Assembly (NCBI GenBank): GCA_944358945.1 | Contig: CALVSH010000087.1 | Location: 1-40,523, forward strand | Origin: an uncultured Bacilli bacterium | GTDB taxonomy: Bacteria > Bacillota_I > Bacilli_A > RF39 > UBA660 | Reading direction: 5' to 3' | DNA: 40,523 nucleotides | Shown: positions 1 to 40,523 of the stretch, one piece after another | Position numbering within the stretch: position 1 is the first letter of the stretch | Layout of the letters: every line of letters starts with the position of its first letter | Notes under the pieces: model-generated | Told to the model about the DNA's origin: nothing | Databases searched by the model: none | Seen by the model: only the letters and a program-made list of their open reading frames with translations | Translations under genes and position numbers: made by a program

Positions 1-205
1 CGAAATCAAAACTTCTATCATCATAAACTGAAATTTCAACTGGTAAAATATCTCCCATTTTATCTCTAGTAGCATCATTATACTTAGTACAAAAATCTTG
101 TAAATTAATTCCTGCAGGTCCTAATACAGTACCAACTGGTGGAGCTGGTGTAGCTTTTCCTGCTGGAATTTGTAATTTAATCTTCTTTATTGCTTCCTTT
201 GCCAC
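1..205 (-). CDS. rplK: Ribosomal protein L11 (N-terminal part, cut by window edge)
   Basis: Translation from a GTG at 205 gives [20 protein letters not shown], continuing through [15 protein letters not shown], the typical start of L11. L11 binds 23S rRNA in the GTPase-associated centre of the large ribosomal subunit. About 68 residues are present; the C-terminal half lies beyond position 1. An AGGAGGT Shine-Dalgarno at 213-219 supports the GTG start. The gene follows nusG, as in the common secE-nusG-rplK-rplA order, but has its own promoter and leader between nusG and its start. Identity is near certain. Confidence 0.96.
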
Positions 206-230
206 GAAAAACACCTCCTATAAATTTTAG

Positions 231-298
231 TTTTCGCGAGTGGTCCAAATAGCTTGATTCCCGCTTTCATAAATGCAAACCATGCTTCCCACTAAATC
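231..298 (-). promoter_or_regulatory. Candidate rplK leader hairpin (L1-type autoregulatory site?)
   Basis: The rplK leader contains an inverted repeat, AGTGG (289-293 in transcript sense) pairing with CCACT (239-243). It encloses a purine-rich GGGAAGC stretch and a GGACC segment. Leaders upstream of L11-L1 operons often carry an L1-binding structure that mimics 23S rRNA. The position and the closing AGTGG/CCACT stem fit that idea, but the assignment is inference. Confidence 0.45.
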
Positions 299-324
299 TA
301 TATTAATTTAAATATAGCCCCTAA

Positions 325-353
325 ATAATAACATAAAATTTCTACTTTTGCAA
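325..353 (-). promoter_or_regulatory. Sigma-A type promoter of rplK
   Basis: On the minus strand, TTGCAA (348-353) and TATTAT (325-330) are separated by exactly 17 bp. The -35 box begins just past the nusG stop codon. Transcription should start near 318, leaving a leader of about 110 nt before rplK. Confidence 0.8.
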
Positions 354-358
354 CCATT

Positions 359-892
359 TTATGCCTTTTGGATTTGATTTAATTCAACCTCTACAGAAGT
401 TTCTTGTCCAAATAAATCAACAAGTAACATAACTTTTTGATTTGGAAGATCAACACTATCAATCTTACCAAACATTCCATTAAATGGTCCATCAACAATT
501 TTAACTGTTGTACCTTCTACTAAATCAGTATCCACATCCATACGACTAATTCCCATGTTACCAAGGATTTTATCAACTTCATATGGTTGTAATGGTGTAG
601 GTTTAGCTCCTTTTCCACTAGAACCAATAAATCCAGTAACTCCAGGTGTATTACGAACTACATACCATGCTTCATCAGTCATAACCATTTCTACTAAGAT
701 ATAACCAGGAAACATCTTTTTAACTTTTTCCTTTTCTACACCATCTTTTACTTCTACAACTTTCTCTTCTGGAATAACAACTCTAAAAATATAATCTTGC
801 ATATCCATAGATTCTGCACGCATCTCTAACTTTTCTTTAACTTTATTCTCATGACCAGAATAAGTATTAACTACATACCATTGTTTATCCAT
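359..892 (-). CDS. nusG: Transcription termination/antitermination factor NusG
   Basis: The 177-residue product has the full NusG layout. The NGN domain starts with WYVVNTYSGHE and includes FPGYILVEM, WYVVRNTPGVTGFIG. A C-terminal KOW domain (about 120-177) carries VKIVDGPFNGMFGKI and ends in a VELNQIQKA tail. NusG binds the clamp of RNA polymerase to modulate pausing and termination and links transcription to Rho or the ribosome. The start at 892 has an AAAGGAG Shine-Dalgarno. It lies 14 nt downstream of secE and is surely co-transcribed with it. Confidence 0.97.
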   Translation of the reverse strand: MDKQWYVVNTYSGHENKVKEKLEMRAESMDMQDYIFRVVIPEEKVVEVKDGVEKEKVKKMFPGYILVEMVMTDEAWYVVRNTPGVTGFIGSSGKGAKPTPLQPYEVDKILGNMGISRMDVDTDLVEGTTVKIVDGPFNGMFGKIDSVDLPNQKVMLLVDLFGQETSVEVELNQIQKA

Positions 893-906
893 ATATAAAA
901 ACTCCT

Positions 907-1242
907 TTATCTAAATAATGATTGAATTAATGCAAAAATAATATCGATTGCATAAAAGAACAATGAACAAAAAATAATAAACATAACTGTTGCAAGTGAA
1001 TATTTAACCATATCTTTTTTACTTGGCCAATGTACTTTTTTAAACTCTGATTTTACTCCGTGACAAAAGATACGGAATTTTACCCAGAGACTCTTTTTCT
1101 TACCATTATCTTTTACAACAACCTTATCATTTGATTTCTTTTGCCTCTTCTGAGTATTTTTCTTCTTTTTATTCTCTTTATGAAATTCTGCCTCATCAAT
1201 TTTGTAATCTTCTATTTCTTTTCTTTTTCTAACTTCAGCCAT
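907..1242 (-). CDS. secE: Preprotein translocase subunit SecE with long charged N-terminus
   Basis: The C-terminal 60 residues are classical SecE: FKKVHWPSKKDMVKYSLATV followed by one transmembrane helix (about 82-105). SecE clamps SecY in the Sec translocon. At 111 residues it is longer than the minimal Gram-positive SecE of about 60. Residues 1-50 form a very Lys/Glu-rich, probably disordered extension (for example KENKKKKNTQKRQKKSNDK). rpmG, which often precedes secE, is missing from the 89-bp upstream gap. A strong promoter lies upstream and nusG follows in the same operon. Confidence 0.93.
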   Translation of the reverse strand: MAEVRKRKEIEDYKIDEAEFHKENKKKKNTQKRQKKSNDKVVVKDNGKKKSLWVKFRIFCHGVKSEFKKVHWPSKKDMVKYSLATVMFIIFCSLFFYAIDIIFALIQSLFR

Positions 1243-1271
1243 ATTTCACCATTCCTATTTTTTTATCAAAA

Positions 1272-1290
1272 TAAAAACACTTTCCGTGTT
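1272..1290 (-). terminator. Small hairpin with U-run in the secE leader
   Basis: In transcript sense AACAC-GGAAA-GTGTT (1276-1290) is followed by TTTATTTT. It lies downstream of the secE promoter, so it may end readthrough from the upstream gene or sit at the 5' end of the secE mRNA. The stem is only 5 bp. Confidence 0.4.
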
Positions 1291-1297
1291 CACCATT

Positions 1298-1326
1298 AAA
1301 ATAGCACAAACACTAGAAAATGTCAA
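1298..1326 (-). promoter_or_regulatory. Sigma-A promoter of secE-nusG
   Basis: A consensus TTGACA (1321-1326) and TATTTT (1298-1303) are separated by exactly 17 bp on the minus strand. The promoter begins a few bases after the stop codon of the upstream unknown gene. Confidence 0.85.
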
Positions 1327-1331
1327 CAAAA

Positions 1332-2102
1332 TCATTGAAAATACAATAAAAATAAAATAACAAGACCAAGTATAAAAATTAATATTGGATAAATAAATGC
1401 CCTAACAAAAGCATCATATTTACCAGAGAAATTATAAATACTACGATTAATCTCTTCATTATTAGGAAGTAGACTCTTACCAGTAGATAAAACCATACTT
1501 TTGCCATTACCTACTCCATCTCCACCAACTTCCTTCTCTAAATTGCTTACATCACGCTTCATCTTTTCATCGACATAAGCATATAAATGAACAGATGCTC
1601 CTCTTTCAATCACTCCACGATAATACGCAACATCACTCTCCGGTAAATAAATTGCAAATTTATTAAAATTATTTTTCAAAAATTGCAAACTGCTATCGTT
1701 AAAATAAGGCAATTGTTCTAAAAGACCAGCATAAGCATAAATATGCAAAATAGATGAATATAATATATTACTATTAATAATTTCACGTTTTTTACCATAG
1801 TCTTCTCCACCAGGATTATTAACATCAGAAGGAAACTTTTCAATATCTTCAAATTTTACTTCTTGAATAGAACCATGTAACAATTTGATTTTATCTAAAG
1901 AAAAAGAAGCAACATAGCGACCTTGATCATGAATATATTTCATGGCCAATGACATATAGACAAATAAATTTCTATACTCCTCCTCGGAATGACTTTCACG
2001 AAACCAATCATTTAATGATACTGCAAATTCATCTTGATTATAATTAGACATGTGAGGATAGTAATTAGATATATTATTATTAACTTTTATCTCTTCCCTC
2101 AT
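1332..2102 (-). CDS. Unknown tail-anchored protein (possible pseudokinase-like fold)
   Basis: I do not recognise this 256-residue protein. It has a soluble N-terminal region of about 230 residues and one hydrophobic C-terminal helix (FIYPILIFILGLVILFLLYF), so it is probably anchored by its tail with the bulk in the cytoplasm. The stretch YIHDQGRYVASFSLDKIKLL resembles the helix-E to catalytic-loop region of kinase folds, but without the HRD and DFG catalytic residues. That makes a degenerate pseudokinase a possibility only. The ATG at 2102 is preferred over a GTG at 2111 because AGGTGA (2108-2113) sits 5 nt upstream of it and overlaps the GTG. It occupies the place between sigH and secE where rpmG is usual. 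Confidence 0.75.
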   Translation of the reverse strand: MREEIKVNNNISNYYPHMSNYNQDEFAVSLNDWFRESHSEEEYRNLFVYMSLAMKYIHDQGRYVASFSLDKIKLLHGSIQEVKFEDIEKFPSDVNNPGGEDYGKKREIINSNILYSSILHIYAYAGLLEQLPYFNDSSLQFLKNNFNKFAIYLPESDVAYYRGVIERGASVHLYAYVDEKMKRDVSNLEKEVGGDGVGNGKSMVLSTGKSLLPNNEEINRSIYNFSGKYDAFVRAFIYPILIFILGLVILFLLYFQ

Positions 2103-2144
2103 AGTCTTCACCTATTATCATTTTAAAATAAAAAAAATGAATTT

Positions 2145-2744
2145 TCAATTTAATTCATATTTTTCTAAAACTTTTTTTAAAAATCTTCTCGCTTTTGACA
2201 ATTTAGAGTCAACTTTAGAAACAGAAATATCCAATAACTGAGAAATTTCTCGATAAGAAAAACCATTATATCTAAGTTCAAAAACACATCTAGTATCTAA
2301 ATCTAAAGAATAATACTTATCAAAGATAAACTCTTCCAATTCTTTATTGGACGATGTAAAGTAATTACTAAAAAAAGAATTATCTCTAATATAATAACAA
2401 GAATACTTATCATCAGATATAGAATTATTTAAAACACTATGTTTCTTAGCACTTAATCGATAACAAAATGAATTAATATGGCGTTCAATACAAACACAGG
2501 CAAAAGTATAAAACAAAATACCCATATCTTCTCGATAACGAACGATTGCACTATTTAATCCCAGAAATCCCTCCTGAATTAAATCCTGATACTCCATACC
2601 AAGTTGTTGCACTAAAGAACTATATTTACTGGCAATCTTTTTAATAATAGGCAAATACTTCTGATACATAATATCATAACTTTCATCTTTATCTTCACCA
2701 ATTAAATATAACATTTCATAATCATTAACATTTTTGTAATCCAA
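2145..2744 (-). CDS. sigH: RNA polymerase sigma factor, SigH-like
   Basis: The 199-residue sigma-70 family protein has region 2 with the core-binding motif DLIQEGFLGLNSAI (about 54-67). Region 4 has a helix-turn-helix (about 165-190, FSYREISQLLDISVSKVDSK). No region 1.1 or 3 is seen. Size and the order cysS-mrnC-rlmB-sigH-secE-nusG match sigH of Bacillus, the transition-state and sporulation sigma factor. The sequence is well diverged, so promoter specificity is not proved. The best start is a TTG at 2744 behind a GAGGTAG Shine-Dalgarno; the next ATG is 10 codons in. rae1/yacP, which separates rlmB and sigH in B. subtilis, is absent. Confidence 0.85.
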   Translation of the reverse strand: MDYKNVNDYEMLYLIGEDKDESYDIMYQKYLPIIKKIASKYSSLVQQLGMEYQDLIQEGFLGLNSAIVRYREDMGILFYTFACVCIERHINSFCYRLSAKKHSVLNNSISDDKYSCYYIRDNSFFSNYFTSSNKELEEFIFDKYYSLDLDTRCVFELRYNGFSYREISQLLDISVSKVDSKLSKARRFLKKVLEKYELN

Positions 2745-2752
2745 AACTACCT

Positions 2753-3451
2753 CTACTTTCTATTTCGAACTACCTCATATATCATAATCCCACTCGCAAC
2801 AGAAGCATTCAAACTATTAGTAGTACCATACATTGGAATTTTTGCTATAAAATCACATTTTTTCATAACTAATTTTGACATTCCCGCTCCTTCATTCCCA
2901 ATAACAAGCACAATTTTACCAGAATAATCAATATCTCGATAATCGACACTATTTTCCAAAGCAGTACCCACGATCCAAAAATTTTCTTTTTTTAAAGTAT
3001 CAATCGTAGTAGCCAAGTTGGAAACTTGAACTATCTTCATTTGATCTAGTGTACCAACACTTGTCTTCATTACCGTCGCATTTACTTGTACTTGTCTATC
3101 CTTAGGAATGATAATAGCATCTACTCCTGCTGCTTCACAGGTACGGATAATCGCTCCAAAATTATGAGGATCTTCAATATGATCTAACATAACAATAAAA
3201 GAAGCATCATCAGTTAAAATATCAGACAAACTATAATATTGGTAATTACGAACATATAAAATTATACCTTGATGAACGCCGTCTGCCAAATGATCAATTT
3301 CCTTTTTTGACTTAGTAATTACCGGAATATTTGTATTATCTAACAGCGAAAGTATCTTTTTATCATCAAATCCCTGTTGCAATATCACTTTTTGAACCTT
3401 TTTTGGATTTTTTAACATTTCTAAAGCAACATTTCTTCCATATACTAACAT
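2753..3451 (-). CDS. rlmB: 23S rRNA (guanosine-2'-O-)-methyltransferase RlmB (TrmH/SpoU family)
   Basis: The 232-residue protein has an N-terminal substrate-binding domain (MLVYGRNVALEML) and a C-terminal SPOUT domain. Its three motifs are visible: DHIEDPHNFGAIIRTCEAAG (motif 1), VLVIGNEGAGMS (motif 2) and NSLNASVASGIMIYE (motif 3). The family uses S-adenosylmethionine to methylate a guanosine ribose in 23S rRNA; the exact target here is inferred from RlmB and B. subtilis YacO. The start has a GGAGGAG Shine-Dalgarno that overlaps the end of mrnC, so the two are translationally close. Confidence 0.94.
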   Translation of the reverse strand: MLVYGRNVALEMLKNPKKVQKVILQQGFDDKKILSLLDNTNIPVITKSKKEIDHLADGVHQGIILYVRNYQYYSLSDILTDDASFIVMLDHIEDPHNFGAIIRTCEAAGVDAIIIPKDRQVQVNATVMKTSVGTLDQMKIVQVSNLATTIDTLKKENFWIVGTALENSVDYRDIDYSGKIVLVIGNEGAGMSKLVMKKCDFIAKIPMYGTTNSLNASVASGIMIYEVVRNRK

Positions 3452-3453
3452 AT

Positions 3454-3828
3454 TTACTCCTCCAATATATAATTCATAATTTCAAAAACACGGTCTTGAT
3501 TACCACTTAAATCTAAATATCCAAGTAATGCCTCTAAACCGGTTGCATTCTTATAAGTAACAACATCACAATTCTTAGGATGAGAATTGCTCTTATTATT
3601 TCTAGCCCTTTTAACAACCACTAACTCATCATCAGTTAAAAAACCATCTTCAATCATCATCTTTAAATATTTAGCTTGACTCTTAGCACTCACATACTTT
3701 ACAGCATTTTTCTGCAACTCATCAACGTGTGCAAATCCTTGACGAATCAAAAATCGCCTAACATAATTTTCATAAATTACATCACCTAAATAAGCAAGTA
3801 CTAAGGAATTTATCTCAACTACCTTCAT
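3454..3828 (-). CDS. mrnC: Mini-ribonuclease 3
   Basis: The 124-residue protein is an RNase III catalytic domain without the double-stranded RNA-binding domain, which defines Mini-III. The motif LAYLGDVIYENYVRRFLI (residues 11-28) carries the acidic active-site residues. A second segment has TGLEALLGYLDLSG. Mini-III matures 23S rRNA ends in Gram-positives. The start at 3828 has a TAGGAG Shine-Dalgarno. It is downstream of the cysS terminator and 2 bp from rlmB. No separate promoter is obvious, so it may depend on readthrough from cysS. Confidence 0.93.
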   Translation of the reverse strand: MKVVEINSLVLAYLGDVIYENYVRRFLIRQGFAHVDELQKNAVKYVSAKSQAKYLKMMIEDGFLTDDELVVVKRARNNKSNSHPKNCDVVTYKNATGLEALLGYLDLSGNQDRVFEIMNYILEE

Positions 3829-3845
3829 AAAAACACTCCTATCTT

Positions 3846-3871
3846 GAAAAAATAGGAAATAACTTCCTATT
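3846..3871 (-). terminator. Terminator at the end of cysS
   Basis: In transcript sense AATAGGAA-GTTAT-TTCCTATT is followed by a U-run. The 5' arm overlaps the cysS stop codon (3867-3869). mrnC starts 18 nt after it, so it may attenuate rather than fully block expression. Confidence 0.75.
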
Positions 3872-5258
3872 CTATAACTTCATATGTAGTCTTTTCTCTT
3901 CCATCAATTAAACGAATACCTTGCTTCATCAAATCATCACGGATAGAATCAGCTAAGGCAAAATCTTTATTCTTTTTAGCTTCCGCACGCTTTTCAATCT
4001 GTTCCAAAATATAACTTTCATTAGAAACAATCTTCTTCTCCTGAATTAAATCTAAAGATAATACCTTATCAAAATCATCAATTAAAAATAATTTACCAGC
4101 TCCCGAAAGTCTATCATCTTTTAAGACCTCATAAAGAACAGAAATAGCATTAGCCGTATTTAAATCATCAGATAATTCTTTTATAAATTTATTCTGATAC
4201 TCTTCTATAACCTCTCTATTCTTTTCACCATTTTCATCTAAAGAAGATACACGATTACGCAATTTCTTCAATGTAGAATTTGCTTGTTTTAAAGCATCAT
4301 AAGAAAATACCAACTGTTTTCTATAATGAGAATTTAGACACATAAAACGAAACGCTAAAGGATCATAACCCATTTCTTTTAAAGTAGTAACTGTTAAAAT
4401 TGCTCCTGTAGACTTACTCATTTTACCACTTTCATCTAATAGATGTTCATTATGAAACCAATATCTACACCAAGGATGACCTAAATATGCCTCACTTTGT
4501 GCTATTTCATTAGTGTGATGTGGAAAAATGTTATCAACACCACCACCATGGATATCTAAATACTCTCCTAAATATTTAATAGAAATACCACTACATTCTA
4601 TATGCCAACCAGGATAACCATATCCCCAGGGAGAATCCCATAACAATTCATGATTTTCAAACTTACTTGTAGTAAACCATAAGACAAAATCAGCTTGATT
4701 TCGTTTGTTACTATCCTCTTCCACTCCCTCACGAGCACCAACGACTAAGCTATCCTCTTGATGATTTGTCAAAACATAATAATCATCTAATTTACTAGTA
4801 TCAAAATAAATATTACCACCAGATAAATAAGCATATTCCTTTTCTAACAAAACTTTAATAATCTTAATATACTCATCAATATTATCAGTAGCAGGAGAAA
4901 CAATCTCTGGCATCTTACAATTAACTAACTTAAAATCATCAAAGAAACGTTCTGTATAAAATTCAGCAATCTCCATCGCAGACTTATGTTCACGCTTCTT
5001 CGCAACCTCCATCTTATCTTCACCAGAATCAGAGTCACTTGTTAAATGACCAACATCTGTTATATTCATGGCACGAGTAACTTCATATCCCAAATATCGT
5101 AATGTTTTATCCAAGACATCATGACCAATATAATTACGAATATTACCAATATGAGCATAATGATAAACAGTAGGACCACATGTATACATTTTAACTTTTC
5201 CTTCCTCATATGGCACAAACTCTTCAATCTTTCTCGTTAAAGTATTATATAATTTCAT
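3867..5258 (-). CDS. cysS: Cysteinyl-tRNA synthetase
   Basis: Class I synthetase of 463 residues that charges tRNA-Cys. Visible are the zinc-site start [20 protein letters not shown] with the HIGN signature, [35 protein letters not shown], and the KMSKS loop [11 protein letters not shown]. The C-terminal helical anticodon-binding part ([17 protein letters not shown] and [20 protein letters not shown]) is complete. The ATG at 5258 is chosen over a TTG one codon upstream because AGGTGAT precedes it. It has its own extended -10 promoter and terminator. Confidence 0.97.
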
Positions 5259-5280
5259 CAAATCACCTGTTTCTGTTATA

Positions 5281-5289
5281 AGTATATCA
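5281..5289 (-). promoter_or_regulatory. Extended -10 promoter of cysS
   Basis: On the minus strand TGATATACT (TGn extension plus TATACT) lies just after the clpC terminator. No good -35 box is visible at 16-18 bp. Confidence 0.5.
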
Positions 5290-5299
5290 TACGAGACAA

Positions 5300-5333
5300 G
5301 AAAAAATACAGTTATTTACTCCAAACTGTATTT
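5300..5333 (-). terminator. Terminator of clpC
   Basis: A perfect 10-bp stem, AAATACAGTT pairing with AACTGTATTT, has a 10-nt loop and is followed by a U-run. The 5' arm (5324-5333) is within the last codons of clpC and the stop codon lies in the loop. Confidence 0.88.
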
Positions 5334-7541
5334 AAAATCCTTTTGTTCTAATAACTTATCAATTTTTCTAGCCCCAAATTCTTCATATTGACAATCATTC
5401 TTTATCTCCTGCATAAGACTCTTCATAGCTTCCTTAGTCATTTCTGGATATTTTCTATGAATCTTATTCATGATAATTTTTTCAATCGTCTTAGCAGAAA
5501 ACGGAGTAAAAAACAACACAGAATCAATTCTATTTAATAATTCCACTCCAAAAAACTTCTTAATATCATTCATAATTAATTGTTGATCCTGTTCTAAAAA
5601 TCCAATAGAGTTTTTACTAGTTCCAAGATTAGATGTCATAAATATAAGGGTATATCGAAAACTAACAATCTCTCCATAAGAAGTAGTCATAACTCCATCA
5701 TCCAATACTTGCAGAAATAATTTTAAAACACTAGGATGAGCCTTCTCAACTTCATCTAGTAACAAAACAGAATATGGATGTAACTTAATCTTCTCTAAAA
5801 CACTATTTTTATCACTGTATCCCACATATCCTGGAGGAGAACCAATGATTTTAGAAACCGAACTTTCTTCTCTGTACTCACTCATATCTAATTTAATAAA
5901 AGCTTCCTTAGGATATAGTAATTTTGCATATTCTCGTACTAATAATGTCTTCCCTAGTCCACTTTTACCTACAAAAAGAAAACTACGAGGTGAAATTCTA
6001 TCCTCTAAATGAGCAGTTGCTATCGGAACAAAAGAATCAATTACCATTTCCTGACCCAATACAATTTTAGATAATGTTCTTTTCAAACTACTAACATTCA
6101 AATTTAATATTTTTTTAACTGGAATCTTAGTTTTAGCATAAATAACATCATAGACAACATCCAATTCTAAAATTTTTCTAGATTGATTTTTGTTCTTTAA
6201 TTTCAAGCGATTCATCTTTGACATCAAAACATTTTCTCTTTCTCTTAAAATAGATGCCTCTTTAAAGTTATGCTGAATAATTAATTTGTTCTTTTTTTCA
6301 ATAATACTACTAAGTTCCAATTGCAATTGCTGTATTTTTTTATCATCACTCGTATGTAAACTGATTGCCTTAGAACAAGCTTCATCCAATAAATCAATCG
6401 CTTTATCTGGTTGCTTTCCAATAGCTATATAACGATCAGATAAATCCGCAATCGCATCCAACACTTCATCAGTCAATATAATACCATGATAATTTTCATA
6501 GATTTCTTTCAAATTGGACAAAATAACTTTTACTTCCTCTAAGCTAGCTTCTTCAACAAGAATTTTCTGAAATCTTCGATCAAAAGCTTTATCATCTTCT
6601 AAAAACTTCATATATTCAGCCTTTGTAGTAGCTCCTATTACTTTAATCTTTCCACGTGCCAAGTAAGGTTTCAAAATATTAGAAGCATCAATAGCTCCCT
6701 CTGCCCCACCAGCACCTATAATAGTATGAATTTCATCAATAAATAAAATAATATTAGACACATGTTCCAACTCTTCTATCATCTTATTAACTCTTTCTTC
6801 AAACTCCCCACGATATTTAGTACCAGCAACTAAAGAAGAAATAGAAACACTAAGTATTCTCATATTTTTTAATTCGTTAGGCACAAGCTCCAAAGTAATA
6901 CGTCGAGCCAATTCTTCAACCAAGGCAGTTTTTCCAACTCCAGCTTCACCAATTAACAAAGGATTATTTTTCTTTCTTCTAAGTAAAACCTCAATCATTT
7001 GACAAATTTCATTATCTCTACCAATCACTGGATCAAATTTCCCATCCTTAGCTTCTTTTGTAAAATCAACAGAAAATTCATCGATAACTAATTTAGTATA
7101 ATTATCATTTCTTTCACGAATAAGACGATTAGAAAATTGTTCATACAAAAGATCTAAATCAATATCCATACTCATTAAAATTCTATTAGCAACTCCTTCT
7201 CCTTCTTCTAACAAAGCAAGGAAAAGATGTTCAACAGTTACATCCTCATCTTCATCTTTACTATCCAAGATAGCATTTTCAATTATTTTTTTTAGACGTG
7301 GCGTATATAAAAACCACTCACTCTCTTTTTTCCCTAAACCTATTACTTCTATTAATTTATTCTTAAAACTTTGATAAGTTAATTGATAAGTATTCAAAAA
7401 AGACAAAAAATCAGATCTTGAATAATGTAAAATAGAAAGTAACAAATGTTCACTACTGACATAAGGATGCTTCAACTCTTGCATCTCTTTTTTTGACATA
7501 ATTAATATTTTTTGAGCTTCTTCTGTAAATCTTGAAAACAT
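5316..7541 (-). CDS. clpC: ATP-dependent Clp protease ATP-binding subunit ClpC
   Basis: AAA+ unfoldase that feeds proteins to ClpP. The Clp N-domain repeats lie at about 1-145. The first AAA domain has Walker A GEAGVGKT (about 199-206) and Walker B ILFIDEIHTIIGAGG. The middle region has a UVR-like coiled coil (HNFKEASILRERENVL) typical of ClpC. The second AAA domain has GKSGLGKT (about 524), pore-loop motif GSPPGYVGY and VLLLDEVEKAHP. At 741 residues it is shorter than the usual 810; the C-terminus after EFGARKIDKLLEQ is brief. ctsR, mcsA and mcsB, usual partners in Bacilli, are not next to it, and no CtsR-type repeat is seen at its promoter. Confidence 0.94.
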   Translation of the reverse strand: MFSRFTEEAQKILIMSKKEMQELKHPYVSSEHLLLSILHYSRSDFLSFLNTYQLTYQSFKNKLIEVIGLGKKESEWFLYTPRLKKIIENAILDSKDEDEDVTVEHLFLALLEEGEGVANRILMSMDIDLDLLYEQFSNRLIRERNDNYTKLVIDEFSVDFTKEAKDGKFDPVIGRDNEICQMIEVLLRRKKNNPLLIGEAGVGKTALVEELARRITLELVPNELKNMRILSVSISSLVAGTKYRGEFEERVNKMIEELEHVSNIILFIDEIHTIIGAGGAEGAIDASNILKPYLARGKIKVIGATTKAEYMKFLEDDKAFDRRFQKILVEEASLEEVKVILSNLKEIYENYHGIILTDEVLDAIADLSDRYIAIGKQPDKAIDLLDEACSKAISLHTSDDKKIQQLQLELSSIIEKKNKLIIQHNFKEASILRERENVLMSKMNRLKLKNKNQSRKILELDVVYDVIYAKTKIPVKKILNLNVSSLKRTLSKIVLGQEMVIDSFVPIATAHLEDRISPRSFLFVGKSGLGKTLLVREYAKLLYPKEAFIKLDMSEYREESSVSKIIGSPPGYVGYSDKNSVLEKIKLHPYSVLLLDEVEKAHPSVLKLFLQVLDDGVMTTSYGEIVSFRYTLIFMTSNLGTSKNSIGFLEQDQQLIMNDIKKFFGVELLNRIDSVLFFTPFSAKTIEKIIMNKIHRKYPEMTKEAMKSLMQEIKNDCQYEEFGARKIDKLLEQKDFKYSLE

Positions 7542-7561
7542 ATAATCATCCTCCTATATAT

Positions 7562-7590
7562 ATTATAAAAATAATTTTTAACTCTTTCAA
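7562..7590 (-). promoter_or_regulatory. Sigma-A promoter of clpC
   Basis: TTGAAA (7585-7590) and TATAAT (7562-7567) are spaced by exactly 17 bp on the minus strand. A short leader with AGGAGG precedes the ATG at 7541. I see neither CtsR heptad repeats nor a CIRCE element around it. Confidence 0.88.
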
Positions 7591-7613
7591 GAAATACAAT
7601 ACCAAAAAAAAAG

Positions 7614-7638
7614 ACAAAAAAAGAGCCATAAGGCTCTA
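7614..7638 (-). terminator. Terminator of the YfcC-type transporter gene
   Basis: In transcript sense AGAGCC-TTAT-GGCTCT (7622-7637) is followed by at least seven U. It is a perfect GC-containing stem. Confidence 0.92.
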
Positions 7639-7644
7639 AAATAA

Positions 7645-9177
7645 TTATATTAAAATTAAAACTGTAAATACAATTAATAATACAACTAATAATTCTAATA
7701 ATAATTTCCAAATTGCTTTAAACCATTTTCCATATGAAACTTTTAAGTATGATAATGTACCCATTAAGATTAAACTAGTAGGTGCAACTAACATAGTTAA
7801 TCCATAAGCAGCTTGATAAATAACTGCAACAATTGGATAATTATCAGCATTAGTAACAATGCTAGCTAAATATGGTAATGAACTTTGGAAAGCATAAGCA
7901 GGATCTACATTAAAGAATGCAGATAAAATACCTACGATAAATGTAGTAAATACATTAAATCCATCTGTAATTCCTAAAATAGCTTTATAAATAACTAATT
8001 GGAATGGATGATATGTTGTAATTACTAAAATAGTATAAAGTAAAACAAAGATAACAGCTGGAGCAAGTGCACGTTTAACACCTTTAGCAAAACCATCAAT
8101 TACTTCATCAAATTTAACTTTATAAATTAAAGCTAATACAAACATAAATACCATTAGTACAGTAATTAAATCCATAACAGACCAAGATCCAAATGCATTA
8201 ACAGTACCTAATAACTTACCAAATAAAGCAAATCCAAATACTTCAAATCCAGTAACTGCAGTAGTTGCATCATTCATAGCAGTAAGTCCGAAAGCACCAG
8301 ACCATGAAATAAATGCTAATACCAATATAACAAAAATTAAAAATAGTATTAATGCTAATGGCCAAACAACATGTTTATTAGCACTAACTGCAATAGGAAC
8401 ATAATCACTATCTTCCTCTTCGCTAACTACAATAACATTTTCTTCCTTTACAGCTGCTTTTGTATTTTTAGAAGATTTCTTATTTGTAGTTTTTGCCTTA
8501 GTAGATTTTGTTGTTTTCTTTTCTTCTTTTACAGTAACTTTTTTAACATTTGCTTTCTTATCATTTTTCATAGATTTTCTGATATACCAAATTGTATTAA
8601 ATATTAATAAAACCATTCCTAAGAATAATAAAATACATTTTGTTAGCATATCATCAGTAAAATTATTTCCTAAAATACTTGGAATAATACCAGTATTATT
8701 ATATCCAAAAGTAGTACCTAACATACCAATCATAGTAGAACCTACAATAGCAAGTGCTGCTACAATCTTATCATATCCCATAAGTAGAATAAGTGATACT
8801 ATCATTGGGAAGAAAATAATTAAACCAAGTTGTAATCCACAAATTGATGTAAGAAGTGCAATAAGTACCATAATAATAGATAAAACCACTACTTCTTTAC
8901 CTTTAAATTTAGCAACTAATTTATCCAACATTGTACGATAAGCACCAATTTTATTTAATACTCCGTAGAATCCTCCAACAACTAATACAAAAGCAGCAAT
9001 ATATCCAAAATATGAAATAGAAGTCATTGGATAACTGAATAAATCAAATAGCCCCATTTGAACGCGTCCTTGATCAACGTAAGTACCTGAATAATAAGCA
9101 GCTGGTAATATCCAAGTAAGTAACATCATTACTAATAAAGTAATAAGAACGACTTTAAATGTATTATGTTTTTTCAT
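7645..9177 (-). CDS. YfcC-family membrane transporter with lysine-rich loop
   Basis: A 510-residue polytopic membrane protein with about a dozen hydrophobic segments. Motifs such as WILPAAYYSG near the N-terminus, SICGLQLGLIIFFPMIV, and YPIVAVIYQAAYGLTMLVAPT near the C-terminus fit the YfcC/DcuC-like (ion-transporter superfamily) carriers. Members are proposed to move C4-dicarboxylates, amino acids or basic amino acids; I cannot assign a substrate. A cytoplasmic loop at about residues 205-265 is extremely rich in Lys and Thr (VKEEKKTTKSTKAKTTNKK) and then acidic, an unusual insertion. The start at 9177 has GGGAGG and follows a strong promoter. The gene forms a monocistronic unit between lysS and clpC. 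Confidence 0.85.
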   Translation of the reverse strand: MKKHNTFKVVLITLLVMMLLTWILPAAYYSGTYVDQGRVQMGLFDLFSYPMTSISYFGYIAAFVLVVGGFYGVLNKIGAYRTMLDKLVAKFKGKEVVVLSIIMVLIALLTSICGLQLGLIIFFPMIVSLILLMGYDKIVAALAIVGSTMIGMLGTTFGYNNTGIIPSILGNNFTDDMLTKCILLFLGMVLLIFNTIWYIRKSMKNDKKANVKKVTVKEEKKTTKSTKAKTTNKKSSKNTKAAVKEENVIVVSEEEDSDYVPIAVSANKHVVWPLALILFLIFVILVLAFISWSGAFGLTAMNDATTAVTGFEVFGFALFGKLLGTVNAFGSWSVMDLITVLMVFMFVLALIYKVKFDEVIDGFAKGVKRALAPAVIFVLLYTILVITTYHPFQLVIYKAILGITDGFNVFTTFIVGILSAFFNVDPAYAFQSSLPYLASIVTNADNYPIVAVIYQAAYGLTMLVAPTSLILMGTLSYLKVSYGKWFKAIWKLLLELLVVLLIVFTVLILI

Positions 9178-9195
9178 AATTAACCTCCCATTATC

Positions 9196-9224
9196 ATTAT
9201 ACTGACATAGAAAAAATTTTACAA
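9196..9224 (-). promoter_or_regulatory. Sigma-A promoter of the YfcC-type transporter
   Basis: TTGTAA (9219-9224) and TATAAT (9196-9201) are spaced by 17 bp on the minus strand. Transcription starts close to the Shine-Dalgarno, confirming the shorter protein start. Confidence 0.88.
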
Positions 9225-9267
9225 GCATTTGACTTCTTTTTTTATGAAAATTTGGTGAAATACAAAG

Positions 9268-9295
9268 AAAAAAAGACCCTATATAATAGAATCTT
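9268..9295 (-). terminator. Terminator of lysS
   Basis: A 9-bp stem, AAGATTCTA with TAGGGTCTT (two G-U pairs), has loop TTATA and a U-run. The 5' arm encodes the last residues of lysS and the 3' arm begins with its TAG stop. Confidence 0.75.
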
Positions 9296-10763
9296 CATCT
9301 TGTTCATTAATCGGTCTCATTAACGGGAATAAAATAACATCTTTAATATTTTGTGAGTTTGTAAGAAGTTGTACAACTCTATCAATTCCCATACCCCATC
9401 CACTGATAGGTGGCATACCACATTCCATAGCAGAAATATAATCATAATCCATTGGCATAGCCTCTTCATCACCTTCTGCTTTAAGTCTTGCTTGTTCCTC
9501 TAAACGACGAGCCTGTTCACTTGGATCAACTAACTCAGAATAAGCATTGATAATTTCAGCTCCATTAATAACTAATTGGAAACGATCCGTAATACTTGGA
9601 TCATCATCATTAGCACGAGCTAGTGGACTTAAACTAATTGGATGTTCAGTCAAGAAAATAGGATTAACAATATGTACTCTAGCAACCTTCTTATATAATT
9701 GGTCTACTAAATTTCCATATCCTAAATTTTCAAGCGGAGTCTCACTATCAATCTCTATACCATTTTCTTTAATCTTTTCTAACAATTTTTCCTTAGTATC
9801 ATAAACCTTAATATCAATATCACTGTAACGTAAAATCAAATCACGAAAACTAACTACTTCCCATTCACCACTCAAATCAACTTCTTTATCTCCAACTGTA
9901 ATAGTTAAAGTACCAAAAAGTCTCATAATAATTGATTGTAGCATTTCTCTTAAAAACTTCATATTATCTTTATAATTATAAAACGCTGCATAACCTTCAA
10001 TCATCGTAAAATCTTGTAAATGAGTAGCATCAATTCCTTCATTTCTAAAACATCTAGCAATTTCAAATACTTTTGTAAAACCACCAACAACAGCACGTTT
10101 TAAATAAGTCTCAGGTGCAATCCTTAAATACAAATCAATATCTAAAGCATTATGATGAGTAATAAAAGGTTTAGCAGTTGCTCCACTCGCTTTATTATTT
10201 AAGATTGGAGTCTCTATTTCAATATATCCAGCAGCATCTAAATAATTTCTAATTTCACGAATAAAACGACTTCTAAATAAGAATTTCCATTTAGCTTCAT
10301 CATTCATAATTAAATCTAAATATCTCTCACGATAAATAGTTTCAATATCTTCCACTCCATGAAATTTTTCTGGTAAAGGCTTTAAAGCTTTTCCTAAGAA
10401 GGTAATACTACTAGCTCTAACGGTTTTTTCACCAGTGTGAGTAGTAAAAATCTCACCTTCAACACCAATAAAATCACCTAAATCATAATTAGCTTTAAAA
10501 TCCTTATAACTTTCTTCTCCCACCATATCCAATTTAACAGATATTTGTATTTTTCCTTTAATATCTCCTATTGTTAAAAAGCTCATCTTACCCATTTTAC
10601 GCATTAAAATAATACGTCCTGCAACACGAACTCCACTAACTCCATCTTCCAACTCTCTAGCATCACAAAGCTCATAGTTAACTTCAAATCTCTCTGGATA
10701 TGGATGTTTTATATTCTTTAACTTTTCTCTTCTAACTAGTTCTTGTTCACTTAACTCTCGCAT
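9279..10763 (-). CDS. lysS: Lysyl-tRNA synthetase, class II
   Basis: The 494-residue protein has an N-terminal OB-fold anticodon-binding domain (about 45-150, GRIILMRKMGKMSFLTIGD). The class II catalytic core shows motif 1 (YLDAAGYIEIETPIL), motif 2 (FRNEGIDATHLQDFTMIEGY) and motif 3 (GWGMGIDRVVQLLT). It charges tRNA-Lys. The start at 10763 has GAGGAG upstream and overlaps the end of the RDD gene by 13 bp, so translation is probably coupled. dusB-lysS order is as in Bacillus. Confidence 0.97.
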   Translation of the reverse strand: MRELSEQELVRREKLKNIKHPYPERFEVNYELCDARELEDGVSGVRVAGRIILMRKMGKMSFLTIGDIKGKIQISVKLDMVGEESYKDFKANYDLGDFIGVEGEIFTTHTGEKTVRASSITFLGKALKPLPEKFHGVEDIETIYRERYLDLIMNDEAKWKFLFRSRFIREIRNYLDAAGYIEIETPILNNKASGATAKPFITHHNALDIDLYLRIAPETYLKRAVVGGFTKVFEIARCFRNEGIDATHLQDFTMIEGYAAFYNYKDNMKFLREMLQSIIMRLFGTLTITVGDKEVDLSGEWEVVSFRDLILRYSDIDIKVYDTKEKLLEKIKENGIEIDSETPLENLGYGNLVDQLYKKVARVHIVNPIFLTEHPISLSPLARANDDDPSITDRFQLVINGAEIINAYSELVDPSEQARRLEEQARLKAEGDEEAMPMDYDYISAMECGMPPISGWGMGIDRVVQLLTNSQNIKDVILFPLMRPINEQDEDSII

Positions 10764-11488
10764 ACTTCCATCTCCTCTACTACATCACATCTGACAACAT
10801 CAGTATGTGCTACTAAATCATGAATACCTCTACGATTTTTTCCAAACATAACCATAATACCGCTAGCAGCAATAATAATAAACTGAATCATTCCAAGAAT
10901 AACAACACTATAAAAATATGTTAATTGATTCGTAAATAATAAAATTGCAAAACTAACCATATCTATTAAAATAGAATTAATAATCATAGATCTAAAAACC
11001 ATTTGATTCATAGAAAGTTCTTCACCATTAGTACTTTTAACTTTAATTCTTAATAACTGTTTACCAAGTGTTTGTCCATTATTCTTAATTTGAAACACTA
11101 CAAAGTATAAAATATTTAAAAATATTGTTATCAAAGAAAGTGATCCTTGTTTTTTAGCTAATTCATAACTAATACTAATATTTTCTGAAACATATTCATC
11201 AGCTTCTAATTTTCCTGAAAGATAATCCTCCGCTACTTGAGTACCAGAATCATTCAATTTCTGAATAGAATTCATATCTAAAAATGGATAAGAAATAATT
11301 GATGCAACCATAGACACAATCATAACATCTAATATTAATGCTGCAAATCTTTGAATAAATAAAGCTTTAACTGGTTCCTTTACAGTCTTTACTTTCTTAA
11401 CTGTAGATTTTTTTTGTTTACTATCATCGCTTTTTACTTCTTTTTCAGAGACTACAGAAGCTTCTTCAACTTTTTTACTTTTTGCCAT
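10751..11488 (-). CDS. RDD-family membrane protein
   Basis: A 245-residue protein. Residues 1-40 are charged low-complexity (many Lys, Glu, Ser). An RDD domain follows, starting ALFIQRFAALILDVMIVSMV, in which the Arg and the following Asp are the family signature. Further hydrophobic segments include NGQTLGKQLLRIKVK and end near GMIQFIIIAASGIMVMFGK, RRGIHDLVAHTDVV. The family is of uncertain function, with some members linked to sodium or osmolyte transport. It sits between dusB and lysS with overlaps at both ends (14 bp with dusB, 13 bp with lysS). Confidence 0.85.
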   Translation of the reverse strand: MAKSKKVEEASVVSEKEVKSDDSKQKKSTVKKVKTVKEPVKALFIQRFAALILDVMIVSMVASIISYPFLDMNSIQKLNDSGTQVAEDYLSGKLEADEYVSENISISYELAKKQGSLSLITIFLNILYFVVFQIKNNGQTLGKQLLRIKVKSTNGEELSMNQMVFRSMIINSILIDMVSFAILLFTNQLTYFYSVVILGMIQFIIIAASGIMVMFGKNRRGIHDLVAHTDVVRCDVVEEMEVCES

Positions 11489-12461
11489 CTAATTCCTCCT
11501 TAAATGTACTTAATATAGAAATTATATCACGAATATTTGAAGTTTGATAGATTTTATTTTTTACAACTGTTCCACCAGGTACTCCTTTTAAATACCATCC
11601 AATATGATTTCTAATTTCAAGTGTTGCAATATGTTCATTTTTTAAATGACTTAAATAATCCAAATGATGTAAAATCATCTCTATTTTATCATCAACAGTA
11701 ATATCATTATCATAACTACCAGTATCTAAATAAGAAACAGTATTCTTAATAAGCCAAGGATTACCAAGTACTCCTCTTCCTATCATAACAGCATCACAAC
11801 CAGTCTCTTCTAACATTCTCTTGGCATCTTCTGGAGTTTTAACATCACCATTACCGATAACAGGAATCAAAACACAATCTTTTACTGCCTTAATAATAGA
11901 CCAATCTGCCTTACCACTATAACCCTGACTTCTTGTTCTAGGATGTACACAAATAGCAGAAGCTCCTGCCTTTTCTATCACCTTAGCAACTTCTACTGCA
12001 TTAATATGATTTTGATCCCAGCCACTTCTAATTTTAACCGTCACTGGTATTGGTACAGCCTTCACTACAGCAGAAACAATATCATAAATCTTATCTGGAT
12101 CTTTTAAAAGAGCACTTCCCGCCTGAGCACGAACTGCCACCTTAGGAACAGGACAACCCATATTAATATCAATAATATCAGGTCTCATTTTTTCATAAAT
12201 GGTTTTAGCAGCCTCCACAAATGAATCCTTATCACTACCAAAGATTTGTTGAACAATAGGACGTTCTTCTTCTGTCATATATAACATATCTAAAGTCTTC
12301 TGATTTTGAAAAGTAATAGCTTTATCACTAACCATCTCTGCATAAATTAGTCCACAACCCATCTCTTTACAAATACGACGAAAAGCAGAATTACAAATTC
12401 CCGCCATAGGAGCTAACACTACTTGATTATGAATTGTAACATTCCCTATCTTCCATTCCAT
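11475..12461 (-). CDS. dusB: tRNA-dihydrouridine synthase DusB
   Basis: A 328-residue FMN-dependent enzyme that reduces uridine in tRNA. The N-terminal TIM barrel shows LAPMAGICNSAFRRICKEMG, QIFGSDKDSF, and DINMGCPVPKVA with the catalytic Cys. VKIRSGWD, CVHPRTRSQGYSGKADW and VMIGRGVLGNPWLI follow. The C-terminal helical tRNA-binding domain follows to residue 328. First gene of a dusB-RDD-lysS unit behind an extended -10 promoter. Confidence 0.95.
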   Translation of the reverse strand: MEWKIGNVTIHNQVVLAPMAGICNSAFRRICKEMGCGLIYAEMVSDKAITFQNQKTLDMLYMTEEERPIVQQIFGSDKDSFVEAAKTIYEKMRPDIIDINMGCPVPKVAVRAQAGSALLKDPDKIYDIVSAVVKAVPIPVTVKIRSGWDQNHINAVEVAKVIEKAGASAICVHPRTRSQGYSGKADWSIIKAVKDCVLIPVIGNGDVKTPEDAKRMLEETGCDAVMIGRGVLGNPWLIKNTVSYLDTGSYDNDITVDDKIEMILHHLDYLSHLKNEHIATLEIRNHIGWYLKGVPGGTVVKNKIYQTSNIRDIISILSTFKEELDGKK

Positions 12462-12500
12462 AGAATACCCCTTTCAAGATAAACAATTTCTGCATGCCTT

Positions 12501-12509
12501 AATATATCA
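12501..12509 (-). promoter_or_regulatory. Extended -10 promoter of dusB-RDD-lysS
   Basis: TGATATATT on the minus strand lies about 40 bp upstream of the dusB start and after the ftsH terminator. The -35 region is poor. Confidence 0.5.
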
Positions 12510-12516
12510 TAATCCA

Positions 12517-12552
12517 AAGAAAAAAGAAAGTAATTAATTCTATACTTTCTTT
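12517..12552 (-). terminator. Terminator of ftsH
   Basis: A 10-bp perfect stem AAAGAAAGTA/TACTTTCTTT (12523-12532 and 12543-12552) with a 10-nt loop is followed by TTTCTTT. Confidence 0.8.
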
Positions 12553-12557
12553 AAACT

Positions 12558-14543
12558 TTATTTCTTATTAGCTTCATCTAATTCATTCAATAATTCTGCT
12601 TTACTCATTTTAGAATATCCTTTAATGCCTTTTTCCTTAGCAATTTCTTTTAACTTTGTAACAGACATCTTTTCATAGCTTGTATCATCATCCTCTTCAG
12701 GCATTTTACCATTCTTTACTAAGTAATCAATCTGTTCTTTTGTTAATGTTTCATATTCTAATAATGCATTAGCAATCAAATCTAACAAATCTTTGTTTTT
12801 ATTAATAATTTCTTTTGCTTTTTTATGACAATCATCAATGATTTTTCTCATTTCTGTATCAATTTCATTAGCAACTTCATTAGAGAAATGTTGTGGCTTA
12901 TTATAATCTCTTCCTAAGAAAACACTACCACTTTGTTGTTCAAATTGAAGTGGTCCTAAATCACTCATACCATATTCAGTAACCATACTACGAGCAATCT
13001 TAGTTGCCTTTTCAAAGTCATTATGAGCACCTGTAGTTATTTCACCAAAGACAATCTCCTCAGCAGAACGACCACCTAATAAACCAGTAATTTCTTCTAA
13101 TAAATCAGTCTTAGTAGAACATAATTTTTCTTCACTAGGAACCATCATATTATATCCACCAGCAGAACCTCTTGGAATAATGGTAACCTTTTGCACATCA
13201 TTAGCATGAGCAAGTTTTAAACCAATAACAGCATGTCCTGCTTCATGGTAAGCAACAAGCTTACGATCATTTTCACTATACTTATGAGAAGTTTTAGCAG
13301 GTCCCATTAAAACACGGTCAGTTGCTTCATCAATTTCACTCATAGTGATTTTATCTTTATTACGACGAACTGCAAGTAAAGCAGCTTCATTAAGTAAGTT
13401 TTCAAGATCAGCACCACTAAATCCTGGAGTACGTTTTGCTAAATTACTTAGTGTAATACCATCAGCTAGAATCTTATTTTTAGCATGTACTGCCAAAATT
13501 TCTTCACGTCCCTTAACATCTGGTAAATTAACAGTAACTTGTCTATCGAAACGACCTGGACGAAGTAATGCAGGATCTAAAACATCCGGACGGTTAGTAG
13601 CAGCAATAATAATAATTCCTTCATTAGCACCAAATCCATCCATCTCAGTAAGTAACTGATTCAATGTCTGTTCACGTTCATCATGACCTCCACCAAGTCC
13701 AGTACCACGTTGACGACCAACAGCATCAATTTCATCAATAAAGATTAAGCAAGGTGCATTTCTTTTTGCTTGTTGGAACATATCACGAACACGACTAGCA
13801 CCAACACCAACAAATAATTCTACGAAATCAGAACCACTAATAAAGTAGAATGGAACATTAGCTTCTCCCGCTACAGCTTTAGCAAGTAATGTTTTACCTG
13901 TTCCTGGAGGACCAAACAATAACACTCCCTTAGGAATTCTAGCTCCAAGTTTTTGGAACTTTTTAGGATTTTTCAAGAAATCAATTAATTCTTTTACTTC
14001 TTCTTTTTCTTCTTTCAATCCAGCAACATCTTTAAATGTAACTTTATTAGCATCACTATTTAATCTAGCCTTACTCTTTCCAAAGTCCATAGAACTCTTA
14101 TTTCCAGCCATTTGACGACTAAAGAAGAAGAATGCAAAACCAATCAATAATACAAATGGTAATACATTTATAACTAACAACCAGAATGATGAAGAATCAG
14201 GATCAGCTTCTGCCTCTAATGTAAAATCCTGTGTTTCACTAGCATTCACAATTTTTTTCATAACTTCATCACTAAGTGGTAAACGTGCATAAAAAGTTTC
14301 ATTATCTTCATAATCTTTTAAACTACCTCTAACATCATAGGTATAAGCACTACCTCTAGCAGTAACTTCTACTTCTTCCACATTACCAGCATCTAACTCA
14401 GTCATGAATTCATCATAAGTTAACACATTAACATCATTATTCATAACACCAACGGCATAAAAGACAACAAGAATAATTAATGCTAAAAATAAATATGGTA
14501 ATAAACCTTTTTTTATCGTTTTTTTATCTATTGTTTTATTCAC
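12558..14543 (-). CDS. ftsH: ATP-dependent zinc metalloprotease FtsH with C-terminal SAP-like extension
   Basis: A 661-residue membrane AAA+ protease that degrades membrane and regulatory proteins. Two transmembrane helices (about 13-31 and 120-140) flank an extracytoplasmic domain. The AAA domain has Walker [10 protein letters not shown] (about 210-218), Walker [13 protein letters not shown] and the SRH ([19 protein letters not shown]). The protease zinc motif HEAGH (about 431-435) is intact. Residues 626-657 ([20 protein letters not shown] and following) resemble a SAP/Rho-N type helix-extended-helix module, not usual for FtsH. It follows tilS by 12 bp; hprT, usually between them in Bacillus, is absent. 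Confidence 0.96.
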
Positions 14544-14555
14544 AACATTTCCTCC

Positions 14556-15866
14556 TTAACTATATCTTAATATTATATCATACTTTTCCGTTTTTTTCTT
14601 ATCATATTTAGATTTTTTTAATCCTGGAAGCCATACTACAACACCTTTAGCATCTACAACAACAGGCCATAAATCTCGTTCACCTAACTTAACTTTTTTA
14701 TCAATAAAAATATCTTTAATTTTTTTAGTACCATTACCCTTTAAAGCCATACGATCTCCAAATCGTCTAGTACGAACAGTTAATGGTAAACTAATCTCTG
14801 AACTTAGTAAACGACAAATATCATTTCCATTACCAGCAACTTCTTCTAATTGTTCAATCACATGCTGATTAGGAAGCTCTACATATTTAGAAATTTCAAT
14901 CTCATAAGTAGTAATTTCTGTAGTAATCTTCTTTAATTCTAATTCCTGATAAGTTTTTGTTGCGACAACCTCATTAGGTAAATTAACAAAAGCATTCGCT
15001 CTATTACTATATATTAAATTTAATAAAAGTTCAATATGTTTATCATTAATTAAAATTAAATCATCCTGATAATACTCATTCATCATATAATATAATACTT
15101 CTTTTTGTATAAATGAATTCAACTCTTTAAAATCAGAAATATTTAAAATATCATTATGAATTACTTTTTTAATAGCTTTATCACGTTCACATTCTATAAA
15201 TTGATTAGCCTCACTGAGAACAGTACTAAATTTTAAATACTTTAAATGTACATGAGGATCTTCTTCTTTTAAAAAAGGTAAAATGTATTTACGATAACGA
15301 TTTCTCGTATATTTATCTTTACTGTTAGAATCATCTACATAATACATAATATGATGATTTTTATCATAATCTTCCAATTCTTGTTTCGTATAAGAAAGAA
15401 GAGGTCTTACTATCTGATATCCATCCATATCAACAATCTTTTTAAATCCACTATAACCATTTAAATTAGAACCTCTAGTAATTCTCATTAAAACAGTCTC
15501 AATCAAATCATCTCCATGATGGGCTGTCATTAAGTAATTAGCCTGATATTTACGTACTACTTTTTCAAAAAAATCATAACGAATATTGCGAGCCTCATTA
15601 TGAAAATTATCATCACCATATTCCGTAATCAACATACATTCAAACATAATATTATTTTTTTGACAATAATCTCTCAAGTAATTTTCTTCTTGAACACTCT
15701 GATCTCTCAAATTATGATTAACATGAGCAACAATCAAATTTAAACGATACTTCTCTCTTATTTTTAGTAACATATCAACCAATGCCATAGAATCAGGTCC
15801 AGCAGAACACCCAATAACGATACTATCATCTTTATGAAATTTAAAACTACCCTCAATTGAAACCAT
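14556..15866 (-). CDS. tilS: tRNA(Ile)-lysidine synthetase TilS
   Basis: A 436-residue ATP-pyrophosphatase that converts C34 of tRNA-Ile(CAU) to lysidine so it reads AUA. The PP-loop is IGCSAGPDSMALVDMLL (SAGPDS instead of the common SGGPDS). AHVNHNLRDQSVQEENYL and MTAHHGDDLIETVLMRITRG follow. The C-terminal domain (about 355-436) contains LTVRTRRFGDRMALKGNGTK typical of TilS substrate-binding domains. AGGAGGT precedes the ATG at 15866. Confidence 0.95.
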   Translation of the reverse strand: MVSIEGSFKFHKDDSIVIGCSAGPDSMALVDMLLKIREKYRLNLIVAHVNHNLRDQSVQEENYLRDYCQKNNIMFECMLITEYGDDNFHNEARNIRYDFFEKVVRKYQANYLMTAHHGDDLIETVLMRITRGSNLNGYSGFKKIVDMDGYQIVRPLLSYTKQELEDYDKNHHIMYYVDDSNSKDKYTRNRYRKYILPFLKEEDPHVHLKYLKFSTVLSEANQFIECERDKAIKKVIHNDILNISDFKELNSFIQKEVLYYMMNEYYQDDLILINDKHIELLLNLIYSNRANAFVNLPNEVVATKTYQELELKKITTEITTYEIEISKYVELPNQHVIEQLEEVAGNGNDICRLLSSEISLPLTVRTRRFGDRMALKGNGTKKIKDIFIDKKVKLGERDLWPVVVDAKGVVVWLPGLKKSKYDKKKTEKYDIILRYS

Positions 15867-15892
15867 ACATGACCTCCTAACAACAAATTCAG

Positions 15893-15929
15893 AAAAAAAG
15901 AAAACCCCTTTACTCCTCAGGAATTTTCA
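15893..15929 (-). terminator. Terminator overlapping the end of divIC
   Basis: A 9-bp stem GAAAATTCC/GGGGTTTTC (two G-U pairs; 15921-15929 and 15901-15909) is followed by a U-rich stretch (TTTTTTTC). The 5' arm and loop lie within the last codons of divIC. tilS starts about 27 nt downstream, so it may be partial. Confidence 0.62.
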
Positions 15930-16209
15930 AAATAATTTCTCCATCTTTAGAATAAAGATATTTCTCTCTAGCATATCTGGCAATATAGTCTGGATCTTGC
16001 AATTTATTTGCATCAACTTTTAACTGCTTTTCTTTGTTTTTTAAAGAAACTAACTCTTCTTCCAACTGTTTTTTTTCTTGATATTTATCATAAATTTCAA
16101 TCCAGTACTTACCAATCGTAAAAGTAGTAGCAACAATGACAATAACAGAAGACAGTCCTAAAAATAACATTCTACGACGTCTTTTAGTTTTAGTCTTTGA
16201 TTTTGCCAT
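15910..16209 (-). CDS. divIC: Septum formation initiator DivIC/FtsB-like
   Basis: A 99-residue bitopic protein with a basic cytoplasmic N-terminus (KTKTKRRRR), one transmembrane helix (about 15-33), and an extracytoplasmic coiled coil (KKQLEEELVSLKNKEKQLK). The FtsB/DivIC signature DPDYIARYAREKYLYSKDGE is at the C-terminus. It acts with FtsL/DivIB in the divisome. The ATG at 16209 is preferred to an upstream frame start because AGGTGAT precedes it and a strong promoter lies just upstream. The yabP-yabQ-divIC order is as in Bacillus; spoIIE is not between divIC and tilS. Confidence 0.93.
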   Translation of the reverse strand: MAKSKTKTKRRRRMLFLGLSSVIVIVATTFTIGKYWIEIYDKYQEKKQLEEELVSLKNKEKQLKVDANKLQDPDYIARYAREKYLYSKDGEIILKIPEE

Positions 16210-16234
16210 GCTATCACCTACTCTTTCACAATAA

Positions 16235-16263
16235 ATTATAAACCAGTTTAAAGTATAGAGCAA
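16235..16263 (-). promoter_or_regulatory. Sigma-A promoter of divIC-tilS-ftsH
   Basis: TTGCTC (16258-16263) and TATAAT (16235-16240) are separated by 17 bp on the minus strand, about 26 bp upstream of the divIC ATG. Confidence 0.78.
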
Positions 16264-16270
16264 GAATCCC

Positions 16271-16306
16271 AAAAAAAAAAGCGAAATTTGACACTATTTT
16301 TTACGC
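16271..16306 (-). terminator. Probable terminator of yabQ
   Basis: GCG(T)AAA pairs with TTTCGC with a bulged base, followed by an uninterrupted run of ten U (16271-16280). The stem spans the yabQ stop codon. The stem is short but the U-run is strong. Confidence 0.58.
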
Positions 16307-16569
16307 ATTTTTTTTAAAAAAGGAAAACTAATATAAAATCCCAAAAATATCATAAAATAAAAATAAATATGTATAATACACTCATTAATTTTTATCAATA
16401 TCAAAAAATATAGTAAAGCCATATCAAACAAGAATATCATAGTAAATACAATTTGAACCCATTTTTTCTGATAAAAAAGAATTTTATAATGAAAATTAAT
16501 CAAAAAAGAAAATAGTATTCCGTATAAAAAAGAAAAAAGTAAAGAAAATACCTGTATTTTTAAATTCAT
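16294..16569 (-). CDS. yabQ: Spore cortex protein YabQ-like
   Basis: A 91-residue, highly hydrophobic protein with three to four transmembrane segments (for example VFSLLFSFLYGILFSFLI and IHIYFYFMIFLGFYI). It ends in a basic tail (FLKKMRKK). Position directly after yabP and before divIC, size and topology match YabQ, a sporulation membrane protein needed for cortex formation in Bacillus. Sequence alone would be ambiguous. The start overlaps the yabP stop codon, suggesting coupled translation. Confidence 0.8.
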   Translation of the reverse strand: MNLKIQVFSLLFSFLYGILFSFLINFHYKILFYQKKWVQIVFTMIFLFDMALLYFLILIKINECIIHIYFYFMIFLGFYISFPFLKKMRKK

Positions 16570-16856
16570 TACTTAAACAATCGATTAAATATACTATTTT
16601 CTTTATCTCTCTTTACATCCTCTATATAAGTCATACTATGGATAAGTCCTTTTATAGAAACATTACCTTGCATGGTATCCAATTTAATCAATTCTAATCC
16701 TTCACCTTTTATCATCAAAAAACCCATGATAGTATCCAACAAAAATTGTTCACTGTCAAAATTATCTATTTTTTTTACACCCGTAATTACCAAATTCTTT
16801 CTTTCTAAAAGACTAATTCCATGATTATAATTATTAATGCTATCTTGTTTATCCAT
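16569..16856 (-). CDS. yabP: Sporulation protein YabP
   Basis: A 95-residue soluble protein with the YabP signature: LERKNLVITGVKKIDNFDSE then FLLDTIMGFLMIKGEGLEL and GNVSIKGLIHSMTYIED. In Bacillus, YabP is made in the mother cell under sigma-E and is needed for cortex formation. GGAGGAT precedes the ATG. It follows the spoVG terminator, so it is a separate unit with yabQ. yabO, which precedes yabP in Bacillus, is not present. Confidence 0.92.
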   Translation of the reverse strand: MDKQDSINNYNHGISLLERKNLVITGVKKIDNFDSEQFLLDTIMGFLMIKGEGLELIKLDTMQGNVSIKGLIHSMTYIEDVKRDKENSIFNRLFK

Positions 16857-16873
16857 AAATATCCTCCTGATAA

Positions 16874-16901
16874 AACATATGCCAAAAGAAAAAATTTATG
16901 C
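16874..16901 (-). promoter_or_regulatory. Weak sigma-E-like promoter candidate for yabP
   Basis: GCATAAA (16895-16901), a 13-bp spacer and CATATGTT (16874-16881) partly resemble the sigma-E pattern (KMATATT, 14 bp, CATACAMT). No sigma-A promoter is apparent here. The match is weak, and the assignment rests partly on the known regulation of yabP. Confidence 0.3.
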
Positions 16902-16932
16902 AAAAAAAAGATGCCTAAACATCTAGCATCTT
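16901..16932 (-). terminator. Terminator of spoVG
   Basis: A 7-bp stem AAGATGC/GCATCTT (16926-16932 and 16908-16914) with an 11-nt loop is followed by eight U. The 5' arm includes part of the spoVG stop codon. Confidence 0.85.
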
Positions 16933-17209
16933 ATTTTTCATCCTCTGTTGGATCTTCTGCTTTCTCATAAGCATCTAAAATTGCTTCTTCGAACATTGCT
17001 CTAACTTCAGGATTAATTGGATGTGCAACATCACGGTAACCACCAGTAGCAGTCTTTCGGCTTGGCATTGCTATGAATAGTCCGTTGTCTCCATCAATAA
17101 TTCGAATATCATGTACTGCAAAGCTATCATCTAACAATACAGAAGCGATACCTTTCATACGAGATCCTTCCTTATTGATTTTGCGTACATTTACAGATGT
17201 AATTTTCAT
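16931..17209 (-). CDS. spoVG: SpoVG, nucleic-acid-binding regulator
   Basis: A 92-residue protein. It matches SpoVG throughout: MKITSVNVRKINKEGSRMKG, ASVLLDDSFAVHDIRIIDG, GLFIAMPSRKTATGGYRDVA, HPINPEVRAMFEEAIL. SpoVG binds nucleic acids and affects sporulation septation and many other genes, and is not limited to spore formers. GGGAGG precedes the ATG. It is a single-gene unit with its own promoter and terminator, next to veg rather than purR/yabJ as in Bacillus. Confidence 0.97.
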   Translation of the reverse strand: MKITSVNVRKINKEGSRMKGIASVLLDDSFAVHDIRIIDGDNGLFIAMPSRKTATGGYRDVAHPINPEVRAMFEEAILDAYEKAEDPTEDEK

Positions 17210-17250
17210 GTAATATTCCTCCCTCTTAAAGTATTACACTTTACACCATA

Positions 17251-17279
17251 ATTCTATAATAATTATAAGAAAATTGCAA
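17251..17279 (-). promoter_or_regulatory. Sigma-A promoter of spoVG
   Basis: TTGCAA (17274-17279) and TAGAAT (17251-17256) are spaced by 17 bp. In B. subtilis spoVG is a sigma-H gene, but no AGGA-type sigma-H -35 element is visible here. Confidence 0.75.
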
Positions 17280-17283
17280 TAAT

Positions 17284-17314
17284 TTTTGCATTTTAGAAGG
17301 AGTTTAATGCAAAA
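17284..17314 (-). other. Stem-loop at the 3' end of veg without a U-run
   Basis: A perfect 9-bp inverted repeat, TTTTGCATT (17284-17292) and AATGCAAAA (17306-17314), spans the veg stop codon. No U-tract follows, so it does not look like a standard terminator. It lies about 5 bp upstream of the spoVG -35 box. Confidence 0.5.
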
Positions 17315-17516
17315 TTTCTAAACTTTGCGTCAAAATATCACTATAACTGAAGGTTTTTATTTTCTTATCATCTAATAAAATTGTAAAAATTGCCGGATAT
17401 AAATCAGTAATTACACCATGAAATTCATCAATTTGATTCCTCGTTCCATGAAACCGAAAAGAACATTTTATACCCTGATTTTCTCTCACAACCTTCTTAA
17501 TATTTTCAATCATCAT
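17304..17516 (-). CDS. veg: Veg family protein
   Basis: A 70-residue protein with the Veg pattern: NIKKVVRENQGIKCSFRFHG, then TRNQIDEFHGVITDLYPAIF and the SYSDILTQSLEI ending. Veg is a small protein, abundant in Bacillus, linked there to biofilm gene expression. The order rsmA-yabG-veg is that of Bacillus and supports the call. Its start overlaps the yabG 3' end by 4 bp, so translation may be coupled. Confidence 0.85.
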   Translation of the reverse strand: MMIENIKKVVRENQGIKCSFRFHGTRNQIDEFHGVITDLYPAIFTILLDDKKIKTFSYSDILTQSLEILH

Positions 17517-18277
17517 CTTGGATACCCCACGTACATTGTTCCATTCGTAATAATTCCTCCCATTCCATCTTTTCCATATTTTGTTTTTTCTAAAATACTA
17601 AGCAAATCAATACTCTTATTGCGATCAGATAAAGCAAGAGAAGTTGCCAATATCGCCGGATCTAAAGCATGAATATTAATTCTTTTAGGACTAGAAGCAA
17701 AATTAGCACCTGCTTTAATCAACTCTTCATAATTAGACTGACAAGCACCTGCAATAATAATTAACTTATCTTGACTTTTTTCATATTTTCTTGCTTCTTT
17801 TACAGTTTCAATAAAATTAAGAGAATTCTGATAATCTCCTCTATTTTTCTTTAAATAAGCATCATGACCAGTAATCACAACAATATCTGGCTGAAACTCC
17901 TGTAATAAACCATAAATTTTATATGGCATATCAATCTCTGATATTGTTAATCCATTAGCTTTTACACTCATTTCCCTATAAAATTTCATACAACGTTTTA
18001 AATAGTCACTATCCCCATCTATATGTAAAATTTTACCAGGCAAATAAAAATACTGACTACGGTCCATCTGTAACTCCCGCAAATTTTTCTCCAATATTTG
18101 CTGATCAGAATCAACTGGAACACTTGCCTTCACTAAATCCGAAAGAGCACTATCTGCATATAACCGCAAGTCTACTCCCTTTAAAAAAGCAACTGTCCCT
18201 TCAACAGAAACAATTTTAAAAACAATATCATGGTTATGAGAAATCCTAGTAACCAAATCACCTTCTCTAAAATCCAT
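17513..18277 (-). CDS. yabG: Sporulation-specific protease YabG
   Basis: A 254-residue protein with the YabG signature regions KILHIDGDSDYLKRCMKFYR, QPDIVVITGHDAYLKK, KLIIIAGACQSNYEELIKAG, ANFASSPKRINIHALDPAIL and the C-terminal GKDGMGGIITNGTMYVGYP. In Bacillus, YabG is a mother-cell cysteine-type protease that processes spore coat proteins. The GACQS segment holds the conserved Cys. The ATG at 18277 behind GGGAGG is chosen; an upstream in-frame start would overlap rsmA and the promoter. This is among the strongest evidence in the window for a sporulation programme. Confidence 0.94.
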   Translation of the reverse strand: MDFREGDLVTRISHNHDIVFKIVSVEGTVAFLKGVDLRLYADSALSDLVKASVPVDSDQQILEKNLRELQMDRSQYFYLPGKILHIDGDSDYLKRCMKFYREMSVKANGLTISEIDMPYKIYGLLQEFQPDIVVITGHDAYLKKNRGDYQNSLNFIETVKEARKYEKSQDKLIIIAGACQSNYEELIKAGANFASSPKRINIHALDPAILATSLALSDRNKSIDLLSILEKTKYGKDGMGGIITNGTMYVGYPR

Positions 18278-18293
18278 AACATTCCTCCCATAA

Positions 18294-18322
18294 ATTTTAT
18301 GAACCAAAAAAAAGAAATATTC
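18294..18322 (-). promoter_or_regulatory. Sigma-E-type promoter candidate of yabG
   Basis: GAATATT (18316-18322), a 14-bp spacer and CATAAAAT (18294-18301) match the sigma-E pattern KMATATT-N14-CATACAMT at 7/7 and 7/8. The -35 overlaps the rsmA stop and terminator. A caveat is that the predicted start near 18287 falls inside the Shine-Dalgarno region, giving a leader of only about 10 nt. Confidence 0.5.
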
Positions 18323-18360
18323 ACAAAACCAATGCATTTGCAAGTTCTACGAATATTTCT
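18306..18360 (-). terminator. Terminator of rsmA
   Basis: A perfect 10-bp stem AGAAATATTC/GAATATTTCT (18351-18360 and 18313-18322) with a long 28-nt loop is followed by eight U. The 5' arm lies inside the rsmA coding region and the stop codon is at the base of the 3' arm. Confidence 0.75.
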
Positions 18361-19121
18361 ACAGAAAGCTTCTCAGCTCGTACAGTTAAATCAAAACCAT
18401 GCTTCTTCAAAACAGATAAAACAATATCTAAATTATACTTTTTTAAATTATTACGAATATTCTTTCTCTTAAATTGAAAACTATCTCTAACTAATTGAAA
18501 AAATAAATCTTTATCTTTAAGAGGTAACAATTCTTTCTTTTTCGTAAAAGATATCACAACACTATCCACATTAGGAACAGGAACAAATTCCCTTCTAGAT
18601 ACCAAAAATTCTTTTTTTATGTCATAAAAATAAGATAAGAACACACTAATAGAAGAATATTCTCTATTTCCAGGTTTAGCTGAAAATCTTTCACCAACCT
18701 CTTTTTGAACCATCATACAAACCTTTTGAAAATTCAAATTACTTTCAACAATTTTCATCATAATAGGCGTAGTTATATAATAAGGAACATTACTTATAAA
18801 ATAAAGATTTTCATAACTAAATTGAGATATATCCTTAGAAATATCACTATTTAAAAAGTCCTCAAATAAAACTTTAACATTATCATACTCATATAATTTA
18901 CGACTTAACTCTTCTTTTAAATCTTCATCAATTTCATACGCCAAGACATTACCACAACGTTTTGCCAACTCTTGTGTTAAAATGGCCCCACCAGGACCAA
19001 CTTCTATTACCAAATCATTCTTAGCCAAAGGACAAGTACTAGCAATTCTCTCAACAACCGCTCTTCTCTTTAAAAAGTTTTGTCCAAACTTCTTTTTAAA
19101 TCTTACATTATACTGTTCCAT
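18321..19121 (-). CDS. rsmA: 16S rRNA dimethyladenosine transferase RsmA (KsgA)
   Basis: A 266-residue enzyme that dimethylates two adjacent adenosines near the 3' end of 16S rRNA. Motifs: KKFGQNFLKRRAVVERI, VIEVGPGGAILTQELAKR (SAM motif I), and NVPYYITTPIMMKI (NxPY catalytic motif IV). KVCMMVQKEVGERFSAKPG and FVPVPNVDSVVISF follow. The ATG at 19121 has GGTGAT upstream and homologues start with a similar residue count. rnmV, usually upstream in Bacillus, is not here. Confidence 0.96.
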   Translation of the reverse strand: MEQYNVRFKKKFGQNFLKRRAVVERIASTCPLAKNDLVIEVGPGGAILTQELAKRCGNVLAYEIDEDLKEELSRKLYEYDNVKVLFEDFLNSDISKDISQFSYENLYFISNVPYYITTPIMMKIVESNLNFQKVCMMVQKEVGERFSAKPGNREYSSISVFLSYFYDIKKEFLVSRREFVPVPNVDSVVISFTKKKELLPLKDKDLFFQLVRDSFQFKRKNIRNNLKKYNLDIVLSVLKKHGFDLTVRAEKLSVEIFVELANALVL

Positions 19122-19137
19122 AAATATCACCAAGAAA

Positions 19138-19166
19138 AATATATCACAAGAAAAAAAGAAAGACAA
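19138..19166 (-). promoter_or_regulatory. Promoter of rsmA
   Basis: TTGTCT (19161-19166) and TATATT (19138-19143) are spaced by 17 bp and the -10 is extended (TGATATATT). The -35 overlaps an imperfect stem (AGAC/GTCT, TGAA/TTCA) that could serve as the sipW terminator. Confidence 0.7.
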
Positions 19167-19170
19167 TGAA

Positions 19171-19833
19171 TTATATAATTTCAACGTCTTCTGAGTCATT
19201 TACATGAATAAGTTCTTTTTGTTTTTTTTCTTTTATCATTTTTCGTACCCTAACAACTTCCGTCAAAATCAAATATAAAAGTGGAAGCGCAATACATAAT
19301 ATCCAACCAAAATAAGTAGATAAAAACTTCCTAACATAACCTAACATAGGAATACGAAATAATACTTTACCATAAACATTCTCATCTTTAACCAAGGTTG
19401 CATCTGCAGCATTATTATTATCTCCCTTAGTACGATATAACAAAGTACCATCCTCTGCTTCTTTAATACCAATAATACGATGAGTAATAACTTTACCACT
19501 ATAATAAGAATCAGTCGCTAAAAAACTAATAATATCACCCTGTTTTAAATCCTCAGAATCCTTTCTCCCTACAATAATAGCATCTTGAACATTGATTGTT
19601 GGAACCATACTAGGAGTAACAATAATATAAGCATCAAATAAAGTCTGATTATCTTCAACAGAATTAATATTATATAATAAATCTATAAAATAAAAAATAA
19701 ACAATAAGAAAATTATAATTAACAAAAGAAAGATAACATATAGGACTACTTTTGTAAAAAAGCGTAAAAAAAACTGTACTACTTCTTTTACAGAAACAAC
19801 ATCATCATGATTAGTATCAAAATATTGTTTCAT
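19171..19833 (-). CDS. sipW: Signal peptidase I, SipW/ER type
   Basis: A 220-residue membrane protease. A cytoplasmic N-terminus and transmembrane helix (about 28-53) precede the catalytic domain. VTPSMVPTI contains the catalytic Ser, and KVITHRIIGI contains the His that replaces the Lys of ordinary type I peptidases, the mark of the ER/SipW type. YRTKGDNNNAADATLV follows, and a second transmembrane helix lies near 180-200. SipW releases TasA-like biofilm proteins in Bacillus. It lies just downstream of three TasA-like genes, its probable substrates. The ATG at 19833 follows AGGAGGG. Confidence 0.93.
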   Translation of the reverse strand: MKQYFDTNHDDVVSVKEVVQFFLRFFTKVVLYVIFLLLIIIFLLFIFYFIDLLYNINSVEDNQTLFDAYIIVTPSMVPTINVQDAIIVGRKDSEDLKQGDIISFLATDSYYSGKVITHRIIGIKEAEDGTLLYRTKGDNNNAADATLVKDENVYGKVLFRIPMLGYVRKFLSTYFGWILCIALPLLYLILTEVVRVRKMIKEKKQKELIHVNDSEDVEII

Positions 19834-19861
19834 ATAAGCCCTCCTATCTATTAACATTAAC

Positions 19862-19870
19862 ATGATAACA
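19862..19870 (-). promoter_or_regulatory. Extended -10 promoter candidate of sipW
   Basis: TGTTATCAT (TGn plus TATCAT) on the minus strand lies downstream of the preceding terminator. No convincing -35 box. Confidence 0.4.
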
Positions 19871-19900
19871 CGAAGGACAAAAAAAAACTAGGTTTTGAAT

Positions 19901-19927
19901 AAAAAAAAGAGAAGTTTACATTCTCTT
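19901..19927 (-). terminator. Terminator of the TasA-like gene 19926-20558
   Basis: A perfect 7-bp stem AAGAGAA/TTCTCTT (19921-19927 and 19907-19913) with loop TGTAAAC is followed by eight U. It includes part of the stop codon. Confidence 0.88.
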
Positions 19928-20558
19928 AAATAGCCTTCGCTGTAACATTCAATTTAATATTAAATTCTCTACTAACAGAATCAATAATAGCATTTTTATC
20001 TACCCAGAAACGCAATCGAAAAGCTTCCTGTATCTCCTTACTCTGATCAGTAGTATTAGAAAAAGTACCAGAATAAAGAACCATACTTCCAATTTTACTA
20101 CCTAAAAAACTATCAGAATCTAAAGGAGTAAATGGTTGTGGAACCTTAGTAATTGCAGTATCTACATATCCGTTAGATTCCAACTTTTGCAGATAAAGTT
20201 TAACCGATTGATTATCTAATACCAACTCATTTGACTCAGAATTAATTTTCTCTGCCGATATTTCATAATTAATAGTAGTATTAGGAGCCAAGACTGTTTG
20301 AACACTAAAGTCATAAACATTACCATCTCCACTCAACTGTTTTCCTTCTTCATCAGAAATAGGCATAGAATTTTTCATAGAAATTGCCTCACCCTGATTA
20401 TCTAATATTAAAGAAATAGTACCAGTAGACAAACCATTAGAATTAGAATCAGTTAAAACAGTAGTAAAAGCAGCATAAGAAACACCTACAAAAGCAATAA
20501 TTAATACTGCAATACATATAATAGATAAAATAATTTTTTTAGACTCAGATGCAATCAT
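19926..20558 (-). CDS. TasA/camelysin-like exported protein (paralogue 1)
   Basis: A 210-residue protein with an N-terminal signal sequence (KKIILSIICIAVLIIAFVG) ending in SYAAF, the kind of site cut by SipW-type peptidases. The mature part is predicted beta-rich: TGTISLILDNQGEAISMKNS, MPISDEEGKQLSGDGNVYDF, INYEISAEK, MVLYSGTFSNT, FRLRFWVDKNAI. TasA and camelysin form fibres in Bacillus biofilms; function here is inferred from family and the adjacent sipW. It shares a pattern with the next two genes (MPxSDxxGKxL, NYEI, LYSGT, LRxW). The ATG at 20558 follows GGAGG. Confidence 0.8.
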   Translation of the reverse strand: MIASESKKIILSIICIAVLIIAFVGVSYAAFTTVLTDSNSNGLSTGTISLILDNQGEAISMKNSMPISDEEGKQLSGDGNVYDFSVQTVLAPNTTINYEISAEKINSESNELVLDNQSVKLYLQKLESNGYVDTAITKVPQPFTPLDSDSFLGSKIGSMVLYSGTFSNTTDQSKEIQEAFRLRFWVDKNAIIDSVSREFNIKLNVTAKAI

Positions 20559-20583
20559 ATAAACCTCCAACTATCTTAAAATA

Positions 20584-20592
20584 ATTATAACA
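20584..20592 (-). promoter_or_regulatory. Extended -10 promoter of TasA-like gene 1
   Basis: TGTTATAAT on the minus strand lies just after the terminator of the preceding gene; no clear -35. Confidence 0.6.
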
Positions 20593-20603
20593 TAAAATTC
20601 GCC

Positions 20604-20627
20604 AAAAAAAGACTTCTTAAAAGTCTT
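20604..20627 (-). terminator. Terminator of TasA-like gene 2
   Basis: AAGACTT-TTAAG-AAGTCTT (20609-20627) is followed by seven U. Perfect stem. Confidence 0.9.
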
Positions 20628-20629
20628 AA

Positions 20630-21229
20630 TTAATTATCTGCCTTGCCATATACTTTTACAGAAACTGTATAAGTAGCATTAGAATCTGCTATTACAGCAC
20701 CTTCTCTTACCCACAATCTCAAACGATAATTATCAACTTTCTTAGAAGATACTTTAAACTTATCTAAAACCATTGACTTTGCTGGACTACCTAAATTTGT
20801 TTTTTTCTTGATAGGTGTAAAAGCACTAGGTTCTTCTACTTTAGCATAACTGCCACTATTTTGTTTCTCTAAATATACAACAACATCACTATCAGGAATA
20901 GTAGAATTCTCATCTTTAACCAAGGCAATTTCGTACTGAATTGAAGTATCATCTTCCACTTCTGAAGAAACAGAAAAATCAAAATAGCTACCTTCATCTC
21001 TTAAATCTTTTCCTGCATCATTCGACATTGGAGTCAAATTAGTAAGAGTAAATTCATTCGTAGCAGTTTTATAATTCATAGACACAACACCAGTTTTTAC
21101 AACTTCATTGACATTATCAGCTTGGCCTCTAAAAAACATAACAAAAGCAAATACAACAATGGCTATTAATAAAATACTAATACCTAATATAATAAATACA
21201 AGATTTCTAGTTTGATGATTATTTTCCAT
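20630..21229 (-). CDS. TasA/camelysin-like membrane-linked protein (paralogue 2)
   Basis: A 199-residue protein with a single N-terminal transmembrane segment (about 9-33, LVFIILGISILLIAIVVFAF) and a beta-rich extracytoplasmic domain. It shares with its neighbours TPMSNDAGKDLRDEGSYFDF, IQYEIALVKDE, VVVYLEKQ, MVLDKF and YRLRLWVREGAVI. The site after the helix (FFRGQADN) is not a clean signal peptidase site, so it may stay anchored. It starts 9 bp after paralogue 3 and both run from the promoter at 21868. Confidence 0.75.
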   Translation of the reverse strand: MENNHQTRNLVFIILGISILLIAIVVFAFVMFFRGQADNVNEVVKTGVVSMNYKTATNEFTLTNLTPMSNDAGKDLRDEGSYFDFSVSSEVEDDTSIQYEIALVKDENSTIPDSDVVVYLEKQNSGSYAKVEEPSAFTPIKKKTNLGSPAKSMVLDKFKVSSKKVDNYRLRLWVREGAVIADSNATYTVSVKVYGKADN

Positions 21230-21237
21230 AATTCCTC

Positions 21238-21843
21238 CTAATCAATCGTCTTAACATAAAGTGAAATATCAAAATCACGCAACTCTGTAGTAATTGGATA
21301 AGTATCTCTTAACCACATACGTAATTTAAACTTTTTCACTTCATCTTTTTTCAATGTTCCAGAATAAAGTCTTCGACCACCAGCATCACTAGATGCAACT
21401 TTCAAATCTTGAAACGTTGGCACACTTTTATCATTATATCCTTCTAACGGTAAATCTCGTTCACCATCTGTTAAATATACTTTTACATAGTCAGAAGGAA
21501 TCGTATTTTCACCTTCTTTAACCTTAGCATAAATTTCATAATTAACAGAACTTAAACCTACCATATTAGAAGAAATGCTAAACTCACTATAACTATATTT
21601 CGTTTGATCTGCCGAAAAAGTCAATTGTTTACCAATTGCATCAGTAATAGGCATAGAATTATCTACCTTCAATTCTGAAGATTGTTCAGAGTAAGAAAAC
21701 AAAATTGTTGCACTTCTAGAATTACCATCATTATTATGAAAATATAAATATAAACAAATAACTGAAATAAAAACTACAACAAACAATAATCCAATAAGAA
21801 GTACAAATGTCGGACGATGCTTATGATGCTTATTTTTCTTCAT
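21238..21843 (-). CDS. TasA/camelysin-like membrane-linked protein (paralogue 3)
   Basis: A 201-residue protein with a His/Lys-rich N-terminus (KKNKHHKHRP), one hydrophobic helix (about 13-33) and a beta-rich domain. The domain shows NSMPITDAIGKQLTFSADQT, VNYEIYAKVKEG, VKVYLTDGE, RRLYSGTLKKDE and FKLRMWLRDTYPI. The domain pattern matches paralogues 1 and 2. No obvious cleavage site follows the helix. It is first in a two-gene unit with its own sigma-A promoter. Confidence 0.75.
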   Translation of the reverse strand: MKKNKHHKHRPTFVLLIGLLFVVVFISVICLYLYFHNNDGNSRSATILFSYSEQSSELKVDNSMPITDAIGKQLTFSADQTKYSYSEFSISSNMVGLSSVNYEIYAKVKEGENTIPSDYVKVYLTDGERDLPLEGYNDKSVPTFQDLKVASSDAGGRRLYSGTLKKDEVKKFKLRMWLRDTYPITTELRDFDISLYVKTID

Positions 21844-21867
21844 AAATACAACCCCTATTCTATATTA

Positions 21868-21896
21868 AGAATACACTATTTTAGCACTTTTTTCAA
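21868..21896 (-). promoter_or_regulatory. Sigma-A promoter of the TasA-like gene pair
   Basis: TTGAAA (21891-21896) and TATTCT (21868-21873) are spaced by 17 bp on the minus strand. The -35 abuts the tatD stop codon. Confidence 0.78.
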
Positions 21897-21897
21897 C

Positions 21898-22650
21898 CTA
21901 ATCTAAATGAAAAATACGCTTTGCATTATCAGTAGTAATACGAGCAACTTCTTCTATTGAAATTTCTTTACAAGATGCAATTTTCTCAGCAATTAAAGGA
22001 ATATATTTAGAACTATTAACCTCACCTCTATAAGGAGTAGGCGTTAAATAAGGACTATCAGTCTCTAATACAATCTTTTCAATAGGAATCTTAGACACAA
22101 CATCACCAAGTTTACTATTTTTAAAAGTAACAACACCTCCAATACCTAAAATAAATCCCATTTTAATATATTCTAAAGCAGTTTCATAGCTACCACTAAA
22201 ACAATGAATAACACCAGTTACCGAATATTTTTTTAAGATAGAAATGGTATCCAAAGTTGCATCACGACTATGAATAACAACAGGCAACTGATATTTTTCT
22301 GCTAAAGCTAACTGCTTTTCGAACAAAATAATCTGTTTTTCCTTATCCTCTTTTCCATAATGATAATCTAAACCAATCTCACCAACACCAATCACAAATT
22401 TTAATTGAAGTTGATCTTCCAATAATTTTAAATCCTCTTCAGTAGTAATAGATGCTTCACTAGGATGGTACCCAGTGGTAACAAAAACATCAGAATACAT
22501 CTTCCCATATTCCAATGATTCTAAAATACTTTCTCTTGTACAACCTGAAATAATGATAGGACTAACACCAACTTTTCTATTATCCTCTAAAACTTGTTCT
22601 ATATCATCATAATCATCTTTCGATAAATGACAATGTGTATCAATAAACAT
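21898..22650 (-). CDS. tatD: TatD-family metal-dependent hydrolase (DNase)
   Basis: A 250-residue TIM-barrel hydrolase. Metal-site motifs are visible: MFIDTHCHLSKDDYDD, FVTTGYHPSEAS, VGVGEIGLDYHYGKEDKEKQ, LPVVIHSRDA, VIHCFSGSYETA and VLETDSPYLTPTPYRGEVN. Family members act as 3'-5' DNA/RNA exonucleases; the physiological role is uncertain. The ATG at 22650 follows GGAGG. metG-tatD-rsmA order is as in Bacillus. Confidence 0.93.
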   Translation of the reverse strand: MFIDTHCHLSKDDYDDIEQVLEDNRKVGVSPIIISGCTRESILESLEYGKMYSDVFVTTGYHPSEASITTEEDLKLLEDQLQLKFVIGVGEIGLDYHYGKEDKEKQIILFEKQLALAEKYQLPVVIHSRDATLDTISILKKYSVTGVIHCFSGSYETALEYIKMGFILGIGGVVTFKNSKLGDVVSKIPIEKIVLETDSPYLTPTPYRGEVNSSKYIPLIAEKIASCKEISIEEVARITTDNAKRIFHLD

Positions 22651-22679
22651 AAATAAACCTCCAAAATAAAAATACCATA

Positions 22680-22853
22680 TTAATGATATTTTTTCCACCG
22701 ATAATATTTAATCCTAAAATAACAAAGAATAATAAATAGTAAATAAACAAAATCTAACATATTTTTTGTTACACTAATATAAATAAACATAAAAAACATA
22801 CTTAATAAACAAACCAAATCTACTGTAAAGAACTGCTCAATATTTTTTGACAT
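22680..22853 (-). CDS. Small membrane protein of unknown function
   Basis: A 57-residue protein with two predicted transmembrane segments (VDLVCLLSMFFMFIYISV and LDFVYLLFIILCYF) and a basic C-terminus (RIKYYRWKKYH). I recognise no family. The ATG at 22853 follows AAGGAT. An extended -10 promoter (TGTTATAGT near 22889-22897) lies upstream, after the metG terminator. tatD begins 29 bp downstream, so they are probably co-transcribed. Confidence 0.6.
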   Translation of the reverse strand: MSKNIEQFFTVDLVCLLSMFFMFIYISVTKNMLDFVYLLFIILCYFRIKYYRWKKYH

Positions 22854-22898
22854 AATTTTATCCTTTCTCACAGCAACTACTCCTCTACTATAACACAA

Positions 22899-22937
22899 TA
22901 AAAAAGAGAAAGACATAAATTGACATTTTTCTTTCTC
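22899..22937 (-). terminator. Terminator of metG
   Basis: A perfect 8-bp stem GAGAAAGA/TCTTTCTC (22930-22937 and 22906-22913) with a 16-nt loop is followed by a U-run. Confidence 0.8.
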
Positions 22938-22949
22938 ATAATTGACACT

Positions 22950-24491
22950 CTATTTTACATTTTCTGAAAAGAATTTTTCTCGATCTATTCTTTGAAATAA
23001 TATAGATGGAGTACCTAATTGATAATGATTAGAAGAATTATAATAAATGCTAGTATCACAAGTATTAAGTTGTCTCCTAATTTCTTTACTAGTACCAGGC
23101 ATAAATGGTTCTAAATATAAAGAACAAACACGAATAGATTCTAATAAATGATAGATTACATTTTGTAAGCGATTCTTTTTGCTCTCATCTTTTGCCAAAA
23201 TCCATGGAGTTGTCTCATCAATATATTTATTTGTAAATCTTAATACATTAAAGATTTCCGTAATTGCCTCACTAATTTGCAACTCATCCATTTTCTTACC
23301 AACTATATCCTCTAAAGACCTCAATTTATTTTCTAGTTCTAAATCAATATCCTCTTTCTCATCTGTACTAGAAACATTTCCATCAAAATACTTATTTCCC
23401 ATAGAAATAGAACGTTGAACTAAGTTACCTAATACATTAGCTAATTCACCATTAATATGATCAATTAATAAATCATAAGTAATATTACCATCACTTGAAA
23501 AAGGTATTTCATGTAATAAATAATAACGTACTGCATCAACACCAAATGCATCAACAAGTTCATCAGCATAAATTACATTTCCTTTTGATTTACTCATCTT
23601 ATCATTATTCATCAACAACCAAGGATGTCCAAATATTTTCTTAGGCAGAGGAAGATCCAACGACAATAAGAAACAAGGCCAATAAATAGAATGGAAACGA
23701 ACAATATCTTTACCAATTACTTGTAAATCTGCAGGCCATAACTTTTTAAACTCACCAGTTACTTCATCTACATCATAACCAATATTAGTAATATAATTAG
23801 TCAAAGCATCAAGCCATACATAAACAACATGATTCGAATCAAAATCTACAGGAATCCCCCACTTAAATGAAGTACGAGAGACACATAAATCTTGTAATCC
23901 TGGTTTAATAAAGTTATTTAACATCTCATTCTTTCTTGATTCTGGCTGGATAAAATCAGGGTGACTTTCAATATATTCATCCAACTGTTTTTGGTATTTA
24001 CTTAACTTAAAGAAATATGCTTCTTCTTTAGCTTCTTTTACTTCTCTACCACAATCAGGACATTTACCATCTACTAACTGAGATTCAGTCCAAAATGATT
24101 CACAAGGAGTACAATAAAGTCCAGAATATTCCCCCTTATAAATATCACCTTTCTCATACATCTTTTTAAAAATGTGTTGAACAATCTTTTTATGATGAGG
24201 ATCCGTAGTTCTAACAAATTTATCATAACTTGTATCCATCAAATCCCAAATTTTCTTTACTTCAGAAGCCTGTTGATCAACATAATCCTGTGGACTAATA
24301 CCAGCCAATTTTGCTTTTTCTTCAATTTTTTGACCATGTTCATCTGTTCCAGTCTGAAAATATACATCATATCCTTTAAATCTTTTATATCTAGCAATTG
24401 AATCAGCTAAAACAATTTCATAAGTATTTCCAATATGCGGCTTACCAGACGTATAAGCAATCGCTGTTGTTATATAAAATTTTTCTTTCAT
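22950..24491 (-). CDS. metG: Methionyl-tRNA synthetase
   Basis: A 513-residue class I synthetase that charges both elongator and initiator tRNA-Met. It has the HIGH-type motif GKPHIGNTYEIVLADSIARY, a Cys4 zinc knuckle (CTPCESFW and CPDCGRE), a tryptophan-rich VYVWLDALTNYI, and the KMSKS loop NDKMSKSKGNVI. A helical anticodon-binding domain follows. It lacks the C-terminal Trbp111-like tRNA-binding domain found in longer homologues such as the 664-residue B. subtilis enzyme. A methionine T-box leader precedes it. Confidence 0.96.
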   Translation of the reverse strand: MKEKFYITTAIAYTSGKPHIGNTYEIVLADSIARYKRFKGYDVYFQTGTDEHGQKIEEKAKLAGISPQDYVDQQASEVKKIWDLMDTSYDKFVRTTDPHHKKIVQHIFKKMYEKGDIYKGEYSGLYCTPCESFWTESQLVDGKCPDCGREVKEAKEEAYFFKLSKYQKQLDEYIESHPDFIQPESRKNEMLNNFIKPGLQDLCVSRTSFKWGIPVDFDSNHVVYVWLDALTNYITNIGYDVDEVTGEFKKLWPADLQVIGKDIVRFHSIYWPCFLLSLDLPLPKKIFGHPWLLMNNDKMSKSKGNVIYADELVDAFGVDAVRYYLLHEIPFSSDGNITYDLLIDHINGELANVLGNLVQRSISMGNKYFDGNVSSTDEKEDIDLELENKLRSLEDIVGKKMDELQISEAITEIFNVLRFTNKYIDETTPWILAKDESKKNRLQNVIYHLLESIRVCSLYLEPFMPGTSKEIRRQLNTCDTSIYYNSSNHYQLGTPSILFQRIDREKFFSENVK

Positions 24492-24506
24492 ATTATCCCT
24501 CCTAAT

Positions 24507-24730
24507 AAAAAAACTATTATAAACATAAGGACGAAATATCGCGGTACCACCTTATTTTATAATAGTAAATATTATACACTTAAATAGTTAACGCCTATCT
24601 ACGATTACACCTACCTATCGATGTAATAGTTCAGAAGCCATATCTTATAAACCATTTATATCCTTTCACACCAACCAGACTCTCTTTAATAAACTTTGTA
24701 TATAAGACTCTTCCTCATCACAATCAATAT
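24507..24730 (-). promoter_or_regulatory. T-box leader (methionine) of metG
   Basis: The leader carries AAGGTGGTACCGCG (24540-24553), the T-box that pairs with the tRNA acceptor end. A long terminator stem CTATTATAAAATAAGG/CCTTATGTTTATAATAG (24514-24565) is followed by seven U (24507-24513). Upstream, the Stem I bulge sequence GGTTGGTGTGAAAGG and the specifier-loop context ATG-GCTTCTGAAC are present, with the AUG Met specifier at 24639-24641. Uncharged tRNA-Met would stabilise the antiterminator and allow metG transcription. Confidence 0.95.
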
Positions 24731-24736
24731 GGGTAG

Positions 24737-24765
24737 AGTATATCATAAAAAAAATTATTCTTCAA
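24737..24765 (-). promoter_or_regulatory. Promoter of the metG T-box transcript
   Basis: TTGAAG (24760-24765) and TATACT (24737-24742) are spaced by 17 bp. The -35 lies within the last codons of spoVT. Confidence 0.7.
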
Positions 24766-25282
24766 TATGTTTTCCTAAAAATTTAGACACAACATCAGCC
24801 ATTTTTTCTTCTACTTGTCCTATGTTTTGTTCAGAAAAAATAACCACAAGACCAATAGCATCCCCATTCATTATAACTGGTGAAACAACATATGCATATT
24901 TTTCAGGAACGGAATCCACCAATTCAATATTATGTAAACTATGCTCTACAACTGTCGTACGTTCTTTCATAATTATTTCCAATGTTTTAGAAATCGGTTT
25001 ATTTAAGTATTTCTTTCTTAAATTACCACTTCCAGCAATAAAATTATCTCTATCAGTAATAAACACATTCTGCCCAGTAACCGTATTGACAATATCCACC
25101 AACTGTTTAGATATTTCATCCATATCCGTCATTTTTGAAAATTTCTTCAAAGCAATCATTTCACGATCCACAAATATTTCCAACGACTCTCCATCTCTAA
25201 TTCTAAGAGTACGGCGAATTTCTTTTGGAATAACAATTCTTCCTAAGTCATCTACTCTTCTCACAACGCCTGTTGATTTCAT
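24755..25282 (-). CDS. spoVT: Stage V sporulation regulator SpoVT
   Basis: A 175-residue protein with an N-terminal AbrB-type swapped-hairpin DNA-binding domain (MKSTGVVRRVDDLGRIVIPK, EIRRTLRIRDGESLEIFVDR). A C-terminal GAF-like domain (about 55-175) contains NVFITDRDNFIAGSGNLRKK and IMNGDAIGLVVIFSE. Full-length similarity and the GAF domain distinguish SpoVT from AbrB. In Bacillus it tunes sigma-G genes in the forespore. The ATG at 25282 is chosen because GTGAGGA precedes it; a GTG five codons upstream overlaps that signal. Confidence 0.93.
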   Translation of the reverse strand: MKSTGVVRRVDDLGRIVIPKEIRRTLRIRDGESLEIFVDREMIALKKFSKMTDMDEISKQLVDIVNTVTGQNVFITDRDNFIAGSGNLRKKYLNKPISKTLEIIMKERTTVVEHSLHNIELVDSVPEKYAYVVSPVIMNGDAIGLVVIFSEQNIGQVEEKMADVVSKFLGKHIEE

Positions 25283-25375
25283 ATAATTATTCCTCACTTT
25301 CCCATACTACTATTGTTTCTAATTTTTTTAAATTTATACTGCCTTTCATATTTTATTATAATCAATATTCCCAAA

Positions 25376-25391
25376 ATTTACCTTGGTAAAT
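25376..25391. promoter_or_regulatory. Inverted repeat upstream of spoVT
   Basis: ATTTACC-TT-GGTAAAT is a perfect 7+7 inverted repeat about 95 bp upstream of the spoVT start. It lies between the terminator of the previous gene and likely promoter sequences. It could be an operator; no binding protein is known from the sequence. Confidence 0.35.
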
Positions 25392-25413
25392 ATTTCCATA
25401 TAATAAAAGACAA

Positions 25414-25443
25414 CAAAAAAGAAGGTGCATAAATTAACCTTCT
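25414..25443 (-). terminator. Terminator of the unknown gene 25434-26114
   Basis: AGAAGGT/ACCTTCT (25437-25443 and 25420-25426) with a 10-nt loop is followed by a U-run. The 5' arm lies in the last codons. Confidence 0.85.
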
Positions 25444-26114
25444 TGATTAGAACTCTTATTTTCATTCAATAAGTATGAGTTTCTCTTTGTAAATAAAAAC
25501 CTTTCACCCTGTTCTCTCACACCGTTCATTAATGTAGTATCCTTCACAATAATTTTAAAGTCAACATTCTCTAACAATTGTTTAACGTAAGCAGAACGAA
25601 CATACTTTATCATTTCATCAGAATAAGTTTTTTTAATTTTATCATCAATGGAATCTGTAAATAGTTGATTTACATTATTGACAATTTTTTTCTCAATAAC
25701 CTCAATTATATTCTCCTTCATCTGCCTTTTTAACTTACGATCCAATAATTGAAAATCTTTTTTATTAAACCTAATAACATCATTTTCTCTCTTTGGAGAA
25801 AACGAATGAACTATTTTTGAAAGCTCATCTATTCTCATTTTTTTCCAACCAGGAATATATTTAACAACACTTTTTCGATATGCATCCAAAATTTGATCTA
25901 ATGCTTCCGCTTGAATAATAGTTTTATGTCTCTTAGCTAAATCTAAAAATTTACATCTAATAACATCCATAGAATCAAGTGGAGGCTTTTGTAATAAAGA
26001 TTTTATATCATCTTCAAATAAAGATACTGTATTATTTTTTAGAGTTTCAATAACAGCATTCTTATAATTTTCAAAATGTTTTTCCCTAAACTCATCTATC
26101 GTCTTTTGACCCAT
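25434..26114 (-). CDS. Unknown protein, mainly helical and charged
   Basis: I do not recognise this 226-residue protein. It is rich in Lys, Glu, Asp and Ile with no transmembrane segment or signal peptide. It looks largely alpha-helical (for example DFQLLDRKLKRQMKENIIEV and IEKKIVNNVNQLFTDSIDDK). No catalytic motif stands out. The ATG at 26114 (MGQKTIDEF) is chosen over one at 26132, because a promoter at 26137-26166 would start transcription close to the upstream ATG and AGGA lies 9 nt before 26114. It has its own promoter and terminator between mfd and spoVT, where Bacillus has no gene. Confidence 0.7.
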   Translation of the reverse strand: MGQKTIDEFREKHFENYKNAVIETLKNNTVSLFEDDIKSLLQKPPLDSMDVIRCKFLDLAKRHKTIIQAEALDQILDAYRKSVVKYIPGWKKMRIDELSKIVHSFSPKRENDVIRFNKKDFQLLDRKLKRQMKENIIEVIEKKIVNNVNQLFTDSIDDKIKKTYSDEMIKYVRSAYVKQLLENVDFKIIVKDTTLMNGVREQGERFLFTKRNSYLLNENKSSNQEG

Positions 26115-26136
26115 ACTACCACATCCTAGCATAGTA

Positions 26137-26166
26137 AGTGTAACAAAACAATTCTTCTCTCGTCAA
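26137..26166 (-). promoter_or_regulatory. Promoter of the unknown gene 25434-26114
   Basis: TTGACG (26161-26166) and TACACT (26137-26142) are spaced by 18 bp; the -35 covers the mfd stop codon. Confidence 0.65.
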
Positions 26167-29100
26167 GATAATGAGAAAAATTTACGATAAATCAAATCTA
26201 ACAATGATGTTAAATAATAAATAGGATGCTTCTCTAATTTTATTATATCCAAAATAATTACTAAATTTGATCCTCGACTCAAAAATCTAAAAGAAGAACT
26301 AATTTCATAAGAATCCATAAACAACTCATCGACTTTCATTTTTTTAACTATCTCCTCTGGAAATACTAATTCAATTGAATTCTTAGTTTGAGAAACTCTT
26401 TTTAAACCAACGGCTACAGCCAATTTTTCAAACCATTCTTCATACATATAAATAAGCATATCAGAAGAAATACGTCCAAATCGATCCTCAAGTTCAGCTT
26501 TTACTTCTTCTAATTTTTCTTTGGAATCGATTTCATTTATCTTACGATGAATTTCAATCTTTAAATCATCTTCCGTTACATAACTATCCTCTATATGAGT
26601 ACTAACATTAAGTAATGGTTTAGACTCTTCCAACTCCTCTTCATCTGATACAACCAAATTCTTTTTACGAGCAACCTCTTCATTTAATAATTTCAAATAT
26701 AAATCTATTCCCACGGAATCAATAAACCCAGCTTGTTCACTACCTAAAATATCACCAGCACCACGTATAGATAAATCACGAGTTGCTATACTAAAACCAC
26801 TTCCCAGTGCAGTAAATTCTTTAATTACATTTAATCTTTTTACAGCAGCTTCAGTCAACACTTTAGCCGGATGATACATCAAATATGCATAAGCAAATTT
26901 ATCACTACGACCTACCCTTCCACGAATTTGATAAAGCTGACTAAGACCAAATCTATCAGCATCGATAATAATTAATGTATTAACATTAGGAATATCAATA
27001 CCAGTTTCAATAATAGTTGTACAAATCAAAATATCATATTCATGATTAACAAAATCTAAAATTCTATTTTCCAAATCATTTTTATTCATCTGTCCATGAG
27101 CCGTAATAATTCTAGCATTAGGAACTAAATTACTAATTTTAAATCTTTCTTCCTCAATAGATTCAACTTTATTATATAAAATAAATACTTGTCCACCTCT
27201 AGATAATTCCTTATAAATAGCATCTTTTAGTATTTGATTATTCTCTTCAATTACATAAGTTTGAACAGGATAACGATTAACAGGCGGAGTTTCAATCAAT
27301 GACAAACTACGAATACCTACTAATGACATTTGCAATGTCCTAGGAATAGGTGTAGCAGTTAATGTTAATACATCAACATTAGTTTTGTATTTTTTTATTT
27401 TTTCTTTATGAGTAACCCCAAAGCGCTGTTCTTCATCAATAACTAAAAGTCCTAAATTTTTAGGTTTAATATCATCACTTAATAAACGATGGGTACCAAA
27501 CACCAAATCAATCGTTCCATTAGAAAGACCTTCAATAATTTTTTTTGCTTCCTTAGGAGAAGTAAAACGATTCAAAAGACCAATCGATACAGGAAAATTT
27601 TTAAATCTTTCTAAAGCATTCTCATAATGCTGATTAGAAAGTATCGTTGTTGGACATAAAAATAGTACTTGTTTAGAATCTAATATAGCTTTAAAAGCCG
27701 CAACAAAAGCCACTTCCGTCTTCCCAAAACCAACATCTCCACATAACAAGCGGTCCATAGGAACAGGCTTTTCCATATCTTCCTTAATTTGACTAATTGC
27801 TCTAGTTTGATCAGGAGTTAAATCATAAGGAAACTCTTCTTCAAAATCTATCATCATATCATTATCAGGAGAAAAAGCAAATCCTTTTCTTGTTTCTCGT
27901 TCTGCATATAACTGAAGTAAATCTGCAGCCATTTCTTGTACTTTTTTCTTAACTCTCTTCTTAGTCTTTTGCCACTCAGTACCACCAAGACGATTAATCC
28001 TAGGTACTACTCCCTCTTTACCAGTATACTTACTTAATAAATCTATTTTTTCAACAGGAATATATAATTTATCCTCACCTTGATATAAAACTTCTAAATA
28101 ATCTTTCACAACACCAGAAAAAGTAAGTGTTTTTATTCCATGATAAACACCTATACCATGTACATCATGAACCACGTAATCTCCAACTTCCAATTTATTA
28201 ATATCAGAAATTGTAGAAGAGTATTTAAATTTAGTACGATACCTTTTTTGTTTTTCCTTCATAATAAATAATTCATTAGCTGTTAAAAAAACAAAATTTT
28301 GATAAATAAAACCTGCATTTATAGGTTCAGATACCATATTAACTTCATTAGGTACAATATGTTCAAAATCAGATTCAACAACCTTCATATTTAAAAATTT
28401 CATTACACTAAATATCTGATACTTCTTTAAACATAAAACAACCGTATCGCCATGACTAATATGATCACGAATAAATTGATTAATTACATCAGAATTTTCA
28501 TTAAAATTATTAATAGTATGAACACAAAAATCATAAACCTTATCAGACGTATAATGATCTATATTCATATAATAAATAGGAAAAGATACGGAAATATCGT
28601 TCAAATCAAACATATACTTTCCAGAAAAAGAACTATCTTTAGTACTTTGATAAGTAACAACCTCTTCCATAATTTGTTGAAAACTAACTTTTAACTGATT
28701 GTAATCCTTAAAGAAAGTATAGGAAGGCTCTAAATAATCAGAAATTGATGAAACATTTTCATAATATGGTAAATATTTTTGTTTTAAAGTCTTATTCTCA
28801 TCTACTTCTTTTTTTGTTATAAATTCAGAACAAGGTCGAATTAAAACAGAAGAAATATTTAACAAAGATTTTTGAGTATCAGAATCAAAATATCGAATCG
28901 ATTCAATTTCATCATCAAAAAATTCTATACGAACTGCATTATCGCTTTCTACAGGAAAAACGTCAATAATAAAACCTCTAACAGCAAATTCTCCGGTTTT
29001 ATTAACAATCGTATCACGTGTATATCCTGATTGAACAAGTTTTTCCACCAATTTCTGTGGATTAATTGTATCTCCAACCGTTAAATCCAAAAAAGACTGT

Positions 29101-29462
29101 TGATAATCACTTTTACTAGGTAAAAATCGTAAATATCCCATCAAATTTGTAATAACTATACTTGGTTTTTCTAATATTTGATTTAAAGTTTCCAAACGAT
29201 TATATAAAAGATCAGGACTAATCGCTAAAGCTTCACTTGTTAAAAAGTCATCCATCGGAAATAGACAAATGTCATCAGTATAATTCAATAAAGAAGAATA
29301 TAATTGATTTGCCTCATATAATGAATTTACAACAACTAATATATTTTTATTCTCTCGTTTAAAAGTAGAATATAGTAAAACACAAAAAAACTCATCGGTA
29401 AGACCAGTAATACCCATGTTCTTTTTTAATTCAATATTACAAATTTTCTGAAAAATATTCAT
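26163..29462 (-). CDS. mfd: Transcription-repair coupling factor Mfd
   Basis: A 1099-residue DNA translocase that removes stalled RNA polymerase and recruits UvrA. The N-terminal UvrB-like region (about 1-320) includes GYTRDTIVNKTGEFAVRGFI and IDVFPVESDNAVRIEFFDDE. The RNA polymerase-interacting domain has KLEVGDYVVHDVHGIGVYHG. The helicase core has Walker A CGDVGFGKTEVAF (about 575), the DEEQRFG box, TATPIPRTLQMSL and QIRGRVGRS. The C-terminal UvrA-binding TRCF domain completes it. It is slightly shorter than the 1177-residue B. subtilis protein. It begins 4 bp after pth, at the end of the long dnaX-to-mfd run. Confidence 0.97.
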   Translation of the reverse strand: MNIFQKICNIELKKNMGITGLTDEFFCVLLYSTFKRENKNILVVVNSLYEANQLYSSLLNYTDDICLFPMDDFLTSEALAISPDLLYNRLETLNQILEKPSIVITNLMGYLRFLPSKSDYQQSFLDLTVGDTINPQKLVEKLVQSGYTRDTIVNKTGEFAVRGFIIDVFPVESDNAVRIEFFDDEIESIRYFDSDTQKSLLNISSVLIRPCSEFITKKEVDENKTLKQKYLPYYENVSSISDYLEPSYTFFKDYNQLKVSFQQIMEEVVTYQSTKDSSFSGKYMFDLNDISVSFPIYYMNIDHYTSDKVYDFCVHTINNFNENSDVINQFIRDHISHGDTVVLCLKKYQIFSVMKFLNMKVVESDFEHIVPNEVNMVSEPINAGFIYQNFVFLTANELFIMKEKQKRYRTKFKYSSTISDINKLEVGDYVVHDVHGIGVYHGIKTLTFSGVVKDYLEVLYQGEDKLYIPVEKIDLLSKYTGKEGVVPRINRLGGTEWQKTKKRVKKKVQEMAADLLQLYAERETRKGFAFSPDNDMMIDFEEEFPYDLTPDQTRAISQIKEDMEKPVPMDRLLCGDVGFGKTEVAFVAAFKAILDSKQVLFLCPTTILSNQHYENALERFKNFPVSIGLLNRFTSPKEAKKIIEGLSNGTIDLVFGTHRLLSDDIKPKNLGLLVIDEEQRFGVTHKEKIKKYKTNVDVLTLTATPIPRTLQMSLVGIRSLSLIETPPVNRYPVQTYVIEENNQILKDAIYKELSRGGQVFILYNKVESIEEERFKISNLVPNARIITAHGQMNKNDLENRILDFVNHEYDILICTTIIETGIDIPNVNTLIIIDADRFGLSQLYQIRGRVGRSDKFAYAYLMYHPAKVLTEAAVKRLNVIKEFTALGSGFSIATRDLSIRGAGDILGSEQAGFIDSVGIDLYLKLLNEEVARKKNLVVSDEEELEESKPLLNVSTHIEDSYVTEDDLKIEIHRKINEIDSKEKLEEVKAELEDRFGRISSDMLIYMYEEWFEKLAVAVGLKRVSQTKNSIELVFPEEIVKKMKVDELFMDSYEISSSFRFLSRGSNLVIILDIIKLEKHPIYYLTSLLDLIYRKFFSLS

Positions 29463-29466
29463 AGAA

Positions 29467-30036
29467 TCACCTGTTTTTTCGATTATAACGATTCATTAAT
29501 GATAAAAAATCAATTTCAAAAAAATCATCAACAACAGAAATTAATAACTTAAACACATTCTGTAACTTAGTATAATCTTCTTTAGAAAATTGATTCAAAA
29601 CATAATCCTTTGTATCCTTTGTTTTATCATTAGAAATTCCTATTTTCAAACGCTTATATTGCTGAGTATGAATACATTGTTCAATATTCCGTAATCCATT
29701 ATGACCTCCGCAAGAACCTTTATCCCTCAGTTTAAAATTTCCTAAATTTAAATCTAAGTCATCAGAAATAACAAGTAAATCTTCCACATCAATTTTAAAA
29801 AAATGCATAAATTGAGAAACTACAGTTCCAGAAAGATTCATAAATGACTGTGGCTTTAAAAACATAATCTTTTCACCATGAATCCTCACTTCACAATATA
29901 ATCCTTGAAATTTATTTTTCCAAGACGGTGTTATTTTTTTTGATTCTAGATAAAAATCAATAAAAGAAAAACCAACATTATGTCGTGTTCCTTCATAATT
30001 CCTTCCAGGATTACCAAGTCCAACTATTAATTTCAT
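29467..30036 (-). CDS. pth: Peptidyl-tRNA hydrolase
   Basis: A 189-residue enzyme that cleaves peptidyl-tRNA released from stalled ribosomes. Signatures: MKLIVGLGNPGRNYEGTRHN with the catalytic His, FLKPQSFMNLSG, and DDLDLNLGNFKLRDKGSCGG followed by HNGLRNIEQ. The ATG at 30036 follows GGGAGG; the longer frame extends into the preceding palindrome and is not credible. A Noc-type palindrome separates it from rsmI. Confidence 0.96.
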   Translation of the reverse strand: MKLIVGLGNPGRNYEGTRHNVGFSFIDFYLESKKITPSWKNKFQGLYCEVRIHGEKIMFLKPQSFMNLSGTVVSQFMHFFKIDVEDLLVISDDLDLNLGNFKLRDKGSCGGHNGLRNIEQCIHTQQYKRLKIGISNDKTKDTKDYVLNQFSKEDYTKLQNVFKLLISVVDDFFEIDFLSLMNRYNRKNR

Positions 30037-30058
30037 GTATGAAACCTCCCACAAAATT

Positions 30059-30072
30059 ATTTCCCGGGAAAT
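30059..30072. other. Isolated Noc-binding-site-like palindrome
   Basis: A perfect ATTTCCCGGGAAAT in the gap between the rsmI stop and the pth Shine-Dalgarno. Flanks AAATT and AATTT extend the symmetry to 24 bp, identical to site NBS4 in the array at 37629-37642. It matches the known B. subtilis Noc-binding consensus. No U-run follows, so it is not a terminator. Confidence 0.75.
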
Positions 30073-30075
30073 AAT

Positions 30076-30918
30076 TTATTTCTTTTTACTATGATACTCT
30101 TTATAAACAATTGATTTAGCAATATCTCGTTCTTTAGCTACCAACTTAATAGCTTCTTTTTCCGATATATCATCTTCTAAATAAAGTCTAACATGATCAA
30201 ATATAGACAAATCAGAATAATCTACTTTTTCATAATTACCTTCAACAATCAAAACAAACTCTCCCTTTAATTCAGAAGCTATAGGAATCAATTCCCGTAT
30301 TGTACCACGACAAATCTCTTCATGCAACTTTGAAATTTCACGATGAATACTCATATTTCTATCACCGAAAACATCCAACATACACTCCAATGTTTTTTGT
30401 AATCTATGTGGAGCCTCATAAAAAATCATGGTATAAGGAATCTTTTTTAAACTATTTAACTCCTTCCTAATTTTACTTTCTTTTGTTTGCAAAAAACCAT
30501 AAAACAAAAAAGGAGAAGGTGCTAGACCAGATGAAGTTAAAGCAGGAACAAAAGCAGTTGCTCCCGGTAACGCAATAACATTAAAATTAGCATCAATTAC
30601 AGCTCTAGAAACGACATAGCCAGGATCGCTAACCACTGGTGAACCTTGATCTGTAATCAATCCAATATTTTTTCCATTCTTTAATTCAGAGATAACATAA
30701 TCTTTAATTTTCTCTTCATTATATTCATGACAACTAACTAACTTTTTTCTTATATGAAAATGATTTAATAATTTACTACTTTCCCTAGTATCTTCACACA
30801 AAATTAAATCAACCGTTTCTAAAGTTTTCAAAGCGCGTAAAGTAATATCTTCTAAATTTCCAATAGGCGTTGGAATTAAATATAAACTGGCACTATCATC
30901 ATAACTATTTTGTCTCAT
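30076..30918 (-). CDS. rsmI: 16S rRNA (cytidine-2'-O)-methyltransferase RsmI
   Basis: A 280-residue tetrapyrrole-methylase-fold enzyme. Motifs: LYLIPTPIGNLEDITLRALK, LILCEDTRESSKLL, GLITDQGSPVVSDPGYVVSR, VIALPGATAFVPALTSSGL, and FYEAPHRLQKTL. It methylates the ribose of C1402 in 16S rRNA by homology. It starts inside the end of the trmN6-like gene (14-bp overlap), so translation is coupled. Confidence 0.95.
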   Translation of the reverse strand: MRQNSYDDSASLYLIPTPIGNLEDITLRALKTLETVDLILCEDTRESSKLLNHFHIRKKLVSCHEYNEEKIKDYVISELKNGKNIGLITDQGSPVVSDPGYVVSRAVIDANFNVIALPGATAFVPALTSSGLAPSPFLFYGFLQTKESKIRKELNSLKKIPYTMIFYEAPHRLQKTLECMLDVFGDRNMSIHREISKLHEEICRGTIRELIPIASELKGEFVLIVEGNYEKVDYSDLSIFDHVRLYLEDDISEKEAIKLVAKERDIAKSIVYKEYHSKKK

Positions 30919-31648
30919 TTACATTCACCTCTAATAAAAACTTTTGATAAGATGGTGTTGGTATTCCATTCTCTTGATACATAATAAATGGTTTTTCAAC
31001 TTTCATCCCAGGATTACCATGTTTTACACCTTCTATTAAAACTAAGGTAGATGGTTTTGATTCCTTCTCATGAACAAATTGTATCCGTTTAGGCTCTATA
31101 TGATATTTTTGAAAACAATCAAAAATTTCTAACAACCGCTCTGTTCTATGAACAACGGCAAAAGTTCCATTATTTTTTAATAATTTACTAGCAGTCATAA
31201 CAACTTCATCTAAAGTAATACTGACCTCATGTCTAGCAATCATTTTCTCACGACTCTCATTAAAATAATTCTTTTTATTGACCTTAAAATATGGAGGATT
31301 ACAAGTAATAACATCATAAACTTCTATCGTTTCTGGAGATATATACTTTTTCATATCAAAATGATAAATGGATATTTGATTATTTAAATGATTATAATCC
31401 ACTGACTTCTTAGCTAAATGAACTAAAGGTTCTTGTATTTCAACTCCAACAATTGGCTTAGATGTCCTAAGAGATAAAACCAAGGGAATAACACCATTAC
31501 CAGTACCTAAATCCAAAAGTTTTTTATCACGCAATTTAATAGTAACAAAATTAGCAAGCATAACACTATCTAAAGAAAAAGAAAAAAAGTCGGTATTTTG
31601 ATAAATCTTTCGATTAGGATATCCCAAAATATCATTTAGAACTTCCAT
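30905..31648 (-). CDS. TrmN6-like tRNA (adenine-N6) methyltransferase (YabB family)
   Basis: A 247-residue class I SAM methyltransferase. SAM motif KLLDLGTGNGVIPLVLSLRT (about 44-63) and the catalytic NPPY motif VITCNPPYFKVNK are present. HEVSITLDEVVMTASKLLKN and AVVHRTERLLEI follow. The family (TrmN6/YfiC, B. subtilis YabB) modifies A37 of tRNA-Val in E. coli; the target here is inferred. The ricT-trmN6-rsmI order is as in Bacillus apart from the missing GIY-YIG gene yazA. It overlaps both neighbours. Confidence 0.9.
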   Translation of the reverse strand: MEVLNDILGYPNRKIYQNTDFFSFSLDSVMLANFVTIKLRDKKLLDLGTGNGVIPLVLSLRTSKPIVGVEIQEPLVHLAKKSVDYNHLNNQISIYHFDMKKYISPETIEVYDVITCNPPYFKVNKKNYFNESREKMIARHEVSITLDEVVMTASKLLKNNGTFAVVHRTERLLEIFDCFQKYHIEPKRIQFVHEKESKPSTLVLIEGVKHGNPGMKVEKPFIMYQENGIPTPSYQKFLLEVNVNETK

Positions 31649-32435
31649 GATAATCCTCTTTTTTTAATTCAACTACTCCTTTTTCTTTTAAATCAACTTT
31701 AAATACACCCTTAAATACATCTATAGAAGTAACTTTTCCAATACCAGAATCCGTCTCAACCATAGCTCCCATCTTAGGAAAGCCTGCTTTCAACTCTGTA
31801 TAAAGATCATTCTCATAACCTAGGCAACATAATAATCTACCACATATTCCATTAATCTTTGAAGGATTTAAGGCCAAAAATTGATTTTTTGCCATATTAA
31901 TAGAGACACTATTAAAATCAGTCAAAAAAGTGTGACAACATAAAAATAAACCACAAGGACCAAGTCCTCCAACTTTTTTTGCTTTATCACGAACACCAAT
32001 TTGTCTTAATTCTATACGAGTTTTATATTTTTGAGCTAACTTCTTCGCTAATTCTCTAAAATCAACTCTATTATCAGCAACAAAAGAGAAAATTAATTGT
32101 TTCTTATCTAAAGTATAATAACAATCAACAAAACCCATTTCCAAACCTAAATCTTTACTATACTTTTTTGCTACATCCAAGGCTCTATTAGCTTTTTCCT
32201 GATTATCAACTAATGTCTTTTTATCATTTTCAGAAGCTTTTCTTAATACTTTTTTTAAATCATCAGGTAAATTTTCCTCTTGTTCCATGTAAGAGGCTTT
32301 TTTTACAATAGCTGAATCAATACCAGAATCAGTTTCAACCACCACAATATCACCAGTAACCAATTCTATTTCATTAGAATCATAATAAGCAAAAGCCTTC
32401 GTCATTGGAAACATAACTTGTACTACATTACGCAT
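31632..32435 (-). CDS. ricT: PSP1-domain protein RicT (YaaT)
   Basis: A 267-residue PSP1-domain protein. KLIFSFVADNRVDFRELAKK leads to GVRDKAKKVGGLGPCGLFLC and SKINGICGRLLCCLGYENDL. The Cys clusters (GPCGLFLCC and GICGRLLCC) correspond to residues involved in binding an iron-sulfur cluster in the RicA-RicF-RicT complex, which promotes RNase Y mRNA processing, competence and sporulation in Bacillus. The ATG at 32435 is 7 nt from GGAGGTGA and overlaps the holB TGA; an adjacent ATG at 32438 is also possible. RicA and RicF are not in this window. Confidence 0.93.
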   Translation of the reverse strand: MRNVVQVMFPMTKAFAYYDSNEIELVTGDIVVVETDSGIDSAIVKKASYMEQEENLPDDLKKVLRKASENDKKTLVDNQEKANRALDVAKKYSKDLGLEMGFVDCYYTLDKKQLIFSFVADNRVDFRELAKKLAQKYKTRIELRQIGVRDKAKKVGGLGPCGLFLCCHTFLTDFNSVSINMAKNQFLALNPSKINGICGRLLCCLGYENDLYTELKAGFPKMGAMVETDSGIGKVTSIDVFKGVFKVDLKEKGVVELKKEDYHGSSK

Positions 32436-33292
32436 CATTTCACCTCCACAAATCGAGAATAGATAGAATCTAACCACAATTTATAATTAATATTATACAC
32501 CAATTTAGGAAGTTCTTCTTCGATTATTGTAATATAAGACAAAATTTTATTCTTATTAACTGATTCTAAAAAAGAAAATTGCTCATCTTTTTCTCCACTA
32601 GAAGATGCTGACAAAGATAAAAAACGAATAAATACTTGTTCAATACAAATAAAAATATCTTTTGCTTTTTCTTTATCCACTAAAATTTCTTCATAAATTT
32701 CTTTATAATGAACGAACAAATCATCACCATGAATAATATATTTTATCAAACGTACAACCACATCATCAACAATACCTATATCAGAAGCATCATACAAAGA
32801 TAAAATTTGACATCTAGACAATATTGTATCAAGAACCTGATAACGATTACTAGCAAGTAATATTGCTATAATGTCATCACTAGGTTCTTCTAAAAACTTC
32901 AAAATTGTATTAGCTGATGAAGGATTCAATTTTTCTGCATTCTTTATAATATAAACTCTTCTTCGCCCTATTAAAGATTTTTTTTGAAACTCATCCTTCA
33001 AAGATAAAAGTTGCCTTTTTTTAATCTGAGCTCCCTCTGCCTCAACAATTTCCAAATCAGGAAAATTTCCTTCATCAATCAACTTGCAAGTATTACAACT
33101 ACTACAATTAAATTGTTCTACTTCCAATATGTTTTTAGGACATAAAATCATTTTTACAAACAATAAAATAAAGGGGAAATCCATTGAAATATCCCCTATT
33201 TCGATTAAATAAGAATGAGATAACTTATCAGACTTCATAATAGTTTCTATATAAGTAACAAATCTTTTTTGAATATAAGTTAAATCATTCAT
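32435..33292 (-). CDS. holB: DNA polymerase III delta' subunit
   Basis: A 285-residue clamp-loader subunit, shorter than the usual 320-330. It has no functional Walker A (HSYLIEIGDISMDF at that place), as in delta'. The Cys-rich zinc site is CSSCNTCKLIDEGNFPDLEI. Sensor-like motifs RRRVYIIKNAEKLNPSSANT, ILKFLEEPSDDIIAILLASN and LDTILSRCQ are typical. It joins DnaX and delta in loading the sliding clamp. The 3' end overlaps ricT. Confidence 0.92.
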   Translation of the reverse strand: MNDLTYIQKRFVTYIETIMKSDKLSHSYLIEIGDISMDFPFILLFVKMILCPKNILEVEQFNCSSCNTCKLIDEGNFPDLEIVEAEGAQIKKRQLLSLKDEFQKKSLIGRRRVYIIKNAEKLNPSSANTILKFLEEPSDDIIAILLASNRYQVLDTILSRCQILSLYDASDIGIVDDVVVRLIKYIIHGDDLFVHYKEIYEEILVDKEKAKDIFICIEQVFIRFLSLSASSSGEKDEQFSFLESVNKNKILSYITIIEEELPKLVYNINYKLWLDSIYSRFVEVK

Positions 33293-33302
33293 ATATTACA
33301 CC

Positions 33303-33488
33303 TCACAAAACTAGAATTTTAAATAAAACCAAGGCAAACAAAGCTGGAGAACCCAAGAAAGTAATGGATAAGATAGTTATAATATTAATTGGCAATATCA
33401 TATTAAAATTTACTGCAATTAAATTATATCCATACAAAAGGAACCCACTTATAACAATTTTTTTCACAAGTTCTAATATTTTTTTCAT
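33303..33488 (-). CDS. bofA: BofA-like small membrane protein (pro-sigma-K processing inhibitor family)
   Basis: A 61-residue protein with two hydrophobic segments. The C-terminal pattern LPINIITILSITFLGSPALF then ALVLFKILVL matches BofA (VPINLVTTAISGILGIPGIA then ALVVIKQFII in B. subtilis). Its place directly after recR also fits recR-yaaL-bofA. In Bacillus, BofA inhibits the SpoIVFB protease that activates sigma-K. The ATG at 33488 follows GAGGTGAT. The protein is shorter than the 87-residue B. subtilis version, lacking an N-terminal transmembrane segment. Confidence 0.75.
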   Translation of the reverse strand: MKKILELVKKIVISGFLLYGYNLIAVNFNMILPINIITILSITFLGSPALFALVLFKILVL

Positions 33489-33529
33489 ATTCTTATCACC
33501 TCGATAAAAAATATGAAAAAACAAAACTT

Positions 33530-34126
33530 TTATTCTATTTCTTTTCTATCATTTAAAGCTCTTTCTAAAGTCAAACTATCTACATATTCCATATCAGCTC
33601 CCATTGGAACACCACTGGCAAGACGTGTAACAACAACGCCCATTCCTTCTACAACCCTTTTTATATAAAGAGATGTAGTTTCACCCTCAATACTAGGTTT
33701 AAAAGCAAAAATAATCTCTTTAAAATTCTCTTTTTTGATACGATCAATAAGTTTATCTAAACCAATATCTTCAGGATTCACACCATCTAATGGCGAAATT
33801 AAACCATCTAAAACATGATACATTCCATGAAACATACCCAACTTTTCAAATAAAAAAACATTTTTTGTATCTTCAACAACACATAAGGTAGTTTTATCTC
33901 GACCAATATCAGAGCATACAAAACAAAGATCTGTATCGGTATAAGTATTACAAATGGGACAAGGATGTATATTTTCCTTAACAGCTACCAAGCTATCAGA
34001 AAAAAGAGAAACCTGTTCTTCTTCTAAATCTAAGACAGAAAAAGCTAAACGTTCTGCAGTTTTTTCTCCAATGCCTGGAAAACATTTAAAAGATTCTATT
34101 AAGTTTTTTAAACTTTCTGGATACAT
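33530..34126 (-). CDS. recR: Recombination protein RecR
   Basis: A 198-residue protein with the helix-hairpin-helix FPGIGEKTAERLAFSVLDL (about 16-34). The zinc motif is CPICNTYTDTDLCFVC, and the Toprim domain begins LCVVEDTKNVFLFEKLG and includes FAFKPSIEGETTSLYI. With RecF and RecO it loads RecA onto gapped DNA. It follows ybaB by 5 bp in the dnaX-ybaB-recR cluster shared across bacteria. Confidence 0.97.
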   Translation of the reverse strand: MYPESLKNLIESFKCFPGIGEKTAERLAFSVLDLEEEQVSLFSDSLVAVKENIHPCPICNTYTDTDLCFVCSDIGRDKTTLCVVEDTKNVFLFEKLGMFHGMYHVLDGLISPLDGVNPEDIGLDKLIDRIKKENFKEIIFAFKPSIEGETTSLYIKRVVEGMGVVVTRLASGVPMGADMEYVDSLTLERALNDRKEIE

Positions 34127-34131
34127 AGTAA

Positions 34132-34434
34132 CTAAAATAATCCAGGTATATTACCAAATTTTCCCATTTTTTGTTCAGTAGTTTCATCAACTTTTTTATT
34201 AGCTTCATTGATAGCAACCAAAATCATATCTTCCAACATTTCTAAATCATCAGAATCCAAAGAATTACTTTTATCTATCTCAACTCTAACAACTTCCTTA
34301 GTACCTTTTACAGTCACTTTAACAAGAGAACTTTCTCCAGTAAATTCCATAGAATCAATCTCTTCTTTTGCACTCATCATATCTTTTTGTAATTTTTGTG
34401 CTTGTTTCATCATTGCTTGTATATTCATATTCAA
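34132..34434 (-). CDS. YbaB/EbfC nucleoid-associated protein
   Basis: A 100-residue protein: NIQAMMKQAQKLQKDMMSAK, the glycine-rich KVTVKGTKEVVRVEIDKS, and AINEANKKVDETTEQKMGKF with the ending GNIPGLF. The family forms DNA-binding dimers of unclear specific function (YaaK in B. subtilis). AAGGAG precedes the ATG. Position between dnaX and recR is diagnostic. Confidence 0.96.
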   Translation of the reverse strand: MNMNIQAMMKQAQKLQKDMMSAKEEIDSMEFTGESSLVKVTVKGTKEVVRVEIDKSNSLDSDDLEMLEDMILVAINEANKKVDETTEQKMGKFGNIPGLF

Positions 34435-34449
34435 TCTCCTTTTATAATT

Positions 34450-36198
34450 TTAATCATATTCTACGATATCGCCAAACAAAGAAGCGGCATCATTAGATAT
34501 TATATCATCACTTTCATTTTTTTTAAACTCCTTCTCAGGTTCAAGTAAAACCTGATAATGTTCCCCTCTTCTTAAATGGTCGATATATTCATTTTTCAAC
34601 TTATTCCATTCTTCATCACTAATAATCGCAAATTTCTTAGATGACTTAGTTAAATTAAAATAAACCTCTTCAATTTGTTCTAAATGTTCTAAATTCTGTT
34701 TAACAATAGAATCATATTCATAACTAATGACAATAATATCCTCACTAGCAACTCGAAATTTAGAATTCAATATTTCACACACCAAGTAACCAATTTGTTG
34801 ATCAAACGTATAATCATTTAAAACCTTCAAATGTTCCATCTCTGTAGTTAATATTTGCTTATTAGCCAAGGCAAACGCATTATTAACACGAACATCTACA
34901 ATTTGTTTCAAATTTATAATAGACTGACTATCATCTGCAATATCAGAACTCAAATTATTTGAATTATCATTTTCCACACTTTTCTGTTGAAAATCATCAA
35001 CATCAACTTCTGTTACTTTATTTTCACTATGAGTTATTGTAGACTGGACATTTGATACAACCTTGTTTTTACTTTCAACATTCAATTCAGTATTATTTGG
35101 TCTAACTATACTTGTTTCAACAACATTCTCAGTATTCAAAACTTCAACACGTTTATCCACATTCACAAGATCAGACATAAAATTAAGTAATAAAACTTCA
35201 ATATAAATCTTAGGATTACTGCTTTTTTTAATATCGAACATTTTTTCGTTGATGATAGTAATTAATTTTTCCACAAGATGAATATCATATTTATATTCTT
35301 TATTAGAAACATAATAATCAACTAAAATATCACGCAAATAATACATAAATTGAGAAATAATTTGAATCAAATTTTTTCCACAATCATTAAATCTATCAAT
35401 CGTACTCAAAACATCTTTAAAGTCTCCAGAAAGAACACAATTAGAGAAATATTCTAAATCATCTTTCGTAATCAAGCCATTTAATTCAGTATAAATATCC
35501 ATCGTGATTAAATCACTAGTATAAGAACTTAATTTATCAAGCATTCCTAAAGAATCACGCATACCACCATCAGAAGATAAAGCGATTTCTTTTAAAACCT
35601 CTTTTTCAATCTTAATATTTTCTTTTTCACAAACATACTCTAGTCTTTTAATCAACATATCAATTGAAATTCTCTGAAAAGAAAAGCATTGACATCTAGA
35701 AATAATAGTTTCTGGAACTTTTTGAGGATCAGTAGTAGCTAAAATAAAAATAGCATGCTCAGGTGGTTCCTCTAACGTTTTTAACAAGGCATTAAACGCA
35801 CCAATGGAAAGCATATGAACTTCATCAATAATATATACTTTATATTTTAATTCCGCTGGTACTAAATTGATTTTATTACGCAATTCACGTATCTCATCAA
35901 CTCCATTGTTAGACGCAGCATCAATTTCTAAAATATCCACACACTCTTTCTCACTAGCTATCAAACAATTTTTACACTTTCCACAAGGGTTACCATCTAC
36001 AGGACTAAGACAATTAACAGCCTTAGCAAATATTTTTGATAAAGAAGTTTTTCCAATTCCACGAGAACCAAAAAACATATAAGCATGACAAAATTTATGT
36101 TGTGCAATTGAGTTTTTTAAAACCTTTACAACAGAATCCTGTCCTACCACATCATCAAAAACTTGAGGTCTATATTTTCTATAAAGAGCTTGATACAT
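34450..36198 (-). CDS. dnaX: DNA polymerase III subunit gamma/tau
   Basis: A 582-residue clamp-loader ATPase starting MYQALYRKYRPQVFDDVVGQ. Walker A is FFGSRGIGKTSLSKIFAKA (about 44-62). The zinc module (NCLSPVDGNPCGKCKNC), Walker B YIIDEVHMLS, and LLKTLEEPPEHAIFILATTD with PETIISRCQCFSF are present. The C-terminal 200 residues are divergent and acidic, corresponding to tau. The ATG at 36198 follows GGAGGTG; the longer frame start is not supported. I saw no obvious programmed-frameshift slippery run for a gamma form. Confidence 0.96.
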   Translation of the reverse strand: MYQALYRKYRPQVFDDVVGQDSVVKVLKNSIAQHKFCHAYMFFGSRGIGKTSLSKIFAKAVNCLSPVDGNPCGKCKNCLIASEKECVDILEIDAASNNGVDEIRELRNKINLVPAELKYKVYIIDEVHMLSIGAFNALLKTLEEPPEHAIFILATTDPQKVPETIISRCQCFSFQRISIDMLIKRLEYVCEKENIKIEKEVLKEIALSSDGGMRDSLGMLDKLSSYTSDLITMDIYTELNGLITKDDLEYFSNCVLSGDFKDVLSTIDRFNDCGKNLIQIISQFMYYLRDILVDYYVSNKEYKYDIHLVEKLITIINEKMFDIKKSSNPKIYIEVLLLNFMSDLVNVDKRVEVLNTENVVETSIVRPNNTELNVESKNKVVSNVQSTITHSENKVTEVDVDDFQQKSVENDNSNNLSSDIADDSQSIINLKQIVDVRVNNAFALANKQILTTEMEHLKVLNDYTFDQQIGYLVCEILNSKFRVASEDIIVISYEYDSIVKQNLEHLEQIEEVYFNLTKSSKKFAIISDEEWNKLKNEYIDHLRRGEHYQVLLEPEKEFKKNESDDIISNDAASLFGDIVEYD

Positions 36199-36222
36199 AT
36201 GCACACCTCCATAAACATTACT

Positions 36223-36231
36223 ATTATAACA
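36223..36231 (-). promoter_or_regulatory. Extended -10 promoter of the dnaX operon
   Basis: TGTTATAAT on the minus strand lies about 25 bp upstream of the dnaX ATG. A weak stem-loop plus U7 (possible tadA terminator) is just before it. No clear -35. Confidence 0.55.
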
Positions 36232-36250
36232 TAAAAAAAGAAGAAATTTT

Positions 36251-36700
36251 CTAACTATTTCTCCTATTAACAAAAAACTCTTTCATAAGGGAATTAACTT
36301 TTTCCACAGCTAAATTATTTGTTATAAAAACTTCTTTATTATTTTTATCTTTTTTTAAAATTTCTGAAATAATTTTAAAGTTATTGGAATCAGAATTTGA
36401 TAATCCACAATAAATGTGATTAACTCTCGCCTGTTTTAATGCACTAGCACACATAGGACACGGCTCTAACGTAACATACACATCACAATCATCTAATCTC
36501 CAATTATCTAAAACTTTAGAAGCTTTTTCCACAGCAATAATTTCGGCATGTTTTGTCACACATTTTTCTTTTTCTTTTATATTATATCCAGTTGCTATCA
36601 CTTCGTTTTTATAAACAATAACACAACCAACGGGAATTTCTCCACAGGAGAATGCTTTTTTTGCCTCTTCGATTGCCATATCCATATATTTTAAATTCAT
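36251..36700 (-). CDS. tadA: tRNA-specific adenosine deaminase TadA
   Basis: A 149-residue cytidine-deaminase-fold enzyme that converts A34 to inosine in tRNA-Arg. The catalytic zinc motif is VTKHAEIIAVEKA (HAE) and VTLEPCPMCASALKQARVNH (PCxxC). IPVGCVIVYKNEVIATGYN is typical of the N-terminal region. GAGGTGA precedes the ATG. It starts 22 bp after ffs, matching the tadA-ffs-dnaX neighbourhood of Bacillus, although here ffs comes before tadA. Confidence 0.96.
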   Translation of the reverse strand: MNLKYMDMAIEEAKKAFSCGEIPVGCVIVYKNEVIATGYNIKEKEKCVTKHAEIIAVEKASKVLDNWRLDDCDVYVTLEPCPMCASALKQARVNHIYCGLSNSDSNNFKIISEILKKDKNNKEVFITNNLAVEKVNSLMKEFFVNRRNS

Positions 36701-36721
36701 AATTCACCTCAAAATAAGAAA

Positions 36722-36794
36722 GGTGCACATAAAAGTTGACTATTAAGGCTGCTACTTCCCAGTCCTGACCTGTTTCTAGTACTTTTATTGCACC
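36722..36794 (-). ncRNA. ffs: Signal recognition particle RNA, small (4.5S-like) type
   Basis: In transcript sense the conserved apical domain is GGTCAGGACTGGGAAGTAGC followed by AGCC. UCAGG and AGCAG form the Ffh-binding internal loops around a GGGA (GNRA) tetraloop closed by ACU/AGU. The ends GGTGC (36794 side) and GCACC (36722 side) pair, and AATAAAAGT pairs imperfectly with ACTTTTAT. At about 73 nt it is a short helix-8-only RNA without the Alu domain of B. subtilis scRNA. Exact ends are inferred from the promoter and closing stem. Confidence 0.93.
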
Positions 36795-36800
36795 AACAAC

Positions 36801-36829
36801 ATTGTATTATAAAAACATATATTTGTAAA
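36801..36829 (-). promoter_or_regulatory. Sigma-A promoter of ffs
   Basis: TTTACA (36824-36829) and TACAAT (36801-36806) are spaced by 17 bp, placing the start at or near the first G of the SRP RNA. The -35 is 16 bp from the first parS site. Confidence 0.75.
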
Positions 36830-36845
36830 CTAAAAACATAGTTAA

Positions 36846-36861
36846 TGTTTCACGTGGAACA
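36846..36861. other. parS site 1
   Basis: TGTTTCACGTGGAACA, one half-site GTTTC and the other GTTCC on the opposite strand; core CACGTG intact. Confidence 0.88.
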
Positions 36862-36891
36862 TTAGTTAAAATAAAAGCATTTTTAAGAATT

Positions 36892-36905
36892 ATTTCCCGG
36901 GAAAT
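36892..36905. other. Noc-type site 1
   Basis: ATTTCCCGGGAAAT, perfect 14-bp palindrome. Confidence 0.82.
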
Positions 36906-37029
36906 ATTTAAAATTTAATAAAACACTTAAATTTAATAACATTCACAATCTAAATAAAATATATAGATAAGATTACATACAATTTATAAGAAACTTATCT
37001 AAAGCACATAACATAGTAACAAAATATAA

Positions 37030-37045
37030 TGTTCCACGTGAAACA
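37030..37045. other. parS site 2
   Basis: TGTTCCACGTGAAACA, the reverse orientation of site 1 and identical to the most common form of the parS consensus. Confidence 0.9.
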
Positions 37046-37171
37046 TATCTACTAAAAAAAGATATTTATAATCTATTCTATTAGATTATCCGAATTGTTC
37101 AAAATTATTAATTATATATTCCAAATTATAGATGTATTAAATAATATCTAGGTTATTTTACAACATTTATT

Positions 37172-37185
37172 ATTTCCCGGAAAAT
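37172..37185. other. Noc-type site 2 (one mismatch)
   Basis: ATTTCCCGGAAAAT, 13 of 14 positions match the palindrome; the central CCGG is kept. Confidence 0.65.
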
Positions 37186-37206
37186 AATTTAATAAATTTT
37201 ATATTA

Positions 37207-37222
37207 CGTTTCACGTGAAACA
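37207..37222. other. parS site 3
   Basis: CGTTTCACGTGAAACA; the inner 14 bp are perfectly symmetric and the first base differs from consensus. Confidence 0.85.
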
Positions 37223-37241
37223 TAGAAACAATCACCAATTT

Positions 37242-37255
37242 ATTTCCCGGGAAAT
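37242..37255. other. Noc-type site 3
   Basis: ATTTCCCGGGAAAT, perfect, only 34 bp centre to centre from parS site 3. Confidence 0.82.
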
Positions 37256-37487
37256 ATTTATTAAACCAAGATTAGATAATATTTTATAATTAATTAAAGA
37301 ACTTCTATAGATTTCAACTATACTAAAGAAGCAAATAGAATAAATTTATTTTCTAGTTTTATAAGAAACAAAACAGCAAATAAAACAACACTTATAATAT
37401 GTTTTAATAGAACATTATTTAAATCAATAATCATAGAAAATATTTATTTTTGATTAAATAAATTTATAAAAAGATACAATTAATTAA

Positions 37488-37503
37488 TGTTCCACGTGAA
37501 ACA
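37488..37503. other. parS site 4
   Basis: TGTTCCACGTGAAACA, same sequence and orientation as site 2. Confidence 0.9.
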
Positions 37504-37628
37504 TACCTAAATAACATAAAAATAATTATGTCACAAAACAGACTTCTATTTCATTAAACAAACACTAAATATATTTTATTAATTATAAGAAAAAAACAAT
37601 CTAAAAACTCTAACATCAAATACAAATT

Positions 37629-37642
37629 ATTTCCCGGGAAAT
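37629..37642. other. Noc-type site 4
   Basis: ATTTCCCGGGAAAT with symmetric AAATT / AATTT flanks, the same 24-bp palindrome as the isolated site at 30059. Confidence 0.83.
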
Positions 37643-37672
37643 AATTTACAGAAATAAGCTTACTTTAACAGA

Positions 37673-37688
37673 TGTTTCACGTGGAACA
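37673..37688. other. parS site 5
   Basis: TGTTTCACGTGGAACA, same sequence and orientation as site 1. Confidence 0.88.
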
Positions 37689-37828
37689 TTATATATTATT
37701 ACTATGTTATGTACTTTAAGCATTTGAAGTTACATTTTTAATTATAAAGTATGTGTAATTATATCTATATATTTTATTAAACTTGTAGTAAGAAATAAAT
37801 GTTTAAAGTGTTTTACTAAATTCCAAAT

Positions 37829-37842
37829 ATTTCCCAAGAAAT
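37829..37842. other. Noc-type site 5 (degenerate)
   Basis: ATTTCCCAAGAAAT, two central mismatches. Included because of its outer match, its AATAATTT-like right flank and its place in the alternation; binding is uncertain. Confidence 0.4.
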
Positions 37843-38016
37843 AATTTATATACAAAAAAACTATAATTATAAACAATAAGCAACTAATATCTAATTGCGT
37901 ATATTTACTATTGTTATACTCAAATTAGTTTTCCACAGGATAAACTTTAAAAATACGCATTTAGAAAATTTTATAAATAAAAATTTGTTGCTATATAATG
38001 ATTTTATAACGCAATT

Positions 38017-38044
38017 AAAAAAGATGAAAAAATATTTTCATCTT
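38017..38044 (-). terminator. Terminator of gyrA
   Basis: A perfect 10-bp stem AAGATGAAAA-TATT-TTTTCATCTT followed by U-rich sequence in the gyrA direction. The other side also has a run of T, so it could work both ways. Confidence 0.85.
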
Positions 38045-38082
38045 TTTTTTATAATCATATAACTATAATTTAAATAGCCATT

Positions 38083-40523
38083 TTAATTGTTTTGCGTATT
38101 TTTCACTTCAAAAATATTTTTTTCCACAGGGACATCTTCACTGCTATCATCGCTTAATTCTTCTGATTCTGGTTCATCTTCTTCTTTTTCCACAACTGCA
38201 ACAGTAGAAACTTTTTGATTTTCTTTTAAATTAATTAATCTTACACCCTGTGTAGCACGTTTCAATGTAGATACCTGCTCTAATGGTAATTTAATAATAA
38301 TTCCACTATCTGTAATAATCATTAAATCATACTCTATTGTAGGATTGACACATTTTAAGGCTACCATCATTCCATTTTTATCTGTAAGATTTAATGCTTT
38401 AACACCTTTACTACCTCTATGTGTTAATCGATACTCATCTATCTCAGATTTCTTTCCATATCCATTCTCAGTAACAATTAGAATTAATTGACCAGGTTTA
38501 ATAACCTCTGCACCGATAACAATACTGTCATCTAAATCAATTCCTTTTACACCAGAAGCACTTCGCCCCATAACACGAACTTCCTCTTCATTAAAGCGTA
38601 CCATACGACCATTATTGGCACCAATGGCAATCTCGTCATTGCCTGTTGTAGCCCCAACATAGATTAATTCATCATTATCTTTCAAACTAATAGCGATTTT
38701 ACCACTCTTACGAATACTATCAAATTCTGATAAATCCGTACGTTTAACAAGACCATTTCGAGTAACAAATACTAAATATTTAAAATCATTTTCTTCATTA
38801 GAATAAGAAACAATCGAACTAATGTTTTCATCTTTTTCTAAAGGAAGTAAATTAATAATAGGTAATCCCTTAGACTGTCTACTAAATTCAGGTATCTCAT
38901 AACCTTTCATACGATAAATTCTACCTTTATTAGAGAAAAATAAAATATAATCATGTGTCTTCATAGAAATAAGCTGTTCTACAAAATCCTCCTCATTAGT
39001 AGACATACCCTTAATACCTACTCCACCACGATTTTGTGTCTTATAAGTATCAGATTTTAATCTCTTAATATATCCCTTATTTGTTAAAGTAACAATAATA
39101 TCTTCTACAGGAATCAAAGACTCATCCTCAATATATTCAATAGCCGTCATATCAATATTAGTACGACGTTCATCACCATACTTATTCTTAATCTCAGTCA
39201 TTTCATCCTTAATAATTTGCAACACCTTTGCTTCACTAGCCAAGATAGACCTCAATTCTTCGATTTCCTCAAGCAAATCTCTCAATTCATTCTCAATTTT
39301 TTCTCTCTCTAATCCTGTCAAACGTCTTAATTTCATTTCTAGGATAGCCAGTGCTTGAGCCTCTGTTAATTTATAATTATTTCTAAGACCAGTCATAGCT
39401 TCTTCATCATTTTTAGCAGAACGAATTAATTGAATAATAGCATCAATATGATCCAATGCAATTTTTAATCCTTCTAAAATATGAGCTCTAGCCTCATCCT
39501 TAGCTAAATCAAACTTAGTACGACGAATAATAATTTCTTTTTGATAATCAATATACTTAGAAATAATATCTTTTAATCCCAATGTTTTAGGAACACCTTG
39601 ATCTAGCATCAAGAAAATAATTCCATAATTTGTTTGAAAAGCAGTATGCTTATATAAATTATTAAGCACAACTTGTGGATTTGCATCTTTCTTAAGAGTA
39701 ATAGTAATCTTAATACCATCTTTTAAGTCTGTATGATAATCCGTAATACCATCAATTACTTTATTATGAACAAGTTCAGCAACCTTATTCTTCAACTCTA
39801 ATGTATTAATTCCATATGGAACTTCATCCACAATAATATAATGTCTACCATTTTTTTCCTCAATTCTAGCCTTACTACGAATAGTAATACTTCCTCTACC
39901 CGTTTCATAAGCCTTCTTAATACCACTATTACCTAAAATAGTAGCACCAGTTGGAAAATCAGGCCCTTTAATATATTGCATCAATCCATCAACATCAATA
40001 TCAGGATTATCAATATAAGCAATACAGCCATCAATAACTTCTTTTAAGTTATGTGGTGGAATATTTGTAGCCATACCAACAGCAATACCCATGGTACCAT
40101 TAACTAAAATATTAGGAAATCTAGAAGGTAATATTTCAGGTTCCTTTTCAGACTCATCAAAGTTTGGAATAAAGTCCACTGTATCCTTATTAATATTTCT
40201 AAGTAATTCTAAAGAAATCTTAGATAAACGAGACTCAGTATAACGCATTGCTGCTGCACCATATCCTTCAATATTACCAAAGTTACCATGGCCATCCACT
40301 AACATATAACGATATGAAAAATCTTGTGCCATACGAACCATAGCCTCATAAATACTAGAATCACCATGTGGATGATATTTACCCATAACATCTCCGACAA
40401 TTCTAGCACTCTTTTTATGAGGTTTATCAGGTGTATAACCAGATTCATACATAGAATATAAAATACGTCTATGAACAGGCTTTAAACCATCTCTCAAGTC
40501 AGGTAAAGCACGTGATACAATTA
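38083..40523 (-). CDS. gyrA: DNA gyrase subunit A (5' end beyond the window)
   Basis: The reading frame is open to the window edge, beginning [20 protein letters not shown]; about 30 N-terminal residues lie outside. GyrA nicks and rejoins DNA through the Tyr in [16 protein letters not shown]. The winged-helix start, tower, coiled coil ([20 protein letters not shown]) and six-bladed C-terminal domain follow. The GyrA-box is [10 protein letters not shown], which marks gyrase rather than topoisomerase IV. The C-terminus is acidic ([17 protein letters not shown]). The apparent start inside the frame at 40497 is a TTG codon for Leu in PDLRDG and is not a start. Confidence 0.96.

Follow-up and report, generated by a model that had tools for sequence, protein, structure and literature searches.

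A SipW-linked cassette of three TasA-like paralogues, two of them apparently uncleaved, between tatD and rsmA in uncultured Bacilli

What might three related exported proteins and a signal peptidase be doing together within a block of core genes? The question is raised by a contig of an uncultured Bacilli bacterium, analysed here in its full length of 40,523 nucleotides (the window). The minus strand of the window carries, in this order, tatD, the genes designated A, B and C, SipW and rsmA; all features described below are on this strand, and all four ORFs of the cassette that the initial annotation had placed between tatD and rsmA, at 19171-21843, were found. A (21238..21843) encodes a 201-aa TasA-like paralogue with an N-terminal membrane helix, B (20630..21229) a 199-aa TasA-like paralogue, C (19926..20558) a 210-aa TasA-like protein, and SipW (19171..19833) a 220-aa ER-type signal peptidase I. 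The start of C is most likely the ATG at 20558 (the ORF list begins at a TTG at 20570), and that of SipW, most likely, the ATG at 19833; a GGAGG-type ribosome site precedes each of these revised starts. The names of the neighbouring genes, that is, tatD, rsmA, yabG, veg, spoVG, 3D-domain, DUF177, rpmF and aspS, were assigned by eye and are our assumption; in Bacillus, according to the initial annotation, housekeeping and small regulatory genes lie at this position. Genes similar to yabG and spoVG are among the neighbours at the locus.

The three proteins are true paralogues (BLASTP E-values from 1.5e-9 to 6e-26), with B being the closest to C (6e-26). Smith-Waterman scores of the ectodomain pairs were 120, 144 and 197, compared to shuffle maxima of 56-60 (500 shuffles for each pair), so that the kinship proposed in the initial annotation extends beyond chance similarity. 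No Pfam or NCBIfam model names A, B or C. The TasA model NF046066 reached 3 of the 44 family members, with a best E-value of 0.02, and PF12389 (Peptidase_M73) had no matches in the entire genome of this bacterium at E 0.001. This TasA-like family, for which there is no curated model, is represented in 82 of the 145 genomes of one uncultured bacterial family (E 1e-6). A search of viral contigs for C yielded 8 pattern matches, none of them a relative, and tblastn against a phage collection gave no match.

The assignment of the fourth gene to the ER-type signal peptidases holds: SipW scores 103 bits against TIGR02228 (cut-off 51.85). Its score against NF046067, the Bacillus SipW equivalog, is 92.1 bits, below the curated cut-off of 190 bits. 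The motifs SPSMVP, THR and KGD(N/H)N are all present in 15 of the 16 SipW proteins of the genus; the protein from the window, in which the PSM, THR and KGDNN blocks are present, has TPSMVP in place of SPSMVP and retains the Ser.

The potential substrates differ sharply at the position where such a peptidase would cut. As noted in the initial annotation, a single paralogue has a clear cleavage site. In C, which has a SipW-type signal (SYA|A), Ser at -3 and Ala at -1 are conserved in all 16 genomes of the genus. In B, Ala or Ser is retained at -3, and Ala at -1 is found in none of the 16, the position being occupied by V, F, M, T, L, S or I. A also lacks Ala at -1 in all 16 genomes (Leu in 15, Phe in one), and in 15 of the 16, Leu occupies -3 as well. 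The membrane helices of A and B are located in the same place as that of C, without the site. Downstream of the cut in C, positions +2 and +6 are mostly hydrophobic, and position +5 is hydrophobic in some of the genomes only; the equivalent stretch, the would-be donor strand, is shorter in A and carries charges in B. In the phylogenetic tree, B clusters with G028b and G032a (99/91) and with G019d (82/85). Because G032a (SFAVY) and G019d (SFATI) keep Ala at -1, B probably descends from a cleavable ancestor, and such a disappearance of the site among members of one family appears to be new here.

According to passages of PMC9674648, PMC10151520 and PMC13082335, both B. subtilis and B. cereus have SipW in association with genes of the TasA family, and TasA fibres assemble through N-terminal donor strands. 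Taken together with the sequence features described above, this leads us to think that the locus is probably a small export and assembly cassette of the SipW-TasA type, in which C is released and polymerises and A and B are held in the membrane. C would be exported via Sec and cut by SipW after SYA; its freed N-terminus (AF...) would then serve as the donor strand, such that C polymerises like TasA. Being uncuttable, A and B would stay in the membrane, and, given the changes in their donor-strand stretch, they should be located where the fibre meets the cell, acting there as acceptors or nucleators that tether the fibre. Alternatively, all three proteins could be structural fibre subunits, with A and B freed by another protease or cut elsewhere; the Ala or Ser retained at -3 in B and the loose A-X-A-like windows within the membrane helix of many B and some A proteins are compatible with this possibility, which nevertheless appears unlikely, since Ala at -1 is lost from every B protein (16 of 16) and each of the two positions is taken by Leu in 15 of 16 A proteins.

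The distribution of the cassette bears on whether its parts work together. Three tandem copies adjoin SipW in all 15 congeners searched, so the paralogues, far from being absent in close relatives, accompany C and SipW throughout; tatD and rsmA flank the cassette on both sides in 14 of the 15, and in the remaining one, the contig starts at A. Judging by the name of one congener, the bacterial family is apparently gut-associated. Because a version of the cassette adjoins tatD in 7 other genera, the arrangement is, by these comparisons of gene order, old at this slot, and the description of the genes as "inserted" was too loose. Among the titles listed in searches of open-licence papers, none describes this cassette.

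Some loci point in another direction, namely, that A and B act outside any fibre as stand-alone, membrane-held surface domains, such as sensors or binders of the wall or of a host, and that SipW is a general ER-type signal peptidase with C and other exports as its substrates. One genome, G028, retains SipW together with an A-like and a B-like gene at the locus, where it has no cleavable copy, and this counts against the favoured reading. Furthermore, the genome under study encodes additional single anchored relatives (C50 and C55) next to housekeeping genes, presumably DUF177/rpmF and aspS. It also contains two SipW-like genes, C36 and C78, without the catalytic His, and the C78 cluster includes further SipW-type signals; therefore, the SipW of the window may serve several substrates. 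We regard stand-alone domains as a possible but distinctly less probable explanation, because A and B accompany C and SipW in every congener and because the models of A and C match the TasA fibre nearly equally well.

These structural comparisons are based on single-chain AF2 predictions for C (pLDDT 88.6, pTM 0.73) and A (pLDDT 88.6); B entered in the alignments. The initial annotation pointed to TasA, TapA and CalY for comparison of folds. Of these, the TasA fibre 8aur ranked first in VIA-align for both models, with modest Z-scores below 8: for C, Z was 7.5 with an rmsd of 3.6 over 139 aligned residues, the next match scoring 6.3, and for A, Z was 7.4 over 133 aligned residues, tied within 1 Z with an integrin structure at 6.7. 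TapA and CalY were absent among the matches shown, which excludes nothing. Because the Z-score is modest, the predicted TasA-type beta-sandwich fold of C is weakly supported; in any case, the folds unrelated to TasA that would have refuted the initial annotation did not come up. By itself, Foldseek placed other jelly rolls, not TasA, at the top, led with low TM-scores by a sugar-binding module, a virus coat protein and the beta sandwiches of Eph receptors and integrins; the superposition may have suffered from the long helix, and the fold comparison given here relies on VIA-align. The archaeal bundling pilus 7ueg was among the VIA-align matches of A (Z 5.5) and absent from those shown for C.

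A sequence profile that included the membrane helix matched the archaeal pilins 6nav (E 1.4e-4) and 8tib (E 2e-4), as might be expected of type IV pilin-like proteins assembled via their N-terminal helices. We rejected this match given that it vanished when the profile was restricted to the ectodomain (34 of the 44 sequences of the full profile), which retrieved 0 PDB chains and hence no TasA match by sequence either. No prepilin site was seen, and a pilin-like assembly is thus extremely improbable.

The initial annotation assigned three promoters and three terminators to the locus; we find motifs for the three promoters and for two terminators, with A and B sharing a unit. The candidate promoter of A-B, TTGAAA-17-TATTCT (21868..21896), recurs in 11 of 13 spacers, as opposed to 0.3 in shuffled sequence, and the extended -10 elements of C (TGTTATAAT, 20584..20592) and SipW (TGTTATCAT, 19862..19870) conform to the motif TGNTATNAT, present in 14 of 16 and 16 of 16 cases, respectively (shuffles, 0.4 each). 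A terminator-like hairpin follows B (20609..20627, U-tract 20603-20608; a hairpin with a T run is seen here in 13 of 16 genomes, compared to 0.4 in shuffles), and another follows C (19907..19927, U-tract below 19907; 11 of 16, shuffles 0.5). The latter hairpin overlaps the last bases of C. All these counts show how conserved the motifs are and cannot serve as a blind test because the motifs were first seen in the same sequences: the promoter motifs were derived from an alignment of the spacers that were then counted, and the minimum for a stem was lowered to 2 G-C pairs once hairpins had been spotted by eye in the window. The stock scan for promoters and terminators, which accepts no stem with fewer than 3 G-C pairs and is strict for AT-rich DNA such as this, gave no excess over shuffles. 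A hairpin with a T run was found in 0 of 15 tatD-A spacers, and none in the A-B spacers, trivially so at 8-10 nt; the zeros between SipW and rsmA are partly trivial as well, with 4 of 16 spacers shorter than 5 nt or negative owing to the choice of start. With promoter motifs before A, C and SipW and hairpins after B and C, the putative transcription units are therefore A-B, C and SipW, in line with the earlier suggestion of differently dosed units. The separate promoters and the two terminators, which are probably leaky, would determine how much C is made relative to A, B and SipW.

Both conserved motifs, TGNTATNAT and TTGAAA-17-TATTCT, are of the vegetative type and not of the types read by sporulation sigma factors, which makes it very unlikely that the cassette specifies a spore-surface appendage or coat component instead of a vegetative fibre. 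Such a role would accord with the presence of Spo0A in 16 of 16 genomes of the genus, with the yabG- and spoVG-like neighbours and with the name TasA, which, according to a passage of PMC10151520, marks a spore component.

The closest known counterpart of the proposed vegetative fibre cassette is tapA-sipW-tasA of B. subtilis, which likewise links an ER-type SipW to a TasA-like beta-sandwich protein, with a Phe near its mature N-terminus, and to an accessory protein. Unlike that single operon, the present cassette comprises three TasA-type paralogues, two of them apparently uncleaved, in three units at the tatD-rsmA locus, and no gene resembling tapA was noticed among them. TapA itself is cleaved and donates its own N terminus (PMC10151520), whereas A and B seem to be uncleaved and devoid of a donor segment; any accessory role of theirs should therefore rely on a mechanism other than that of TapA. 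The sipW-tasA/capP/calY loci of B. cereus, as presented in parts of PMC13082335, also combine sipW with at least two subunits of the TasA family, in separate transcription units; there, however, TasA and CalY are both structural and CapP is the assembly factor. Structural kinship to TasA has also been suggested, in a passage of PMC10151520, for the bundling pili of Pyrobaculum calidifontis (7ueg), but these are archaeal, and the structural match is weak (A only, among the matches shown). Overall, the interpretation in the initial annotation is partly supported, and its underlying observation is confirmed.

A more specific scheme can be put forward tentatively, and we consider it doubtful. A and B, having lost both the cleavage site and the donor strand, would be able to accept the donor strand of C but pass none on, forming an anchor at the cell end with a polarity opposite to that of TapA, and Ca2+ or Mg2+ would modulate SipW via an EF-hand-like loop. 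This loop, DTNHDDVVSVKEV (19780..19818), precedes the first membrane helix at the N-terminus of SipW and fits a PS00018-type pattern. The pattern is present in the SipW of the window and in those of all 15 congeners (16 of 16 in the genus) and missing from the SipWs of six other genera. Among the 415 ORFs of loci L037-L066, it matched 15, all of them congener SipWs, compared to an average of 0.45 in 20 shuffles. No EF-hand family was listed for SipW in Pfam up to E 10, a search in which the HMMER filters drop short, weak matches. The putative loop appears to be new here, and, if it binds metal, would be a surprising means of controlling a signal peptidase.

Even for Bacillus, current accounts of how SipW-TasA fibres are attached to the cell consist largely of inference. 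In the present family, secreted subunits seemingly became membrane-held through the loss of the cleavage site, and C and B provide a clean, testable pair in this respect. Surface fibres of this kind could matter for colonisation in this apparently gut-associated, uncultured family.

In sequence, conservation and predicted fold, the parts of the cassette (19171-21843, minus strand) agree with a SipW-TasA-type system in which C would be exported, cut by SipW and released as a polymerising subunit, and the paralogues A and B would stay uncut and membrane-held. The assembly that holds it, as contig C87 (CALVSH010000087.1), comprises 1.30 Mb and is 68.9% complete. On the minus strand, the genes run metS, a 78-aa ORF, tatD, A (21238..21843), B (20630..21229), C (19926..20558), SipW (19171..19833), rsmA, yabG, a veg-like gene and spoVG; other than SipW, the named genes are those we take them to be by eye. 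A check showed that these gene blocks recur from genome to genome.

BLASTP relates the three paralogues to one another (E = 1.5e-9 for A-B, 6e-15 for A-C and 6e-26 for B-C), and their pairwise ectodomain scores far exceed those of 500 shuffles; none of the three is covered by a model in Pfam or NCBIfam, both of which were searched. The AlphaFold2 models of C and A, built on alignments that combine proteins of the window with those of the related loci (44 and 32 rows, respectively), are of good quality: pLDDT is 88.6 for each, and pTM is 0.73 for C and 0.75 for A. In each model, a single helix at the N-terminus leads into a beta sandwich. In VIA-align, the TasA fibre 8aur is the top row for C (Z 7.5, 3.6 A, 139 aligned residues; next row 6.3) as well as for A (Z 7.4, 3.3 A, 133 aligned residues; next row 6.7), with Z values in the range where common folds can turn up. 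Further rows for A include the TasA monomer 5of2 (Z 5.8), TLP-1a 9ikj (Z 5.7) and the archaeal bundling pilus 7ueg (Z 5.5), none of which is among the best 50 rows listed for C; Foldseek alone places other beta sandwiches at the top. The membrane helix of all 16 A proteins contains a Cys, preceded by Gly in 10 of them and by Ile in the window, with no clear lipobox.

The cassette is conserved within the genus. A search with C alone matched 25 of 60 genomes, the window's own included: all 15 congeners, with three copies each, 9 of 21 genomes from other genera of the family and 0 of 23 outside the family. The order tatD-A-B-C-SipW-rsmA is found at 14 of 15 congener loci; the one remaining contig, that of G007, begins at A. 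A version with 2 to 5 TasA-like genes plus SipW adjoins tatD in seven genomes of other genera, namely, G019, G024, G028, G029, G032 and, chosen from the best matches of a family-wide search, G091 and G165. Both the tatD and rsmA flanks are visible in five of these (G024, G028, G032, G091, G165); the G029 contig stops inside SipW, and in G019, where an unrelated opposite-strand ORF splits the TasA-like genes, rsmA lies outside the fetched stretch. A 3D-domain-like gene comes next after tatD in five of the seven (G019, G024, G029, G091, G165). Downstream of SipW, five loci (L052, L053, L054, L111, L112) encode proteins of 170-183, 229-231 and 146-200 aa, a trio not present in G028 and beyond the end of the contig in G029. 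The first is TasA-like by eye, with a BLAST match solely for the G165 copy, and the other two are membrane proteins. The trio is absent from the window's genus, which has a stripped form of the cassette. By eye, Ala at -1 seems to be absent from three of the five short TasA-like proteins.

Cleavage positions were read from one joint alignment of A, B and C from 16 genomes. All 16 C proteins carry Ser at -3 and Ala at -1. In B, -3 is Ala (10) or Ser (6), and -1 is never Ala but V, F, M, T, L, S or I; in A, both positions are Leu in 15 of 16. In the tree, B clusters with the copy G028b (99/91), next with G032a (99/91) and G019d (82/85), and A with G028a (99/90, long branch), which also lacks the site. 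Given this grouping and the Ala at -1 retained in G032a and G019d (Ile in G028b), B probably changed from a cut to an uncut protein, and A perhaps did too; the simplest history for the B lineage would be a single loss, predating the split of G028 from the window's genus. The segment between the helix and the first strand is five residues shorter in A than in C (seven in one genome) and charged in B, so that the would-be donor strand of C is missing from both. In C, position +2 of this stretch is Phe in 13 of 16 proteins, and position +6 is Leu or Phe in 14 of 16; a proline, numbered P66 in C and P65 in A, belongs to the columns with the highest conservation. For TasA, one study assigns F29, I32 and F39 to the donor region (PMC9674648); another has the mature protein start at residue 28 and counts P62 and F29 with the residues conserved best (PMC10151520). 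TasA F29 is therefore at +2, like the Phe of C, and both proteins have a conserved proline, a likeness by position numbering rather than by tool alignment.

The main fact against release of C with A and B membrane-held is G028. This genome, 94% complete, has A-like and B-like genes and SipW at the locus, where no cleavable copy was found. A profile search beyond the locus yielded three more weak relatives: an anchored protein (C5:146176, E 1.8e-6), one located close to a second SipW-like gene and with a signal that, by eye, ends in AYA (C1:64004, E 0.0013), and a match inside a 665-aa frame (C1:23503, E 0.017). From these sequences, G028 may have its secreted subunit elsewhere in the genome, or A and B may have a role of their own.

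Putative transcription signals also recur. A hairpin plus T run is present in 13 of 16 B-C spacers (0.4 in single-base shuffles), 11 of 16 C-SipW spacers (0.5) and 0 of 15 tatD-A spacers; the A-B spacers, at 8-10 nt, are too short for a hairpin, making the zero there uninformative, and 4 of 16 SipW-rsmA spacers are under 5 nt or negative owing to the start chosen. The stem letters vary across genomes with pairing kept (e.g. AGAGGA/TCCTCT, AGAAGTG/CACTTCT). With spacers under 30 nt omitted (including 2 of 15 tatD-A spacers), the extended -10 element TGNTATNAT precedes C in 14 of 16 genomes and SipW in 16 of 16 (0.4 in dinucleotide shuffles for each), and a TTG(A/C)-16..18-TANNNT promoter precedes A in 11 of 13 (0.3). 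rsmA seems to have a weaker element of its own, TGNTANNNT (11 of 12; shuffles 3.7). Both the looser hairpin rule and the promoter motifs were settled on after inspection of the same sequences, which come from related genomes of one genus; these counts therefore show conservation, not independent trials.

SipW retains the Ser and His blocks, scoring 103 bits against TIGR02228, above the cut-off, and 92 bits against the Bacillus SipW model, below its cut-off of 190. From the likely start, all 16 SipWs of the genus begin with MK(Q/E)Y(F/L)D, and a loop with the EF-hand pattern comes next. Among the 415 ORFs of loci L037-L066, this pattern has 15 matches, all of them the 15 congener SipWs; six other genera represented there (G019, G024, G028, G029, G032, G035) have SipWs without it, and no Pfam EF-hand model fired on SipW. 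Lying ahead of the first membrane helix, the loop is suggested to be cytoplasmic. Two other SipW-like genes of the window's genome, on C36 (L065) and C78 (L104), lack the catalytic His in the alignment, and a gene on C42 encodes an ordinary signal peptidase I. Locus L085 (G008:C3) encodes two SipWs, one intact and the other changed in its Ser and His blocks. The His-less proteins, possibly pseudo-peptidases, have as neighbours either a large surface protein or proteins with SipW-type signals.

Other genera of the family encode large multi-copy proteins of about 400 to 1200 aa with a TasA-like domain at the N-terminal end, for example at L109 (G117), L110 (G176) and L064 (G027); these proteins look like a surface-protein repertoire exported via SipW-type signals; 10 of 145 family genomes have at least 21 scored TasA-like matches each. 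Six tandem 255-277-aa proteins at L063 850-5698 (G022:C11) resemble one another in their SipW-type signals, mostly ATFAYF, and end in Cys. The window's own genome encodes two additional anchored TasA-like proteins (L101 4524-5117, L102 4126-4839), beside genes that presumably correspond to DUF177/rpmF and aspS, with counterparts in the congener G008 (L107, L108) in the tree. For the cassette itself, the new points are the EF-hand-like loop of SipW and the probable conversion of subunits to an anchored form.
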